Shown here piece by piece: positions 1 to 64,000 of a stretch of 64,000 nt of DNA. Source of the DNA: Calothrix anomala FACHB-343 (lineage in GTDB: Bacteria > Cyanobacteriota > Cyanobacteriia > Cyanobacteriales > Nostocaceae); the NCBI RefSeq assembly GCF_014696435.1, contig NZ_JACJQG010000035.1, positions 1-64,000 on the forward strand, in the 5' to 3' direction. Positions within the stretch are counted from its first letter, which is position 1. Every line of letters begins with the position of its first letter. The position numbers and the translations under genes are program-made. Under the pieces are notes generated by a model that searched no databases, was not told where the DNA came from, and saw only the letters and a list, made by a program, of their open reading frames with translations.

Positions 1-51
1 GGGGCAGGGGGCAGGGGGCAGGGGGAGGAGAGAAAAATTGGATTAAATAAG
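1..51. repeat. G-rich short tandem repeat at window edge
   Basis: The first bases repeat a 9-bp G-rich unit (GGGGCAGGG type), one of several G- or C-rich short tandem repeats between genes here; similar runs lie after hisG and after the DUF4870 gene. It has no coding potential and is cut by the window edge. Confidence 0.6.
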
Positions 52-75
52 TTGGATAATTGTTTGTTTGATTGG

Positions 76-246
76 AATCAACACAACATTGATTGCAATA
101 AATACAACATTGATTGCAATCAACACAACATTGATTGCGATAAATACAACATTGACTGCAATCAACACAACATTGATTGCGATAAATACAACATTGATTG
201 CAATCAACACAACATTGATTGCGATAAATACAACGTTGATTGCAAT
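76..246. repeat. 21-bp tandem repeat array with palindromic units
   Basis: About eight units of 21 bp alternate between two variants, one with CAACACAACATTGATTGC and one with AAATACAACATTGATTGC, giving a 42-bp higher-order period. The junction contains the 14-bp palindrome TTGATTGCAATCAA, so the array is also a row of potential hairpins. Because 21 is a multiple of 3, all frames stay open and one reads as a heptapeptide NQHNIDC. A related array sits at 16031-16213. Translation is not supported: there is no ribosome site and no non-repetitive coding sequence. Confidence 0.85.
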
Positions 247-389
247 CTTTACGACAACCTAAGGAGTCGTGTAGAAATAAGTTGAACAATTTAATATTTG
301 TAGTGCGGGCATCTTGCCAGCCTTTGACTATGGGCGGGCGAGACGCTCACCCCACAATAAATAGTTGTATATTTTTTTATTTGGAAGTA

Positions 390-535
390 TCTCGTTTCCA
401 GCCTCCGGCTGGAAATGCGTATTGCGAGGCTCTGCCTCGTCTTCTGAATAAATTGAGGCAGAGCCTCAGGATCATCGCTCCCACGCAGAGCATGGGAGCC
501 AGTTAGCATAAGGGTTTCACGTTAAGTTGACACCA
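390..535 (-). repeat. Palindromic intergenic repeat, copy A
   Basis: A roughly 115-bp unit is made of three inverted-repeat pairs: TTTCCAGCC/GGCTGGAAA, GAGGCTCTGCCTC/GAGGCAGAGCCTC and GCTCCCACGC/GCGTGGGAGC. The same unit recurs at 10965-11075 and twice at 15650-15900, there on the plus strand. Its right side ends in TTAAGTTGACAC (524-535), the terminal motif shared with other miniature elements in this window. It can be misread as a protein beginning MLTGSHALRGSDDPEALPQ. The remainder of 247-697 holds a duplicated AATAAATAGTTGTATA stretch (about 356 and 557) and GAATTTT heptamers, with no gene. Confidence 0.75.
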
Positions 536-697
536 ATGGCGAGACGCCCACCCCACAATAAATAGTTGTATATTTTTTTATTTGGAAGTCCCTTAATGCC
601 TAAGCTGGGAAAATGTTGGGTTTCGCTGGCGCTCTACCCAACCTACAATTATCTATGACTTAATTTTGAATTTTGAATTTTGAATTTTGAATTGGTA

Positions 698-1390
698 TTA
701 CTCGCCTGTAATAACACCAAAGCGATAACCTTTACCATAAACGGTGTGAATTAGTTGCGTTTCGCCTGTAACCTCAATTTTTCGCCGCAAAAGCCGAATT
801 AAGGCGGCAATTACGTTACTGCTTGGTTGTTCTTCATCTGTCCAGAGATTTTCCATAATCTGGGCGTGAGTTAATAATTGTCCGCTATGTTCCATAAAAT
901 ATTGCAGCAATTGACTTTCTTTTTGCGATAGTTCAATTACTCGTTCTTGACGATAAGCTATTTGATTGTCAATATCTAATTCTAAATCGGCGACGATTAA
1001 ACGTCCTGTAGGATTACTGTATGTCTCAGCGCCAGCACGACGCAACAAGGCGCGGACTCTAGCGAGTAATTCCCGCAATTCAAAGGGTTTGACTAAATAA
1101 TCGTCTGCACCTGCATCTAAACCTTCAACTCTGTCATCTAAAGTATCTTTAGCGGTGAGAAACAATACAGGTGTGGTTTTACCTTGGCGGCGTAATTCTT
1201 GACAAATTTCTAAGCCTGTCTTTCCTGGCATCATCCAATCTAAGATTAACAGGTCATAATTGCCTGTTTGCGCCAGATTACTACCATTGATGCCTTCATC
1301 AGCCGCATCTACAATATAGCCCTCACGGGATAAGACGCGACTCAAGGGGCCAGTTAATTCAATTTCGTCATCAACTAATAAAATTTTCAT
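698..1390 (-). CDS. OmpR-family response regulator
   Basis: A DNA-binding response regulator of 230 aa. Residues 1-115 are a receiver domain with the acidic pair near residues 7-8, phospho-acceptor Asp51 in LLILDWMMPG and Lys101 in the DDYLVKPF motif. Residues about 130-227 are an OmpR/PhoB winged helix ending in the usual VYGKGYRF strand. I start it at the ATG giving MKILLVDDE, because the ten residues upstream do not belong to the family. No histidine kinase is adjacent, so its partner is elsewhere. The family controls transcription after phosphorylation; the targets cannot be read from the sequence. The leader carries repeated GTCATTAGTCATTT units (about 1427-1465). Confidence 0.9.
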   Translation of the reverse strand: MKILLVDDEIELTGPLSRVLSREGYIVDAADEGINGSNLAQTGNYDLLILDWMMPGKTGLEICQELRRQGKTTPVLFLTAKDTLDDRVEGLDAGADDYLVKPFELRELLARVRALLRRAGAETYSNPTGRLIVADLELDIDNQIAYRQERVIELSQKESQLLQYFMEHSGQLLTHAQIMENLWTDEEQPSSNVIAALIRLLRRKIEVTGETQLIHTVYGKGYRFGVITGE

Positions 1391-1660
1391 AACTAGGGCG
1401 CGTAACGAAAATACTGACAAGGGTTGTCATTAGTCATTTGTCATTAGTCATTTGTCATTTGTCAATGGTAAGGGTTTACGAAACCCGGATATGGTGGGCA
1501 ATGCTCACTCTACTGTCTTTAATTTTGAATTTTGAATTTTGAATTTTGAATTGATTCATGACTATATTTTTGTTATTTAAACTCAATAATGCTTGTGGTG
1601 AGCATATCGAGATATTCTCAATAATGAACCGCCGATATGCCAAGGATACCAAAAACGATA

Positions 1661-2308
1661 ATGTTGACTGTTGCATTGCCAAAAGGGGAACTACTGAAAA
1701 ATAGCATCCGCCTACTGCAAGCTGTAGGATTGGATTTTAGCGCTTTTTTAGACTCAGGAAACCGCCAACTTCAAATTGTTGACGCTAGCGGAAAAGCGAA
1801 AGGATTATTAGTGCGGGGTCAGGATGTGCCGGTTTATGTTGAATATGGTCAAGCACAAATAGGTATAATCGGTTACGATGTGCTGCGGGAGAAACAGCCC
1901 CAGGTGGCACATTTGGTAGATTTGCATTTTGGAGGTTGTAGGATGTCTGTAGCTGTGAAAGCATCCAGCCCTTACAAATCACCTTTAGATTTACCCGCAC
2001 ATGGTCGAGTAGCTTCTAAGTATGTTAACTGTGCCCGTGAATATTTTCAAAGTTTGGATTTACCTGTAGAAATTGTGCCGCTTTACGGTTCTGTGGAACT
2101 AGGGCCGATTACGGGAATGTCAGAGGCGATTGTGGATATAGTTTCTACAGGACGGACTTTAAAAGAAAACGGTTTGGTAGAAATTACAACTTTGTATGAA
2201 AGTACAGCGCGGTTGATTGCTCACCCGTTGAGTTATCGCCTGAATACAGGTAATTTACATCAATTAGTGGAAGATATGCGATCGCATGTTTTGTCTGCGG
2301 TTAGCTAG
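1661..2308 (+). CDS. hisG: ATP phosphoribosyltransferase, short form
   Basis: Catalyses the first step of histidine biosynthesis, joining ATP and PRPP to make phosphoribosyl-ATP. The 215-aa protein starts [11 protein letters not shown], typical of HisG, and contains the PRPP-site region ending [14 protein letters not shown]. It is the short form, lacking the C-terminal regulatory domain, and in known systems this form works with HisZ, which is not in this window. An upstream in-frame ATG at 1637 would add MPRIPKTI; I prefer 1661 because family members begin MLTVALPKG. It is transcribed away from the response regulator, across a spacer rich in heptamer repeats. Confidence 0.95.
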
Positions 2309-2418
2309 GGGCTAGGGGAAGGGGGACAAGGGGGACAAGGGGGACAAGGAGGACAAGGAGGATAATTGTACAGACGCGATTCATCGCGTCTCTAACAAAT
2401 GACTATTGACTAAAAGCT
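2309..2418. repeat. GGGGGACAA tandem repeats and GACGCGAT hairpin
   Basis: The spacer after hisG holds tandem GGGGGACAA/GGAGGACAA units, then a hairpin GACGCGAT-TC-ATCGCGTC near 2373-2390. The same hairpin recurs near 21450-21467 and 46197-46214, always between genes, so it is a dispersed repeat rather than a gene-specific terminator. Confidence 0.6.
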
Positions 2419-3768
2419 ATGAGTGGACAATATACGTTTAAAAAGATTAAGAAATCTCTTCAGGAAGCTGGTGTAAAGTTTGTCCGGATTCTGTGGTGCG
2501 ATAATGCCAATGTGATTCGCGGTAAGGCTGTTCATGTGGAGATGTTGTCTCACTATTTTGAGCATGGTGTAGGCATATCTGCTGGGGAACAGGGGATACC
2601 TGTCATGTATGATGCGATCGCGCCTGATAGTGGTGTAGCGCCAGTAGGGGAGATTCGCTTAGTACCCGATTGGGCTAGTCTGACGCCTTTGCCTTATGCT
2701 CCCGGTCATGCCCGCGTTTTAGGAAATATGATACTTGATGGGCAACCTTGGGCTTTTTGTCCGCGAAATTTCTTAATCCAAATGCTAGAGGCGGCGAAAA
2801 ATCAAGGTTTGGAAATTCAAGCGGCTTTTGAAAATGAATTTTATCTATTAAAACATACAGATACGGGCATTGCGCCGACAGACTCGACAGTATTTGGGGC
2901 GACGCAATCAATGGATATTAATCGAGAAGTAATTGATGGTATAGCTGATGCCTTAATCGCTCAGGGAATTCCCGTAGAACAGTATTACCCGGAATCAGGC
3001 CCCGGTCAACAAGAAATTTCTATACGCTACACTGATGCTTTAGAAGCCGCTAACTGGCAAATTGCTTTTAGAGAAACTGTCAGAGCGATCGCGCGTCAAC
3101 ATCATCTTACAGCTTCTTTTTTACCAAAAATCTTTCCTGATGATGCCAGTAGCGGTTGTCACATCCACCTCAGCTTGTGGCGCGATGGCAAAAATTTGCT
3201 ACCGGATACTCAAGGTGTCTGCGGTGTTTCCCAAATAGGTAGAGCATTTATTGCTGGTATTTTAGAGCATTTACCAGCACTGATGGCATTAACCACCCCT
3301 AGTGTTAACTCATACCGTCGCATCCGTCCTCATACTTGGAGTGGTGCTTTTCGTTGTTGGGGATTAGATAACCGGGAAGCATCTGTGAGAGTTCCTAGCG
3401 ATGCGGGTTTGAGTAGTTCGAGTCATTTTGAGGTAAAAACCGTAGATGCATCAGCTAATCCTTTCTTAGCCTTAGGCGCAGTCATCGCGGCGGGATTAGA
3501 TGGCGTACAGCGAGGTTTAGAACCACCAAATCCAGTGACAGAAGATCCGGGAAACTTATCTATTGAACAACGTACAGCAAATGGTATCGATCCCTTACCG
3601 ACAAATTTAGGAGATGCGATCGCGCACCTGAAACAGAATAATGTATTATTAACTGCCTTAAATCCCCAGTTAGCACAAGCTTTTGTTGCAGTTCGTCAAG
3701 CCGAATGGCAAGCAATGAAAGATTGGGAATTAGATGCAGAAGTCAAGCTGTTATTAGAAAGATATTAG
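2419..3768 (+). CDS. Glutamine synthetase family protein (GS-I like)
   Basis: A 449-aa homologue of type I glutamine synthetase that is clearly distinct from the true glnA at 48046-49461. Visible family motifs are the metal-site Glu region ENEFYLL, the SGCHIHLSLWRDG active-site loop, the NSYRRIRPHTWSG segment and a C-terminal VKTVDASANPFLALGA block. Proteins of this subgroup ligate ammonia or amines to a glutamyl carboxylate, and some act on polyamines or other amines; the actual substrate here is unknown. It lies 110 bp after hisG on the same strand, separated by a repeat-filled spacer, so a shared transcript is possible but not shown. Confidence 0.85.
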   Translation: MSGQYTFKKIKKSLQEAGVKFVRILWCDNANVIRGKAVHVEMLSHYFEHGVGISAGEQGIPVMYDAIAPDSGVAPVGEIRLVPDWASLTPLPYAPGHARVLGNMILDGQPWAFCPRNFLIQMLEAAKNQGLEIQAAFENEFYLLKHTDTGIAPTDSTVFGATQSMDINREVIDGIADALIAQGIPVEQYYPESGPGQQEISIRYTDALEAANWQIAFRETVRAIARQHHLTASFLPKIFPDDASSGCHIHLSLWRDGKNLLPDTQGVCGVSQIGRAFIAGILEHLPALMALTTPSVNSYRRIRPHTWSGAFRCWGLDNREASVRVPSDAGLSSSSHFEVKTVDASANPFLALGAVIAAGLDGVQRGLEPPNPVTEDPGNLSIEQRTANGIDPLPTNLGDAIAHLKQNNVLLTALNPQLAQAFVAVRQAEWQAMKDWELDAEVKLLLERY

Positions 3769-4416
3769 CGTAGGGAGGGAACAGGGAACAGGAAACAGGG
3801 AAGAAGGAATCAAAGTTTACTGAGTTTTATTTCAAAAATCAAATAGGAATCCTATAGTTGATTGTAAGGGCATGGCAGTGCGTTGCTGGTTTCCAGTGTT
3901 GTGCAAACTGCCGTCATGGGAAAGAACATAATACCATTTTGAAAAAAGAACGCGACAGATGGGTAGGGGCACGGCACCAGTAAGATATTTGATATGCCAA
4001 AAGATTGTGGATGCCGTGCCCCTACAAAGAATTTATCTGTCGCAAACATTATTTAAATTGGTATAACCAATGCCCAATGCCCAATGCCCAATGCCCCAAG
4101 CGGCGGGGCGCGCACCCTTTGCACCCACGGAGCGGAGTTTCCCGCCGCTTTCAATGAAAGCTGCAAGGCTTCTAGCCTTGTCATTACCAACATTTTTGCA
4201 AAGATTGGGTGGAAAAATCGATTTCCAGAAAATTGGCTAATTTCTTTTCATCTCCACAATTTCTGCATTTTTGAGTTTTACAGTTAAAACCAAGTAGGAA
4301 ACCACCAACTTGATAACACCTAAATCCAGGGTGGAGTTCAAATTCACCTCCACCTTACTTCCTCCCCTTAAACGAGTTGGTTAGATTGATTTGCTGTAAC
4401 TCATTGGTGCAATTGT
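3769..4416. repeat. Repeat-filled spacer with a GTAGGGGC miniature element
   Basis: No gene is supported in these 648 bases. Positions 3965-4026 hold the hairpin core GTAGGGGCACGGCA/TGCCGTGCCCCTAC also found inside the 132-bp elements at 8957 and 16315, but here it is flanked by a different inverted pair (GCGACAGAT/ATCTGTCGC). CCAATGCCCAATGCCC octamers follow (about 4070-4095), then a palindrome AAGCGGCGGG/CCCGCCGCTT (about 4097-4150) matching one at about 8780-8840. A GGTGGAG/CTCCACC hairpin lies near 4330-4353. Confidence 0.6.
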
Positions 4417-4857
4417 ATGCAAGACTTAGAACTATTTCACTTCCATCTTGAAAGAGCAATCTACATCTTAAATTTCAAAGATCAAAAATTGGCAGAATGT
4501 TGGGTAACTCAGTTACATAGCAGCATGGGTTTGCAATATACAGAGTCTTTTTTAACAGCAGCAGTCCTCGAATTATCTCTTACTAATCTTGATACATTTC
4601 ATTGGGTTTTAGATAATTTATCTGGTTGGAAGCCCTACGCTAATTTGTTAGCAGAAGTTACCAGATTTGTCCTCAAAAAACTCATTCAAAAAGGCTTTAT
4701 TCCTAGCCAAGACTTTAGTTTTGATGCGGAAGGTAAAATTCTCCTTCATGAAAGTACAAAAGCTATCGTCATGGAAAATACTTCCGAGTCCGATAGACTC
4801 TTAATCGAAAAAGTTGTAGTCACTCCTGCTCAAGTTCTTTCACTCGCCACAAAATGA
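4417..4857 (+). CDS. Conserved hypothetical protein, upstream partner of Mo-nitrogenase C-like gene
   Basis: A 146-aa protein I do not recognise. It is a soluble, mostly helical protein with no signal peptide or membrane segment, rich in Leu, Phe and Trp (for example WVLDNLSGWKPYANLLAEV). It overlaps the next gene by four bases (ATGA), a strong sign of translational coupling, so the two products probably work together. The start ATG follows a 648-bp repeat-rich spacer without an obvious strong ribosome site. Function unknown. Confidence 0.75.
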   Translation: MQDLELFHFHLERAIYILNFKDQKLAECWVTQLHSSMGLQYTESFLTAAVLELSLTNLDTFHWVLDNLSGWKPYANLLAEVTRFVLKKLIQKGFIPSQDFSFDAEGKILLHESTKAIVMENTSESDRLLIEKVVVTPAQVLSLATK

Positions 4858-5147
4858 TGTCTACCAAATCTGCTTCACTTAATTGGCTTCAGCTTCCCCT
4901 ACAAGCAATCCGCCGCCATCTGGAATCCTTGAAAATAAATAATTCTCGATTCGCACACTTCATCTGTTCCCTCATTCCCGCCAGTTGTCCCTTTGAGCGA
5001 GAAATTAAATTTGGCGATCGCACTTTAGTTTACATTCCGCCTCTATGTAAACTCAATCCTTTCTACGAACAGTTTGTTGAACTCCGTTTCAAAGCTTTAA
5101 GTTATTTAGCAGATGAATGCGGTGAAGATGTGACTATCTACTGCTAA
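4854..5147 (+). CDS. Mo-dependent nitrogenase C-terminal-like protein
   Basis: A 97-aa protein resembling the cyanobacterial Mo-nitro_C family, named for a C-terminal nitrogenase extension but found as free small proteins. Recognisable features are the Pro/Leu-rich N-terminus, the SLIPASCPFEREI motif and IPPLCKLNPFYEQFVELRFKA-type core. Members are not themselves nitrogenase subunits and their role is unknown. It starts inside the stop codon of the preceding gene; either of two adjacent ATGs (4854 or 4857) could be used. The C-terminus EDVTIYC ends just before ATTCAAA heptamer repeats. Confidence 0.8.
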   Translation: MMSTKSASLNWLQLPLQAIRRHLESLKINNSRFAHFICSLIPASCPFEREIKFGDRTLVYIPPLCKLNPFYEQFVELRFKALSYLADECGEDVTIYC

Positions 5148-5442
5148 TACCAATTCAAAATTCAAAATTCAAAATTCAAAATTAAGAAATCCATATTTTA
5201 CCAGGGTTTTTGAATTTGGCTCTGTTTGCTGATTTTAGTGAATTGGTGTAACAGGTTTCCCTAATAATATTCTATTTAGTCGCCAATTCTTTTGTGCGCC
5301 AAATTAAAGAAGGATAAAAGGCTGTGAATTGATTTATTCGGTGGCAACATTAATTCAATATAGCGGATTTATCCATTTGTTCTTCAATGGGCGGATTTTA
5401 GATTTATCCAACTAGCTGACAATGCTTTAGTAAATCGAATTA
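5148..5442. other. Spacer with ATTCAAA heptamers
   Basis: Four head-to-tail ATTCAAA heptamers lie at about 5154-5182, the short tandemly repeated repetitive type known from heterocystous cyanobacteria. I see no gene or RNA in the rest. Confidence 0.6.
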
Positions 5443-5655
5443 CTATTCCTGTAAACTTTTCCAGAAATTGTGCTTGTCAGCAATATGTTTAGCAATTTGT
5501 GCCTGATTTAAAGGTATAACTGTCGTCCCAGGACGAATTGGTTGTAATAGAGAATTTAAGCTGCAAGATGTGGTACTAGCTTTTCGATAGACGCAACCAA
5601 AACTGATCCCTGGTATGCGAAAATAGTCACCAATGTGTAATTGTTGGAATCTCAT
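5443..5655 (-). CDS. Small conserved hypothetical protein
   Basis: A 70-aa protein beginning MRFQQLHIGDYFRIPGISFG, with two Cys residues and a Lys-rich end (KHIADKHNFWKSLQE). The FxxLxxGDYFRxPG opening looks like a conserved cyanobacterial small-protein pattern of unknown function, and the codon use is normal for the genome. It is isolated between two spacers, pointing away from gyrA. The ribosome site is weak. Confidence 0.6.
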   Translation of the reverse strand: MRFQQLHIGDYFRIPGISFGCVYRKASTTSCSLNSLLQPIRPGTTVIPLNQAQIAKHIADKHNFWKSLQE

Positions 5656-6086
5656 GGGAGCTTAAACCTATGAAGATAATATTTGCTAATAATTTAGATA
5701 TTTATCTAATATTTGCTCGGACATGTCTATAGTTTAGTCAAGATAATTCTGTTGCCAAGGGTCTGATTTAATATCTCTGTGTAGCTATAACGCCTGCTGT
5801 ATAATCGTTAGCTTATTTTTGGCGGTGAATTTTGAATTCCTTATATTTGACAAGCTCTTTAGTTAGATGCGCTTAACTCTCGGCTAAAACCCTCTCCAGT
5901 ACAGTCATTGACCGTTTTCTTTTTTAGCTGCTTTTTAGCCCTGGGACTTACCTCTCCCGACAAGAAAAAACAAGATGTGCTAGAATTGTACCAGAATATA
6001 GCAATTATTCAAGAGTAAATTAGAATAATTTTGCATTTTGTCAACTATTAGGGCTAAAATCTGCGATTTTTGGAGTTATTTAGGTT
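5656..6086. other. gyrA upstream region
   Basis: 431 bases between divergent genes. No open frame or repeat of note. It is AT-rich with several TATTTGCTAATAATTTA-like stretches near 5680-5720, and a GGAG ribosome site at about 6072 serves gyrA. A TTGACA at about 5846 has no convincing -10 at the proper spacing. I cannot place the promoter exactly. Confidence 0.4.
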
Positions 6087-8687
6087 ATGACAACCTCACA
6101 GGAGAGGATTATCCCGACAGATCTGCGGAACGAAATGTCCCGGTCTTATCTGGAATACGCCATGAGTGTGATTGTGGGTCGGGCGCTGCCAGATGCCAGG
6201 GATGGTCTGAAACCTGTGCATCGTCGCATCCTCTACGCAATGCACGAGCTAGGTTTAACGCACGATCGCCCGTTCCGCAAATGCGCCCGTGTGGTTGGGG
6301 AAGTTCTCGGTAAATATCACCCCCACGGCGACACAGCAGTATATGACGCCTTGGTGCGGATGGCGCAGGATTTTTCCATGCGATCGCCCTTAATCAACGG
6401 TCATGGTAACTTCGGTTCCGTCGATAACGATCCCCCAGCAGCAATGCGATACACAGAATGTCGCTTGCAGGCGTTAACAGGCACCGCCTTACTTCATGAT
6501 ATCGAATCGGAAACCGTTGATTTCATCGATAACTTCGATGGTTCCCAACAAGAACCCACCGTTCTCCCCGCCAGAATTCCCCAGTTACTCCTCAATGGTT
6601 CTTCTGGGATTGCTGTGGGGATGGCGACGAACATTCCCCCGCACAACTTAGGCGAATTGATTGATGGATTAGTCGCCCTGATTCACAATCCAGAAATCAC
6701 CAATCAGCAGTTAATGCAGTACATCCCCGGCCCCGACTTCCCTACCGGGGCGCAAGTTTTGGGGACGGGGGCGATTAAAGAAGCTTACACCACCGGGCGC
6801 GGTTCCATTACCATGCGCGGCGTAGCGAATATTGAAACCGTTGAACAAAGGGGAAGGCCGGAACGAGAAGCAATTATCATCACCGAATTGCCTTATCAAA
6901 CCAACAAAGCCGCATTAATTGAGAAAATTGCCGAGTTGGTAAACGATAAACGCATTGAGGGAATTGCAGATATTCGCGATGAAAGCGATCGCGATGGGAT
7001 GCGCATCGTCATCGAACTCAAGCGCGATGCCTACCCCAGAGTAGTTTTAAATAACCTTTACAAGCAAACCCCACTGCAAGCCAACTTTGGGGCGAATATG
7101 CTAGCTTTGGTGAACGGGGAACCCCAAACCCTCACACTCAAGCAATTTTTAGAAGTCTTCCTCGATTTCCGCATCGAATCGATTAATCGCCGCACCCGCT
7201 ACGAACTGCGCAAAGCTGAAGAACGCGACCACATTTTACAAGGTTTATTAATTGCGCTGTCACATTTAGACGCCATTATTAACCTAATTCGTCATGCTTC
7301 CGATGCACCCACAGCCAAAGGCGAACTCATCACCACCTACGGACTCTCAGAAGTCCAAGCCGACGCGATTTTACAAATGCAACTGCGGCGGTTAACAGCC
7401 CTAGAAGCAGATAAAATTCGTCAAGAACACGAAGATTTACAAGCGCAAATTGCCGATTTGCGGGATATTTTGGCAAGAAGGGAACGAGTTCTGGCAATTA
7501 TTGAAGAAGAAGTTACCCACATCAAAACCAGCTTCGCCACCCCCCGACGCACGGTAATTACCCATGCAGAAGGTGAAATTGATGACCTTGACTTGATAGC
7601 TAACGAAAAAGTTCTGATTTTACTCACAGAGCAAGGTTACATCAAACGGATGCCCGTTAGCACCTTTGAAGCCCAAAGCCGCGCCACCAGAGGAAAAGCC
7701 GCCGCCAAAGTTAAAGATGATGACACCATTGAACATTTCTTAACTTGCTGCGATCACGATAGCGTTTTATTCTTTAGCGATCGCGGTGTCGTCTACTGCT
7801 TAAAAACTTATCAAATTCCCGTGGGTTCCCGTACCAGTCGCGGTACGCCTATTGTGCAGTTGCTACCCATTCCCAAGGAAGAGAAAATTACCTCCATTGT
7901 CCCCGTCGATGAATTTACCAGTGAAGAATACTTGGTAATGCTCACCAAAGGCGGCAATATTAAGAAAACCGAACTCGCAGCCTTTAGTAACATTCGCGCC
8001 AACGGTTTAATTGCGATTTCCTTAGAAGAAGGCGATCAACTACGCTGGGTACGACGCGCCAGAGTAGAAGATAGCGTCATCGTCGGTTCCCGTCACGGTA
8101 TGGCAATACACTTTAGATGTAACCACGAACAACTGCGTCCTTTAGGTAGGGCGACTCGTGGTGTCAAATCCATGAAACTCAAAGCCGGTGATGAATTAGT
8201 GGGGATGGATATACTCCCCGCAGCAGTTCTCGATACCTTCAGTACAGACACAGAAGTCGAAACCGATATTGAAGAAATCGTGGAAATCGAAGACACCGAC
8301 AACGAAGAAGCCGCAGAAGTGACAACCAACGGTATTAGCGGCCCTTGGGTGTTAGTAATTACAATGGGTGGATATGGTAAGCGCGTCCCAGTTGCTCAAT
8401 TCCGCTTGCAAAACCGTGCCGGTCAAGGTTTAATGGCTACCAAATTCAAAAACCGCAAAACCAAAGACCAACTAGCCACCTTGCAAATCGTCAACAGCGA
8501 CGATGAAATCATGATGGTCACCAATCGCGGTATTATAATTCGGCAAGCCGTGAATGCAATTTCCGTCCAATCGCGATCGGCTACAGGCGTCAGAGTACAG
8601 CGTTTAGACGAAGATGACGCCATCACCGGAGTAGCCATAGTTCCTCCTGATACAGGCGATACAGGCGAATTAGAAGAGGCAGAATAA
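6087..8687 (+). CDS. gyrA: DNA gyrase subunit A
   Basis: The DNA-breaking subunit of gyrase, which works with GyrB to introduce negative supercoils. The 866-aa sequence is full length. Numbering matches E. coli in the core: catalytic Tyr122 in AAMRYTE, and the quinolone-contact positions are Thr83 (Ser in E. coli) and Asp87 in [10 protein letters not shown]. The beta-pinwheel C-terminal domain follows from about residue 500, with the GyrA-box-like QSRATRGK. An acidic insertion rich in Glu and Asp (about residues 714-746) interrupts two blades. It is monocistronic, with a terminator-like hairpin just after the stop. Confidence 0.98.
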
Positions 8688-8722
8688 AAAACTCCACCCA
8701 CAAGGGGATGAAGTTTTTGGGC
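8688..8722 (+). terminator. Likely gyrA terminator
   Basis: Directly after the stop, AAAAACTCCACCC and GGGATGAAGTTTTT form an imperfect stem with a short loop, ending in five Ts. A related CTCCACCCACAAGAGGATGGAG motif recurs at about 8807-8829 inside the AAGTCGGCGGG/CCCGCCGACTT palindrome. Confidence 0.55.
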
Positions 8723-8956
8723 ATGGGGAATAGGGCATAGGGCATAGCAAAGAGTTACCAATGCCCAATGCCCAATGCCCCAAGTCGGCGGGCAGCTATC
8801 CCTCTCCACCCACAAGAGGATGGAGTTTCCCGCCGACTTCTGATAAACCTAATCAAATCAATAGGTGAGCTATCAAACCGCTTGGATGGTGTAGCAGCAA
8901 GGTAAACTTCATGCTGAACAACTACCAAGCGGTAATTATTTATTCATTAATACCAA

Positions 8957-9088
8957 TTACAGCAGTTTTCACCTATTTGAACCACATCTGTGGTAGGGGC
9001 ACGGCATCGAAAATCTTGTGGTACATACAATAATTTTACTGGTGCCGTGCCCCTACAGCGTGGTCTATTGACCTGAAAATTGCTGTAA
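8957..9088 (-). mobile_element. 132-bp MITE-like element, copy 1
   Basis: The element is bounded by inverted ends TTACAGCAGTTTTCA and TGAAAATTGCTGTAA and carries an internal hairpin GTAGGGGCACGGCA/TGCCGTGCCCCTAC. It is the reverse complement of the element at 16315-16446, also exactly 132 bp, and the two match over most of their length. I see no clear target duplication. It encodes nothing, so it would be mobilised by a transposase elsewhere. A second hairpin (GTAGGGGCATGGCA..TGCCATGCCC) follows at about 9109-9133. Confidence 0.75.
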
Positions 9089-9194
9089 AAAAAGAATGCA
9101 GCAGATTGTAGGGGCATGGCAATGCCATGCCCTCTAGAATATATTAGTGTGCCGCAAACACTATTATTTCTAAATTTTGAATTGGTATTCAGCT

Positions 9195-9368
9195 ATGGGA
9201 ATTGATGAAATACTTAAGAAATTAGAGCCGCTAATCCAGATGTACCTTGGCAGCAAATAGCGGGTTTAAGATTATTCAAAGGTAAATTTAAATCGAATTT
9301 GGGGTGTGATAGAGCAAAATTTGCCTCAACTCAAAACAACTGTTGAAGCTATTTTGCAAGACTTATGA
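9195..9368 (+). pseudogene. Decayed hepT (DUF86) ribonuclease-toxin remnant
   Basis: Three frames must be joined to read this. First comes MGIDEILKKLEP, then in another frame ANPDVPWQQIAGLR, then in a third frame KVNLNRIWGVIEQNLPQL and onward to VEAILQDL and a stop. Together this is the C-terminal half of a HepT-like MNT/HepT toxin. The segment that should hold the catalytic R-x4-6-H motif, just after AGLR, is deleted at the frame break. The N-terminal half and the MntA antitoxin gene are absent. The stop codon overlaps the lnt start (ATGA), so lnt translation could have been coupled to it. Confidence 0.7.
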
Positions 9369-10936
9369 ATTATCAAATAAAAAAGCTATTTTCATCTGTT
9401 AGCCTTTACATTTTATCCCTCATCAGTGGGGTATTAATGGGGCTGACTGTAGCCCCTGTAGGTGCATGGTTCCTCGCATGGATAGCCCTCGCGCCCCTGT
9501 GGGTATTAATTGTCAAACATAACCAGGAATTAGCAGTTAAAAGGCGAAAATTTCTCCTTTTACCTTTATTTTGGGGTATTGGCTATCACGGATTAGCTTT
9601 ATTCTGGATTACTGGTATACACCCAATGGATTGGCTAGGCGTCCCTTGGTTAGCGAGTTTAGCAATTACCAGTTTTTGTTTGACATTCGTTACCCTTTGG
9701 GGTGCAGCAATAGTAGTTACTTGGGCTGCTTTAATGGTGCGTTTCGCCACACAGAAGCCGCTTTTACGAGTGCTAATTGGTACAGCTATTTGGTGTGCCT
9801 TAGAAGGAATTTGGAGTGCAGGCGCTTTGTGGTGGAGTTCCCTTTCATACACCCAAAGCCCGTATAATTTAGTAATTTTACACCTCGGTCAACTCGCCGG
9901 GCCGAGTACCATAACCGCCGCCATCGTTGCCTTTAATGGCTTAATAGCGGAAACCTGGATTAAATACAAAATCTCCTCTGTGTCCTCCGCGCCTCTGCGG
10001 TTCATTAATAAATACTCTGCACTAGCGATCGCATTATTTATCAGCCTACACCTAATCGGTTTTAGCTTATACAACATTCCTCTCAGCAAAACTCCAGAAC
10101 AAGCCTTAAAAATAGGCATTGTGCAAGGTAACATTCCCAACATTATTAAACTTAAACCAGAAGGATTACAAAGAGCGATCGCAGGTTACACCAATGGATA
10201 TTTAACTTTAGCAGATCAAGGAGTCGATGCCGTCCTCACCCCAGAAGGAGCCTTACCATTTTTCCAGCGTAACTTAAGCCGAACCCCCATCATCGATGCA
10301 ATCAAAGAAAAAGGCGTAGTTGCGTGGATTGGCGCATTTGGGGAACGGGGGCGCAGTTACACCAATAGCTTATTTACCTACACAGCTAAAGGTGAAGCCT
10401 TGAGCCGCTACGACAAAACCAAACTAGTACCCTTAGGCGAATATATCCCCTTTGAGGCGATTTTAGGACAAATCATTCAACGCCTCTCACCCCTAGACGA
10501 ACATCAAGTACCCGGTTCGCCAAATCAAGTATTTGATACCCCATTTGGGCGGGTAATTGCTGGTATTTGTTATGATTCAGCTTTTTCTTATCTCTTCCGC
10601 CAACAAGCCGCCGCCGGGGGACAATTTATTCTCAGTTCCTCCAACGATGCCCATTATACAGCCGCCATGCCCTACCAACACCATGCACAGGATATCATGC
10701 GGGCGATAGAAACTGATAGATGGTCAGTGCGGGCGACAAATACCGGATATTCAGGTTTTATCGACCCCCACGGTAAAACTTTGTGGATATCTGAATATAA
10801 TACTTATCAAATTCACGCCGAAACCATCTATCCCAGACAGACACAAACCTTATATGTGCGTTGGGGAGATTGGTTAACACCCTTGTTATTGGTTTTGAGT
10901 TTATTGGGCTGGTTGGGGTTAGGGGTTAGGGGTTAG
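9365..10936 (+). CDS. lnt: Apolipoprotein N-acyltransferase
   Basis: Transfers an acyl chain to the N-terminal Cys of lipoproteins in the cytoplasmic membrane. The 523-aa protein has about six N-terminal membrane helices (residues 10-235), a periplasmic nitrilase-type domain and a final C-terminal helix (about 505-520). The nitrilase triad is visible: Glu294 in LTPEGALPF, Lys351 in SRYDKTKLVPLGEY and Cys402 in AGICYDSAF. Residues about 203-217 (ISSVSSAPLRF region) are encoded by a common intergenic repeat of the CTCTGTGTCCTCCGCGCCTC type, so the linker between the last membrane helices was lengthened by a repeat insertion kept in frame. The start overlaps the stop of a hepT remnant. Confidence 0.95.
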   Translation: MNYQIKKLFSSVSLYILSLISGVLMGLTVAPVGAWFLAWIALAPLWVLIVKHNQELAVKRRKFLLLPLFWGIGYHGLALFWITGIHPMDWLGVPWLASLAITSFCLTFVTLWGAAIVVTWAALMVRFATQKPLLRVLIGTAIWCALEGIWSAGALWWSSLSYTQSPYNLVILHLGQLAGPSTITAAIVAFNGLIAETWIKYKISSVSSAPLRFINKYSALAIALFISLHLIGFSLYNIPLSKTPEQALKIGIVQGNIPNIIKLKPEGLQRAIAGYTNGYLTLADQGVDAVLTPEGALPFFQRNLSRTPIIDAIKEKGVVAWIGAFGERGRSYTNSLFTYTAKGEALSRYDKTKLVPLGEYIPFEAILGQIIQRLSPLDEHQVPGSPNQVFDTPFGRVIAGICYDSAFSYLFRQQAAAGGQFILSSSNDAHYTAAMPYQHHAQDIMRAIETDRWSVRATNTGYSGFIDPHGKTLWISEYNTYQIHAETIYPRQTQTLYVRWGDWLTPLLLVLSLLGWLGLGVRG

Positions 10937-10964
10937 CAATGCAAAATATATGAGGTGTTTACCT

Positions 10965-11125
10965 CGCTCCCATGCTCTGCGTGGGAGCGACGATCGTGAG
11001 GCTCCGCCTCAATTTATCAGCTTTCGAGGCGGAGCCTCACAATACGCATTTCCAGCCGGAGGCTGGAAACGAGATAAAGGCTTGTAGGATAAGCGTTTGA
11101 GCTTAAGTTGGCAAGTATGGGCAAT
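10965..11125 (+). repeat. Palindromic intergenic repeat, copy B
   Basis: Same three-hairpin unit as copies A, C and D (GCTCCCATGC..GCGTGGGAGC, GAGGCTCCGCCTC..GAGGCGGAGCCTC, TTTCCAGCC..GGCTGGAAA). It is followed by a decayed end motif TTGAGCTTAAGTTGGCAAG (about 11099-11117), then a truncated GCATGCCCTCTAGAATATAT module. The remainder of 10937-11314 has no gene. Confidence 0.7.
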
Positions 11126-11314
11126 GCCATGCCCTCTAGAATATATTGATGTGCCGCAAACATGATTTAAATTGCTATGAGTTTACCTCATCTGCCCTGT
11201 ATCCAATTTAAATTGGTATGAAATGGTATGAGGAATTATGTTTAGAGAGTGATGGCGATCGCAATTTGGAACAATAAAATCAAAGGGTGAACCGAATGAC
11301 AGGGATTGTAATTC

Positions 11315-11650
11315 ATGGAAGACTTTCCACAACGCAAGCTGCTATCAGCCCTCAGTCATGGAGCGATATTTTTTAGCTCGACAATTGTTTCTATTGGCAT
11401 ACCCATCGCCATTTTGTTGATCAGCAACGACCCCATTGTCAAAGATAATGCCAGAGAATCCCTAAATTTTCATATTAATCTTTACATTTACGGAATTATC
11501 TTTGGCTTGCTAGTTCTCGTCGGCATTGGCATTGTTTTATTAGCTGGGTTATGGGTAGTCAGTATAATTATGCCAATTATTGCGATCGCCCAAATTTTAG
11601 GCGATCGCAATCTCTCCTACCGCTACCCCCTAATCTTCCGCCTCATTTAA
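11315..11650 (+). CDS. DUF4870 membrane protein
   Basis: A 111-aa small integral membrane protein of the DUF4870 (Tic20-like) type. It has a hydrophobic helix at about 15-37, the family signature DPIVKDNARESLNFHI at about 40-55, and two more helices (about 57-80 and 82-95), ending in the ILGDRNLSYRYPLIFRLI tail. The family is widespread and of unknown function. It is convergent with the CHAT-TPR gene, separated by a C-rich short tandem repeat. Confidence 0.85.
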   Translation: MEDFPQRKLLSALSHGAIFFSSTIVSIGIPIAILLISNDPIVKDNARESLNFHINLYIYGIIFGLLVLVGIGIVLLAGLWVVSIIMPIIAIAQILGDRNLSYRYPLIFRLI

Positions 11651-11718
11651 AAAAAACACCCCCCTATCCCCCTTGTCCTCCTTGTCCCCCTCCCCCTGCC
11701 CCCTGCCCCCCTGCCTCC

Positions 11719-14700
11719 TCACCTCCACTCCCCCTGCAACGTAAACGCCGCCCATTCATAGGGACTGCGCCCCTCTTGCCATAACTTCAACTGCGCTGCA
11801 CGTAACGCCTCAGCAGGCTTTTTATTTTGCTGTAACATCTGCTTGTAAAACTCCTGCATTAAGATTGACGTACCCTCATCGCTAACTTGCCACAGCGATA
11901 CCGCTACCCTTGCTGCACCCGCATACATTAAGCCGCGTGTCAAGCCTACCAATCCCTCACCATTAATATTTTTACCTAACCCAGTTTCGCAAGCACTCAA
12001 GACAATTAACTCTGCGGGGTAATCTTGGTTAAACAAATCTGCTAACCGCAAGTAACCGCTAATGGCTTTACCTTGTTGATTAACTAAAGACAGTACAATG
12101 CCTGATAACGCTGGTTGGTCTTGATTGACAAAGCCGTGAGTAGCAAAATGTAAAATACGGAATTGATTTAAAGCTTTACTTGTTGCCCAATTGTAGTTAG
12201 CATCAAAATTTAAAGCTTCTAAACTGCTTTCTGTGGGGATGAGTTTTAAAATTTCCTTGGCTTCCGTGGCGGTATTGACGAGCCTTTGCCAACCATTGCG
12301 GTTTAAACTTCTGGCGGAACGTTCTAAAGCGGAACGTTCGAGTTCTAATTCTAAATTTGATTGAAATTTATCTGATTTTGTTGATGTGGCTTTTAATCGC
12401 GGATCGTCAACGCTGTATACTGGGTCAGCGAGGATAGCTAAAGCTTTAGATGCAGGTTGACGGTTAGCGAGTTGTTGACGTTGAAAGGCTATGCTTGATG
12501 CCGAAGGTAGACTAACAATTTCATGGTTAGCTAATAGGGGTTGATAATTCCAATTTTGTTGTTCAATTGAGTAACAGGGACGAAAAATACTCCGATTAGA
12601 ACAGTCATTATCTTTTGGTGTTTCTGTTGCAGGTTTTGGCGTGGTGGAACTTTGGGGAGCATTTAAATCAGCCAACGCTGCAAAGGGAATATATTGTAAA
12701 GCACCATCAGCGACAATGACTAAGCGTTTTTTACCGAGTTTATCTTTTACAGGTGAGAGAATTAATTGCGTGAGTTCTTGAGCAGCGATATTAATTTGCT
12801 GAGTTTTGAGATTAGCGCAAGGATTTTCTTTATCTGTTGCAGAAGGGGGTTTATAGCGGTTATCGCTAATTAAACAAAATAAATTGATGGCGCTTTTTTC
12901 GATATCTTGTTGTTTAGGAAGTTCGTAAGTATCGAGGGAATTTGAACTTACCACCCACAAAAAGCTGCGTTCTTCTCCTAAGGAATATTGTAAAAGTATG
13001 GTGTCTTGATCTAGTTGTTGTTGAATTTGCGGTAATTTGAGAATATCTTTGTCTGGATCTGGGTTTTTTAATTTCGCGTATGCTGGGTTAGAAGTACGAA
13101 TTTTTGCTTGAATTTCTTGGTATTGGTTGAGGAGATTTTCTATTTGTGTAGTCAGTTTTGCAATTGCGGTTTTGGTAATGGGATCGTTTTTATTGGCTGA
13201 ATTTTGTAAATTTATGCGCAGGGTATCTTTAGCATCAATTTGCTGACGTAAATTTTGTTCTTTTGCTAATAATTTTGGGTTTGCGCCTTTAATAATTTTG
13301 GCGTTGGCTTCGTTTAATAATTCGATGAGGCTGCGGGCGCGGGAACGTTCGCTGTAGTGTAGGGCTAATGCGTCGTATCCTTGTGATGGGGATTTTTTGT
13401 GCAGTTCCATCAGCAAGTCGATGTAGAATTTGTACACACCTTGCTGGGTGGCGAAGTAAGATGTGCGAAGTTCTTTGCTGTCGATTTTGGTACGTAAGTC
13501 TTCGATAATTTTGATAGCTGCTTCTACGTTAGTGCGGGCGGCTTGGAGATTTCCGCGATCGCGTTCTAGACTGGCGATATTACCAAGGGTAGTAGCTTCC
13601 TGTGCTTTATAGTCCACTTGCTGACTCAAAGACAAAGCCACATTGTAGAATTTGAGTGCCTGCTGTTTATCTCCTAATTCATCGTAGACAGTGCCAATAT
13701 TGTTAAAAGTAGTAGCTTCGCCTGCTTTATCACCTACTTCTTTTCTCAAAGACAAAGCCAAATTGTAGAATTTGAGTGCTTGCTGTTTATCTCCTAATTC
13801 ATCGTAGACAGTGCCAATATTGTTAAAAGTAGTAGCTTCGCCTGCTTTATCACCTACTTCTTTCCTTAAAGGCAGAGCCAAGTTGTAGAATTTTAGAGCC
13901 TGTTGTTTATTTCCTAATGAATTGTAGACACTGCCAATATTGCTGAGAGTAGTAGCTTCGCCTGCTTTATCACCTACTTCTTTTCTCAAAGGCAGAGCTA
14001 AGTTATAGAAATTAAGAGCCTGCTGTCTATCCCCTAATAAGTGGTAGACACTGCCAATATTGCTGAGAGTAGTAGCTTCGCCTGCTTTATCACCTACTTC
14101 CTTTCTCAAAGCCAAAGCTAAGTTATAGAAATTAAGAGCCTGCTGTCTATCCCCTAATAAGTTGTAGGCACTGCCAATATTGTTGAGAGTAGTAGCTTCG
14201 CCTGCTTTATCACCTACTTCTTTTCTCAAAGCCAAAGCCAAATTGTAGAATTTGAAAGCCTGTTGTTTGTCTCCTAATTCATGGTAGACACTACCAATAT
14301 TGTTGAGAGTGGTAGCTTCGCCTACTTTATCACCTACTTCTTTTCTCAAAGCCAAAGCCAAATTATAGAATTTGAAAGCCTGCTGCTTATCTCCTAAATC
14401 ATTGTAGACCGTGCCAATCTGGTCGAGAGTAGTGGCCTCCCCTGCTTTATCTTCCACTTCTTTTCTCAGAGCTAGTGCCAAATTCAAGAATTTAAGAGCT
14501 TGCTGTTTGTCTCCTAAATCATTGTAAACACTACCAATATTGCTGAGAGTAGTAGCTTCTTGTGCTTTATCCTCCACTTGTTGACTCAAAGACAAAGCCA
14601 AATTGTAGAATTGGAGTGCCTGCTGCTTGTCTCCCAAATTATCGTAGACTAAACCAATATTGTTGAGGGTAATAGCTTCCCCTGCTTTATCAGCCACTTC

Positions 14701-15183
14701 TTTTCTCAAAACCAGTGCCAAGTTCAAAAATTTAAGAGCCTGCTGCCTGTCTCCTAAATCGTTGTAAACACTGCCAATATTGTTCAGTATAGTAGCTTCC
14801 CCTGCTTTATTATCCATTGCCCTAATCAAAGGCAAAGCAAATTTTAAGAATTTGAGGGCTTCGTGTTTGTTTCCTAAATCGTTATAAACACTACCAATAC
14901 CAACTAGTGTAAAAATTTCCCATTCCTTATTCCCTGCTTTCCGCCACAATACCAAGGCTTGTTGCCATTTTTCTATCGCCTGTCGCAGTGATTCGGCTGT
15001 ACCTTGTTGGTAAAGTATATACCCCTCTTCAGTTGCTTTTATCGCTGCGGCGCGGGTTGCATCTTGCTGTGTTGTGGTTGGTTGTTGGGCGATTTGCGTC
15101 TGTTTAAATGTGGCTTTTGCTCCCACTGACTCGGATAATAAAACAACACTCAGCAAGCAGGTTAAAGTGTAAAGCTTAAGCAT
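11719..15183 (-). CDS. Secreted TPR-CHAT domain protein
   Basis: A 1154-aa protein with an N-terminal signal-like segment (MLKLYTLTCLLSVVLLSESVG), about twelve 40-residue TPR units (about 70-560), a coiled linker and a C-terminal CHAT domain. The caspase-like dyad is visible: His1016 in LHFATHGFVNQ and Cys1065 in LIVLSACETGLG, so it is probably an active cysteine peptidase. The TPR units are nearly identical at DNA level; blocks starting near 13681 and 13801 repeat with almost no change, a sign of recent expansion or gene conversion. CHAT-TPR proteins are common in filamentous cyanobacteria; the substrate and trigger are unknown. A signal peptide would place it in the periplasm or outside. 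Confidence 0.9.
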   Translation of the reverse strand: MLKLYTLTCLLSVVLLSESVGAKATFKQTQIAQQPTTTQQDATRAAAIKATEEGYILYQQGTAESLRQAIEKWQQALVLWRKAGNKEWEIFTLVGIGSVYNDLGNKHEALKFLKFALPLIRAMDNKAGEATILNNIGSVYNDLGDRQQALKFLNLALVLRKEVADKAGEAITLNNIGLVYDNLGDKQQALQFYNLALSLSQQVEDKAQEATTLSNIGSVYNDLGDKQQALKFLNLALALRKEVEDKAGEATTLDQIGTVYNDLGDKQQAFKFYNLALALRKEVGDKVGEATTLNNIGSVYHELGDKQQAFKFYNLALALRKEVGDKAGEATTLNNIGSAYNLLGDRQQALNFYNLALALRKEVGDKAGEATTLSNIGSVYHLLGDRQQALNFYNLALPLRKEVGDKAGEATTLSNIGSVYNSLGNKQQALKFYNLALPLRKEVGDKAGEATTFNNIGTVYDELGDKQQALKFYNLALSLRKEVGDKAGEATTFNNIGTVYDELGDKQQALKFYNVALSLSQQVDYKAQEATTLGNIASLERDRGNLQAARTNVEAAIKIIEDLRTKIDSKELRTSYFATQQGVYKFYIDLLMELHKKSPSQGYDALALHYSERSRARSLIELLNEANAKIIKGANPKLLAKEQNLRQQIDAKDTLRINLQNSANKNDPITKTAIAKLTTQIENLLNQYQEIQAKIRTSNPAYAKLKNPDPDKDILKLPQIQQQLDQDTILLQYSLGEERSFLWVVSSNSLDTYELPKQQDIEKSAINLFCLISDNRYKPPSATDKENPCANLKTQQINIAAQELTQLILSPVKDKLGKKRLVIVADGALQYIPFAALADLNAPQSSTTPKPATETPKDNDCSNRSIFRPCYSIEQQNWNYQPLLANHEIVSLPSASSIAFQRQQLANRQPASKALAILADPVYSVDDPRLKATSTKSDKFQSNLELELERSALERSARSLNRNGWQRLVNTATEAKEILKLIPTESSLEALNFDANYNWATSKALNQFRILHFATHGFVNQDQPALSGIVLSLVNQQGKAISGYLRLADLFNQDYPAELIVLSACETGLGKNINGEGLVGLTRGLMYAGAARVAVSLWQVSDEGTSILMQEFYKQMLQQNKKPAEALRAAQLKLWQEGRSPYEWAAFTLQGEWR

Positions 15184-15215
15184 AATTCGTAATTCGTAAT
15201 TCGTAATTTGTAATT

Positions 15216-15282
15216 TGTAGGGGCGGGTTTATTTGGATCATCGTTAATCAGCAAGGATATCTGTAAACCCGCCCCTACCGTA
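15216..15282. repeat. GTAGGGGCGGGTTT inverted repeat
   Basis: GTAGGGGCGGGTTTA and TAAACCCGCCCCTAC form an inverted pair around a roughly 35-base loop, another member of the GTAGGGGC hairpin modules seen through the window. ATTCGTAATTCGTA heptamers precede it (about 15185-15217). Confidence 0.65.
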
Positions 15283-15602
15283 TTTGTAATCGGGAGGTAG
15301 ACAAGTTATCCAGGCGTTTGGGTGTGAATCTGTGTCTGGATTGGGGATAATTAGGATTATTAAGTTATTTTCAGAATATATACTGAGCTAGATGGGATTT
15401 AGTTTAAAGCTTGGGTGAATATTGGCTGAGGCTGGTTTCAGTTTTGGCAACAAATGCAAAATATATTGTCTGCTCATGGGTGTTTTTCCTCGCTTTTTTC
15501 ATATATATCTTTGGTGGGCGAGGACTTATGTAATTTTTGCGTTGTGATGCAGATACAGGGTATTGCGCGTAAATCATGGATGCGGGTGGGGGGCATGGCA
15601 TT

Positions 15603-15935
15603 GCCCATACGTGTCAACTTAAGCTCAAAAGCCTTCTCTATCTCGTTAACTGGCTCCCATGCTCTGCGTGGGAGCGATGATCCTGAGGCTCTGCCTCAAT
15701 TTATTCAGAAGACGAGGCGGAGCCTCGCAATACGCATTTCCAGCCGGAGGCTGGAAACGAGATAGAGAAAAGTTTTGAGCTTAACTGGCTCCCATGCTCT
15801 GCGTGGGAGCGATGATCCTGAGGCTCTGCCTCAATTTATTCAGAAAACGAGGCGGAGCCTCGCAATACGCATTTCCAGCCGGAGGCTGGAAACGAGATAG
15901 AGAAAAGTTTTGAGCTTAAGTTGACACGTATGGGC
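15603..15935. mobile_element. Composite miniature element with 28-bp perfect terminal inverted repeats
   Basis: Positions 15603-15630 and 15908-15935 are perfect 28-bp inverted copies (inner part GTGTCAACTTAAGCTCAAAA). Between them lie two tandem copies, period about 135 bp, of the three-hairpin palindromic repeat (copy C 15650-15764, copy D 15786-15900). The end motif GTGTCAACTTAA is shared with the 230-bp elements at 29386 and 45820. There is no transposase gene inside. Open frames across it are spurious. Confidence 0.8.
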
Positions 15936-16030
15936 AGTGCCAGTGCCCCTACCATGTGTGGCATTCTTTTTTAAAATTGGTATGGCAATCAAAGGCACTT
16001 TGCTCTAAATAACAAATTCTTGAAGTCGTT

Positions 16031-16213
16031 TTGATTGGCTTCAATGTTGCGTTGATTGTCTTCAATGTTGCGTTGATTGTCTTCAATGTTGCGTTGATTG
16101 CAATCAATGTTGCGTTGATTCGCGTCAATGTTGTGTTGATTGGCTTCAATGTTGTGTTGATTGTCTTCAATGTTGTGTTGATTGTCTTCAATGTTGTGTT
16201 GATTGCAATCGAT
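16031..16213. repeat. 21-bp tandem repeat array, second locus
   Basis: About nine units of 21 bp with core TCAATGTTGYGTTGATTG; the reverse complement CAACACAACATTGA matches the array at 76-246. Units differ at the variable hexamer (GTCTTC, GCAATC, CGCGTC, GGCTTC), and the first four carry TTGCG while the later ones carry TTGTG. Read on the minus strand, one frame gives repeated DNQHNIE. I see no ribosome site. Confidence 0.85.
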
Positions 16214-16314
16214 ATCGAGGTGTGATGTGTCAGACAAGGGACTCCGCACCGATTGGATTAAGGTGCGATCGCATTATGGTTTTTGGCGCTAACTGAACTG
16301 TATTGATTTTTAGC

Positions 16315-16446
16315 TTACAGCTATTTTCAGGTAAATAGACCACGCTGTAGGGGCACGGCATCAGTAAAATTATTGTATGTACCAAAAGATTGTTGGTGCC
16401 GTGCCCCTACGATAGATGTGGTTCAAATAGGTGAAAACTGCTGTAA
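16315..16446 (+). mobile_element. 132-bp MITE-like element, copy 2
   Basis: Inverted ends TTACAGCTATTTTCA and TGAAAACTGCTGTAA, with the internal GTAGGGGCACGGCA/TGCCGTGCCCCTAC hairpin. It is the same length as, and opposite in orientation to, the copy at 8957-9088. The right end abuts a GTTGACACCAATG motif, the end of another repeat family. The rest of 16447-16581 has no gene. Confidence 0.75.
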
Positions 16447-16581
16447 GTTGACACCAATGAGCAATACCCCGCTCCTACAATTGTATTGTCGGGCGATGGG
16501 ATGGATTCTCTAGGCGATCGCATTTTCACACGATCCAAAATGATAATTTATACCAAATTGTTGGGGCGCGCTCACCCGGCT

Positions 16582-17955
16582 CTAACGATTACCTACCCAA
16601 TCTAAACAAAGCTGACGGAAATGTTCGCCGCGTACTTCAAAGTTAGGATATTGGTCAAAACTAGCACAAGCGGGAGAGAGTAAAATTACCGAAGCTTGAT
16701 ATTTCTGCGCTAATTCTGCCGATTTGGGGACGGCATTTTCCATTGTTTCGACAATTTCGTAATTATCATAACCTACTTCTTGCAACCTTTTGGCAAAGGC
16801 TGGGGCGGCGTTACCTATTAATAGCACGGCGGCGGCTTGGGCTTGAATTTTGGCTAACCAGCCTGTATCATCCCCGGCTTTGGCTTCACCACCGGCAATC
16901 AAAATTGCGGGACTTTGCACAGATGCTAAACCCACTTCGGCGGCGTCGTAGTTGGTGGCTTTGCTGTCGTTGATAAAATCAATTCCTTCCCAAGTGCAGA
17001 TATATTCTAAGCGATGGGGAACGCCGGGAAATTCACTCACGGCGCGAGAAATTGCTTCAATTTCGATTTCTCCTAACCGCGCAGCTGCAACAGCCATGAG
17101 GAGGTTTTGCTGGTTATGTTCTCCTACCATGCGCAAGGCGGAGACTTCAACAATTGCTTGGGGTGTGGCGGTGGCGGTTAATTTCTCGAATACCCAGCCA
17201 TCTTGAATGTAAAAGCCTTTATCGCTGATGAGGTGTTCTTTACCTTTAACGCTTGTCCAATAGGCATCAGTCCATTGACTTAAGCCGACTTTGTTTAAGT
17301 AGGCATCATCACCATTAAATACTTGCAATTGGGAATTTTGCAAGAGCTTGGCTTTGATGTTGTAGTAATTTTCTAAAGTTTTGTGACGGCTGAGGTGATC
17401 TGGGGTGAATGTTGTCCAGACGCCAATGCGGGGCGCTAGGGTAACGGAAGATTCAATTTGATAACTGCTAATTTCGCCAATTACCCAATCTGGTAGTTTT
17501 TCTGCTAAAGCTACTTCACAGGCTGCGTAGCCAATGTTACCGCAGGCGGGAGCGTCTAAGCCAGCAGCTTGAAAAATGGCGGCGATTAAAGCTGTGGTGG
17601 TAGTTTTACCATTTGTACCGGTAATACCTACCCAAGGTTTAGTTTGCAAATATCGCCAAGCCAGTTCCATTTCCCCGATAGTTTCAATACTTAATTCTCT
17701 GGCTTTGATTAATACCGGAATATCCCAGGGAACACCAGGACTAACAACTATTAATTGCGGTAAATCGACATCATTTAATTCTAGGGAATGCCCTAGTTTT
17801 ACTGTGATGTTTTCTGTAGCAAGTTCTTGTTGTTGTTTAAGGAGGGTTTCGGAGGTGTTGCGATCGTTTAGCTCCACCTCCCAGCCTTCCCTTTGCAACA
17901 ATCTCGCCGCAGCAATCCCGGATTTTCCTAATCCAATGATAGAGGCTCTAGGCAT
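16582..17955 (-). CDS. murD: UDP-N-acetylmuramoylalanine--D-glutamate ligase
   Basis: Adds D-glutamate to UDP-MurNAc-L-Ala in the cytoplasmic phase of peptidoglycan synthesis. The 457-aa protein has an N-terminal Rossmann-like domain (about 1-100, opening [10 protein letters not shown]), the ATP-binding loop GTNGKTTT at 113-120, the Mur ligase central domain with an [16 protein letters not shown] helix, and a C-terminal domain with INDSKATN. Length and motifs are complete. It sits 88 bp downstream of glyS on the same strand, possibly as the second gene of a transcript. Confidence 0.97.
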
Positions 17956-18043
17956 AGATTGTGTATAGCACCGTTCCCTGGTTAAGCATTAATAATGGTA
18001 GCGTTTCTGAGCAAAAATTACACCTAGTTTTTGTTGATTTGGG

Positions 18044-20194
18044 CTACAAATTTTTGACGATCGCACCAAAGTCAGCTAAAACACGGGCGTGATTGCGCAG
18101 CAGTCCTAACAAATTTAACCGATTGCGCTTAATTGCTGGATCGGAATCCATCACTAAAACACTATCTGCACCATCAAAAAAGCTACTCACAGTAGGAGCA
18201 ATTTCGCCTAAGGCTGTGACTAACAGTTGATAATTGCGCGATCGCGCGGCGGCTTGTGTTTGCGGCACTAATTCGACTAAGGCTTTGTAAAAAGCTGCTT
18301 CGGAAGACTTTTGGAAGAGTTCCTCACGCACTAAGGATGTGGGGTCTAATTGTTGTGTATCTAAATCTCCTTGCGCCGCTAAACGTGTGGAACGGTTAAC
18401 AGTTTCATAGATGGTATCTAAAGTACCATCACGACGAATTTGTTGCAGGTATAAAGCGCGATCGCGGACATCTAATAAATCCTGTAATGCCCGTTCGGTA
18501 TATTCGGGGTCATTCTCGCCTAAAACTGCATTGACTAAGTCGTAATCAATCTGTTTTTCTTCTTGCAATAAGGTACGGATACGCTGTAAGAAAAATTCTC
18601 GCAAATTGGCGATTAATTGGGTTTTATCTTTGTCATATTTAGCAACAAAATCTGTGGTGATTTGCTCTAGTAAATCAGCTAAATTTATGCCTAAATTTGC
18701 TGCCCAGGTAATATTAATTACCGCATTTGCTGCTCGCCGTAAAGCAAAGGGATCGGAGGAACCGCTAGGAATTAAACCTAAGCCAAAAATACTGACTAAA
18801 GTATCTAATCTATCGGCTAAACCGACAATTTGCCCGGTAAGAGTTGCAGGTAAAATATCATCGGCTCCCCTGGGTAAATAATGCTCAAAAATCGCTTTGG
18901 CAACTTCTGGCGTTTCTCCACTAGCTAACGCATACTTTTCGCCTATTACTCCCTGTAACTCGGGGAATTCATACACCATTTGGGTTACTAGGTCAGCTTT
19001 ACAGAGTAAGGCGGCTCTTTGGATATGTTGGCTTTGATTTTCTGGTAATTGTAGCTGGCTGGCGATTTGGGCGGCGATTTTAACAATGCGTTCTACCTTC
19101 AGCCGCAGGGAACCTAAATCTTCTTGAAAAGTGACTTTTTCTAACTGTGGTAAAAAGCTTTCTAAGGGCTTGGCTAAATCAGTTTTGTAGAAAAATTGCC
19201 CATCAGCTAGTCTGGCTCTGATTACCCTTTCATTACCTACCGCAATAATATCGGCTTTGCTGGGATCGCCGTTAGAAATTGTAATGAAGTTAGGTAATAA
19301 TGCTTGATGCTTTTCATCCTGGAAAACCGGGAAATAACGCTGGTGACTGACCATGACAGTGGTAATCACCTCAGTAGGTAAGTTCAAAAATTCGGCTTCA
19401 AAGTTACCAACAACTGTTGAGGGATACTCGACTAAGTTCGTAACTTCCGCTAATAAATCCGGGTAAATTTCCGTAGTTCCACTTAAATTAGCGGCTGATA
19501 CCTGCACTTGTTCTTGAATCGTTTTCGCGCGTTCCTCGGCATTAACTACCACAGAAGCCAAGCGAAGCGTGGTAACATAATCTGTAGCTTGGGAAATTGT
19601 GACCGTTTCCGGATGCAAGACACGATGACCGCGAGAAATGCGATCGCTCTTCACCACCTTAGAAGCATTTACCAACTCAATCGGCAATACCGCCGCATCC
19701 AACAACGCCACCAGCCAGCGAATCGGGCGCGAAAATCGCACATCTCCATCACCCCAGCGCATTAATCGCTTACCTTCTAACCCTAAAATCCATTGAGGAA
19801 CCAGTTCTGTTAAGATTTCCGCTACCGGTCGTCCGGGAATACTTTTGTTGACAAAGACAAAATCCCCTTTATCTGTAGGGCGAATTTGTAGCGCGGCGAT
19901 TTCCACACCTTGCTTTTTCGCAAAACCCAAAGCTGCGGGTGTGGGTTGTCCATCTTTAAAAGCAGCTTGGGCGGGAGGGCCTTTAATTTCCTCTTCCCTA
20001 TCTGGTTGCTGGGAAGGTAAACCCTTGATTAATACCGCCAATCGCCGGGGAGTACCGTAAACTTCCACAGCATCGCTAGTTAAACTATTTGTAACCAAAC
20101 TTTGCGGAATTAGCGATCGCCATTGTGCCAACGCCCCACCGAGAAAACCTGCGGGTAGTTCTTCTGTACCAACTTCTAATAAAAAATTCGGCAT
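18044..20194 (-). CDS. glyS: Glycyl-tRNA synthetase beta subunit
   Basis: The large subunit of the bacterial alpha2-beta2 glycyl-tRNA synthetase; the alpha subunit GlyQ is not in this window. The 716-aa sequence starts [18 protein letters not shown], diagnostic for GlyS, continues through the HD-like region with SHQRYFPV and [22 protein letters not shown] segments, and ends in the anticodon-binding helical region with [11 protein letters not shown]. Full length. Upstream it diverges from the WD40 gene across about 150 bp. Confidence 0.97.
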
Positions 20195-20347
20195 AGGACA
20201 TTCTTTTGCAAAACAGCCAGTTTCAACAGTTTACCTTGCCTATTATGCCGAAGGATTGAGATAGAAAAGAACCAGGGAAAGTACTTTTCCGATTTGTGTG
20301 GGTAGTCTGATGAAGTCTATGTACACTAATTGATTTACTTAGCTAAG

Positions 20348-21418
20348 ATGAAACCGCAAACCATAATCTGGAAAGCTATTACAGCCGCAACGTTAAGCTT
20401 ATTTACTGCTTATACTGCGATTAATTTAACTCCAGTCACCGCTAATCCTACCTCCAAAACCCAGTCACAAAATCCCGTTATCCGGACATTATCAGGACAT
20501 ACCGCACCAATTCGCGCGATCGCTCTGAGTCCAGATGGGCAAATCTTAGCTAGTGGGGGGGATGACGAAACAATCAAGCTATGGAACCTCAAAACAGGCG
20601 CATTACTCGCGACATTAACGGGAAATTCCGGTAGAGTTCAGTCTTTAGCAATCAGCCCAGATGGGCAGATTTTAGCCAGCACCAGTTGGGAGAAAACAAT
20701 TAAGCTGTGGAACCTGAAAACAGGTAAGTTAATTCGGACTTTGAACGGACATACAAATCAGGTAGCATCCGTTGTCATCAGCCCCGATGGTAAAATCTTA
20801 GCTTCCAGCAGTCACGACAAAACAATTAAACTGTGGAACCTGAAGACTGGACAAGTAATTCGCAGCTTAAAACCGGGAAAAGTCGCCACCGCCATAGTCA
20901 TTAGTCCCAACAACAAAACCTTGTTTACTGGTAACGAAGATGCGACCATTCAATCATGGAATCTCAGCACAGGTAGATTAAAGCGTACCTTAACCCCACC
21001 TAAGCCAGTCAATCCTTTCTACGATCAACAAAGAGCATCCGGTGTCATGTCTCTAGCTATCAGCCCTGATGGAGAAACCCTGATTAATGGCGGTTACGAT
21101 GACACCCATCAATCATTACAACAAACTGATGGTAGAAACGTTAAGGTGTGGAACGTCAAAACCGGGAAATTAATTCATAACTTCACTGTGGGGATTGGTA
21201 GCGTTGACGCTATTGTTATTAGTCCAGATAATAAAACCTTTGCCACTGGTGGATTATCCCATACCATTCAGTTATGGAACCTAAAGACAGGGAAATTAGT
21301 TAATGAGCTAAAAAGCCATGCAGGCGGAGTTTACGCTTTAGCCTTAAGCAGAGATGGCAAAACTCTCATCAGTGGTAGCGGTGACAAATCAATTAAAATT
21401 TGGCAACTTTCCCCTTAA
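20348..21418 (+). CDS. Exported WD40-repeat protein
   Basis: A 356-aa protein with an N-terminal signal or anchor (about residues 1-36, hydrophobic core AATLSLFTAYTAINL) and about seven WD40 repeats forming one propeller. Typical units read LSPDGQILASGGDDETIKLW and end IKLWNLKTG, the filamentous-cyanobacterial style. The start is ATG 20348; a TTG at 20330 would add six residues. It probably acts as a periplasmic or membrane-anchored scaffold, but the partner is unknown. It is followed by a GACGCGATGAATCGCGTC hairpin repeat and CCCAATGCCC octamers. Confidence 0.9.
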   Translation: MKPQTIIWKAITAATLSLFTAYTAINLTPVTANPTSKTQSQNPVIRTLSGHTAPIRAIALSPDGQILASGGDDETIKLWNLKTGALLATLTGNSGRVQSLAISPDGQILASTSWEKTIKLWNLKTGKLIRTLNGHTNQVASVVISPDGKILASSSHDKTIKLWNLKTGQVIRSLKPGKVATAIVISPNNKTLFTGNEDATIQSWNLSTGRLKRTLTPPKPVNPFYDQQRASGVMSLAISPDGETLINGGYDDTHQSLQQTDGRNVKVWNVKTGKLIHNFTVGIGSVDAIVISPDNKTFATGGLSHTIQLWNLKTGKLVNELKSHAGGVYALALSRDGKTLISGSGDKSIKIWQLSP

Positions 21419-21602
21419 AAGACTTGCGAATAAAAACCGAACAATTGTAGAGACGCGATGAATCGCGTCTTTGCCCATGCCCAATGCCCCATGCCCAATG
21501 CCCCATGCCCAATGCCCCATTTTGTGATATTTTGCGATCGCATCCGCATTTTTTAGCTCACAAGTTGGATTCTATATTAAAGTCGTTGTGAGGACTAGTA
21601 AA

Positions 21603-22532
21603 ATGCCTACCGATTATATTTTGTTTGTGCATGGGGTAAAAGTTTACGATCAAAAGGTATTTGAAGGATTATGTCAGCTTCTAGTGAAGGGCATTCAGGA
21701 GTCAATTACCGATAAATCGCGGACGATTAAGCCAATTTTCTTTTTCTGGGGAGATTTAAATTTACCCGCACAAAAGGAATTAGTCACCAGAATCGAAGCT
21801 TCTTCAAAGTGGAATGAATTTTGGTTTAGAGATTTTCGTACAGAACAAATACTAGAGTTTGTCGGGGATGCAGCACTTTACTTAAGTCGCCATGTGGGTA
21901 CACAGGTGGTACAAAGATTTCAACAGCAAGCTTTTAGTCAACTTACAGGAGTACAAACAAGCGATCGCTTACATCTCATTACCCATAGTTGGGGTACAGT
22001 TATCTTATTTGACATTCTCTTCGCGCGTCGTTGGGAAGATCCCATTCTAGATGAGTCGGTACGCAACAGCGTCAAATCATTGCGTAATATTCTTTTTGGG
22101 ATAGATCCTAATCCTCAAAGCGGAATTCCCATCGCTAGTATTCACACATTAGGTTCACCATTAGCATTATTTAGTCTGCTGAATATTAGCGGTAACGTTA
22201 ACGGTGTTAGTACTCACGATCTTACACCCGAACTCAGCACCCTGTTAGCCAACTTATATAACTTGCGAAAAAAACCCCTAGCTTGGCGTAACTTTGCTCA
22301 TCCCGGCGATCCCATTGCTTACCCTTTAGAAGGACTCAAGCCGATGCTTTTAGCCAGCAGCAAGGACTATGTAGATATAAAAGATGTCATCACTGATAAA
22401 GGCAATGTATTTAATTTGCCTTTTAGACAGAAATTATTGCCATTATTATGGGGTGGCGAAGCACATGGTAGCTATTGGAATAATAAATTAGTTAGTCAAA
22501 CCATTAGCGAAGTCATTCGCAGCACAGTTTAA
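21603..22532 (+). CDS. Alpha/beta hydrolase-like protein
   Basis: A 309-aa protein with an early ILFVHGVK motif (oxyanion region) and a lipase-type nucleophile elbow LITHSWGTVILFD, where Ser is the likely nucleophile; IHTLGSPLALF resembles the following strand of esterase and lipase folds. There is no signal peptide. The ATG at 21603 is preferred over a GTG at 21588. The substrate is unknown. It lies alone between repeats. Confidence 0.75.
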   Translation: MPTDYILFVHGVKVYDQKVFEGLCQLLVKGIQESITDKSRTIKPIFFFWGDLNLPAQKELVTRIEASSKWNEFWFRDFRTEQILEFVGDAALYLSRHVGTQVVQRFQQQAFSQLTGVQTSDRLHLITHSWGTVILFDILFARRWEDPILDESVRNSVKSLRNILFGIDPNPQSGIPIASIHTLGSPLALFSLLNISGNVNGVSTHDLTPELSTLLANLYNLRKKPLAWRNFAHPGDPIAYPLEGLKPMLLASSKDYVDIKDVITDKGNVFNLPFRQKLLPLLWGGEAHGSYWNNKLVSQTISEVIRSTV

Positions 22533-22861
22533 ATTTAATCCTGTGTTTGCACGCTAAAATTGCATATTACAGCTATTTTCAGGTAAATAGACCACGCTGT
22601 AGGGGGCATCGACGCCCATCCCAGAAAAGCGCTTCGGGGCATGGCAGTGCCAGTGCCCCTACAATCAACGATAATTTGTACCTCACCAACGGGCAATCTG
22701 CTATATATTTAATTACGCCGACCTATTTATCTGAGATAAAAATCTTAAGTCAATTTAAATAAAACTTTCTTGAAGTTATTAAGTAACGTCAATCACAGTC
22801 TTTATATAACATATATTTTATTAATTAATAAAGTCTGCATCTAATACTTTAGGAAAATGCT
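22533..22861. repeat. Spacer with a truncated MITE end
   Basis: Positions 22567-22604 match the first 38 bases of the 132-bp element (TTACAGCTATTTTCAGGTAA..), then the sequence switches to another module (GGGGCATGGCAGTGCCAGTG, about 22637-22660) with no matching right end. This is a broken or recombined copy. There is no gene in the spacer. Confidence 0.6.
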
Positions 22862-23056
22862 TTGATTAAGAACATCATAGCTTTTATAGCTAGTTTAGTT
22901 TTTAGTATTGCAGCAAAAATTGTGCTGGAAAAATTAGTTAAAGCACATCATTTACCTACATTTCAGACTTTAAGTATAGCTATTTTCAGTAGTTATATTT
23001 TGATGATGCTGAGTATCTTACAGAATCTTCTGGTTAAATCTAAACAAGGTAAATAA
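22862..23056 (+). CDS. Small membrane protein
   Basis: A possible 64-aa protein with two hydrophobic segments (about 3-22, IIAFIASLVFSIAAKIV, and about 37-55, LSIAIFSSYILMMLSILQ) and a basic tail. The start would be TTG with AGGA eight bases upstream; no in-frame ATG is available. I do not recognise the family. The hydrophobic layout supports a real gene, but it could be chance. Confidence 0.45.
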   Translation: MIKNIIAFIASLVFSIAAKIVLEKLVKAHHLPTFQTLSIAIFSSYILMMLSILQNLLVKSKQGK

Positions 23057-24021
23057 TAACCAGAAAAAATGTTACACATCGTAGGGGCAAGGCATTGCCT
23101 TGCCCTCTAGAATATAATAAAAATGTCACCCCAGAATTGATTGGAGTGACTTCAAGCCCTAAGATGATGTATTACACACAAGATTATTATCAGGTAAATA
23201 CTCAGAATTTCTCTCTATCAAAAGAGAGTTAGTTTTCATCATAGTATCTACCGTAAGTCATACAGCTTAGACAATTATTCTGCAGATGTATCTGTTTGGT
23301 TTGTCTCGATACGTGATTTTTTGCGATCGGATCTGCGCGTTCCCCCAGCCATACTCATTACTATTTTTGCCATAGACAGAGGCAATACTCATCAGCATTT
23401 TCTCAGAATAAATGTTTAGCTCACCTTTTTGAGAAACTTTTGCCAAGATCTAACTGAGGATTGATCATCTGCATTCTTTCTACTCGTCGTTCAGCTTTGG
23501 TGAGTGCAGGGGAGTTAGGCTTGCGCTACGCCATACAATGCATAGTAGTAAGGTAATATCTGCTGTATATTCGCGTACAAAATTAGTATAATTATTTATT
23601 GTCTATTTAAGTATTATTGCTATTTGGAGACAGCTTTTTTAAATTTTCCGTGGCTGGGAACAAACCTAGGAAGCTAGTCTATTAAAAAAAAATAAAGCAC
23701 AGTATTATGGCTATTAATTAATTTAGTGAATATCAATATTTATTGTTTCCTTGCGCATAGGTTATTTTACTTCTAATTTTGCTGTCAAACCTGCTTAAAT
23801 TCTCTACATTCAGTTGTGAAACATATTAATGCGGCTCAAGAAATAGCTATCTCTTTCAACACTTTTCTTGGCTAAATATATAGATAAAATCTCAAATTTT
23901 TCCAATAAGCGTGTAAGCAAATATCAGGAGATTTATGAATAAATAAAATAAGTGTATCTGACATTGTTGTAATTTGTTCAAGCTGTAAATATTGGATGGT
24001 TATTCATCAGATTTTTATAAA
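23057..24021. other. 965-bp spacer upstream of the GH5 gene
   Basis: It contains a GTAGGGGCAAGGCA/TGCCTTGCCC hairpin module (about 23083-23105), a GTCACCCC..GGAGTGAC stem (about 23134-23160) and a long AT-rich leader (23570-23990) probably holding the promoter of the next gene. A 32-codon minus-strand frame (23275-23373, starting MAKIVMSMAGGTRRSD) has natural-looking composition but no other support. Confidence 0.4.
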
Positions 24022-25989
24022 ATGCTAAATAGCAATTCAAACTTCTCCAGCGTTCAGGTAATCAGAAATAAAATTTTTGGACTCAATGGACAAGAATTTA
24101 TTACCCAAGGACTCTATGGTTTCACTTGGGATGAAATACGCGATATTTATTTAGATAGCTGGGGTTCTAATGCTATTAGATATCCTCAGGATGATTTAAC
24201 CAACAATAATCAACTGGGTTCTATAGGGGATAATGAAACAATAGACCAGAAAATTACAGATATATATACCCTTCAAAATGCGGTAGTCATGTTTGACACA
24301 GGCGATCGCATGATTGGAAATGAGGATAATGGCAAGAATATTGGGGCTAAGTTAGGTCAAAGCCGCAATCAGGATTCCAGAATACCAGGGGAATACGGCT
24401 CTAATCTTATCGGCACCAATTATACTCAAACAAATATCAATGCTACCTTACCACCCTTAAAATTTGCTAACTTTAAAACAATTGGTAATAGAATTTATGA
24501 CCCCAACGGACAAGAATTTATTGCCAAAGGTATCAATGCCTTTACATGGGATCGGAGTTATGATACTTATTTAAAAAGTTGGGGATTTAATACTATCAGA
24601 GTTCCTAACTATTTATTAGGTAGTTATAATCAACCCCACCCAGCAAAAGATAATTATCAAACTAACCACAAAATTGTTGATGTCTATACAAGTCAAGGTG
24701 CTGTAGTTATTTTTGACGCTCACGATCGCATCGGTGGATATTACGAAGGCGATCAATGGGAAATTCTCAAAGACTATTGGCGCGCAATGGCGAGAGAATT
24801 TAAAGATAATCCTTATGTTTGGTTTAACTTACATAACGAACCCGGAAATAGCAAGGCTCAACCGGAAAAATGGGCAGATTATCATCGTCAATTAATTGAT
24901 ATTATCCGAGGCGAAGGTGCTAACAATGTAATTGTCGTTGATGGAGAAGCTTGGGGACAAGATTATCACACCCGGACAATTGCTAACGCTGCTCAAAATA
25001 TTATGGCAGGTAACGAAAATATTGTCTTTTCTATCCATGTTTACGATCAGTGGGTAAATAAAGATATTGGCGCTTATTTCGATCAACTCCAGGCGCAAGA
25101 TATTCCCATGATAGTAGGCGAATATGGCTCAGAAAATATTGGCAGAAGCGTTATTCAAGCTAGTTCCAATATGATGGTAGCAGCTCAGTCACGGGAAATT
25201 GGCAGAATTGCTTGGGTAGGAATTGCTAATGATAATAATGATTTGACCTATGGAAAAGGTGGTCATGCTTATTATTTTAATGGTACTAACACAGAAATTT
25301 TGACCGAGTTAGGTAATTTAGCTTGGCAAGATTTGCAGCGCACTGAGGATTTAGGTTATGCAGATCATAATTTTTGGACGCGCTTTACCAGTCCCGATAA
25401 AGCATCTATAGCAGCTAAACAAGGTGCTTATGATATTGTAGTCACTAACGTTGCTGGTAATAAGAATTTCGCCAACCAATCTCAATCTAGTATCTTCATT
25501 TCTGGTGATATTGGTAACAATAAATTCCAAGGTGGAGATAAAGATGATGTATTAATTGGCGGAGATGGTTCTGATAGACTATCTGCTCAAAATGGTAACG
25601 ATTTACTAGTAGGCGCTAAAGGTGATGATGACTTAACAGGCGGTTCTGGGAATGATGTTTTTTATATTGATGGTAAAGATGGCGGTAAGGATGTAATTGT
25701 AGACTTTAACCCAGAAAATGATGCGCTTTATATCAATAATATTTTGGAAGTAGCTCAAGCTTGGACTAAAGCTGGATTAGATAAAACTAATCGTTATGGA
25801 CATCTGGGTGCATTGCGCGTGACAAATTTAGAAGATTTAGCTGATTTAAGCAAACTGCTAAATCAAATGGGGGGAAATTTTGGAGCTTATACTACTAAAA
25901 ATCAAAATCAACTAGTTTTGGATTTGGGAGAAACAACTATTCAGCTAAATGGTTTAGGCGAACAAGTGCTAGTAATGCCAACACCATGA
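24022..25989 (+). CDS. GH5-family glycosidase with collapsed N-terminal duplicate and RTX repeats
   Basis: Numbered from a TTG at 23992 it is 665 aa; from the preferred ATG at 24022 it is 655. Using the longer numbering, residues about 160-470 are a GH5 (cellulase-like) domain with acid/base Glu283 in NLHNEPG and nucleophile Glu377 in IVGEYGSENIG. Residues 21-142 are a shortened copy of the same domain that keeps NGQEFITQG, FTWDEIRDIYL and GEYGSNLIG but has lost the middle, including the NEP motif. Residues about 515-560 are glycine-aspartate RTX repeats (GGDGSDRL, GGSGNDVF) that bind calcium and usually mark type I secretion. There is no N-terminal signal peptide. It probably cleaves beta-glucan or mannan outside the cell; the substrate is unproven. 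Confidence 0.85.
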   Translation: MLNSNSNFSSVQVIRNKIFGLNGQEFITQGLYGFTWDEIRDIYLDSWGSNAIRYPQDDLTNNNQLGSIGDNETIDQKITDIYTLQNAVVMFDTGDRMIGNEDNGKNIGAKLGQSRNQDSRIPGEYGSNLIGTNYTQTNINATLPPLKFANFKTIGNRIYDPNGQEFIAKGINAFTWDRSYDTYLKSWGFNTIRVPNYLLGSYNQPHPAKDNYQTNHKIVDVYTSQGAVVIFDAHDRIGGYYEGDQWEILKDYWRAMAREFKDNPYVWFNLHNEPGNSKAQPEKWADYHRQLIDIIRGEGANNVIVVDGEAWGQDYHTRTIANAAQNIMAGNENIVFSIHVYDQWVNKDIGAYFDQLQAQDIPMIVGEYGSENIGRSVIQASSNMMVAAQSREIGRIAWVGIANDNNDLTYGKGGHAYYFNGTNTEILTELGNLAWQDLQRTEDLGYADHNFWTRFTSPDKASIAAKQGAYDIVVTNVAGNKNFANQSQSSIFISGDIGNNKFQGGDKDDVLIGGDGSDRLSAQNGNDLLVGAKGDDDLTGGSGNDVFYIDGKDGGKDVIVDFNPENDALYINNILEVAQAWTKAGLDKTNRYGHLGALRVTNLEDLADLSKLLNQMGGNFGAYTTKNQNQLVLDLGETTIQLNGLGEQVLVMPTP

Positions 25990-26189
25990 ATAAATAGGTT
26001 GGTGCAGTAAAAGAACCTGAGATGTAGAAAGAATTGGCTGATTTAAATTTTGGGTTTCATTTAAGAGAATTGGTTTTATTATGGCAGCGCAATTAAAGAT
26101 AGCTGTTTAAGGCTGTGATTTGTCGTGTGTAAGAATTACAAGCCTAGAGACTGTTAATAAAATATTTGAGTTTATTCCCCCAAAGCTAC

Positions 26190-27149
26190 TTAATTTGATT
26201 TCCATCTATAGGCTAGTGCTACCCATTCATTTTGTCGCTCACAATCGACATATTCAAATCCTAAATCAGTGAAGGCTACAGCTAAATCTTCCTCATAATC
26301 ATCGGTAAAACCAGCTAAAATTACTAATCCACCATCGATATGAGTGGTACATAGCGCTTTTTGGTAATCAGCAGCTAAAGCAATATGAAATCTACCGGGA
26401 ATATTAGCAACGATTAAATTAAATTGATTTGTCGCGGTAACTGTAGGTACATTATTAATAGAATCTCCCCCTAACCAATGTCCTAAATCGCTACCACATC
26501 CTAAACTACCTTCGGTGACGGTGACTTGTTGCTCTACATTATTACGCAATACAGCGTCTTGAGTTGCTGTAACAGCGATACTGTCATTATCTAAAGCTAA
26601 AACATTTGCGCCCAATTTTGCGATCGCCACAGTCAAAATCCCGGAACCAGAACCTAAATCCAGAACCTTCATCCCAGGGGTAACATAACGTTCAAGTAAT
26701 TTGAGGCTCAGTATCGTTGCTGGATGTAAACCACTACCAAAAGCCAAGCTCGGTTTAAGTCTTAAAGTAATTTCCTCATATTTAGAAGTATAATTTGTAT
26801 CAGTAGACACCACGACAAACCTTTCACCAATCCGATGTATCAGCGAACTCGCAACTTCTGTATCTGCTGGTTTATCTTCTACCACAGCCATCTGCAAATC
26901 GGTAGCCATTCCCGTGCGCTGTAATGGCGAGAGTAATTGCGCGATTTCTGAGCCTTGGATATCTGCATAAACATCATTGGGTAAGTATAAACTGATAGTA
27001 AATGCCCAGTCTGCTGCAATTTCCCCACTCTCGACTTCTGTATACTTTTTAATATAAACGTCGCTAGTAAAATTATTTTTAGCCAATAGCGTACATACCC
27101 AATCAACCGCCTCATTTGTGGTATCGAGGCTTAATTCCATCCATGACAT
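26190..27149 (-). CDS. PrmA-like methyltransferase
   Basis: A 319-aa SAM-dependent methyltransferase of the ribosomal protein L11 methyltransferase type. The N-terminus WMELSLDTTNEAVDWV resembles the PrmA substrate domain. FGSGLHPATILSLKLLE stands in for the family FGTGxHxTT motif, VLDLGSGSGILTVA is the SAM loop, and VANIPGRF replaces the usual VANIL. These changes and the insertion between the SAM loop and that motif make L11 as substrate uncertain. It stands alone, between repeats and the GH5 gene. Confidence 0.8.
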   Translation of the reverse strand: MSWMELSLDTTNEAVDWVCTLLAKNNFTSDVYIKKYTEVESGEIAADWAFTISLYLPNDVYADIQGSEIAQLLSPLQRTGMATDLQMAVVEDKPADTEVASSLIHRIGERFVVVSTDTNYTSKYEEITLRLKPSLAFGSGLHPATILSLKLLERYVTPGMKVLDLGSGSGILTVAIAKLGANVLALDNDSIAVTATQDAVLRNNVEQQVTVTEGSLGCGSDLGHWLGGDSINNVPTVTATNQFNLIVANIPGRFHIALAADYQKALCTTHIDGGLVILAGFTDDYEEDLAVAFTDLGFEYVDCERQNEWVALAYRWKSN

Positions 27150-27159
27150 AATTTAGTTC

Positions 27160-27352
27160 CTAGCCAATAGTCAATAGTCAATAGTCAATAGTCAATAGTC
27201 AATAGTCAATAGTCAATAGTCATTAGTCATTAGTCATTAGACTTTTAACAAAAGTCTTAATTCTCACAAAGAACCATAAAAATCAATCTTCCCATGCCCA
27301 ATGCCCAATGCCCAATGCCCAATGCCCCATGCCCAATGCCCAATACCCATTT
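27160..27352. repeat. AGTCAAT heptamer and CCCAATGCC octamer arrays
   Basis: About eight head-to-tail AGTCAAT/AGTCATT units (27165-27240) are followed by CCCAATGCCCAATG units (27296-27345). These are typical short tandem repeats of heterocystous cyanobacteria. Confidence 0.8.
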
Positions 27353-27847
27353 TTAATCACTCACTCGCAAGCCCATAATTACTAAATCGCGTTCAATACC
27401 ATCGAGTTCGGCGATATTGGGTAAATGTCCCCAAGGTTTAAAGCCGAAGTTGGTAAATAATTTTAAACTGGGGTGATTATGGGCAAAAATAAAGCTAATT
27501 AAAGTCTTTAAACCTAAATTAGGGCTTTTTTCAATAGCTTGTGTTAGGAGTTTTCGCCCTAAACCACATTTTTGAAAGTCTGGCTGAATGTAAATGCTAA
27601 TTTCCGCAGTATTATTGTAAGCTGGTCGCCCGTAGAAAGATTGAAAACTCAGCCATCCGGCAATTATACCGTTTTCTTCTACCACCCAGAGCGGTCTATG
27701 CGAAGGCGATCGCCCCCGAAACCAATTCAGGCGACTTTCTACCGATACCGGCTCTAAATCAGCGCTGGCCATGCGGCTAGGAATTGCAGCATTGTAAATT
27801 GCTACAATAGCAGGTAAGTCATCTTCATTTGCATGGCGGATAGTCAT
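27353..27847 (-). CDS. GNAT N-acetyltransferase
   Basis: A 164-aa acetyl-CoA-dependent acyltransferase most like the phosphinothricin/methionine-sulfone acetyltransferase group. It opens MTIRHANEDDLPAIVAIYNA, has the acceptor-side pattern EISIYIQPDFQKCGLGRKLL (motif A pyrophosphate loop QKCGLG) and ends with the FTNFGFKPWG pattern common to that group. Length is normal. The natural substrate is unknown. Confidence 0.88.
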   Translation of the reverse strand: MTIRHANEDDLPAIVAIYNAAIPSRMASADLEPVSVESRLNWFRGRSPSHRPLWVVEENGIIAGWLSFQSFYGRPAYNNTAEISIYIQPDFQKCGLGRKLLTQAIEKSPNLGLKTLISFIFAHNHPSLKLFTNFGFKPWGHLPNIAELDGIERDLVIMGLRVSD

Positions 27848-28396
27848 TGCTGCCGGGTTTAGGGGAATTTTTCTAAAAATAATTAAAAATCATACAGCCT
27901 TCGAGCCAGTAATTCTATAGGTTAGGCTAGAAATAGTTATGTTGCTGATATCAGGTTAGCAACAAGCGATCGCTATCATCTAACTCTTGCCAAAGCAACA
28001 ACTATCGGCTGTTTCGTCTTTTCTCATCTACAGCCTATAAATTTACCGTTACTTTCACTACAATTCTTTCCCCCTGAAACTGTATTCAATTTTACTCTTT
28101 ATTATCTAGTAAACAACTCATAGATATACCTCCTTTGATTATTCATCCATTAAAATTATCAACCCATAAAATCACCTACTTATACCAAAACCCTCCAAAA
28201 ATATAGAACCCAAAAAACTCTGCGTACCTTTGCGCTAACCTTAGCGTACCTTTGCGTTAAATAAAAAAATATACAGCTTCACAAACAAATAGTCTTAAAC
28301 ATCTTCCTTCGCACATTTCCAGCTAAAGATAGAGGGTTCAAACTTTATCCATAGCTAGAATATGCGTAATTAGAAATATCTAAAACTTAAATTAAA
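27848..28396. other. 549-bp spacer with CTCTGCGTACC repeat
   Basis: Positions about 28215-28262 hold CTCTGCGTACCTTTGCGCT and a near copy, a family of dispersed repeats related to the one that entered lnt. Otherwise AT-rich, with no gene or RNA that I can support. Confidence 0.45.
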
Positions 28397-29308
28397 ATGC
28401 CTATAAATTCTCCCCTAAAGGATACGGAAATTACCAAAAATAATCCGCATAATCTAGAATTTGAACTAGCGCTTTTTATAGCCAGACTTAAAAATGGCGT
28501 TTGGCTAGCGGGAATTCCCTCATGGCTTTTTGGCATCACAGATAGAAGCTTCGCCGCTTTTGCTGATGGTTATATATCTGCTTTAGAAGTATTCCAATTA
28601 TTTACAGCTTCATTCTTCTTTTTAAGTTGGCTGTATTTAAGACCAGAAACGGATTCACAGAATATTCATGGATACCTTTGCCCGACTCAAGATAATCGCT
28701 TTGAGTTAAAAAAGCGGCACATGATCAGTCAGGAATATATTTTACCAGTGCCTTATTTGTGCCAGATTTATCATTTGTTGAACTTAAAGCATTTAGAAAC
28801 TATCCACAAGTTTAGTCTGAATAATTTAAGAGTAATTAATATTAGCTCATTCCAGAAGACAGATGGCGGTGGTACAATCAAGTTTCAAACAGTGTTAGAC
28901 TCTCCATTAAACGCTTTAAGAATTTGGCGACAGCCGATAGTTGAGGTAGATTTAATTTTACATACTCCCTATACCATTGAATTAAGTATTCCCGTCTATA
29001 ATGGTAAAAGAATCACAGTAATGTTTTATGCATTACCGCTATCTCAGCGAGAGCATCATCTATTTATAGAAATCTACAGCGATTTAGACTGGCCGAAACC
29101 AATACTACAAGTTTTATTGCATTTTGCATCTTGTTTAACTTTGTTTGAAGACTTACCTTATTTGCGCAATCTCTACGAAAAAAATATTGAGCGTTTATTT
29201 CATCTTAGTTTAGCTTCTAATCATCAAACCATGTTGCTGTTTAAAAGATTTGTTGAACTATACGGTTCCAGCACAAAAACACCAAAATTACTGGAAGGAA
29301 GCAAGTGA
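28397..29308 (+). CDS. Hypothetical protein with membrane-associated N-terminus
   Basis: A 303-aa protein that I do not recognise. The N-terminal quarter contains hydrophobic stretches (LARLKNGVWLAG region and FQLFTASFFFLSWLYL at about 66-81) that may sit in the membrane. The rest looks like a soluble beta-rich domain (VEVDLILHTPYTIELSIPVY) with a helical tail (LTLFEDLPYLRNLYEKNIERL). Codon use is like its neighbours and the frame is intact, so it is probably a real gene. A terminal ATTCGTA heptamer run follows the stop. Confidence 0.7.
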   Translation: MPINSPLKDTEITKNNPHNLEFELALFIARLKNGVWLAGIPSWLFGITDRSFAAFADGYISALEVFQLFTASFFFLSWLYLRPETDSQNIHGYLCPTQDNRFELKKRHMISQEYILPVPYLCQIYHLLNLKHLETIHKFSLNNLRVINISSFQKTDGGGTIKFQTVLDSPLNALRIWRQPIVEVDLILHTPYTIELSIPVYNGKRITVMFYALPLSQREHHLFIEIYSDLDWPKPILQVLLHFASCLTLFEDLPYLRNLYEKNIERLFHLSLASNHQTMLLFKRFVELYGSSTKTPKLLEGSK

Positions 29309-29385
29309 TAATTCGTAATTCGTAATTCGTAATTTGTCACGAGTACAGATAATCGTTGATTGTAGGGGTATGGCTGTGCCCATAC

Positions 29386-29615
29386 GTGTCAACTTAACGC
29401 GAAACCCTTTTGGTTGATAAGGTTTTATCCTCATCCCCAACCCCTCGCTTACCCAATAAACCGCCGTCACCCTGGAAGGGTGCGGCTAATTGAACAAAGC
29501 CCACCTGCGTGGGCTAAATTTTCTTAGCCCACGCAGGTAAGCTCATGTAACGTTAGCCCCAGGCTTACAGCCTGTGGGCGATTTGTTGGGTAAGCCAGAG
29601 AACTTAATTTGACAC
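29386..29615. mobile_element. 230-bp MITE-like element, copy 1
   Basis: Ends GTGTCAACTTAA and TTAATTTGACAC are inverted repeats. Inside are blocks CCAACCCCTCGCTTACCCAA, GTCACCCTGGAAGGGTGC and GTTAGCCCCAGGCTTACAGC, shared with the element at 45820-46049, which is also exactly 230 bp. The central 55 bp (29494-29548, stem ACCTGCGTGGGCT/AGCCCACGCAGGT) is inverted relative to that copy. The rest of 29309-29703 is ATTCGTA heptamers and spacer without a gene. Confidence 0.85.
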
Positions 29616-29703
29616 CAATGGGCAGTGCCATACCCCGAAGCGCGTACCTTATTTACCGGAAATATGCTATGTGTATGGTGGGCAATGCCGACTGTACTAA
29701 TTT

Positions 29704-30255
29704 TTAGAGATGTGGTTTAGAGTTCAAAAAGCTCGATAAGCTGATCTTAATCTTCGTATCGACTAATTGATTACCAACTGCTAGGCGATTACCTGTCAGC
29801 CATACCTGTTGAGGTTGGAATTGATAGATTCTGCGGGGGGAATCATGTAAATAATCTGCGACAGTGCGATTAAGTTGCTTATTCGCTCGCTTTTCTAGCA
29901 ATTTCATCGTTTTTTCAATATCATCTGCATTTATCTCAGCCGCAGCACCAGACAAATATACACCTTCTGCCGAACCTTGAGCCACGCTGGAATTAAAAAT
30001 AGCGATCGCAACCCGTCCAGAATTATGATAAATATTTTGTGAATGCTGGGAAACAATAGCCGAACTCCAGTATATATACCAGTGTTCATCATAAGCAAAA
30101 AATACAGGTGATGCCCAAGGTTCACCTGCTGGAGAACAAGTAGATAAAGTGCAATATATGTTATTAATAATCAAATTTTGCGCTTTGGCGATGATTTCTG
30201 GTTTTTCCGAGTCAATTGTATTTATCCATCCGTTAGTAGCGCTTGCAACCTGCAT
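29704..30255 (-). CDS. Pyridoxamine 5'-phosphate oxidase family protein
   Basis: A 183-aa split-barrel flavin-binding-type protein. It has the family opening with an NIYCTLSTCSPAGEPWASPVFFAYDEHWYIYWSS-like strand pair and a conserved HSQNIYHNSGRVAIAIF segment. Members oxidise pyridoxamine phosphate or act as F420/FMN/heme-binding oxidoreductases; the substrate is not evident. The ATG at 30255 is preferred because a GGAGGGG ribosome site lies about 12 bases upstream; the longer frame would need a TTG start. Confidence 0.82.
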   Translation of the reverse strand: MQVASATNGWINTIDSEKPEIIAKAQNLIINNIYCTLSTCSPAGEPWASPVFFAYDEHWYIYWSSAIVSQHSQNIYHNSGRVAIAIFNSSVAQGSAEGVYLSGAAAEINADDIEKTMKLLEKRANKQLNRTVADYLHDSPRRIYQFQPQQVWLTGNRLAVGNQLVDTKIKISLSSFLNSKPHL

Positions 30256-30433
30256 AAAAATCTTTTTCCCCTCCAAATAATTAATTTATCGCTAATTAGT
30301 TGCTCAAATACAATTATTGTGTAATATAGTTATTTTCTCTGACTTATTTTTGTTATTTTGCGTTGTTTAGATCCCCGATTTCTGGTAGAAGTCGGGGATC
30401 TGAATGATAAACTTAAACTAAAAAAATACTTTT

Positions 30434-31372
30434 ATGCATCAATTATCTGCTAAAGATTGGCTGTTAATTAAACAACGACTAACTCCTTATTTATTTTTGC
30501 TACCCGCTTTAATAATTTTAGGTTTAACCGTATTTTGGCCTGCATTGCAAGCCTTTTACCTAAGTTTTACCAGTTATGAAGATATTGCTCAACCGCCACA
30601 ATGGATAGGGATGAATAATTTTTTCAAGTTGTGGCGAGATAAAGTTTTTTGGCAAACTTTGACTAATACTTTTATTTATCTTGTTGGTGTAGTGCCAATT
30701 TTAGTAATTGCGCCTTTAGGGTTAGCAATTTTAGTCAACCAAAAACTCAGAGGAATGACTTGGTTTAGAGCAGCTTACTATACCCCAGTAGTAATTTCAA
30801 TGGTAGTTGCCGGAATTGCTTGGAAATGGCTGTATGCAGAAAAGGGATTACTGAATCAGTTGTTACAAGGTTTAGGAATTGTGGCTGAAGGGATACCTTG
30901 GTTAACTGATAATAATCCACCCATGAAAATTTTTGGTATCGTACCGATTTCTTTAGCCAGTGTCATGGCTGTGACTGTCTGGAAAGGTTTAGGCTACTAC
31001 ATGGTAATTTACTTAGCAGGATTACAATCAATTCCTGCTGATGTGTATGAAGCCGCAGCCATTGATGGTTCAGATGGTATTCGCAAACATTGGGATATTA
31101 CTGTACCTTTAATGAAGCCTTATCTGGCTTTAGTGGCGGTAATTTCCGCTATTTCCGCAACCAAAGTGTTTGAAGAAGTATATATTATGACCCAAGGCGG
31201 GCCGCTAAATCGCTCAAAAACAATTGTTTACTATTTATATGAACAAGCATTTAGCAATTTGGAAATTAGTTATGCTTGTACAATTGGATTAGTATTATTC
31301 TTAATCATTTTGGGACTGTCAGTTTTGCGATTAGTAATTAATCGGCAAGGTGGCGACAATATCACAGTTTAA
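30434..31372 (+). CDS. Sugar ABC transporter permease (MalF/UgpA type)
   Basis: A 312-aa inner-membrane permease of a carbohydrate importer. It has six predicted helices (first at about 18-40, LFLLPALIILGLTVFWPAL) and the cytoplasmic EAA loop EAAAIDGSDGIRKHWDITVP at about 208-227, which docks to the ATPase. No binding protein, second permease or ATPase gene is next to it, so it must join partners encoded elsewhere; scattered sugar-ABC genes are common in cyanobacteria. Confidence 0.93.
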   Translation: MHQLSAKDWLLIKQRLTPYLFLLPALIILGLTVFWPALQAFYLSFTSYEDIAQPPQWIGMNNFFKLWRDKVFWQTLTNTFIYLVGVVPILVIAPLGLAILVNQKLRGMTWFRAAYYTPVVISMVVAGIAWKWLYAEKGLLNQLLQGLGIVAEGIPWLTDNNPPMKIFGIVPISLASVMAVTVWKGLGYYMVIYLAGLQSIPADVYEAAAIDGSDGIRKHWDITVPLMKPYLALVAVISAISATKVFEEVYIMTQGGPLNRSKTIVYYLYEQAFSNLEISYACTIGLVLFLIILGLSVLRLVINRQGGDNITV

Positions 31373-31423
31373 TCATTTCTGCTGTGGTAAATTAAGTAAA
31401 CTATACTTGACATTTTGCAGCAA

Positions 31424-31525
31424 TTATTCTTGAGAATGGTTATTTGGAAATAGATAAGCGATCGCCGCACAACCAGAAGCAGTTAATAGGCTGACCAAAA
31501 ATGCAGCTAATATGAAGGTAGACAT
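31424..31525 (-). CDS. Predicted 33-aa single-helix membrane protein
   Basis: A small frame from ATG 31525 reads MSTFILAAFLVSLLTASGCA and on to a Pro/Asn/Gln-rich tail ending SQE. This is one clean hydrophobic helix (about 4-26) with a short polar tail, the layout of cyanobacterial photosynthetic or NDH small subunits, though I cannot match it to one. It includes a GCGATCGC site in frame. The ribosome site is weak. Treat as plausible but unproven. Confidence 0.45.
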   Translation of the reverse strand: MSTFILAAFLVSLLTASGCAAIAYLFPNNHSQE

Positions 31526-32057
31526 ATTCGATGATGAGTTGGTTGTAGTTGTATAGCAATTACCTAAATTTTCACTATCCTTGACTGTCAACTGCAGTTA
31601 CACAGACAGTAAAAAATCTGTTGATTGAGAGTGATAGGTCTCATCAATCTCAGCACAATAGAGATAAAAGCTGATTTTTACTAGCACCAAAATAAGAGTT
31701 TAGTCTCTCACTATCCATGATTTAAAAACTAGGTTTTCTAAATCTTAAACTAGCAATTTGATATGACATCATCATGACTACCTTGTGTCAATATATTGTA
31801 TGCGCAGCAATTTGCTTAATCGTTTGACGAAGAAGTTTGTATATGATGCTACATTGCAACCTGTATAGAATCAAAATAATGGATATTTATGGTGATATTG
31901 TTTATTTTAAGTTAAAACAGCCAATTCTGCCAACATATAAGTTTATTTTCTCGAGTTATCCCCGATTAATTGAGTTATTTGCTCTCCCCTAATCCCTATT
32001 TTCCCGCCAGAAACCTGCGGGAAACAGAAGACAAATTTTCGTCTTCATAAATCTTGT
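31526..32057. other. 532-bp spacer
   Basis: AT-rich sequence upstream of the small membrane ORF and downstream of the CheY-like gene (both read leftward). A TTTTCCCGCCAG..CTGCGGGAAAC inverted pair near 32000-32025, followed by AGAAGACAAATTTTCG, may terminate the signalling operon. No other gene is seen. Confidence 0.35.
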
Positions 32058-32435
32058 TCAAAAACCCAACACCTGCATTGATTTTTCTAGCACCTCTTTG
32101 GGGCGAAAGGGTTTAGTCAGATATAAATCGGCACCTACATCAATACCTTTTTGTTTATCAAACTCCTGCCCTTTGGCTGTTAACATGACGATATAAATAT
32201 CAGTCATTTGCAAATCGTGTTTCACAGTATGACAAACTTCTAAACCATTCATTTTCGGCATCATCACATCGAGAAAAACTAAATTTGGTTTTTCAGTTTT
32301 AATTTTTGCTAACGCTTCTTCCCCGTTTCTGGCGGTGAGTAGTTCAACACCCTCATCTTCTAGGGCTTCTAGGGCTTGTTCCATTAAAGTTACGATATTG
32401 GGTTCATCGTCAACAATCAAAATTTTTTGAGTCAT
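32058..32435 (-). CDS. Single-domain response regulator (CheY-like)
   Basis: A 125-aa stand-alone receiver starting MTQKILIVDDEPN, with phospho-acceptor Asp56 in NLVFLDVMMP, the switch Thr in IVMLTAKG and Lys in YLTKPFRPKE. There is no output domain. The longer frame upstream only translates CCCAATGCCC repeats, so the start is ATG 32435. It lies 86 bp behind the hybrid kinase on the same strand and is its likely phosphotransfer partner. Confidence 0.92.
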   Translation of the reverse strand: MTQKILIVDDEPNIVTLMEQALEALEDEGVELLTARNGEEALAKIKTEKPNLVFLDVMMPKMNGLEVCHTVKHDLQMTDIYIVMLTAKGQEFDKQKGIDVGADLYLTKPFRPKEVLEKSMQVLGF

Positions 32436-32521
32436 ATTATTTGGGTATTGGGCATTGGGCATTGGGCATTGGGCATTGGGCAAATATAATTTTGAATTTT
32501 GAATTTTGAATTTTGAATTGT

Positions 32522-35500
32522 TTATCTTCCTCGTTCGTTTTGGAAATTATCGGACAGCATAATAAACAATACATTTTCCAATTCCTTCTCAAACTTGAGA
32601 GTTTTCACTAAATCAGCTTCTTGGGAGACAAGAGCATCGATAATAATCATGTCAGGTTTGACTGAGAGGGCTTTGTTGATGCATTCTTGGGGATTGGAGG
32701 CTTCAATTACGTTATAGCCTTGAGTTTGCAATACATCCGAGATGGTTTTTAAAGTTGATGCGTTGCGATCTACAACTAACACCTTTTTACTGGAAGTACC
32801 TTGAGAAAGCAGTGAGCCAATTTCGCTGCGGAGTTGTTCAGTGTTAATTGGCTTGGTAAGATAGCGATCGATGCCAATATGGTAACCTCGTTCTTTATTT
32901 TCAATAATTGACAAAATAATGATCGGTATATCTGCGGTATGCGGATCGTTTTTGAGGACGGCGGCGACATCAAAGCCGTTAATTTGCGGCATCATTACAT
33001 CTAGCAAAATTAAATCGGGACGGTGGATTTTGATTTGCTGGATTGCATCCATCCCATCTTTGGCTTCGCGGACGTTATAGCCTTCATTTTCTAGTTGTTG
33101 GCGCAACAGTTCGCGAATATTGATATCATCATCGACTACCAAAATAGTTTTGCGGTTCTCATGCAAGACGGAATTGGTGACGATGACATGTTCTTTAAGC
33201 TGCTTCACCAATGCTTCGAGATTGAGATTAGCACTGGCTTTATGCTCGTTGGTGTAAAAGGGAATGAGGAAGGAGAATGTGCTACCTTTACCTGGTTCGC
33301 TTTCTACCCAAATTTTACCGCCGTGATGCTCAACAATTTGTTTGCAGATGGGTAAGCCTAAACCGGTACCTTTGGGTTTATCGGTGAGGGTGTCACCAAC
33401 TTGGCGGAATTTCTCGAAGACTTTTGGCTGATCTTCTGGTGCAATTCCAATACCTGTATCGATGACGCTAACACAAACACCATCATGATGTTGTTTAAGA
33501 CGACAGGTAATAGAACCAGATTGAGTAAATTTGACGGCATTAGATATCAGGTTGATCAAGACTTGCAACAGCCGATTGCGATCGCCTATTATTTGCGGTA
33601 ATCCTGGTTCAATTTCCGTAATTAGCTGTAAGCCGTTAGTTTCAAATAATGCTGATGTAGAATTGCTTGCCCAGTCAATTAACTCACTGGGATCTACAGG
33701 CTCCATGTGCCATTCTACCTTCCCTGCTTCCATTTTGGCGATATCTAAGACATCGTTAATCAAGGATGTGAGCCGTTCAGCTTCGGAAACGATAATGTTA
33801 AGATTATCACCTACCCGCTTGATGGTTTTTTGCAATTTGCGATCGTCGGTTGTCAAGATGGGAAAGACATCGGTTTCGAGCTTTTCTTTAATAATCGAAG
33901 CAAAACCAAGAACAGAAGTTAGGGGTGTCCGCAGTTCGTGAGAAACCGTGGAGATAAAGTCTGTTTTCATCTTGTCAACTTCTTTTTCTGCGGTGATATC
34001 GCGAATTATTAAGGCGGAACCAAAGCAGGTAGGTGGTTCATTTTCTACGGTTTTCTTAAAGATTGCGGTTGCAACTGCTTGCCCAATTTTCTCCTTAGCT
34101 AAGGCAATTTCCGCCGCAAATACCTCTTGGGGATGAGACTGGGTTTGCTCAATTAAATGTCCTAAACCGGATATTGGTAATTCTCGATAATGTCCGTTGA
34201 GTTGGCTGGCTGTCAATCCATGCATAGTTAAAAAAGCTGGATTGAAGTGGGTAATTTGTCCAGTCACATCTGTCACCAGTAAAGCATCAGCGAGGTTATC
34301 TAAAATCGCGTTTAAACCTTGGGCTTCAGCTAAGGTATTTTGTAGGGCTGCTGTGCGTTCGGCTACTCTGGCTTCTAGTTCTTGATTGAGTTGTCGCAGA
34401 GCGATTTCTGCTTGCTTGCGGGCTGTAATATCGGTATTAATTTCCAGGATGGCGCTGGGTTGCTGGTTGATGTCGCGTTGCAATGTCCAACGGCTTTGGA
34501 CGGTAATTTGTTTGCCATCATGGGTAAGGTGTTGGACTTCTCCTTCCCAATTACCTTGCTGTAATAACTCGGCGAGGATTAATTCTTTGGGTTGGGGAAA
34601 GATTTTTTGGATAAATTTGTAAATGTATTGGTCTTTGACTTCTTCGCGCTTCCAACCATAGAGTATTTCTGCGCCTTGATTCCAGTACAGAATTTTGTCG
34701 CTCATATCACGCACAATAATGGCATCGCTGGAATGATTCAACATATCCAGCAAGCGTTGATTTTTGGCTTCAGCCAATTTGCGTTCGTGAATATCTGTAC
34801 AGGTACCAATCCATTCGCGAATACTTCCGTCTGCTTCTAATACGGGAACACCACATACCGAAAAATAGCGATAATTACCATCTTTACCCAAAAGACGATA
34901 CTCAGTTTCATAAATACCTCGCTTCGCTACCGCCGTACTCCAAGCGTCAAAGGAATGGGGACGATCCTCAGGGTGAATAGCATCAATCCAACCCCAGTCA
35001 GTAACTTCTGCTTCCGTTTGTCCTGTGTAAGCCATCCAAGTCATCATTTCACTACTGATACCTAATCCTTCGGGAGTTGCTCCCCAAACAATTTGAGAGG
35101 TAGCTGCAACTAGGGAACGGTATCTTTCTTTGAGACGGCGATTTTCAGCTTCAGCTAATTTGCGATCGTGAATATCGGTACAGGTACCAATCCATTCCCG
35201 CACGCTCCCGTCATCTTCAATTACGGGAGCGCCCCAAACCCAGAAGTAGCGATAGTTACCATCTTTACCCCGGATGCGGTATTCAATTTGATATTGACTG
35301 AGGTTGGCGACAGCCTTACCCCAAGCTTCACCAGTGTAGCCGCGATCGTCAGGATGAACAGCCTCAATCCAACCGCCGTTTTCTGCTTCGGCTAAAGTTT
35401 GTCCTGTGTAGGCGATCCAATCTTCGAGTTCAAAGCAAATTCCTTCGGGGGAACTAACCCAAATAATTTGGGTGTTAGTCTTAATTAAGGAACGATATCT

Positions 35501-35887
35501 CGCTTCGCTCTGTTTTAAGCTTTTTTCTGATTGTTGGTGTTCTTGTTGGATTTGCTTGAAATCGCTAATATTCTCTACAATCGACCAAATTAGCGATTCT
35601 CCATCCTGCTCTATGATTTGTCCTGACACTTTGACAGGAACTAAATGCCCATCTTGATGAATTAACTTTTGTTCATGAGTCCCGTAGCAAGTAGTTTGTT
35701 GGAGTTGTTCTAATATATCTGGCTTGATGGGGTAGGGGAAATTGAGAGTTTCCGAGACAGTACGCCCCACAATCGCCGCATAGGCGGGATTAATGTAAAT
35801 TATTGTCCCATCCATACGACAAAGTACCATACCCAGAGGACAGGTTTCTAATAGCTGACGGCTGTATTGCTCAATTTGGTTGGACAT
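32522..35887 (-). CDS. PAS-containing hybrid histidine kinase with two receivers
   Basis: A 1121-aa cytoplasmic sensor kinase without membrane segments. Five PAS domains (about 1-115, 130-245, 255-370, 375-495, 515-640) precede HisKA with His650 in STVSHELRTP, an HATPase domain (about 760-875, with NLISNAVKF, DTGIGI and GTGLGLPI), an intact receiver (Asp963 in LILLDVMMP) and a degenerate receiver (about 1035-1121, Asp1084 present but VVDRN replaces the acidic pair). PAS 2 and 3 are close duplicates. Its start overlaps the end of the upstream GAF kinase by 17 bp, so they are co-translated. Confidence 0.95.
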   Translation of the reverse strand: MSNQIEQYSRQLLETCPLGMVLCRMDGTIIYINPAYAAIVGRTVSETLNFPYPIKPDILEQLQQTTCYGTHEQKLIHQDGHLVPVKVSGQIIEQDGESLIWSIVENISDFKQIQQEHQQSEKSLKQSEARYRSLIKTNTQIIWVSSPEGICFELEDWIAYTGQTLAEAENGGWIEAVHPDDRGYTGEAWGKAVANLSQYQIEYRIRGKDGNYRYFWVWGAPVIEDDGSVREWIGTCTDIHDRKLAEAENRRLKERYRSLVAATSQIVWGATPEGLGISSEMMTWMAYTGQTEAEVTDWGWIDAIHPEDRPHSFDAWSTAVAKRGIYETEYRLLGKDGNYRYFSVCGVPVLEADGSIREWIGTCTDIHERKLAEAKNQRLLDMLNHSSDAIIVRDMSDKILYWNQGAEILYGWKREEVKDQYIYKFIQKIFPQPKELILAELLQQGNWEGEVQHLTHDGKQITVQSRWTLQRDINQQPSAILEINTDITARKQAEIALRQLNQELEARVAERTAALQNTLAEAQGLNAILDNLADALLVTDVTGQITHFNPAFLTMHGLTASQLNGHYRELPISGLGHLIEQTQSHPQEVFAAEIALAKEKIGQAVATAIFKKTVENEPPTCFGSALIIRDITAEKEVDKMKTDFISTVSHELRTPLTSVLGFASIIKEKLETDVFPILTTDDRKLQKTIKRVGDNLNIIVSEAERLTSLINDVLDIAKMEAGKVEWHMEPVDPSELIDWASNSTSALFETNGLQLITEIEPGLPQIIGDRNRLLQVLINLISNAVKFTQSGSITCRLKQHHDGVCVSVIDTGIGIAPEDQPKVFEKFRQVGDTLTDKPKGTGLGLPICKQIVEHHGGKIWVESEPGKGSTFSFLIPFYTNEHKASANLNLEALVKQLKEHVIVTNSVLHENRKTILVVDDDINIRELLRQQLENEGYNVREAKDGMDAIQQIKIHRPDLILLDVMMPQINGFDVAAVLKNDPHTADIPIIILSIIENKERGYHIGIDRYLTKPINTEQLRSEIGSLLSQGTSSKKVLVVDRNASTLKTISDVLQTQGYNVIEASNPQECINKALSVKPDMIIIDALVSQEADLVKTLKFEKELENVLFIMLSDNFQNERGR

Positions 35888-37871
35888 AGTTGTTCTCTGA
35901 ATGATGGATTGGGGTAGAGTTGGGGCAATAAAACCAAGACAATAAGGTGGCGTAAAGTTTTAAGGAAATCGGATGGCGTTGGAAAATTTCGTAAATCTGC
36001 TCAGGAGTAGCAGCTGCCACATCTGGATTGTGTTGGGAAAGTTGCTGTAACATTTGAGTATGGCGTGCTAGCAGATCCGTTGGTTTGAGCATAGGAGTTG
36101 TGGAGGGAATAAAGCCTTCTGGATCGGCGGTGGGAGATGACTCTGTGGGAGAAATTACTGAGACGACAGGGTCAGAAATGTTGCTATTTTTTGGTTCAAC
36201 AACTTCTACCATTGCCGAATCTACAGGAATCTGAATCCAAAATTCCGTACCTTGTCCTGGTTGAGAACGACATTTAAGAATTCCCTGGTGTTTTTCCACA
36301 ACAATTTGATGGCTAATTGCCATGCCTAAGCCAGTACCTTTACCTAGTTCTTTGGTAGTAAAAAATGGATCGTAAATGCGCCGCATGACTTCCTCTTCCA
36401 TTCCCGGGCCATTATCAGCAATGCGAATTACTACCCAGCGATCGCTCAGGAGTTCTGTACGAATGGTAATTTGGGGTTGAGTGAATTCTTCAGGATTGTT
36501 GACTATGGACTCTTCTAAAGCATCAATGGCATTAGAAAGGATATTCATAAATACCTGATTCAACTGTCCGAGATAGCATTCAATCAGGGGGAGTGAGGCA
36601 TATTCTTTGATAATGGCAATTTCTGGACGATTGGTAGCTGCTTTCAGGCGATGGCGAAGGATCATCAGCGTTCCATCAATGCCATGATGAATGTTGACGG
36701 GTTTCTTTTGAGATTCGTCATGGCGGGAAAAGTTTTTCAGCGATTGGACAATTTCGACGATGCGATCGCTCCCCATTTTCATCGAATCAAGTAATTTGGG
36801 GAGATCCTCCATAATAAATTCCACATCGATATTGTCTAGCTCTGATTCCAAATCTGCTGGGGTAACAGTTAAGAATTTTTGATACACCTGCAACAGATGC
36901 AATAAGTCTTGGGCATAGTCGGTAACATATCTTAAATTACCGCAAATAAAATTTACAGGGTTATTGATTTCGTGGGCGACTCCGGCGATGAGTTGTCCTA
37001 AGCTGGACATTTTTTCGCTTTGAATTAACTGGGTTTGAGCTAATTGCAAATCGTGGAGAGCTTGTTGCAGTTTTTCGGTTTGGGCTTTGGCTTGGGCGGT
37101 AGCTTGAATACTGTGTTCGTAAAGTAATGCTTTTTCAAGAGCGATCGCAGTTTGGGAAGCAAAGATACTCGCCAGTTTCAAGTGTTCTGCTTTGTAAGCA
37201 TCGATCCGATCTGCACCAATAGCGATCGCGCCTAATATCCGTTCTCTAGCGCGTAAGGGTACGCAAATCAACGCCTGAATATTATTCTCTCGCCATAATC
37301 GCGGATCGGCTGGTACATTATTGATCAATTCGGCTCTACCAGATTGAACAATATCCCCGATAATTCCTTTACCCGGTTTTGGTTGATTGTACTGACAGAA
37401 ATCGCCAAAATCAGCCAAAGTTTCAAAAGCTGTAGCATCTGCATTCAAAAGTAAAATTGTACCGCCAGAAGATTCCATTAATTGACTCATTTCATGCAGC
37501 ACGAGTTGAGCAATTTGTCGCCGATCTAAACTAGTGGTAAGTTGAGTAGAAATATCTTCAAATAAATCAATTTCCTGATATCTTTCTAATAATTCTTTGG
37601 CTAATTCTTTCTTTTCGGCTTCTTGCTTGGCTAGCAATGAAAGCAAATTCGCCACTAAAGTTGCTGGTTGTGCGCCCACAACCCAACCGATGATTTCTCC
37701 TGACACTTCAATGGGATAGCGGTTAGCAACCAGATGCTCTCCCATAGTCAAGATTTTTGTCCCGTCTAGTAGTTCCACCGCGATCGCTATGTTGAATTGA
37801 TTAGCGAAGTTTTGCAACAAAGATGGTAACTCTGGTTTATTGAGAATTCTTTTGAGGTTAACTGCTGACAT
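35871..37871 (-). CDS. GAF-domain sensor histidine kinase
   Basis: A 666-aa soluble kinase. An N-terminal region with a possible PocR-like sensor (about 5-75) is followed by a GAF domain (about 105-245), a coiled coil (about 255-290), a HisKA-type dimer helix with His300 in GVAHEINNP and an HATPase domain (NAIDALEE, DNGPGM, GTGLGMAI), then a Pro/Ser-rich tail. The HEINNP type is common in cyanobacterial phosphorelays. ATG 37871 has GAGG six bases upstream and is preferred over the ATG four codons earlier. First gene of a three-gene operon with the hybrid kinase and CheY-like regulator. Confidence 0.93.
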   Translation of the reverse strand: MSAVNLKRILNKPELPSLLQNFANQFNIAIAVELLDGTKILTMGEHLVANRYPIEVSGEIIGWVVGAQPATLVANLLSLLAKQEAEKKELAKELLERYQEIDLFEDISTQLTTSLDRRQIAQLVLHEMSQLMESSGGTILLLNADATAFETLADFGDFCQYNQPKPGKGIIGDIVQSGRAELINNVPADPRLWRENNIQALICVPLRARERILGAIAIGADRIDAYKAEHLKLASIFASQTAIALEKALLYEHSIQATAQAKAQTEKLQQALHDLQLAQTQLIQSEKMSSLGQLIAGVAHEINNPVNFICGNLRYVTDYAQDLLHLLQVYQKFLTVTPADLESELDNIDVEFIMEDLPKLLDSMKMGSDRIVEIVQSLKNFSRHDESQKKPVNIHHGIDGTLMILRHRLKAATNRPEIAIIKEYASLPLIECYLGQLNQVFMNILSNAIDALEESIVNNPEEFTQPQITIRTELLSDRWVVIRIADNGPGMEEEVMRRIYDPFFTTKELGKGTGLGMAISHQIVVEKHQGILKCRSQPGQGTEFWIQIPVDSAMVEVVEPKNSNISDPVVSVISPTESSPTADPEGFIPSTTPMLKPTDLLARHTQMLQQLSQHNPDVAAATPEQIYEIFQRHPISLKLYATLLSWFYCPNSTPIHHSENNYVQPN

Positions 37872-37920
37872 GAAATACCTCATCTACAACAGATAGGTTA
37901 GGGCATACGCAAACGTACCC

Positions 37921-38092
37921 TGAAATGGGTAAACGCTTGGGGAGTAGTCCACTAAAAGGGCGACTAGATAGCAAGTGATATTCTAGTAAGCTCGGATTAG
38001 ACATAATCGTGTAAGACCTCGGTAGGGAGCAATCCTCAAAGGGCAGTGATTAGCCCAAGAATCCTCGCCGTTCTACGGCGACGGAGTGTCAA
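37921..38092 (+). ncRNA. IS200/IS605-type right-end remnant, omegaRNA-like
   Basis: There is no protein gene in 37872-38298. This stretch ends with ATCCTCGCCGTTCTACGGCG and GAGTGTCAA, the hairpin and tail arrangement of cyanobacterial IS605/TnpB element right ends. Upstream parts (AACGCTTGGGGAGTAGTCC, TAAGACCTCGGTAGGGAGC) look like the structured RNA scaffold that overlaps those ends. No tnpB or tnpA frame is left. It may be a decayed end, a transposase-dependent miniature element or a retained RNA. Identification is from memory of such ends, not a search. After it lie GGGCATTGGG octamers and GTTGACG heptamers (38140-38245). Confidence 0.45.
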
Positions 38093-38298
38093 TAAGAGTA
38101 GTTTTCCCAGAAAGGTTGAAGGCGTAACATTAGATTTGGGCATTGGGCATGGGGCATGGGGCATTGGGAATTGGGCTTTTAAGTTGCACAATCCATCGTG
38201 AGGGCTGTTGACGGTTGATGGTTGACGGTTGACGGTTGACTGTTGACAGCCTATTAGTTATGCAATTTAGACGCCCATTAGCTTAAACCAACCTTGTC

Positions 38299-39411
38299 TT
38301 AAGCTAAAGGTAGAGAAAATTCAAATTTACTACCCAGTCCTTTTTGACTTTCTACGTGAATTTTGCCGCCTTGGAGTTCAACTAACCGTTGAGAGATGGT
38401 TAAACCAATACCTGTACCCCCAGAATGGCGATCGCGCGATGTATCCGCACGCCAAAACCGCTCAAATACATGGGGTAACTCTTCCGGCGCAATTCCAATA
38501 CCTGTATCTACAACTGCAATCCACAGGTATTTTGAGTCAACCCAAATATGAATGGTAATTGTACCTTGAATGGTATAACGGACTGCATTACCCAGCAAAT
38601 TTACCAGTATTTGTTCGGTGCGGTCTAAATCAGCCAACACAAAAGGCAGTGTAGGCGGGCATTCTAACAGCAGGGTCGGGCCATCTTCTAATAATTGGTC
38701 AGTAAATTTTTCTACTAATGATTCTAATAAAGGACGAATATTGACGCGCTGGATATTAATCGCTAAAGAACCAGCTTCCGCCTTAGAAAGTTCTTGCAGG
38801 TCGTTCACCAAGCGCTCTAAACGCTTAGTTTCTTTGGCTAATCTGCGATAAACATCTGCTGATGGTTCAATTTCGCCATCAGCGAGTTGTTCTAAGTAAC
38901 CACGAACAACTGTTAGGGGTGTTCGTAGTTCATGGGTCATATCTCCAATTAATTCCCGCCGTCTAGTTTCCACTCCTTGTAAACTATCAGCCATGCGGTT
39001 AAAACTCGCACCTAATTGGTTAATTTCGGGAATATCAGATATGGGTAATCTGGCTTCAAAATCACCGGAAGCATACTGTCGGGTAATTTGCTCCATATCG
39101 GTCAATCCCTGCATGATCCGGCGAGATACCCAGTAACTTAATCCCCCAGCTGCTGTTGTCCCCACTAATACTGACCACAGAGTACTGCGTTGCCAAGCTA
39201 TTTCAAATCCTTGCACTAATTCAGTGCGGATATCAATTAAATCTACCCCTTCATCTTCTAATCGTTCTAGGTGGAGAACAAAAAACCGGGGAGAGGAGAT
39301 TTTACTAATGATCACCAGACTAAATACGCCTACTACCATCACTACCAAGTGTGAAAATAACAGGCGTGATGTTAAAGGTAAGGACTTTGTCCAAGGCCAA
39401 CCCTTTTTCAT
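38299..39411 (-). CDS. Membrane sensor histidine kinase
   Basis: A 370-aa classic sensor kinase with helix 1 (about 18-38), a short periplasmic loop (about 39-75), helix 2 (about 76-94), HAMP (about 95-147), HisKA with His160 in GDMTHELRTP and HATPase (NLLGNAVRYT, DTGIGI, GTGIGLTIS). The loop is small, so it likely senses a membrane or near-membrane signal. It starts 5 bp after the stop of the OmpR-type regulator upstream, forming a standard two-component pair. The signal is unknown. Confidence 0.94.
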   Translation of the reverse strand: MKKGWPWTKSLPLTSRLLFSHLVVMVVGVFSLVIISKISSPRFFVLHLERLEDEGVDLIDIRTELVQGFEIAWQRSTLWSVLVGTTAAGGLSYWVSRRIMQGLTDMEQITRQYASGDFEARLPISDIPEINQLGASFNRMADSLQGVETRRRELIGDMTHELRTPLTVVRGYLEQLADGEIEPSADVYRRLAKETKRLERLVNDLQELSKAEAGSLAINIQRVNIRPLLESLVEKFTDQLLEDGPTLLLECPPTLPFVLADLDRTEQILVNLLGNAVRYTIQGTITIHIWVDSKYLWIAVVDTGIGIAPEELPHVFERFWRADTSRDRHSGGTGIGLTISQRLVELQGGKIHVESQKGLGSKFEFSLPLA

Positions 39412-39416
39412 AATGT

Positions 39417-40127
39417 TTAGCTCATGGTGGAATCATCAAATTTATAGCCTACTCCCACAACAGTTTTAATAAAAGTAGGATTAGATGGATCTGGTTCAAT
39501 TTTTTTCCGCAATCGCGCTATATGCGTATCAACTACACGCTCATCACCAAAAAAGTTATCACCCCAAAGTTTGTCAATTAATTGGCTGCGGTTCCACACT
39601 CTACCGGGATTGCTGACAAAGGTAGTTAACAAGTTAAATTCTAGAGTTGTTAAGTCTAAGACTTCCGCTTGTTGGGAATCTAACTGGCGGCTAGCTGTAC
39701 GCTGGTCTACATCGACAATAAAATGTTGGCTGCGATTGACTTGATTTTGTCCCCCTTGGCGGAGACTACGGCGTAACAAGGCGCGCACTCTCGCCACTAA
39801 TTCTCTGGGGCTGAAAGGCTTAACCATGTAGTCATCAGCACCAGTAGATAAACCAATTACGCGATCGATTTCCTCACCTTTAGCTGTGAGCATTAAAATA
39901 TAAGGATCTTTTACACCTGGTTTTTGGCGAATTCTGGCACAAACTTCTAACCCATCTAAACCAGGAATCATTAAGTCTAAAATGATTAAATCTGGTGGTT
40001 GCTCTTGAAACATCCGCAAAGCATTGACACCATCACGACTAATTCGGCAAATAAATCCTTCTTTTTCTAAAGTTAATTGGATTAATTCCGCAATATCTAT
40101 TTCATCTTCAACTATTAAAATATCCAT
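39417..40127 (-). CDS. OmpR-family response regulator
   Basis: A 236-aa DNA-binding regulator. The receiver has the acidic pair near residues 7-8, Asp51 in LIILDLMIPG and Lys in DDYMVKPFSP. The winged helix (about 135-232) has the DERVVDTHIARLRKKIE recognition helix. The start is taken at MDILIVEDE; 13 upstream residues in the longer frame are not family-like. It is the cognate partner of the kinase directly downstream. Confidence 0.94.
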   Translation of the reverse strand: MDILIVEDEIDIAELIQLTLEKEGFICRISRDGVNALRMFQEQPPDLIILDLMIPGLDGLEVCARIRQKPGVKDPYILMLTAKGEEIDRVIGLSTGADDYMVKPFSPRELVARVRALLRRSLRQGGQNQVNRSQHFIVDVDQRTASRQLDSQQAEVLDLTTLEFNLLTTFVSNPGRVWNRSQLIDKLWGDNFFGDERVVDTHIARLRKKIEPDPSNPTFIKTVVGVGYKFDDSTMS

Positions 40128-40258
40128 TTCTATTAAAGAAAGTATTATACGCAGAGAAATTCCCAAATTTTAATTTTCAACTAATCATCTGACATATTAT
40201 TTATCGCATTTTGTCAATATGTCGTTAGCAAAAGTTTTCCATCATTTCTAAAGTCCTA

Positions 40259-40969
40259 TTAAACAGTAGAATTGGATAAAGTGCGATAATTGTATCCCGA
40301 TTTAGCATCTTTTTGAATGTATTGTTTAATGCTATCTAAGTCAATAAAATAGTCAGCGACATCAATCAAGTTATCGCTGGTCATCGCCCGCAAACTCACA
40401 ACTTCTACCCTCGCACCGGTGCTGGTTACAGCATTGACTGCATAAGCTAAATCGCCATCGCCACTAACTAATACCGCAGTATCGTAGTAGGGCGCTAAAT
40501 TTATCATATCTACAGCAATTTCTACATTCAAATTAGGTTTTTTATAACTCTCTACAGGTTGGAATTCTTTAGTGACGACGCGATAACCATTCCGCCGCAT
40601 CCAAAACAGAAAACCCTGTTGCTTTTCTTGAGAACGCAGCCGGATTGCTGGTGGTCGTGACATATCAATACCAGTATAGAAAAAAGCCCGTAATAAACGG
40701 GAATTTTCTGTTAATCTACAGAGTAGTTTGAGATAATCAATTTCTAAACCCACTTGCAAAGCTGCATGAAAGAGATTGATTCCATCAATAAAAATAGCTA
40801 CGCGACCGCGATGAATTCCTTGGAATAGTGAACTTGATGCTGTGGAATTTGGTTTTTTAAGTAGGGAACTTTCTGGTTCATGATTGATGAACCGTTGTTC
40901 TTTGCCAGATAAATCCTCATTGAGAGGTTTATCTTTTTCTTTTTCTGTGGTAAATGTATTAATATTCAT
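40259..40969 (-). CDS. NYN-domain (LabA/DUF88) protein
   Basis: A 236-aa protein with a disordered N-terminal 50 residues and a PIN-like NYN domain (about 55-215). Acidic residues of the putative nuclease site are visible in AIFIDGINLFHA (Asp62), NVEIAVDMINLA and VSGDGDLAYAV. The family includes LabA, which affects circadian output in Synechococcus elongatus, and related putative RNases; a role in clock output here is only an analogy. It is a single gene. Confidence 0.88.
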   Translation of the reverse strand: MNINTFTTEKEKDKPLNEDLSGKEQRFINHEPESSLLKKPNSTASSSLFQGIHRGRVAIFIDGINLFHAALQVGLEIDYLKLLCRLTENSRLLRAFFYTGIDMSRPPAIRLRSQEKQQGFLFWMRRNGYRVVTKEFQPVESYKKPNLNVEIAVDMINLAPYYDTAVLVSGDGDLAYAVNAVTSTGARVEVVSLRAMTSDNLIDVADYFIDLDSIKQYIQKDAKSGYNYRTLSNSTV

Positions 40970-41805
40970 TGGCCGATCCCTCTAGATTATCTAGTACAAA
41001 AGGTTTTTGGGCAAGTTAGCAGTGAAGATTCAGTACTAATTTATTAGCCTAGCAATGCTGCTAAAAATTAATAATTGATTAAGGTTTACCATCTTGGTGT
41101 TGTAGATTTGCCACTACTTACCGCAAAGTTAGGTAAATTCCTGTAAAGGGCAATTCGTTATTATCTTTTTAGATTTCAGATATCTCTCCTGCTTGGTTTA
41201 TTTATGCACCTGCTATCCTAACAGTAAATACCATACTGTTAATTGCTGCTAATAAACCTGATCGCTGGTGGTGGTGCAGATTTGCAGTGCAATATCTGAA
41301 ATTTATGACATATTGTCAAGTTAGATTTAACAAAATTTCCCCAATATTTATGAGTAGACTGCTATTTATCCAATCAAATTGACTGTTAGTTTTGCACAGA
41401 ACACGCAGATTCAAGGCGTTCAGAGGACTGTGACTGAAGCGCTTGAGCAGTCTATTCACCTTTATTTGTATTGTACATCCATATCTAAATTAGCTAAAGG
41501 GAAAATTGGAATGGGGCATTGGGCATTGGGCATGGGGCATTGGGCATGGGGCATTGGGCATTGCCATGCCCTCTAGAATATTTTTGATGTGCCGTAAACC
41601 CTATTTAAATTAGTATAAGAATCCCCCAGCCAGAGTTTTAGCCTGGTGGGGGAAGGTTGTATTAGGGGTTAGGGGTTAGGGGCGAGCAATTTTTTGATGA
41701 GGAATACCTTGTGAATCTGTCTTTCCCATGACGCCAGTTCGCTCAAGTCGGGAAACCCGCCCACGCGACTGGCTCCCCAATGCCCAATGCCCCATGCCCC
41801 ATGCC
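40970..41805. other. 836-bp spacer, repeats only
   Basis: It holds GGGCATTGGGCATGGGG octamers (about 41512-41560), a CCATGCCCTCTAGAATAT module end (about 41563-41580), a CCCCCAGCC/GCCTGGTGGGGG hairpin (about 41628-41652) and a GCCAGTTCGC..GCGACTGGC inverted pair (about 41732-41774) near the end of the next gene. The frame at 41379-41576 is repeat-derived. I see no gene or RNA. Confidence 0.5.
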
Positions 41806-44800
41806 CTATACTTCTGGATTATCTTGGGAGAATTTCTTATGAATGCTTCTAGTCTGCTGTCCGTTAGCAGAAGTTGCTGTCATTAGATATTCGATTAAGC
41901 TGTCAGAATAGGGAATGCGGAAATGGAAAGTACCATCTGGCTTGAGTTTGATGGGATGTCCGGCGATGTTGACGGTTGCGTCTGGTTCGGTTGCGCCGTG
42001 AATAATGATTTCTGCGTCGGCGACAAACCAAAAATCAGGATAGGGACGGCTGAAGACACGCACAGTGCTAGAACGTGCTAGCGTTACCCAAGGTTCGCTT
42101 TCTTGTTGATAGCCAATTTCGACGATGTAGTCTCTATCGCTGTTGGGAATGGCGACAAAGCGATCGCCTGAAAATACCTCACAATCGTACTGTTGTACTA
42201 GCTGGGGATGTTGATAACTCAAGTCGAGATGGGTGACATCGTACAGCTTAATTGTCAGTTGGGAAATTCCACTATTATTTAATAGTTGCTGTTCAGTTTC
42301 CGCAAAGTACCAAGTCACATAAGCCCATTTGGCTGTGCGGGGTGTGAGTGTAATAGTACTTTCTATCGGTTCGCGATCTGTCTCTAGTAAGCCAGCATTT
42401 TCTGGATCTTCTGTACCAACTGGACTGAAAAAGCGCACGGTTTGCGATCGCGCGATCGCTATCCAATTTTCGCCATCTGCAGCATAGCCAATTTCGGCGA
42501 TGTAATTGCGATCGCTCACAGGAATTTCGATGACGCTACTTTCGGTTGCGGAATCAAATTCATATTGCTGGATAAACTGCGGGGTTTGGTAGCTGAGATC
42601 GATTCCCGTGACATCATACAACCGCAAGCTTAATTGACGACCTGATTGTTGCAATACTTGCTTGTTGACATCAGAAATTTGCCATGAGACTTGAGCCGAT
42701 TTTGCGCTTTGATGTGTGAAGGTAATACTGTCTTGGAGATTATCGGCTAAATCATCATCATTATCTTCACCGGGTAAAGCGGGGTTGCTAAATACACGCA
42801 CAGTCGGGGAATGGGCAATTTTCACCCAGCGATCGCCTGTTGTGACATAGCCAATTTCGGCGAAGTAATTGCGATCGCTTGCGGGAATGGCTATAAAGCG
42901 ATCCTGTGCTGTATCGTCACATTCATATTGCTGCACCAAATGGGGAGTCTGATAACTCAAATCGATATCAGTCACATCGTACAGTCGCAGCGCTAACCGG
43001 GAATCAGCATCTTCTATTGCTTGTTTTTCATTGTCAGAAATGTGCCAAGATGCATAAGCCCATTTCGGTGTATGGGGTCTGAGGTTAACGCTATCCTTGA
43101 CATTACCATTTGTCGCTGCACTAACTTCTGCTGTCTCTACTGGTGCATCGCTGATATTATCATTAACTTCCACATCTGGATTATTGCCAGAAATTGATGC
43201 CCAAGCGCCAATTCCTACACCAGCTGCTACTGCTGCGCCACCAGCTAATGCGCCTAAGTTACCCAGAGATACATCTTCTGGTGCATTTGCAGATGTTTCA
43301 TCTGTTTGTTCTGGGAAATTTGAGACGATTTCGATGATTTCTTCTTCTGTATCGTCAGGGAATGATTCTGCTGCGTCTGCAACCGCATCTAATGCTAAGT
43401 CTTGAACATCAGCTGTATCGGGAATTGTCGCGGCTGTCTCAATGACAGGTAAATCTACATCTGCTGTTTGTTCCGTCACATCTGCTACATCATGTATAGT
43501 CGCATCTGTGTCAATTACGGGTAAGTCTACATCTGTTATCTGTTCGGGAATGTCTGGTAAATCTGGGATTGTCGCGGCTGTTTCAATGACAGGTAAATCT
43601 TCATCTGCTGTCTGTTCCGTCACATCCCCAACATCGGGAATTGTGGCGGCTGTTTCAATTATCGGTAAATCTTCACCTGCTGTCTGTTCCGTCACATCCG
43701 CAACATCGGGAATTGTCCCTGCTGTTTCAATCACGGGTAAATTTTCGTCTGCTGTCTGTGCGGTTACATCTGTGGGAATTGTCCCTGCTGTATCCATCAC
43801 AGGTAATTCAGACTCTGGTGCATCCCAGATAGCATAATTGCTGTTACCGATAGAAGTATTTTGCTCGGTAGAATTTGCTACTGTATCAGCAACACCAGCT
43901 GCTATGGCTGCACCTCCTAAAGCGGCACCGCCAATTGTGGCGATCGCATCTACATTATTAGACTCTAACGGCGGTTGTTCTTCTGCCGCGTTTTGAATAT
44001 CCGATGCTACTACTTGCTGCCCAGAATTCTCAGTACCTAGAGATGGTTCTTCCTCTTTGGCTAAATCGCTGTTAGTTGCTGGGGCTTCTGGTATGTGGGG
44101 ATAGGAAGTATTTACAACTGCTGCTGGGGCTTCTGCATCCCAAGCATTGTCATCATTAATACTAACATCCTCAGTCGATGTATTTAGAGATATCGGTTGT
44201 GATGGTGGTGCAGTCGGTACTGATTCTACATCTTTATCTGCTGTTTCCGCTTCTGGCGAGGGTTTTTTGCGGGAAAACACAAACCAGCTACCTAAACCAC
44301 CCAGTAACAACAAAGGTAATAGAATTAACAATGGCGTTGGTAAAGTGCCATTGTTACTCGCAGCAGAATTTACTGATGACTCGTTAGGCGCAGCAGTTGT
44401 ATTTGCATCGGCGGTGGTAGTTGTCGCCTCAGATACAGGTGAGGTATTAGTTGCAACCGTTGTCGCTTCTGGTGTTGGGGCGTTCGCGGTAGCTAATGTA
44501 GGTAATTGTCCTTGAGCGATCGCGGCGGCTTCTGATGTTCTGGCTGTTTCGATGGCTTGCTGTCCTGGAGGTGCGATCGCAAAGCCTAAAAAACTAGCCG
44601 CGCCAAGGCTGGGATTTTTCTTGTAGACGTAAACTAAAGGTTGGGAAAAGACATATTTTTCTTCTGTGGGCGTAGCTTTATCTATGGGGACAACCCGCAC
44701 GCCAGGTATTTGCGATACTTGATTAGCTAAGGCATAGCTAATTCCGTCATTACCCAATTGTTTGACAATTTCTACAGTATTATCATCAGTCACTTGAGTT

Positions 44801-45414
44801 GCTGTAGAACCTGTAGCAAAAGTAGCCGCCTTAAAGGCTGGATAAGTCCGAAAAGTATTGCGAGTGTCGCTAGTTGTCGGACGATCGATCAGACGGATTT
44901 TACCCTTAACACCGCCAACTTCCGACCAATCTGTAATTCTTCCTCGGAAAATCCGCGCAAATTCTCTACTACTCAAGCCACCTTTAAAAGGATTGTCCGC
45001 ACCGACAATCACCGCTATTTTTTCTCGGTACAAGCGCACTTGCTCTAAACCTTGTGCCCGTTCTTCTTTCGTCAAGCCACGACCTAATGCGGCGATATCT
45101 ACACTACCATCTAGTACAGCTTTCAGTGCCGCCTTAGTACCATTCGCTTGAACTTCAACCTTCGATCCAGAAAATTGCTGTTCAAAACTTTGTTTGAGGT
45201 TTTGGTTGATTGCATTCAAGGCACTTGAGCCATCAATCCGCACTGTAGTCCCATTTTCTACTGTTGTTGGTAAGGGAAAAGCGGGAGCATCAGTTGCAGA
45301 TTGTGCCAGTATCTGTTTTGGTACTAAAAGATTTACAGCCATAGGCATAGTACCCACAGCCAGCAGTAATGCCAAACGGAATATTGCACTATCTTGTTTC
45401 GATTTTTGCCACAT
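41806..45414 (-). CDS. PstS-like binding domain fused to DUF4912 domains
   Basis: A 1202-aa modular protein. A signal peptide (about 1-37) leads a phosphate-binding-protein-like domain (about 45-295, with IDGSSALNAINQNLK and SGSKVEVQANGTKAAL), then a membrane helix (about 357-378, PLLILLPLLLLGGLGSWFVF) and an acidic disordered region. About seven imperfect repeats of LPVIETAATIPDVADVTEQ follow (about 545-670), then a Gly/Ala stretch (LGALAGGAAVAAGVGIGAW) and three DUF4912 domains (about 780-1110), each with LxLRLYDVTxIDLSYQ and FIAIPASDRNYxAEIGY. The C-terminus has a bacterial Ig-like strand set. GGAG lies just before ATG. The function of the combination is unknown. Confidence 0.88.
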   Translation of the reverse strand: MWQKSKQDSAIFRLALLLAVGTMPMAVNLLVPKQILAQSATDAPAFPLPTTVENGTTVRIDGSSALNAINQNLKQSFEQQFSGSKVEVQANGTKAALKAVLDGSVDIAALGRGLTKEERAQGLEQVRLYREKIAVIVGADNPFKGGLSSREFARIFRGRITDWSEVGGVKGKIRLIDRPTTSDTRNTFRTYPAFKAATFATGSTATQVTDDNTVEIVKQLGNDGISYALANQVSQIPGVRVVPIDKATPTEEKYVFSQPLVYVYKKNPSLGAASFLGFAIAPPGQQAIETARTSEAAAIAQGQLPTLATANAPTPEATTVATNTSPVSEATTTTADANTTAAPNESSVNSAASNNGTLPTPLLILLPLLLLGGLGSWFVFSRKKPSPEAETADKDVESVPTAPPSQPISLNTSTEDVSINDDNAWDAEAPAAVVNTSYPHIPEAPATNSDLAKEEEPSLGTENSGQQVVASDIQNAAEEQPPLESNNVDAIATIGGAALGGAAIAAGVADTVANSTEQNTSIGNSNYAIWDAPESELPVMDTAGTIPTDVTAQTADENLPVIETAGTIPDVADVTEQTAGEDLPIIETAATIPDVGDVTEQTADEDLPVIETAATIPDLPDIPEQITDVDLPVIDTDATIHDVADVTEQTADVDLPVIETAATIPDTADVQDLALDAVADAAESFPDDTEEEIIEIVSNFPEQTDETSANAPEDVSLGNLGALAGGAAVAAGVGIGAWASISGNNPDVEVNDNISDAPVETAEVSAATNGNVKDSVNLRPHTPKWAYASWHISDNEKQAIEDADSRLALRLYDVTDIDLSYQTPHLVQQYECDDTAQDRFIAIPASDRNYFAEIGYVTTGDRWVKIAHSPTVRVFSNPALPGEDNDDDLADNLQDSITFTHQSAKSAQVSWQISDVNKQVLQQSGRQLSLRLYDVTGIDLSYQTPQFIQQYEFDSATESSVIEIPVSDRNYIAEIGYAADGENWIAIARSQTVRFFSPVGTEDPENAGLLETDREPIESTITLTPRTAKWAYVTWYFAETEQQLLNNSGISQLTIKLYDVTHLDLSYQHPQLVQQYDCEVFSGDRFVAIPNSDRDYIVEIGYQQESEPWVTLARSSTVRVFSRPYPDFWFVADAEIIIHGATEPDATVNIAGHPIKLKPDGTFHFRIPYSDSLIEYLMTATSANGQQTRSIHKKFSQDNPEV

Positions 45415-46268
45415 ATGCTCCTTATCAGGGTACAGAAATACAGAAATTCGGCCAGCTTTAACGTTATGTTTATATACGATTAAATAGGAGACGCGCTAAT
45501 TATACATCTCCATAAACTTTCTTCTAAATTTACTTTGAACCTGATTCTGGACGTAATACTGCGTCTAACTTTATCTTGTCTGCCCTCCAGATTCATAGAC
45601 TGTTTATTTTTTTTAAAGTATCTCAGCTGTAGGTTTCCAGCCAAGTTTGCAGATATGGCTGCTGAAAGTTGACTGTTGACCGTTGACTGTTAACCGGGTT
45701 TTATTTTAGCTTGATGTCTTAATCTCTCTGGCTACAGCTATCAGGGACTTGCAAATAAAAAAATATTCCAATCATTAACTTACCAAATCCGCAACTCGTA
45801 GGGGCGGGGTAACCCATTGGTGTCAACTTAACGCGAAACCCACTTGGTGAAGAGGTTTCGCCCTCACTCCCAGCCCCTCGCTTACCCAATAAACCGCCGT
45901 CACCCTCGAAGGGTGCGGCTAATTGAACATGAGCTTACCTGCGTGGGCTAAGAAAATCTAGCCCACGCAGGTGGGCTTTGTAACGTTAGCCCCAGGCTTA
46001 CAGCCTGTGGGCGATCTGTTGGGTAAGTCAGAGATACTTAAGTTGACACAGGTGGGCGTAACCCCGCCCCTACGAGTTGGCATAATTTATTTTTTGGAGT
46101 TCCCTAAGTACAAATATTTTCTTTAGTTGAATTTACCAAGACTGAAGTAGCGAAAATTTTCTTGATTATTCAATGCTCAATAGTCAATGGTCATAGAGAC
46201 GCGATTAATCGCGTCTGTACAATTGTCCCCCTTGTCTCCCTTGTCCTCCTTGTCCTTCTTCCTAACCC
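45415..46268. other. 854-bp spacer containing a nested MITE
   Basis: Apart from the 230-bp element (separate entry), the spacer holds an outer inverted pair CAACTCGTAGGGGCGGGGT (about 45792-45810) and its complement (about 46061-46079) around that element, a GACGCGAT hairpin (about 46197-46214) and CCCTTGTCC repeats. The leader of the PstS/DUF4912 gene must lie near 45420-45520. No gene is seen. Confidence 0.5.
45820..46049. mobile_element. 230-bp MITE-like element, copy 2
   Basis: Terminal inverted repeats GTGTCAACTTAA and TTAAGTTGACAC are perfect. Outer blocks run in the same direction as copy 1 at 29386, but the central 55 bp (45927-45981) is the reverse complement of 29494-29548 with a single mismatch. 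The element sits inside a wider CAACTCGTAGGGGCGGGGT inverted repeat, so it has probably inserted into an older hairpin repeat. Confidence 0.85.
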
Positions 46269-47144
46269 CTAACCCCTATTTTGAACGCCATTGAGGAACA
46301 TGGGCACAAATTTCTCCATAAATGCTTGAGGATCTCGTTCCCATGCTTTTTGGGCAACTTGAAGCCTTGTGAATTGCAATTCCGGTGCTAGCAATGTTTG
46401 TGGTAACCGTTCCATTAGGTATTGGGGACGTTGCCATACAGGCATAGTATTAGCCACATCCATTAACTTAGCAACTCGTCGCAGTTCTGCACCTAAGGTA
46501 ATATCCATCCCAGACTCAAAAGCCGCTTGTTCAATTGCTGCATACTTGCACTTGGCTTGCTCAACTTTTTGCCGATGTTCTGGGCTTTTATCTGCTATTT
46601 GTGCTAACCAACGATTACCCCAGCGCACATGTCCGGCTTCCTCTGGCAAAATCCTTTCTATGGTTTCGCGAATTTTAAGATTTTCTTCAGTTTGTGGTGC
46701 TTGTTTTAATGCATATATGTGAGCAGAGAAATACTCACAACCACGCTTTTCGGTAATGTTAATCGCTGCTAACCCAGAAATTACAGCGTCTTCTAAGTCA
46801 GTTTTGGTATTGAAGTAGTCTCGATCTATGAGGCGATCGAATTCGTCGATATAAGAAGTCCCTGGTGGTTTGCCAATATCTGCCCCTAAATCTACCAGCA
46901 AATCTGTCAGCCACATAGCATGACGCGCTTCATCAGATATATGGTGTGATAAATCTTTAATCAGTTCCTTGGGCTGTCCATCTAGCTGTTCAATTACCTC
47001 TGTCAAGTCTTTGCAACTGCGTTGTTCGCTGTATCGGTAGCGGTTGAGGATAATTAAATGCAATTCGCGATCGCTTACTACTCTTTTGAGAATATCGCGC
47101 GCGCTCATTCCGTTCGGAGATTTTCTGGGATAGATAACTGTCAT
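46269..47144 (-). CDS. Ferritin-like diiron-fold protein
   Basis: A 291-aa all-helical protein with two halves of a ferritin-like four-helix bundle. Metal-ligand-like motifs are SDEARHAMWL (about 70) and ILPEEAGHVRWGNRWLA (about 165), plus the TEKRGCEYFSAHIYAL helix. This could be an oxygenase or hydroxylase of the ferritin-like superfamily; the substrate is unknown. It is divergent from gifA across 448 bp. The C-terminal part (MPVWQRPQYLMERLP) is outside the core. Confidence 0.8.
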   Translation of the reverse strand: MTVIYPRKSPNGMSARDILKRVVSDRELHLIILNRYRYSEQRSCKDLTEVIEQLDGQPKELIKDLSHHISDEARHAMWLTDLLVDLGADIGKPPGTSYIDEFDRLIDRDYFNTKTDLEDAVISGLAAINITEKRGCEYFSAHIYALKQAPQTEENLKIRETIERILPEEAGHVRWGNRWLAQIADKSPEHRQKVEQAKCKYAAIEQAAFESGMDITLGAELRRVAKLMDVANTMPVWQRPQYLMERLPQTLLAPELQFTRLQVAQKAWERDPQAFMEKFVPMFLNGVQNRG

Positions 47145-47503
47145 AGTTGGATTAACTTTTGTTAACTATGTTTTCATCTGCTTTTGATGGTAACTTAGTT
47201 ACCTTTGATCAAACAGCAGCAAGCTGGAGAATCTTACTTCTCAGTAAAATCCCTGCCTTCTCGAGAATCAACTCATCGGCAATTTCCCAGAAATTACGGT
47301 TTTGGACTTTCTGAGAATTTCCCCCTCAAATATAAATAACTGTAATAAACCAGCAATTGACCTTAAGACAGGCTTATATCTTTTTGGAGAACATCCTGAA
47401 GCTAGATGCCTATGCATAATAAGCATTTGCGGCTGATGCCATATAGTTTTCTTCCGCGATAAAGTAATATTTATTGTTAAGTTTTGTTGCAAAAATCTAT
47501 TTT
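47145..47503. other. Spacer between ferritin-like gene and gifA
   Basis: About 360 bases between divergent genes. A minus-strand 74-codon frame (47268-47492) has unnatural composition and no ribosome site. I see no repeat module here, unusual for this window, so regulatory DNA is the likeliest content. Confidence 0.35.
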
Positions 47504-47517
47504 GTAGCTGTTGTTAC
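47504..47517 (+). promoter_or_regulatory. NtcA site repressing gifA
   Basis: GTAGCTGTTGTTAC is a perfect GTA-N8-TAC. A -10-like TATATT lies at 47530-47535, so the NtcA site overlaps the -35 region, the position expected for repression. NtcA repression of gif genes is known in cyanobacteria; here it is inferred from position. Confidence 0.75.
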
Positions 47518-47592
47518 AGAATTGTTTGCTATATTAATTAAAAGAAAGACGAAACCAATTATTTATAACTAAAAAATAGAGAGGACTAGGTT

Positions 47593-47793
47593 ATGTCTAT
47601 TGAAGAAAAATCTCGTGCAATTATGGTGCGTCAATATCAAGAAGTAAAGAAACGTCAACAATCGATGCTGATGCGTAGCGCACAAGAACTTGGTCTTCCT
47701 GAAGAAATGTCTCATTATTGGAATCCTATTCAAGGTAAAGTAGACCAAGCTTCGCGTACACTTTATGGCAGTAGCCACGCTGGTATGAGTTAG
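47593..47793 (+). CDS. gifA: Glutamine synthetase inactivating factor IF7
   Basis: A 66-aa basic protein that binds and inactivates glutamine synthetase when nitrogen is plentiful. The sequence follows the IF7 pattern closely: SIEEKSRAIMVRQYQ, then KKRQQSMLMRSAQELGL, and a C-terminus with IQGKVDQASRTLYG, rich in the Arg/Lys residues used to contact GS. The target gene glnA lies about 250 bp away in convergent orientation. GAGAGGA about eight bases before ATG is a good ribosome site. An NtcA site upstream and a strong terminator downstream frame the unit. Confidence 0.9.
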   Translation: MSIEEKSRAIMVRQYQEVKKRQQSMLMRSAQELGLPEEMSHYWNPIQGKVDQASRTLYGSSHAGMS

Positions 47794-47871
47794 GTTGGAA
47801 GTGTAATTTAGCTGAGTTCAAGGAGAAACAAATACACCATGACTGATAAATCAGGTGTCTCAGCTTTAATC

Positions 47872-47900
47872 AAAACCCCCTTAATTTGAAAGGGGGTTTT
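47872..47900 (+). terminator. gifA terminator
   Basis: AAAACCCCCTT and AAGGGGGTTTT form an 11-bp stem ending in Ts, about 80 bases after the gifA stop. Confidence 0.85.
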
Positions 47901-47922
47901 GCATCCTGATAACGATTAACTT

Positions 47923-47950
47923 AAAAAAAAAGCCACCCTCAGGGGTGGCT
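47923..47950 (-). terminator. glnA terminator
   Basis: AGCCACCC-TCAG-GGGTGGCT (47931-47950) is followed on the minus strand by a run of Us (A-tract 47923-47930). It lies about 95 bases beyond the glnA stop and next to the gifA terminator, insulating the convergent genes. Confidence 0.85.
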
Positions 47951-48045
47951 TAAAAATTAGCAGCAAGAAATATTCAGTTGCAAAAGGTAGAAAACTTATC
48001 TCTTCAGCTTTCTTTCCTGATGCCTGCTGATGCTAGTTATCAAAA

Positions 48046-49461
48046 TTAGCAATCGTAGTACAGATAAAATTCGTAAGGATGAGGACGTAGTTGTAACTGC
48101 TTAACTTCGTTAACTAGCTTGTACTCAATCCAGTTTTGGATAAAGTCTTCTGTGAATACACCAGTATCTGTTAAGAAAGCATGATCGTTTTCCAGCGCTG
48201 ACAATGCTAAATCTAGAGAACCGGGCGTAGAAGGAATCTTCGCCAGTTCTTCTGGAGATAGTTCATAGATGTTCTTATCTAAAGGTTCGCCGGGATGGAT
48301 TTTATTTTTGATACCATCAATACCAGCACAAAGCATAGCAGCAAACGCTAAGTAAGGGTTAGAGGTAGCGTCTGGACAACGGAACTCTAAACGCTTGGCT
48401 TTGGGGTTATTACCAGACAGAGGAATCCGCACAGAAGCAGAACGGTTACCTTGGGAGTAAGCCAAGTTAACTGGTGCTTCATAACCAGGTACTAGACGCT
48501 TGTAAGAGTTGGTGGTGGGGTTGGTGATTCCCAATAATGCTGGTGCGTGTTTGAGGATACCACCGATGTAATACAGTGCCATTTCGCTCAAACCAGCATA
48601 TTTATCACCGCCAAATAGGGGTTTACCATCTTTCCAGATAGACTGGTGACAGTGCATACCCGAACCGTTATCACCAAAAATGGGTTTTGGCATAAAGGTG
48701 ACGGTTTTACCATATTTTCTGGCAACGTTCTTGATGACATATTTGTAAGTCATCAGCCAGTCTGCTGCTTCGATTAGCTTACCAAATCTAAAACCCAGTT
48801 CGCATTGACCACCGGTGGCAACTTCGTGGTGCTGCTTTTCAATGGGTACGCCGCAAGCTGCCATTGTTAACAGCATTTCTGTACGGATATCTTGGAAGCT
48901 ATCAGTGGGCGGTACTGGGAAGTAGCCTTCTTTGAAGCGTGTTTTATAACCTAAGTTGGGACTTTCTTTTCTACCTGTGTTCCAACGACCTTCTACAGAA
49001 TCTACATGGTAGTAGCCTTCGTTAGCGGTTTGGTCATAACGGACATCATCAAAAATGAAAAATTCGGCTTCAGGGCCAAAGAAGGCTGTGTCACCAAGTC
49101 CTGTAGAAACTAAGTAGTCTACGGCTTTTTGAGCAATAACGCGGGGACAGCGATTATACCATTCGCCTGTGCGAGGTTCTTTAATGCTACAAATTATACT
49201 TAGTGTTGGCTCTTTCATGAATGGATCGATCCAGGCAGTGTTTGGATCGAGAACCATTGTCATGTCTGACTCTTCGATGCCTTTCCAACCCCGAATACTG
49301 GAACCGTCGAAAGGTACACCATCAGTGAATGAACTCTCATCGATTTGGTTATGGTACACAGTGAGGTGCTGCCATGTCCCTGGTGCATCGATGAATTTGA
49401 GATCAATCATCTGAATTTTTTCGTCTTGAATTCTTTTCAAGACTTCTTGTGGGGTTGTCAT
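48046..49461 (-). CDS. glnA: Glutamine synthetase type I
   Basis: The main ammonium-assimilating enzyme (glutamate + NH3 + ATP to glutamine), acting as a dodecamer with GOGAT. The 471-aa sequence is complete: N-terminal [19 protein letters not shown], the metal-site EAEFFIFD, the ATP and glutamate loop [28 protein letters not shown] and the C-terminal YEFYLYYDC. Transcription is probably activated by NtcA through the upstream site. Activity is controlled by the adjacent gifA product, as in other cyanobacteria. The order apcF-glnA-gifA resembles that of Nostoc/Anabaena genomes from memory. Confidence 0.98.
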
Positions 49462-49586
49462 TGTTACTCCTTCTCTGCCAATTAAATAAACTCAACCTAG
49501 AATCTTCAAAGCTTGCTGACCCTGCTGAGATGAACCCAATTGTGACACACCTGGAATATCCTAATGATAGGAGATTAAGAAAATTT

Positions 49587-49600
49587 GTAGTTTTTGTTAC
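49587..49600 (-). promoter_or_regulatory. NtcA-activated glnA promoter
   Basis: Read on the minus strand, GTAACAAAAACTAC is a perfect GTA-N8-TAC. About 23 bases further, TAGGAT fits the TAN3T -10 element of NtcA-activated promoters. It is about 130 bp upstream of the glnA start. Confidence 0.85.
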
Positions 49601-49818
49601 AGTTCTTTTAGTTTCCGAGTTATTTAACCTTTCTGTAACATCTGTACAAAACTCAAACATATCATCTCATAGGGGGCAACTTTGGCATAAAATCCTTAAG
49701 TAGCGGATAGATTGTTTTGTGCCGAAATCTATATTGTAATTGGCACAAAAAATGACTGTGCATAAAAGCAGCCAAATAAATATCAAACCATAGATAGTAT
49801 TGATTGGGAGAAACCAGA

Positions 49819-50328
49819 ATGCGCGATGCAGTAACAACTTTAATTAAGAATTATGACGTAGTTGGACGGTATTTTGACCGGAATGCGCTCGACAGCCTTA
49901 AATCCTACTTTGATAGTGGTACTGCAAGAGTTCAAGCTGCGGGAGCAATCAATTCCAATGCAGCTGCAATTGTCAAGCAGTCTGGTGCTAAATTATTTGA
50001 AGAATTGCCAGAGTTGATTCGCCCTAGCGGGAATGCTTATACAACTCGTCGTTATGCAGCTTGTCTGCGCGATATGGATTACTACTTGCGCTATGCTACA
50101 TACGCGCTAGTGGCTGGCAATACCAATGTATTGGATGAGCGGGTACTACAAGGGTTGCGCGAAACTTACAATTCTTTAGGCGTACCCATCGGCCCTACAG
50201 TACGCGGCGTACAAATTATGAAGGATATCGTCAAGGCACAAGTAGCAGCAGCAGGCGTGGCTAATACCGCCTTTGTTGATGAGCCATTTGACCATATCAC
50301 TCGCGAATTGAGCGAAACCGATATCTAA
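49819..50328 (+). CDS. apcF: Allophycocyanin beta-18 subunit
   Basis: A phycobilisome core biliprotein that replaces one ApcB in the core cylinder and takes part in energy transfer to the photosystems. The 169-aa protein starts MRDAVTTLIKNYDV and carries chromophore Cys82 in YAACLRDMDYYLRY and the Asn of PSGNAYTTR that is methylated in beta subunits. Its length and C-terminus (FDHITRELSE) fit ApcF rather than ApcB. The ATG at 49819 has a GGAG site; the frame upstream to 49804 is not part of the family. Divergent from glnA; ends with a clear terminator. Confidence 0.95.
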   Translation: MRDAVTTLIKNYDVVGRYFDRNALDSLKSYFDSGTARVQAAGAINSNAAAIVKQSGAKLFEELPELIRPSGNAYTTRRYAACLRDMDYYLRYATYALVAGNTNVLDERVLQGLRETYNSLGVPIGPTVRGVQIMKDIVKAQVAAAGVANTAFVDEPFDHITRELSETDI

Positions 50329-50371
50329 ATCTCTGGGGCGGGCAATTGTCCACCCCTTAATCATATTAATG

Positions 50372-50414
50372 GCGATCGCTCTTCAAAACTTTTGGCAAGA
50401 GCGATCGCTTTTTT
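50372..50414 (+). terminator. apcF terminator with HIP1 arms
   Basis: GCGATCGCTCTT and AAGAGCGATCGC make a 12-bp stem around a 13-base loop, followed by six Ts. Both arms contain the GCGATCGC octamer. Confidence 0.9.
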
Positions 50415-50609
50415 CGTAATACATAAAACTGCGATTAATCCAAAAAATTAAAGGATAAATTAACATTTGCAGATTTGCTAATTAATCTGCTTTTGTCAAT
50501 GAGCAATTTTGCGGATACAAAAATATCAATGGGGGTCTTCAATTTTGAATTGTAAAATTTTGAATTCCCCAAGAGTGAAGATGGCAGCGAGGAAAATTAG
50601 TTACAAAAA

Positions 50610-51089
50610 TTAATAATATTCAATCAGTAACGGCCCTTCGGGAATGAAGCGAGAGGTAAAGTTAGTTTTTTTACCTAAAACTTTTAAAGCAGCTACAGGG
50701 ATGGGTGCTTTTAACGGTTTTAACTCTTTGACTTCCCAAAAAATTGCCCAAGTAGGTTTATCTGTTGCAGTCGATGGCGGACGAAACTGAGATTTACCTG
50801 CATATCTACCATTGCGCGAATTTCCATGACCAATATATAAACCTTGCCAAGCAGCTTCTGAGTTTAGCGGTTGATTAACACAGTTAGAAGCGTAAATTAA
50901 TACTTCTACTTCTTTATCTCCCCGTAATTCATCGGCTTTACGGAAGACTTCAAAAGCCATGCTACCAAAAGCGACTTTAATTGTTTCATCGCTGAGTTCG
51001 TTTTCTAGCTTTTCCATTGTTTCCAATGCAGATAGCAAGTGCATCTCCGGAACAGGTGCCAGAATTGCAAAGGAATTTGTTTTAGCCAT
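50610..51089 (-). CDS. Conserved hypothetical protein
   Basis: A 159-aa soluble protein that I do not recognise. It opens MAKTNSFAILAPVPEMHLLSAL, has a middle with AWQGLYIGHGNSRNGRYAGKSQ and ends FTSRFIPEGPLLIEYY. A Pro/Lys-rich stretch precedes the C-terminus. Codon use and composition look chromosomal. It lies between apcF and the virion-like operon and may be the last host gene before the island. Its 3' side faces the apcF terminator. Confidence 0.7.
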   Translation of the reverse strand: MAKTNSFAILAPVPEMHLLSALETMEKLENELSDETIKVAFGSMAFEVFRKADELRGDKEVEVLIYASNCVNQPLNSEAAWQGLYIGHGNSRNGRYAGKSQFRPPSTATDKPTWAIFWEVKELKPLKAPIPVAALKVLGKKTNFTSRFIPEGPLLIEYY

Positions 51090-51206
51090 GTTCTGTCCCC
51101 ATATCTTAGCCTTGTCATTATAGTTACGTTTCTGGGAAACCTAAAGGAACACAGATGAAGATAACTGCGATCGCCCTAAATCCGGCACAATAGAATCCCC
51201 AGAGAG

Positions 51207-51572
51207 TTAAAACTGGTCATCGCGGATCTGAAAATTAGACTCCTTACCAAGGAAGCCAGTTATTTGCTTAATCCAGTTTGCAAGGCGGTTGAATTTATGC
51301 TCAATCGCTTTATCTGTGGCGTTAAGCCGATAATCGAGAAATACTTTTTTCTCAGAATATTCAGTTAGATGGATATCTAATTTCTTCTCGGTATCGTGAA
51401 ACCGAATGGCCAGTTTATCTTCAAGCTGATCCATCGTTGTTAAAATGCTGGTTTCAACTTTGGTAATTTTGGCGTTGATATTTGACTCGACTTGAGAAAG
51501 TCGATAAATTGCGCCGATGATTAAAAGCAGTCCAGAGATAACAGTAATTGCATTATTAACATCAATTTTCAT
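51207..51572 (-). CDS. Single-helix coiled-coil protein of the fibre operon
   Basis: A 121-aa protein with one N-terminal membrane helix (about 6-23, AITVISGLLLIIGAIYRL) and then a long amphipathic coiled coil (about 25-95), with an NRLANWIKQITGFLG segment near the end. It is the last gene of the minus-strand operon. This layout is seen in phage holin-like or tail-anchoring proteins, but I cannot name it. The ATG at 51572 is chosen over a TTG three codons upstream; it overlaps the end of the preceding gene. Confidence 0.65.
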   Translation of the reverse strand: MKIDVNNAITVISGLLLIIGAIYRLSQVESNINAKITKVETSILTTMDQLEDKLAIRFHDTEKKLDIHLTEYSEKKVFLDYRLNATDKAIEHKFNRLANWIKQITGFLGKESNFQIRDDQF

Positions 51573-51906
51573 CTGCTTCAAAAGACAATATTTTTTTAAT
51601 GCTAATTGTTGTTCTTCCTAAATAAGTATTAGGAAAAAATTCTAATTTAAACCTACCCTTAGGCGGGAGTTCGATTTCTTGATTACTGAAGCCGACTATA
51701 TAAGAGCCAGAGATTACCCTACCCGGATAATCAATCAAAATGCGTTCTATACGTCCAGCACTTCTATAATTTCGGGTAGGATTTGCTTGAACGCTAATAA
51801 TTAAATTAGTATCGCTGCTATCAAATACGTAAGGAAAAAGAATAGACTGAATTTGTCTTAAATCCAGCCTATACTCATTCTTAAACACTAGCTGTGTTTC
51901 AATCAT
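51562..51906 (-). CDS. Hypothetical beta-rich protein of the fibre operon
   Basis: A 114-aa protein of unknown family. It is strand-rich (IETQLVFKNEYRLDLRQIQ, YPGRVISGSYIVGFSNQE) without signal or membrane segments. Its ATG starts at the last base of the preceding gene's stop (TGATG), so translation is coupled. By position it is a probable structural or adaptor component of the collagen-fibre cluster. Confidence 0.65.
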   Translation of the reverse strand: MIETQLVFKNEYRLDLRQIQSILFPYVFDSSDTNLIISVQANPTRNYRSAGRIERILIDYPGRVISGSYIVGFSNQEIELPPKGRFKLEFFPNTYLGRTTISIKKILSFEADEN

Positions 51907-52322
51907 CACTTTGTAACGAGTGAATATGTCCGTCCGTTGGGACTAACAAAACTAGTCGGCTTCTTACTAGCACCTTGTAAAAATTTCTTAATGTCAGAAA
52001 TATTAGCGCTAGCGGGAACTGGAACACTCAAGTATTTAACTGCAACGCCTTTTTTTGATGCAGCGCTGCTGTTAGTACCTGGTAGGGGCACTTTAATACG
52101 TTTTGCGCCAACAGAACCACGAACGGCGACTTTAACGTCTTTCTTACCCTTGCTAGTTTTGGACGGTTTACGGGTAATTGTCGCCTCTTGGACAATTTTA
52201 AATCCAAGTTTTTCGGCGACTGAGCGCAACATATAAACATACTGAGATTTTGCGCCAGCACCTTGTCCAGTACCAGATTTAAACAAAACAGTAGCCCTAG
52301 GGCCTAATTTTTTACCTGCCAT
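51906..52322 (-). CDS. Hypothetical basic protein of the fibre operon
   Basis: A 138-aa very basic protein (MAGKKLGPRATVLFKSGTGQ, then TRKPSKTSKGKKDVKVAVRG) with a Ser/Ala/Lys-rich C-terminal half ending SFVSPNGRTYSLVTK. I do not recognise it. It could bind nucleic acid or be a small virion protein. It is separated by 50 bp from the upstream gene and coupled to the downstream one. Confidence 0.65.
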   Translation of the reverse strand: MAGKKLGPRATVLFKSGTGQGAGAKSQYVYMLRSVAEKLGFKIVQEATITRKPSKTSKGKKDVKVAVRGSVGAKRIKVPLPGTNSSAASKKGVAVKYLSVPVPASANISDIKKFLQGASKKPTSFVSPNGRTYSLVTK

Positions 52323-52372
52323 CTAATTACCTACCTATCTATTAATAAGTTGTGGATAGTCATTAATTAGAT

Positions 52373-53407
52373 TTAGAGATAATCAATGGCATGAACAGTA
52401 ACATCACCATTGGTTGCGGCTGAGGTGGTAAATGGTAAGTTACCTGAAATAGTTGCACTTCCAGTTTCTAAATCAAACTGAATTTGAATATTATTAGGCT
52501 GATTTTCTGCTGGAGTTACCGCTTTTTCTGCTGCTGCAAGCAAGCTTGCCATTTCTAATAGTGCTTCTGGTAATGTATCTGAGGCTAAGTCACCACCACC
52601 ATTAGCAAAGGTTGAATAGGTAGAACCTAAATAATCAGATACAACAATATCAATTGCGCCACCAGCACCAATAGAAGTTGTTACAGGTAAAGTTGCTGCT
52701 ACAGCAATTGTTCCCGTATCAAAACTGACTGTAGTCGAAATATTACGTCTAGGTGTCAGTCCTGGGTTAGCACCATTGCGAGAATTTTCAGCAGCATCCA
52801 ACGCTCTACAAATTTCAAAAAAAGCAGCAGGTAATTGAGTAGATTTTAAAGTTCCGGAAGTACCTGGATCAAAAGTAGACATCTTGTCCTCGTCGTAATA
52901 AATGTAATAGCCGTACTTGTAATCAGTCATAGCCGGAAACATCCCCAAATTGGGGGGAATAAACTGAGTTACTGTCTTTGGGGTTAATGTCAAAGACAGC
53001 AACTCAGATGATGGAGTAGGAATTACAAGCCGATTATTAACAACAGTGGTACTAAAACTAGTTCGCTCCAAAACCGTATTTACTGCTGGTGGTAGTTCAT
53101 CAATAGCTGCACTCCAGTCAGTATTAATACTATTCCCTGATGGGGTAATTGCACTATCTCCATCATTACCACTATCAGTAATAGTATTGTCTCTATTTTG
53201 AATAATTGATTTTATTGAAGTAGATGGAAGAAATATATACCAGTTTCTCTTCCATTTAAAGGCTATTTTAATTCTCTTTTTTAAGAGCTTTTTAATTAAC
53301 TGTAACAGATACTTTTCTGAATAATGTATAAGTCTAGCAAACGTAATTAATTTAACGGCTAACCTACCATTAACAACAAAAACAGTATCAAGTTCTACTA
53401 TCCTCAT
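52373..53407 (-). CDS. Hypothetical virion-like protein with duplicated beta module
   Basis: A 344-aa protein. The N-terminal 85 residues are basic and helix-like (YLLQLIKKLLKKRIKIAF). The rest is strand-rich with two related modules of about 85 residues: one ending TTSIGAGGAIDIVVSDYL and one ending TTSAATNGDVTVHAIDYL, each preceded by a helix PxAxxExxxxLxAAE. Such repeated modules suggest a fibre or baseplate accessory protein; this is inference. The start overlaps the collagen-like gene stop by 4 bp (ATGA). Confidence 0.65.
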   Translation of the reverse strand: MRIVELDTVFVVNGRLAVKLITFARLIHYSEKYLLQLIKKLLKKRIKIAFKWKRNWYIFLPSTSIKSIIQNRDNTITDSGNDGDSAITPSGNSINTDWSAAIDELPPAVNTVLERTSFSTTVVNNRLVIPTPSSELLSLTLTPKTVTQFIPPNLGMFPAMTDYKYGYYIYYDEDKMSTFDPGTSGTLKSTQLPAAFFEICRALDAAENSRNGANPGLTPRRNISTTVSFDTGTIAVAATLPVTTSIGAGGAIDIVVSDYLGSTYSTFANGGGDLASDTLPEALLEMASLLAAAEKAVTPAENQPNNIQIQFDLETGSATISGNLPFTTSAATNGDVTVHAIDYL

Positions 53408-55764
53408 TTTTTATCTCTTAACTTTTTAGTCCAAGTTGGCACAGTATCTTTTTGACCTGTGGGGAAGAATTGACAGAGTGTAGGAGTTACTGAAACTTCT
53501 TTATAATTCTCATTAGAATTAGTAGTTTCTGGTGATTTAATACCTTTTAAATAATCCGGTTCTACATATAGCAATAGCGCTCTTAATACTCGTAAACACT
53601 CAGATTCAGTTTTACACCAGACAATAATTTTAGAATTATCATTTAATGTCTGAATACCTCTGTATCTACCTTTCTCATAGTCGGGGAAATTAGGACTGTG
53701 ATTTTGGTTATACCTGTAGTGGGGTAGTATCAAAGTCCATCGGCTTCTACCTATTTTTCCGTTGCCTAAATTCTCTGCATATTGAATAGCTAATTGAGGT
53801 CTTTGACGGGTGCGAGTCTGCCAATAATCAGGTACAGATAAATAAGCTTCAAATTCTTTATTTTTAGCTAAACAAAGTTCAGAATTAGCTTTAAATAATT
53901 CCTCATATTCGCCGATGATTGTTGACGAATTACTTGCTGTACCAGTCTTGTTAGCTATGGCTTTAACAGTTTCAGTAACTCTTTTAACTTCCCATTCACC
54001 TTGTTCATTCTTAGTACATTGGCAAACAGGAACTTGAACAGGAATAAATTTCACATCCGCATCCTCACCTGGTTTGCCATCAACACCATTACGTCCATCA
54101 ACGCCAACACCGTTACGCCCATCAACGCCATTACGTCCATCAACGCCATTACGTCCGTCAACGCCATTGCGTCCGTCAGTACCATTGCGTCCATTGATGC
54201 CATTGCGACCGTCAACACCATTTCTGCCATCAGTGCCATTGCGCCCGTCAGTACCGTTACGTCCGTCAGTGCCATTGCGGCCGTTAATGCCATTACGCCC
54301 ATTTGTCCCAGGTAAGCCGCGTAAACCGTTACGCCCGTCAACGCCATTTCTGCCATCGGTTCCATTGCGACCGTCAACACCATTTCTGCCATCGGTTCCA
54401 TTGCGACCGTCAACCCCGTTACGTCCGTCAATTCCGTTTCTGCCATCGGTTCCATTACGCCCATCAGTACCGTTACGCCCATTTGTCCCAGGTAAGCCGC
54501 GTAAACCGTTACGCCCGTCAACGCCATTTCTGCCATCGGTTCCATTGCGACCATCAATTCCGTTTCTTGGGATGGGATAAGGTTTTAAGGGAATAGCATC
54601 GCGACCGTTACGCCCATCAACGCCGTTGCGACCAGCCAAACCGTTACGTCCATCAACGCCGTTGCGACCAGCTAAACCGTTACGTCCATCTTTGCCATGT
54701 ATCACTATGGGCGCTGGCCCAGGAACCTTAATTTCTCTCATGATGGTTTCGACTTTGGTTACTTCAATGGTTACGGTTCTGCCGTCTTGACCATCAACGC
54801 CGTTTCTACCTTGCTGCCCATCCCGTCCGTTTAGTCCGTTGCGACCGTCAACGCCGTTTTTACCTTGCTGCCCATCCCGTCCATTTAGTCCGTTGCGACC
54901 GTCAACGCCGTTACGCCCGTCCCGTCCTGGTATTCCTTGTCTTCCGTCAACGCCATTTCTACCGTCACGTCCGGGTAATGCTGGTCTTGCGTCCCGTCCT
55001 GGTAGTCCTGGTTTGCCATCAATGCCATTTCTACCATCACGTCCGGGTAATGCTGGTCTGCCATCGCGTCCGGGTGGCGCTGCTCTACCATCACGTCCAG
55101 GTAAACCGCGCTGTCCATCTCGTCCGTTACGTCCGTCCCGTCCGGTTCTACCGTCACGTCCATCTCGTCCGGCTCTACCGTTAAGTCCATCTCGTCCGGC
55201 TCTACCCGCCGGGCCTGGTGTAGCTGCACGATTTCGTAAAAAGCCAACAGCCATTTGCAAACCATTAACAGTAGTTTCTAGTGACAATTGACCGGATTGG
55301 ATTTCTTGGACTACCTGTTTTAAAAACAAAATTGTGTCAATGATGCTCAGTAGCCTATCAATTTTGTCTAAAACTGAAGCTATGCGACCCAAGGCTGTCG
55401 ATGCTGTGGTTGCAGCACTAGCAGCAGTGGCAGCCGCAGTCCCAGCAGCAGCTAAGGCGGCGGCCGCAATTGCCGCAGCCGCCGCGGCCGCTGTGAGAAT
55501 CGCTTTGAGTTCTTTTAATTCGGCGCGAATGTTTTCGGCTTCACCCATTGCAGCAAGTGCTTGCCCAGAAGCGCGATAAGCTTCTGCTAGTGCTTGTTTT
55601 GCTGTTCTTCTGGCATATTCGTCTACATTTGAACTTTGATTTTTTAATGCAGATATTTCGGCTCTTAAAGCATTAATCTGTTGCTGTAAGTTGGAACAAC
55701 AGTCGCACTTGCCAGCACAATTTAAGGCTTGTTGCAAATTATTTATTGTGCTGGAAGCACTCAT
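53404..55764 (-). CDS. Collagen-like fibre protein
   Basis: A 786-aa protein with a Cys-containing N-terminus (CAGKCDCCSNLQQ), a long helical coiled-coil and Ala-rich stalk (about 25-150, with a run of Ala from about 92), and a collagen domain of Gly-X-Y triplets (about 185-575) dominated by GRNG, GRDG and VDG units, with a short non-collagen break at about 332-353. The folded C-terminal domain (about 580-786) has EAYLSVPDYWQTRTRQRPQL and WTLILPHYRYN. Trimeric fibres of this plan occur in phage tails and adhesins. The GRNGVDG units are nearly identical at DNA level. It sits at the centre of the operon. Confidence 0.85.
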   Translation of the reverse strand: MSASSTINNLQQALNCAGKCDCCSNLQQQINALRAEISALKNQSSNVDEYARRTAKQALAEAYRASGQALAAMGEAENIRAELKELKAILTAAAAAAAIAAAALAAAGTAAATAASAATTASTALGRIASVLDKIDRLLSIIDTILFLKQVVQEIQSGQLSLETTVNGLQMAVGFLRNRAATPGPAGRAGRDGLNGRAGRDGRDGRTGRDGRNGRDGQRGLPGRDGRAAPPGRDGRPALPGRDGRNGIDGKPGLPGRDARPALPGRDGRNGVDGRQGIPGRDGRNGVDGRNGLNGRDGQQGKNGVDGRNGLNGRDGQQGRNGVDGQDGRTVTIEVTKVETIMREIKVPGPAPIVIHGKDGRNGLAGRNGVDGRNGLAGRNGVDGRNGRDAIPLKPYPIPRNGIDGRNGTDGRNGVDGRNGLRGLPGTNGRNGTDGRNGTDGRNGIDGRNGVDGRNGTDGRNGVDGRNGTDGRNGVDGRNGLRGLPGTNGRNGINGRNGTDGRNGTDGRNGTDGRNGVDGRNGINGRNGTDGRNGVDGRNGVDGRNGVDGRNGVGVDGRNGVDGKPGEDADVKFIPVQVPVCQCTKNEQGEWEVKRVTETVKAIANKTGTASNSSTIIGEYEELFKANSELCLAKNKEFEAYLSVPDYWQTRTRQRPQLAIQYAENLGNGKIGRSRWTLILPHYRYNQNHSPNFPDYEKGRYRGIQTLNDNSKIIVWCKTESECLRVLRALLLYVEPDYLKGIKSPETTNSNENYKEVSVTPTLCQFFPTGQKDTVPTWTKKLRDKK

Positions 55765-55777
55765 TTAATTTATCCTG

Positions 55778-56200
55778 CTAACTACAATTTTTGTTTCTCA
55801 ATTGACTGGACAATCCTTCAATTTTTGACCATTCAGCATTGGAGATACACTTGCCATTGCATCCCGTACCGCAAGCAATTTCACATTCTGATAATGATTG
55901 GTAAATTCCCGGCGTATTATAGGTACTGCTGGGAATGCAAGCACCGTTAATACAATCATATTTAAAAGGATCTAAAATCCATGCAGCAGTACCGTATCTA
56001 AAACCCCATCCGGGATTAGGTTCAATGCCGTTTACAAAAACTTTGTAAGCAGTTTCTCCAGCGAAGAAAACCCAAGCTTGGTAGGTAACAATGTATTGTC
56101 CAGATGAATTAGGAGGTATGTCAGTACTTGGTAATTCTCTGAATTCATAAGTTCCTGTTGCCCCTACACCAACAATTCCTTCTAAATGCCCTATCGCCAT
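55778..56200 (-). CDS. Cys-rich-tailed hypothetical virion-like protein
   Basis: A 140-aa protein whose N-terminal 95 residues look like a beta-sandwich (VTYQAWVFFAGETAYKVFVN, GFRYGTAAWILDPF). The C-terminus is a Cys-rich knot with CINGACIPSSTYNTPGIY and CEIACGTGCNGKCIS. I associate this knot with phage and giant-virus structural proteins, from memory. It lies 2 bp after the preceding gene and 13 bp before the collagen-like gene. Confidence 0.65.
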   Translation of the reverse strand: MAIGHLEGIVGVGATGTYEFRELPSTDIPPNSSGQYIVTYQAWVFFAGETAYKVFVNGIEPNPGWGFRYGTAAWILDPFKYDCINGACIPSSTYNTPGIYQSLSECEIACGTGCNGKCISNAEWSKIEGLSSQLRNKNCS

Positions 56201-56202
56201 AT

Positions 56203-56532
56203 TTAGTAATCATCTGGATCAATTGTGCTTGTTGTATCTGGTTTTGCAGCGTTAATTGTTAGTTGGTCAACTCTGTATTGGTCGTTGTTTGTTCCCCTAA
56301 AAGCAAAACTTGGGAAGCCATTTGCAATATAAATACTCTGGTCTAAATTACTTTCAAAGTTTGTTTGTGATAAAGGTGTTTGCGCTTTTAATAAAATTGC
56401 TATTAGTAAACTTTCAGCAGTATTGTTACTTCCTGCTGTTAGTCCTGGTAGGTCTGCTTTTGTAATTGTGATGGTAGTGCTGGTTTGTGTGGCGTTAGCA
56501 CCGAAAACGTCTGTTAATGTTGGTTCTGCCAT
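56203..56532 (-). CDS. First gene of the collagen-fibre operon, hypothetical
   Basis: A 109-aa acidic protein starting MAEPTLTDVFGANATQTSTT, with a helical middle (AESLLIAILLKAQTPLSQ) and the pattern QSIYIANGFPSFAFRG. It has no signal or membrane segment and I do not recognise the family. It leads the minus-strand operon of seven genes; a long hairpin lies just upstream. Confidence 0.65.
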   Translation of the reverse strand: MAEPTLTDVFGANATQTSTTITITKADLPGLTAGSNNTAESLLIAILLKAQTPLSQTNFESNLDQSIYIANGFPSFAFRGTNNDQYRVDQLTINAAKPDTTSTIDPDDY

Positions 56533-56576
56533 TTTGATGATGATTGAAACTCTTTAAATTCTTTTATAAGAGCAAT

Positions 56577-56625
56577 CAAAAAAATAGTAAATCTACATCT
56601 TTTACCTAAAAGCTGTAGATTTACT
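56577..56625 (-). terminator. Long hairpin with U-tract upstream of fibre operon
   Basis: AGTAAATCTACA (56586-56597) and TGTAGATTTACT (56614-56625) pair perfectly, and inner CTTTT/AAAAG extends the stem after one mismatch. On the minus strand it is followed by about seven Ts (56578-56584). This is a strong terminator reading into the fibre operon from upstream, or an attenuator. Confidence 0.6.
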
Positions 56626-56734
56626 GAGGGGCTGTGATGCTTGCTGTGTCTATACTTGATGAATTATTAATTAATAGCTAATTAAGCTATATACCTGATT
56701 TTATTTGCTAAATAGTAAAAGTTGTATATGAGTT

Positions 56735-57310
56735 ATGAAAGTCAACGGTCATGGTCAAGCTAGTGTTTTTTCTAAAAAAGATTATGAAAAAATTTTGCTG
56801 CTGACTCCGGGCAAGAATCACCGGATGATTTTTCGGCTGTGTTATTGGACTGCTGCCAGGATGGGTGAGGTTTGCAAGCTGAAAACATCTGATGTTTATT
56901 TCCGTACTGGTAAACCGTTTGACAAGATTACTTATGAGAAAGGTTCTACTAAAACTAAGAAGACCCGACAAATACCAGTCAGTGAAACGCTTAAACAACA
57001 TTTACAAGCCTACTGGCAGGAAATACAGCCGGATTATGATGATTTTTTATTTCCTGGGTTGATTGAAGGTACTCATTTGCAGTTTCAGTCTGCTGATGAT
57101 GCTTTGCGGCGGGCGATTAAAAAAGCTGGGTTGGATGATATGGGTTACAGCACTCACAGTTTCCGGCGCTCTACTGCTACTCAGTTATCTCGCAGTGGAA
57201 TAGCTTTACCTGTGATTAAACAAATTACGGGGCATTCTAGTTTACAAAGTCTTCAACTGTACATTGACACTACTGAAGACCAAGTTTTGGGGGCGATCGC
57301 AACTCTATGA
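56735..57310 (+). CDS. Catalytic-domain tyrosine recombinase (integrase)
   Basis: A 191-aa site-specific recombinase made of the catalytic domain only. The active-site set is complete: Arg42 in AARMGEV, Lys at about 73-76 in KGSTKTKKTR, His141 and Arg144 in THSFRRS, His167 in TGHSSL and nucleophile Tyr176 in QLYIDTT. It lacks the N-terminal core-binding domain of XerC/D or lambda Int, but short integrases starting MKVNGxGQA appear to be a normal cyanobacterial type, so this is probably not truncation. It is probably the recombinase that moved or moves this island. It overlaps the next small gene (ATGA). Confidence 0.88.
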   Translation: MKVNGHGQASVFSKKDYEKILLLTPGKNHRMIFRLCYWTAARMGEVCKLKTSDVYFRTGKPFDKITYEKGSTKTKKTRQIPVSETLKQHLQAYWQEIQPDYDDFLFPGLIEGTHLQFQSADDALRRAIKKAGLDDMGYSTHSFRRSTATQLSRSGIALPVIKQITGHSSLQSLQLYIDTTEDQVLGAIATL

Positions 57311-57480
57311 TCAACAAAACCGATTTGATACTTTCCCTTGGTTACCTAATTGGCCAAATACTCAACGGCGATATGGACAACCCCGAAACCCTAGCAAAAT
57401 CTCTAGAAGGTATCGCTGACCGGGTTTGGGATGAATATGAAGCTGCATTACTTCCGCCGTCGCTTAGGATTGACCCATGA
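57307..57480 (+). CDS. 57-aa protein coupled to the integrase
   Basis: A short acidic protein reading MINKTDLILSLGYLIGQILN, then a D/E-rich stretch with PETLAKSLEGIADRVWDEYE and a proline-rich end. The ATG overlaps the integrase stop in ATGA, so it is translationally coupled. Possible partner or excision-control protein; the family is unknown. Nothing convincing is seen from 57481 to 57627 except GGGCATTGGG repeat units and two GCGATCGC-like sites. Confidence 0.6.
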   Translation: MINKTDLILSLGYLIGQILNGDMDNPETLAKSLEGIADRVWDEYEAALLPPSLRIDP

Positions 57481-57627
57481 GTTTTAACTCATTGTTGGTT
57501 ATTCACAAACGCGATCGCACTTCTACACGCCCTGATTCCAAAGAAACGCGATCGCATTTTTTATGGGCATGGGGCATTGGGCATGGGGTGGTAAAATTGC
57601 CGTGTCACATGGCAGTTGAGGCTGGTT

Positions 57628-57915
57628 ATGGGTGGAAGAACTAGCACCAGTTGGCCAACTGGTAGCAGTTGGCATCATGGAAAAACCAAAACAATTCGCG
57701 TCCCGATTGTTCTGGAACAGCCGGTTATGGATTATGCCAGGACTGTAGATTTAGGCGTTGACCCAGTAGAGCAATTAATAACCGAGTTTTTAAAAATTAA
57801 GCGTCGCCAACACAAGCGCCGGATTAATCATGAAAGTGAAATGACTGCTGGTGTACGCTGGGAAATTTTCAACGAGTTCCGGCGCTGGGTGGAGTGCGAT
57901 CGCAAAAGGCGTTAG
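57628..57915 (+). CDS. Small basic protein with TKTIRVP motif
   Basis: A 95-aa protein starting MGGRTSTSWPTGSSWHHGKT. The segment KTIRVPIVLEQPVMDYARTVD resembles N-terminal parts of cyanobacterial plasmid and phage proteins with a ribbon-helix-helix-like start, so DNA binding is likely. The basic tail is IKRRQHKRRINHE. The ATG at 57628 has GAGG about eight bases upstream; the TTG at 57616 is less likely. It ends convergent with the zinc-ribbon gene, overlapping by 4 bp. Confidence 0.65.
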   Translation: MGGRTSTSWPTGSSWHHGKTKTIRVPIVLEQPVMDYARTVDLGVDPVEQLITEFLKIKRRQHKRRINHESEMTAGVRWEIFNEFRRWVECDRKRR

Positions 57916-58115
57916 TCCATTGAGACGTAGAAAACTCCTGAACCCCCACAATCGCTACATTCTTCTCTATATTCGTTTCCTTCCCATTCTTCCACCACTT
58001 CACCGCCACCACCACAGGTTGGGCATTCTATTTCTTCAAAAATCAGATCAATTTCATGCTCCTGAACTTGTCCGGTTTTATATACTTGGGTTTTTTTCTT
58101 GGGTTTGTTATTCAT
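57912..58115 (-). CDS. Small zinc-ribbon protein
   Basis: A 67-aa protein with two CxxCxG-type knuckles, CPTCGGGGEV and CSDCGGSGVF, like half of the DnaJ zinc domain. It probably binds one zinc. Similar small proteins occur in phage early regions. Its start lies 8 bp inside the end of the upstream gene, so the two are coupled. Confidence 0.7.
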   Translation of the reverse strand: MNNKPKKKTQVYKTGQVQEHEIDLIFEEIECPTCGGGGEVVEEWEGNEYREECSDCGGSGVFYVSMD

Positions 58116-58881
58116 TGGTTCCGCTCCATGACTGAATTAGATGCTTAATCTCCCCCGGTGAGTTACCAGATGCGATCGCACTTTCAACCTCAACTTTGCG
58201 ATTTTGAGCCAAGTGCGATCGCGTATTCCCGCCGGGTATATGAATATGCTTAATCTTCCGGCTTTGCTTATAGCAGTAGCGATAGTAAGAATTGGCTTTA
58301 CGAGTTGATGGTCTGTACTCTTCCACCCATTGAGTGTGTTCTGGAACGCCAGTAGTAGATCCAAATCCTGGGGTTTTATGTTCTGGAACAGCATTTTTGG
58401 TATCACGTTCCAGAACATCGAATTGGCGATGCCTTCGGCGGGCTACGCCTACGCCCCCGATTTTCTCCAAGTATTCAACTATGGGTAAGACTTCCTGTGT
58501 ATCCTGTTCCAGAACGGTGAAACAGCCATGAGGAACATATAACCAGCCATTGCGGCTGACTGCAATGTTGCCATTGGCTCTAGGGTCTACCCAGGTTACC
58601 TGACAAATCAAGTCTTTTTCAGATTTAAACTGATAGTCTTTTTTGAAACTGCCCTTGGTCGCGGCTTCGCATTTTTTCATCCAGTCAGGCGAAAGCTGCA
58701 CCCAATCCCCCGGCTTAATAAAATGCTCCTGGGCAAGTGGTAATTCAGGAGCATCAGAGAAGGAATTATCTACCTTATGACTATTTTTGTGGTCAACTTT
58801 ACCACAGTCAGCCGTCGCCACAGTTTCCAGTGCAAATAATGTCAGTTGGCAGGCTGTACCTGGATCGCCTGATTTCTTCAT
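58108..58881 (-). CDS. Hypothetical cyanophage/plasmid-type protein with inserted repeat
   Basis: A 257-aa protein. An N-terminal variable part precedes a KPGDWVQLSPDWMKKCEAAT domain (about 55-120) and a C-terminal module KANSYYRYCYKQSRKIKHIH followed by IPGGNTRSHLAQNRKVEVESAI, which I recall from cyanobacterial mobile elements. Between them the codons for GGVGVARRRHRQF come from a dispersed genomic repeat (GCGTAGGCGTAGCCCGCC type) that inserted without breaking the frame. Function unknown; possibly DNA binding, given the basic C-terminus. Next upstream on the same strand is the XRE regulator. Confidence 0.65.
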   Translation of the reverse strand: MKKSGDPGTACQLTLFALETVATADCGKVDHKNSHKVDNSFSDAPELPLAQEHFIKPGDWVQLSPDWMKKCEAATKGSFKKDYQFKSEKDLICQVTWVDPRANGNIAVSRNGWLYVPHGCFTVLEQDTQEVLPIVEYLEKIGGVGVARRRHRQFDVLERDTKNAVPEHKTPGFGSTTGVPEHTQWVEEYRPSTRKANSYYRYCYKQSRKIKHIHIPGGNTRSHLAQNRKVEVESAIASGNSPGEIKHLIQSWSGTNE

Positions 58882-58925
58882 AATGAGATTAGGTATTTAC
58901 GGCCGCCAACAAGGCGGCTCATTTT

Positions 58926-59216
58926 CTACTCAGGTTGTGGTAATCGACCACGTGGGCCAAAGTCATCAGGTAAATCCTGAATAGTTCTACCTTTTAACTT
59001 CAGTAAACGATCAAGAGCTTTCATCTGGGCAATTGTGAACGTTGGCACAGTATCACCAGCTTCCCATCTACTGATAGTTCTGGCTGTTGTGCCAATAGAA
59101 CGCCCAAATTCCTCTTGAGACATATCTAGTTCACTTCTTAGGGCTTTCAAGGGTGACTCACCCCCATCTTGTTCTCTGCTCACTCTTTTCTTTACCATAA
59201 TAACCCGCTTAGACAT
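58926..59216 (-). CDS. XRE-family transcriptional regulator
   Basis: A 96-aa repressor-like protein with a basic N-terminus (MSKRVIMVKKRVSRE) and a Cro/C1-type helix-turn-helix (about 27-80) with LRSELDMSQEEFGRSIGTTA and the recognition helix TISRWEAGD. The ATG at 59216 lies inside a palindrome AGACATTATGTCT; an alternative ATG at 59198 would shorten it by six residues. The upstream frame to 59345 is not family-like. The palindrome at its own start and a second copy upstream suggest autoregulation. Confidence 0.85.
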   Translation of the reverse strand: MSKRVIMVKKRVSREQDGGESPLKALRSELDMSQEEFGRSIGTTARTISRWEAGDTVPTFTIAQMKALDRLLKLKGRTIQDLPDDFGPRGRLPQPE

Positions 59217-59265
59217 TATGTCTAGACGGGTTGACAAGTAGCACCCCATACAGACATAATGTCTA
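59210..59265. promoter_or_regulatory. Two palindromic operators and divergent promoter region
   Basis: TAGACATTATGTCTA (59210-59224) and AGACATAATGTCT (59252-59264) are the same palindrome, about 41 bp apart. Between them TTGACA (59231) and a CATAAT 18 bp downstream make a rightward promoter whose -10 overlaps the second operator. A bound XRE protein could block both its own expression and the rightward operon, as in phage immunity regions. Confidence 0.65.
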
Positions 59266-59773
59266 GTCATAGACAACAAAAACACCAGCCAAAACGATTG
59301 GCTCGGTAAGAAACAGTATTTTGGCTGGTTCCAAAAGTGTCTCACCTTGAAAGTGAAACCAAAACCAGGAAAGTAGCACTTTATGCAATAGCCGTTGAAA
59401 ACCGATGAAAGGTGATTCAGGCTACCAGTGTCCTGTATGGTGTTTGGCTGAATTTGGGAGAGATGACTTGGTGTTGTCTTATATAAGTCGTGGCTTAGTC
59501 AAAGCTGATGACGTGCATTTGTATTGCAGCTGCAATCTGTAAAAGACCTTAGTAGGGCATTCCATAGAGCCAAGGGCTAATTGCTGACCTGGTGACAGGG
59601 TGGACTGTGGATATAAGACCTGGGTGAAAATCCCGTAGAGGCTGGCGTGTAGGTAATGGCTCACGCACAGATGCACTCATGAAATTGCTAATTACCGTGT
59701 AGTTAGTGATGGATCGCAGTTTTAAAGACAAAAGCGCGCAAACCCCCGCCAGCGCTGGCATTTTATTACTACT
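59266..59773 (+). other. 508-bp leader without a gene, ending in GCCAGCGCTGGC hairpin
   Basis: No convincing protein is encoded on either strand. The region is not repeat-derived and has moderate GC. It ends in the perfect 12-bp palindrome GCCAGCGCTGGC (59748-59759) followed by ATTTTATT, which may terminate a leader RNA just before the first small gene. It may hold an untranslated RNA, but I cannot assign a family. Confidence 0.4.
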
Positions 59774-60136
59774 ATGACCAAAACAAAGTATGTAACCCGA
59801 AAAAAACGCATTCGCCAACTAGAAGCAGAAATTGAGCAACTCAAGACCCAGGTGAAAATCCTCACTGAGATGCTGGACAGAACAAACGCTATGCTTTTGC
59901 GATCGCGTCCCAGATTAGCGCGTGCAGTTGAGCGAGATATGCATGAATATCTTCAACATGATGAAAATTTACTCCCATCAGAAATGCCACAAGAACTGAT
60001 GGGGAAAATCACCAGAAAGAAAATTACCCCGCAGCGCCCGCCGCGAAATTTACCACTTGCACCCCGTGCAGACTTGGTAATCAACAGAAATTCTCATGGG
60101 CAACAAATCGCCACACACCGCCCATATCAAGCTTAG
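59774..60136 (+). CDS. Coiled-coil basic protein, first gene of the right operon
   Basis: A 120-aa protein with a basic start (TKTKYVTRKKRIRQ), a leucine-zipper-like coiled coil (about 14-45, LEAEIEQLKTQVKILTEML) and a basic, proline-rich tail (KITRKKITPQRPPRNLP). It probably forms a DNA-binding dimer, but the family is unknown. A stem AGCCAGCA/TGCTGGCT with Ts (60219-60243) after it may terminate part of the transcription. Confidence 0.65.
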   Translation: MTKTKYVTRKKRIRQLEAEIEQLKTQVKILTEMLDRTNAMLLRSRPRLARAVERDMHEYLQHDENLLPSEMPQELMGKITRKKITPQRPPRNLPLAPRADLVINRNSHGQQIATHRPYQA

Positions 60137-60218
60137 TCGTCTCGTTAGGAGGTACGTATAACGAAAAACACATGATTTTACGTCCGTCACGTATTTACAA
60201 CAAAACCATGATTACTCA

Positions 60219-60250
60219 CAGCCAGCAGCACTGGTTGCTGGCTTTTCTGT
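60219..60250 (+). terminator. Terminator-like hairpin between small genes
   Basis: AGCCAGCA, loop, then TGCTGGCT and TTTTCTGTG lie between the coiled-coil gene and the 62-aa gene. Confidence 0.55.
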
Positions 60251-60283
60251 GACCAATAACCAACACCCAATGACGAACAACCT

Positions 60284-60472
60284 ATGAATCAACTACAAAA
60301 ACAAAATTTACCCTGGCACATTTACAGACAAGAAAACCCATCTGCTAAATGGGTTTTTCATGAAGGATTTGGAACTCGTGGCGATGCAGAACATTACTTA
60401 AACTTTATGGGTAAATATGTACCCCAACTGCAACTTAAACTAGTTTTCGCTCACGCTCAAGTTGAAGTGTAA
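60284..60472 (+). CDS. 62-aa hypothetical protein
   Basis: A small protein reading MNQLQKQNLPWHIYRQENPS and containing WVFHEGFGTRGDAEHYL. The pattern with Trp, Tyr and a GDAE turn looks like a small folded domain of phage early-gene type. Family not recognised. It is 3 bp before the next gene, in a packed rightward run. Confidence 0.6.
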   Translation: MNQLQKQNLPWHIYRQENPSAKWVFHEGFGTRGDAEHYLNFMGKYVPQLQLKLVFAHAQVEV

Positions 60473-60475
60473 CTC

Positions 60476-60775
60476 ATGGAAATCAAAACTATCAGTTATC
60501 AGCGCGTCTTAAACCTGGATAACTACGAAAGTAAACGCTTAGAAATGTTTGCAGAACTGCATCCAGGTGATGATATAGACTCTGAAACTTCCGCTCTTAT
60601 GGAAACAGTAGAGCGAAAAATCAGAGAGAATGCTGCTAAAAAATATGAGGATGAAATTAACATCCTTCAGCAACAATTAAGCGACCTGAAACAGGAGATA
60701 AACCAGCAGATACACGAAGGTATAAGTACATCTCAAAATCAACAAACATCTACCGAACCAGAAGATGCTTGGTAA
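60476..60775 (+). CDS. Hypothetical phage-type protein with coiled coil
   Basis: A 99-aa acidic protein. The N-terminus MEIKTISYQRVLNLDNYESK matches a pattern I recall from many phage genomes (YQRxxNLxxYE followed by an acidic stretch); function is unknown. The second half is a coiled coil (about 50-80, DEINILQQQLSDLKQEI). It is tightly spaced with both neighbours. Confidence 0.65.
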   Translation: MEIKTISYQRVLNLDNYESKRLEMFAELHPGDDIDSETSALMETVERKIRENAAKKYEDEINILQQQLSDLKQEINQQIHEGISTSQNQQTSTEPEDAW

Positions 60776-60777
60776 TT

Positions 60778-61011
60778 ATGAGTGATGAATCTGTTACTTT
60801 ACCAAAAGATTTGTATGTGTTGAACCTCCTAGGGATGGGAGTAGCAATACAATTTCTCGCCAACATAACAGGCGAAGAAATTGAAGCTTGGAAGCAACAT
60901 ATAGGGGCAATAGCTACTGAGCAATACAAAAGCTTATCCCCTCTAGAAATTCAGCGAATAATTGATAATGTGAAAGTTCCTAGAACCGCTTGCCAAAATG
61001 ATAAATTCTGA
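60778..61011 (+). CDS. 77-aa hypothetical protein
   Basis: A small protein starting MSDESVTLPKDLYVLNLLGM, with a helical hydrophobic middle and EIEAWKQHIGAIATEQY. There is no signal peptide. It follows the previous stop by 2 bp and overlaps the next start by 14 bp. Family unknown. Confidence 0.6.
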   Translation: MSDESVTLPKDLYVLNLLGMGVAIQFLANITGEEIEAWKQHIGAIATEQYKSLSPLEIQRIIDNVKVPRTACQNDKF

Positions 61012-61231
61012 CATTCCGAATTTCACCCCAGACCCAGCTTGGGATTACTACATCATCTGGCATAGATGCCTAAGAGCTAAAGCCAAAATTGAACTAGCTT
61101 TAGCAGCATTAAGTAAACAAGAGGAGTTAAATCTTGATACTAATGAATCTTGCGATGACTTAATCCTTGAAGCTATTGCCGAATTAAATCAAATTGATTT
61201 TGAAAAAGAAGAGGATGAAGATGAAGATTAA
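60998..61231 (+). CDS. 77-aa acidic helical protein
   Basis: A protein with PDPAWDYYIIWHRCLRAKAK, helices and a strongly acidic end (EKEEDEDED). It overlaps both neighbours (14 bp and 11 bp). DNA-mimic or chaperone-like roles are possible for such acidic small proteins, but nothing specific is shown. Confidence 0.6.
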   Translation: MINSDIPNFTPDPAWDYYIIWHRCLRAKAKIELALAALSKQEELNLDTNESCDDLILEAIAELNQIDFEKEEDEDED

Positions 61232-61628
61232 AAGATTTCATGCACATTTTCTTATCTCAATTGGTAGTTACAGCAATGAAAAACACGGATGGACTGTTGA
61301 GTTAGAAGATAATGAAACTGAAGAAGAAGTTGCAAATGAGTTGAGAGAACGAGCTATAAAGATTGTCGGTAAACCCGCTCATGAACTTTATGAAGAGAGA
61401 AGTAAAATCGCTCGTGAAGTCGCACAACTGGAAAACAAATTAAACAAATTGCGCCAAGAATGGGACGCTACCGCAGCATTCCTAAAAGCACAAGGATTAA
61501 ACCCCGATGCACCCTCAATGCCTCAATTTCGTAATCTTCTAACTGCTGTAACAGTTGAATCAGAAGTTGTGACCACTGATGATGACGAAGATGATGATTA
61601 CGACGAAGATGACGAAGATGATTATTAA
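61221..61628 (+). CDS. Hypothetical protein with polyacidic tail
   Basis: A 135-aa protein. The first 60 residues (FHAHFLISIGSYSNEKHGWT, then VELEDNETEEEVANELRE) resemble the family pattern seen in the 60476 gene, followed by a coiled coil (about 62-92, REVAQLENKLNKLRQEW) and an Asp/Glu-only tail. The ATG at 61221 has GAGG six bases upstream. Last small gene before the structured RNA and the IS110-type recombinase. Confidence 0.65.
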   Translation: MKIKRFHAHFLISIGSYSNEKHGWTVELEDNETEEEVANELRERAIKIVGKPAHELYEERSKIAREVAQLENKLNKLRQEWDATAAFLKAQGLNPDAPSMPQFRNLLTAVTVESEVVTTDDDEDDDYDEDDEDDY

Positions 61629-61639
61629 ATCCGCCTGAT

Positions 61640-61740
61640 GATGGCTACTTGACTCAGTAGCCGAAACGGTAGCCAAAAATGCTACCGTCGTGGGTTGAGT
61701 CGCGCAATTCAACTCGCCTCTGGTTTTCCAGAGGGAAATA
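61640..61740 (+). ncRNA. Candidate bridge RNA: four consecutive hairpins before the IS110 gene
   Basis: Four stems lie in about 90 nt: GGCTACT/AGTAGCC (61643-61662), ACGGTAGC/GCTACCGT (61666-61688), GTTGA/TCAAC (61694-61713) and CCTCTGG/CCAGAGG (61717-61734). The first loop (TGACTC) can pair with GAGTC at 61697-61701. IS110-group elements encode a bridge RNA in the non-coding end before the recombinase, and this RNA sits 187 bp before its ATG. The match to the bridge-RNA fold is inferred, not shown. The rest of 61741-61926 has no gene. Confidence 0.45.
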
Positions 61741-61926
61741 AAACAGCAGCACGGATTTTTCAATAGAAATGACCTTAAAGGTTTCGCATTTTCATGAATC
61801 CACTGCTGTTAATTATTTCCACTGTGCTTGAGTTTAAAAGTGAATTGTTTACACTAATTTGGGTGATTCGTGACTCATTTTAGCACAGTTTTTGCTGCAA
61901 AATTTCACCAATTACTGAACCTTGAA

Positions 61927-63312
61927 ATGAGAATATTAGGCTTAGACGTATGTAAAAATAGCGTCGTCGGTTGGTTGATTAATACTGAAGAAAATCTTCC
62001 AAAAAACTTTCGAGAATACTTCAGAAAGCATCGCCGCCCAAAGGATAATGACCCATTAACTTTTAAAGCTCACATCGCGGGTATTAACGCACTGTTAGAA
62101 TTAAAACCAGATGCAATTATCCTTGAACCTACTGGTATACATTACAGTTGGATTTGGGCGCATATTTGCAGCATGGAAAATATAGAAGTTCGCTGGGTTG
62201 GTCATGCTGAGGTTAAACATTTCAGGAAGCAAAATAAACTACCTGATAAGAACGACCAAGCAGATGCAGCCGCATTAGCTTTGTATGCTTTCATACACTG
62301 GCATAATGATGAGTTCTTCTTACATTTCAATGCTGGAAATGTGGCAAGGTTAAGAGAATTGTGGTTGCAATTGCAGTCTATTAACCGCATACAATCACCA
62401 CCAATTAACCGCATTCGCCAACAGTTAGCTAAAGAATTTCCCGAAGCTGCTTTATCTGCTACTAAACCTGGTGATGATGGTATGGTTCCTTTGTGGGCTT
62501 GGCTAGCCGGACGAGAACGGAACACAGTGCGTAAATCCAGTTATTACGACCGGCTTTATGCTAAATCCATCGCTCCAAAGTACAGAGTCGGAATTTCTGA
62601 CTTTACCCGTACCCTGGCGAATTTACTATGTGATTTACGGGACTGGGAAAACAAGATGGTAGCTGAAATTCTGGAACTGCTCGATGCTCCTGAATTTATG
62701 CCCTACCGCAAAGTTATGACCCAGTTCGGAATTGGCGATCGCCAACAAGCGCTGTTTATTTCCCAAATTTACCCGATTACTAAATTTGAATCATTGGGCA
62801 GATTCAAGCGGCGGCTGGGCATGGCCAAAGATGAGGAGTCATCTGGTGATAAGGAAGCTTACAAAACTGGTGGGTCAAGATTTTGTCGCTCCCAGCTGTA
62901 CTTGTGGGTATTTAACCGCATTGCTCCACACCACGCCAGACCCAAAAACGAAACTGGCCAAAAGCTGGGTGATTTTTACGATCAGCGTAAATCCCAGTTT
63001 CAAGACAACCCAGAACTGTGGAAACAAAAAGCACTTAGCAGAACCCAGAAAAAAGCAATGGATGAACTTAGGCGATCGCTCAAAGAATCCCTACTGCCCA
63101 TGCTTCCCAAAGACCAACAACCACAGATTGAAGCAATTCTCAATTTGACACTGCAAAACATGCAGTTGTCACTTGACCAATCGCTTGCGGGTAAAACTTC
63201 TTCTGTAAAGGAAAAGGAAATTAAACGCGGTTTCGGTAATTTAATCATCAGTCAAACTGCTGCTTATGGTCTGAGGCTTATGTTTAAAGAACTTAAGCGC
63301 GCTATTGACTAA
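61927..63312 (+). CDS. IS110-family recombinase/transposase
   Basis: A 461-aa DEDD recombinase. The RuvC-like domain has the first Asp in RILGLDVCKNSVVGWL, Glu in AIILEPTGIHYSW and the Asp pair in DKNDQADAAALALYA. A middle helical region is followed by the Tnp domain with QFGIGDRQQALFISQIYPIT and LGMAKDEESSGDKEAYKTGG, where Ser is the expected nucleophile. It is longer than many IS110 proteins, with an insertion in the middle and a C-terminal helical extension (about 400-461). The ATG at 61927 gives the usual start; the GTG at 61870 adds 19 residues. It could be a mobile element or an island-specific recombinase. Confidence 0.82.
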   Translation: MRILGLDVCKNSVVGWLINTEENLPKNFREYFRKHRRPKDNDPLTFKAHIAGINALLELKPDAIILEPTGIHYSWIWAHICSMENIEVRWVGHAEVKHFRKQNKLPDKNDQADAAALALYAFIHWHNDEFFLHFNAGNVARLRELWLQLQSINRIQSPPINRIRQQLAKEFPEAALSATKPGDDGMVPLWAWLAGRERNTVRKSSYYDRLYAKSIAPKYRVGISDFTRTLANLLCDLRDWENKMVAEILELLDAPEFMPYRKVMTQFGIGDRQQALFISQIYPITKFESLGRFKRRLGMAKDEESSGDKEAYKTGGSRFCRSQLYLWVFNRIAPHHARPKNETGQKLGDFYDQRKSQFQDNPELWKQKALSRTQKKAMDELRRSLKESLLPMLPKDQQPQIEAILNLTLQNMQLSLDQSLAGKTSSVKEKEIKRGFGNLIISQTAAYGLRLMFKELKRAID

Positions 63313-63316
63313 CAAT

Positions 63317-63343
63317 TAACTCCCTTGACAGGGAGTTAAAAAA
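63317..63343 (+). terminator. Hairpin after the recombinase gene
   Basis: TTAACTCCC-TTGACA-GGGAGTTAA is a 9-bp stem just after the stop, followed by AAAAATC. It could be a terminator or part of the element's right end. Confidence 0.6.
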
Positions 63344-63392
63344 TCATTAGTTCTTAGGCTAAAGTGAAAATGCTCACGACGATCTAGTTAAT

Positions 63393-64000
63393 TTGGCTAA
63401 ACAACGACTCGATACACTTTTAGTAGAAAGAAATTTATGTACTTCCCGCGCTTTAGCACAGCGACTCATTCAGGCGGGGGAAGTCAGCGTGAATCAGCAG
63501 GTTGTAGATAAACCGGGTACAGAAGTTGATATTACTGCTGATATTCAGATTAAAGAGCGATCGCGTTTTGTTTCAAGAGGCGGCGAAAAACTGGCGAAAG
63601 CTTTAGAAAACTTTGCAATTCCTGTAGAAGGACGCATTTGTCTAGATGGGGGGATTTCTACAGGTGGCTTTACCGATTGTTTGCTGCAAGCTGGAGCTAA
63701 ACAAGTTTACGGCATTGATGTGGGTTACGGACAAGTTGACTGGCGCTTACGCAATGACAAGCGGGTAATTTTGCGGGAACGTACCAACTTACGCCAACTA
63801 CAACCACAGCAATTGTATGGCGAAAACGCTGCCATTCCCGATTTGGCAGTGGTTGATGTTTCGTTTATTTCCTTAACGAAAATCTTGCCAGCTTTGTGGC
63901 AACTCACCCAAGCGCCACGGGAAGCAGTATTATTAATCAAGCCACAATTTGAAGTTGGTAAATCCCGCGTTGGTAAAAAAGGCGTGGTGCGCGACCCAAA
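63393..64000 (+). CDS. tlyA: TlyA-family rRNA methyltransferase, 5' part
   Basis: The gene runs off the right edge, with 202 codons visible. The protein reads LAKQRLDTLLVERNLCTSRA (S4 RNA-binding domain, about 1-60, with VSRGGEKLAKAL), then an FtsJ-like methyltransferase domain with ICLDGGISTGGFTDCLLQAGA, VYGIDVGYGQVDWRLRND and the catalytic-type DVSFISLTKILP and LLIKPQFEVGK. It methylates rRNA 2'-hydroxyls in known systems. The start is TTG: the in-frame region upstream reaches a stop at 63360 without ATG or GTG. It lies directly after the accessory island. Confidence 0.9.
   Translation, partial: MAKQRLDTLLVERNLCTSRALAQRLIQAGEVSVNQQVVDKPGTEVDITADIQIKERSRFVSRGGEKLAKALENFAIPVEGRICLDGGISTGGFTDCLLQAGAKQVYGIDVGYGQVDWRLRNDKRVILRERTNLRQLQPQQLYGENAAIPDLAVVDVSFISLTKILPALWQLTQAPREAVLLIKPQFEVGKSRVGKKGVVRDP

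Follow-up and report, generated by a model that had tools for sequence, protein, structure and literature searches.

An IS110-type recombinase and a candidate bridge RNA as the probable integration module of a 12.2-kb island in Calothrix anomala

The window analyzed here is a stretch of 64,000 nt from Calothrix anomala FACHB-343 (contig NZ_JACJQG010000035.1, positions 1-64,000). Near its end it carries an IS110-type recombinase gene, preceded by a structured RNA and followed by a hairpin. Together with genes further upstream, these features belong to a genomic island that is delimited below and compared with 24 others:

52373-53407, minus strand: 344-aa left-arm protein, with relatives in 6 of the 25 islands, the window's included
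53404-55764, minus strand: 786-aa collagen-repeat protein, whose cluster is found in 10 of the 25 islands
56735-57310, plus strand: small tyrosine recombinase of 191 aa, catalytic domain only, with a homologue in all 25 islands
58108-58881, minus strand: 257-aa protein, whose cluster is found in 23 of the 25 islands
58926-59345, minus strand: HTH (XRE-type) regulator, from a profile match
61631-61888, plus strand: candidate bridge RNA, extent inferred from fold, homologue comparison and covariation
61927-63312, plus strand: IS110-type DEDD/Ser recombinase of 461 aa, from profile matches and alignment
63316-63339, plus strand: terminator-like hairpin past the recombinase gene, which one hairpin scan gives on the minus strand only

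The recombinase frame is intact, from the ATG at 61927 to a stop codon that ends at 63312. Its product matches the NCBIfam model NF051857 (IS110 transposase) with E = 2.7e-134 and 448 bits against a cut-off of 180, which confirms the intact DEDD/Ser recombinase that an earlier, sequence-only reading of this DNA had reported; the hairpin that it placed after the gene was found as well. Pfam PF02371 is matched at 25.1 bits, above its cut-off of 21.3, PF01548 at 28.0 bits falls just short of its cut-off of 29, and NF033542 ("IS110 family RNA-guided transposase") is matched with E = 1e-21, under its cut-off. Residues D7, E67, D110, D113, and S305/S306 are invariant across 14 aligned proteins, the window's included, and we take them to be catalytic by their likeness to IS621. 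L046, which has a stop in its recombinase frame, was left out of this alignment, while its RNA and ends are still counted below. The protein had also been described as larger than usual, which is true only insofar as 461 aa lies at the upper edge of the range of 300-460 aa given for IS110 recombinases in the IS621 study (PMC11208160). A PDB sequence search returned no match, and neither a protein search of IMG/VR nor a phage collection yielded a relative. Separately, a pattern scan of viral contigs picked out 40 stretches.

The RNA ahead of the gene is predicted to fold into six successive elements:

61643-61662, plus strand: hairpin 1, with loop GACTC (61651-61655) pairing with GAGTC at 61697-61701
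61667-61687, plus strand: hairpin 2, where covariation is strongest
61692-61715, plus strand: hairpin 3, from the fold
61717-61734, plus strand: hairpin 4, from the fold
61735-61820, plus strand: fifth stem-loop, putatively target-binding, from fold and covariation
61822-61888, plus strand: sixth stem-loop, putatively donor-binding, from fold and homologue comparison

The first four correspond to the four stems that the earlier reading had seen within 61643-61734, and the two longer stem-loops that come after them were absent from it. Segment 61629-61926, whose folding had been proposed as a check, is much more stable than its shuffled versions, with a folding energy of -96.1 kcal/mol, whereas the shuffles average -67.7 (sd 4.9; z = -5.84) and none of the 200 folded as well. 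Covariation was assessed in 15 homologous RNAs on a 40-pair structure that was partly derived from the consensus fold of the same alignment. In this structure 94.5% of cells were paired, and two-sided changes amounted to 71 cells against a shuffle mean of 22.5, a value that none of 500 shuffles reached; control versions in which the structure was slid out of register gave 8-18 such changes. At least one two-sided change was present in 19 of the 40 named pairs, and the number of further pair types in the 15 RNAs (37, against 36.7 in shuffles) showed no excess. The loop-loop pairing noted earlier between TGACTC and GAGTC is also borne out. Both loop motifs, GACNC and GN'GTC, are present in 29 of the 31 loci examined, and the middle position N is a Watson-Crick pair in 27 of these 29, of three types (16 T-A, 7 C-G, 4 A-T); the other two loci have one G-U pair and one mismatch. 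The covariation in homologous loci whose absence would have spoken against the supposed bridge RNA was found. Rfam gave no match in the window, and a consensus scan of 61100-63400 gave no match for a promoter ahead of the RNA.

Because a search of the organism's own genome at E <= 0.01 found the recombinase at one locus only, the ends of the element had to come from relatives. A recombinase match (E <= 1e-10) was present in 86 of 218 genomes of the family. The close clade comprises 15 full-length loci at >= 67% identity, the window included, and fragments (G084, G127, G157, G043, and others) were excluded from its counts. To these were added 17 weaker-match loci on long contigs, reduced to 16 when L100 was dropped for its truncated frame. 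The family contains two other recombinase groups with the same layout, of about 395 aa and about 460 aa, whose identity to the window's protein is roughly 40% and 31%, respectively (range about 30-41%). The block common to the 15 close loci runs from about -300 to near the end of the gene. Most pairs of close loci diverge to the left of the RNA and to the right of the motif CTARAGTGAA; the exceptions are the shared-site pairs (WIN, the window's own locus, with L034, and L045 with L046) and pairs with some hundreds of further bases in common upstream, such as WIN or L034 with L038, L041, and L042. The motif lies further from the gene in L035, L039, and L043, and the DNA past it is identical only in the shared-site pairs. 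On this comparison, CTARAGTGAA is the right end of the element.

A search of the genus with the right flank led to an uninterrupted site. In locus L054, from the same genus and with flanks 97% identical, window position 51195 is joined directly to 63366/63369, so that the mobile unit is 51196-63368, or 12,173 bp:

51188-51195, plus strand: left target flank CAATAGAA, on the host side, equal to the left target guide of the RNA and uninterrupted in L054
51196-51201, plus strand: left end (LE) TCCCCA, the same in the 25 delimited islands
51196-63368, no strand assigned: whole island of 12,173 bp, from the uninterrupted site in L054
63359-63368, plus strand: right end (RE) CTAAAGTGAA, from homologue comparison
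63369-63373, plus strand: right target flank AATGC, 24 bp ahead of an ORF start at 63393

The ORF that starts at 63393 is presumably TlyA-like, as judged by eye. The left junction reads cacaatagaa / TCCCCAGAG and the right junction CTAAAGTGAA / aatgctcacg, and the uninterrupted site reads CACAATAG-AA-AATGCTCACG. The insert is also absent from five more genomes of the same genus (L055-L059), two of which (L055 and L059) have the first two bases of the right flank changed, with GTTGC instead of AATGC. At the same site, G015 (L060) has a different sequence and G014 (L034) has the island. A second site is occupied in G008 and G006 and uninterrupted in G005, G007, and G004. The search of related genomes suggested by the sequence-only reading therefore gave both ends and target; the hairpins lie inside these ends, and its hint that the recombinase and RNA may serve a whole island gains support from the uninterrupted site in L054. 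Another candidate, a left-end motif that would be the exact reverse complement of the donor loop, was rejected after a search that gave nothing useful.

The fifth and sixth stem-loops contain four segments that match the surroundings or the ends of the island:

61761-61768, plus strand: left target guide CAATAGAA, identical to the host flank 51188-51195
61786-61793, plus strand: right target guide GCATTTTC, the reverse complement of the core GAA plus AATGC
61836-61844, plus strand: left donor guide AAAAGTGAA, in the same sense as the right end CTAAAGTGAA
61861-61869, plus strand: right donor guide GGGTGATTC, which would pair with GAATC(-)CCC of core plus left end given one bulged base

The target sequence that matches the guides is CAATAGAAAATGC, and the donor sequence is CTAAAGTGAA-TCCCCA.

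Two segments of the fifth stem-loop differ between loci. The first equals the host DNA to the left of the left end, and the second is reverse complementary to GAA together with the five bases to the right of the right end. On the left, a locus' own guide (5 nt) joined to GAATCCCCA was present upstream in 25 of 26 loci, against 0 of 646 trials with the left guides of other loci joined to GAATCCCCA and 1 of 26 on the reverse strand. An exact left-end match lies 7.8-16.9 kb upstream in all 10 close-clade loci with enough upstream sequence, and with 20 kb more of upstream sequence 15 of the 16 loci from the other recombinase groups showed the left end GAA/TCCCCA after their own guide. For L040 (in G104) and L047 (in G139), the predicted guide is present at two left ends on other contigs; for L036, L038, and L044 no left end was found. 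On the right, the own guide was exactly complementary (5/5) to the five bases past the right end in 24 of 31 loci, and at least 4/5 in 27, while the guides of other loci reached 5/5 in 0 of 922 crosses and 4/5 in 42; for own guides and crosses alike, the score is the best among end-like motifs within 2 kb. All these counts include partly dependent loci, since WIN/L034 and L045/L046 share sites and guides and L038/L041 share guides.

The departures from this rule are few. L108 has its own left guide without a left-end match, and the right guide matches at 4/5 in L041, L042, and L097 and poorly in L038 (0/5), L039 (3/5), L044 (2/5), and L112 (3/5). The mismatch in L038 can be explained by a right end that is followed directly by a left end, and the other exceptions may reflect decayed or moved ends. 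The right end of L035 sits about 1.5 kb past the usual place, where it fits the guide of L035. L041 and L042 differ in their guides at 90.7% identity of the block DNA, which indicates that guides probably change fast. The donor stem-loop carries TTTAA[A/G]AGTGAATTG, in which the A/G base agrees with the right end in all 15 close-clade loci (11 A, 4 G), so that the donor guide follows the variable base of the right end in 15 of 15. A comparison of the loops with the target and the element junction, as the earlier reading had advised, thus produced matches to both flanks and to the element's own end.

The 25 islands delimited in this way measure 9.2-18.4 kb, with a median of 14.2 kb; for L039 and L112 the right end used here rests on a 3-of-5 match. 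The IS110 recombinase is at or near the right end in all 25, which were selected through IS110, and the small tyrosine recombinase is in the interior of every one. The left arm consists of leftward genes to which no function is assigned, and of a large protein, which in the window is the 786-aa protein that matches tail-fibre families via its repeats. The description of these genes as phage-type is weakly borne out: the collagen-repeat protein, the tyrosine recombinase, the HTH regulator, and the IS110 recombinase were matched clearly, and the other island proteins scanned were not. Among the island proteins scanned, which leave out some small ORFs, there was no match to terminase, portal, capsid, relaxase, or T4SS. 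Across the class, a recombinase match at E <= 1e-20 was present in 38 of 388 genomes, a total that takes in the family. Under a looser end pattern the right guide matched in 18 of 30 short-flank loci, among them L023, where the match falls outside the expected RNA position. Of these 30, 15 lie outside the family, and there, in flanks no longer than about 1.5 kb and without a shuffle control, it matched in 6 (L131, L132, L135, L136, L142, and L149) and failed to match in 9. A similar island is present on a plasmid of an Aphanizomenonaceae strain (CP150887.1), where its annotation lists hypothetical proteins, an integrase, an HTH regulator, and a transposase; guide matches to the same rule were read there by eye.

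The joined-end sequence TARAGTGAATCCCCA has 54 occurrences, spread over 35 of the 218 family genomes, against four for the reversed pattern. Sixteen of these 54 joints were viewed with longer DNA and seven places were extended. One of the seven (G160) is an IS110 island. The other six have the left-arm genes of these islands beside the RE-LE joint, without an IS110 gene or a small tyrosine recombinase within about 20 kb. Three of them (G157, G154, and G151) have a larger tyrosine integrase, homologous among the three, at a distance of 17-20 kb from the joint, that of G157 scoring 25.7 in Pfam, just under the cut-off of 27.1; in G076, G073, and G124 the corresponding gene is a tyrosine integrase with an arm-binding domain. 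Only G157 could be delimited among the six, and there a comparison of its repeated copies places the island's limit 549 bp past the joint, which is therefore internal. Four of the 16 joints have no left-arm gene beside them, and one of these four is a spacer in a CRISPR-like array. A right end is directly followed by a left end in L038 and, in an apparent tandem, in G065. The idea that the RE-LE joints of many genomes are circular or tandem forms was not retained, because many of them sit in tyrosine-integrase islands; for the same reason, joined ends such as those of L038 are no proof of a circle. Judged by sequence, islands of this kind occur with either integration module, the IS110/RNA pair or a tyrosine integrase.

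Since, in this and many related islands, the RNA matches both flanks of the island's own insertion site, the insertion of the island appears to be RNA-guided. The RNA at 61631-61888 has the sequence properties of a bridge RNA, with apparent target and donor loops, and it very probably forms, with the IS110-type recombinase at 61927-63312 as its partner, the integrase of the 12.2-kb island at 51196-63368. The bridge RNA supposed by the sequence-only reading is thus supported by covariation, by ends that enclose the hairpins, and by loops that match the flanks and the element's own end. In the proposed mechanism, the donor loop would pair with the island's right and left ends once these are joined (CTAAAGTGAA/TCCCCA), and the target loop with the host site CAATAG-AA-AATGC, its left guide on the bottom strand and its right guide on the top strand. 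The RNA would then bridge the joined island ends and the target, as is established for IS621 (PMC11208160). The recombinase would exchange donor and target at the shared GAA core, and the island would enter with nothing duplicated outside the core. In this scheme we infer that the RNA is expressed, that the complex forms, that a circular intermediate arises, and that catalysis takes place.

That the tyrosine recombinase at 56735-57310 integrates the island, with the IS110/RNA pair as a passenger insertion sequence near the right end, would agree with the presence of this small enzyme in all delimited islands and of a larger tyrosine integrase in six related islands without IS110. We nevertheless consider it improbable. 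Both island ends obey the RNA guides (25 of 26 loci on the left, 24 of 31 on the right), and the uninterrupted site coincides with the guide-matched ends, while the small recombinase is a catalytic domain only, sits in the middle of the island, and has no homologue found in the six islands with the larger integrase. IS110 is just as constant, being present in 25 of 25 islands, though these were selected through it. Given the constancy of the small tyrosine recombinase, the IS110 recombinase may all the same not be solely responsible.

Two other explanations would confine the RNA to a more local role. A simple 1.7-kb IS110 element (61631-63368) might sit in an older island and agree with the far end by accident, and most pairs of the 15 close loci do share a 1.7-kb stretch of RNA and recombinase whose left edge is near 61631. 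This is very improbable, given that the left guide has no match to the left of 61631 and an exact one at 51188-51195, that the uninterrupted site joins 51195 to 63366, and that the same kind of left end is found 7.8-16.9 kb upstream in 25 of 26 loci. Equally hard to credit is that the RNA serves the recombinase gene as a structured leader or regulator and does not act as a guide: its position directly upstream of the gene and its high degree of structure would suit such a role, but from locus to locus its two variable segments change with the two insertion-site flanks while the remainder is conserved. Integration of the whole island by the IS110 recombinase and its RNA is the reading that we retain.

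A minimal IS110 element consists of the recombinase gene and non-coding ends, about 1-2 kb in all, and the delimited islands, at 9.2-18.4 kb, lie well outside this size. The recombinase and RNA are nonetheless of the IS110/bridge-RNA kind: a structured RNA next to the gene has two stem-loops with internal loops, the first of which matches both insertion-site flanks on opposite strands and the second the element's own ends, with a bulged base needed for the right donor guide. The IS621 study describes IS110 elements as minimal and autonomous; their RNA sits in the left end, and a promoter re-forms at the RE-LE joint (PMC11208160). As described there, the DEDD/Ser recombinase has a non-coding RNA upstream of its gene and a short shared core, the first loop serves the target and the second the donor, and each loop pairs through its 5' side with the bottom strand and through its 3' side with the top strand (PMC11208160). 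Unlike the elements described there, the island has its left end 10.4 kb upstream of the RNA, so that the RNA does not lie within the left end and RNA and recombinase are at the right end. At this distance a promoter re-formed at the RE-LE joint is unlikely to drive the RNA. Four 5' hairpins precede the two loops in an RNA of about 258 nt (inferred), against 177 nt in IS621 (PMC11208160), and the covarying loop pairing and the 9-18 kb unit also set the present system apart from what that text describes for IS621 and IS110. There, element ends were sought with 1,000 bp added on each side of the gene (PMC11208160), a search that would be expected to miss islands of such size. The DEDD transposases of the IS1111 group are likewise RNA-guided, through the seekRNA (PMC11187229). 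According to the IS621 study, most IS1111 elements have their RNA in the right end (PMC11208160), whereas here it is upstream of the gene.

Other large mobile elements offer partial parallels. Prophages, phage satellites, and ICEs with tyrosine integrases have the integrase at one end, divergent operons, an HTH regulator, and tail-fibre-like repeats. The islands share the HTH regulator, the repeats, and the divergent operons, and six related islands have a tyrosine integrase. They differ from prophages and ICEs in that no packaging, capsid, or conjugation match was found among the proteins scanned and in that IS110 and its RNA stand in the integrase's place. CRISPR-associated transposons, known in cyanobacteria, also insert large cargo under RNA guidance. 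No Tn7-like gene or Cas effector was found among the island proteins scanned, and the guide would here be part of a bridge RNA that encodes both target and donor.

A broader reading, for which we see the case as evenly balanced, is that these islands form a class of cyanobacterial mobile elements, virus-like or satellite-like and with most genes unannotated, that use two interchangeable modules: a tyrosine integrase, or a retargetable, bridge-RNA-guided IS110 recombinase for multigene elements of 9-18 kb. The IS110 module would recombine at a conserved site, TAGAGTGAA/TCCCCA, which stands uninterrupted beside the left arm of tyrosine-integrase islands and is sampled by CRISPR-like arrays, and it may work with the dedicated small tyrosine recombinase. 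What differs from the known IS110 systems is the large island as the element, the RNA far from the left end, the four extra hairpins, and the system in the place of an integrase; no description of IS110 islands of this kind was met in the literature searched, with preprints and most subscription papers outside its scope.

Bridge RNAs have been described for minimal insertion sequences, and the same machinery here appears to place multigene islands, 9-18 kb long, at sites that vary. Engineering work on bridge recombinases pursues this very task, and the two further recombinase groups, with their paired guides and natural targets, would be ready-made test cases for the insertion of large cargo. 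The joint that the IS110 islands share with their tyrosine-integrase relatives would in turn make it possible to study how one integration module comes to replace another.

At its 5' edge (61631-61641 of the window), the RNA of the island carries the conserved motif GCCTGAYGA, and TGA motifs adjoin the guides in its loops; by eye, both features resemble box C/D motifs. PMC12045711 connects the RNAs of IS110 elements with box C/D RNAs, and the motif likeness of the window RNA agrees with the link as set out there.

A second recombinase gene is also present within the island:

56735-57310 of the window: tyrosine recombinase, catalytic domain only

This small tyrosine recombinase was found alongside the IS110 recombinase in all 25 delimited islands, as well as in the IS110 island of genome G160, and it was not found in the six related islands that carry a larger tyrosine integrase. 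An island of the tyrosine-integrase type is present in three copies on one contig (L213-L215, G157:C1), of which two form a tandem with a spacing of 19.6 kb; the copies are 99.8-99.9% identical over the stretches compared, and the island boundary lies directly after the integrase gene.

Two IS110 loci from different genomes, L045 and L046, share one insertion site, and their islands differ in size (12.1 vs. 9.2 kb, respectively), as do their collagen-type ORFs (778 vs. 271 aa); in L046, a stop interrupts the recombinase frame.

Joined ends were encountered in several genomes. In G065:C10, two recombinase genes (L223-L224) are spaced 15.4 kb apart and the right end (RE) of one copy runs directly into TCCCCA, the left-end (LE) sequence, so that the two copies look like a tandem pair. 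Just within the left end that adjoins this RE are two CRISPR-like repeats. On an 8,811-bp contig of genome G104 (L038, C90), an RE is joined to an LE, island-type genes occupy both contig ends, and no left end carrying the L038 guide was found in the genome; this arrangement may represent a circular form, a tandem or a joint internal to an island.

The joined RE|LE core, TAGAGTGAATCCCCA, is also spanned by spacers of two CRISPR-like arrays, whose 37-nt repeats differ:

L216:8084-8117, genome G151: spacer across the joined core
L171:1495-1530, genome G069: spacer across the joined core

These two core-spanning spacers suggest that the elements have been sampled by hosts while in their joined form.
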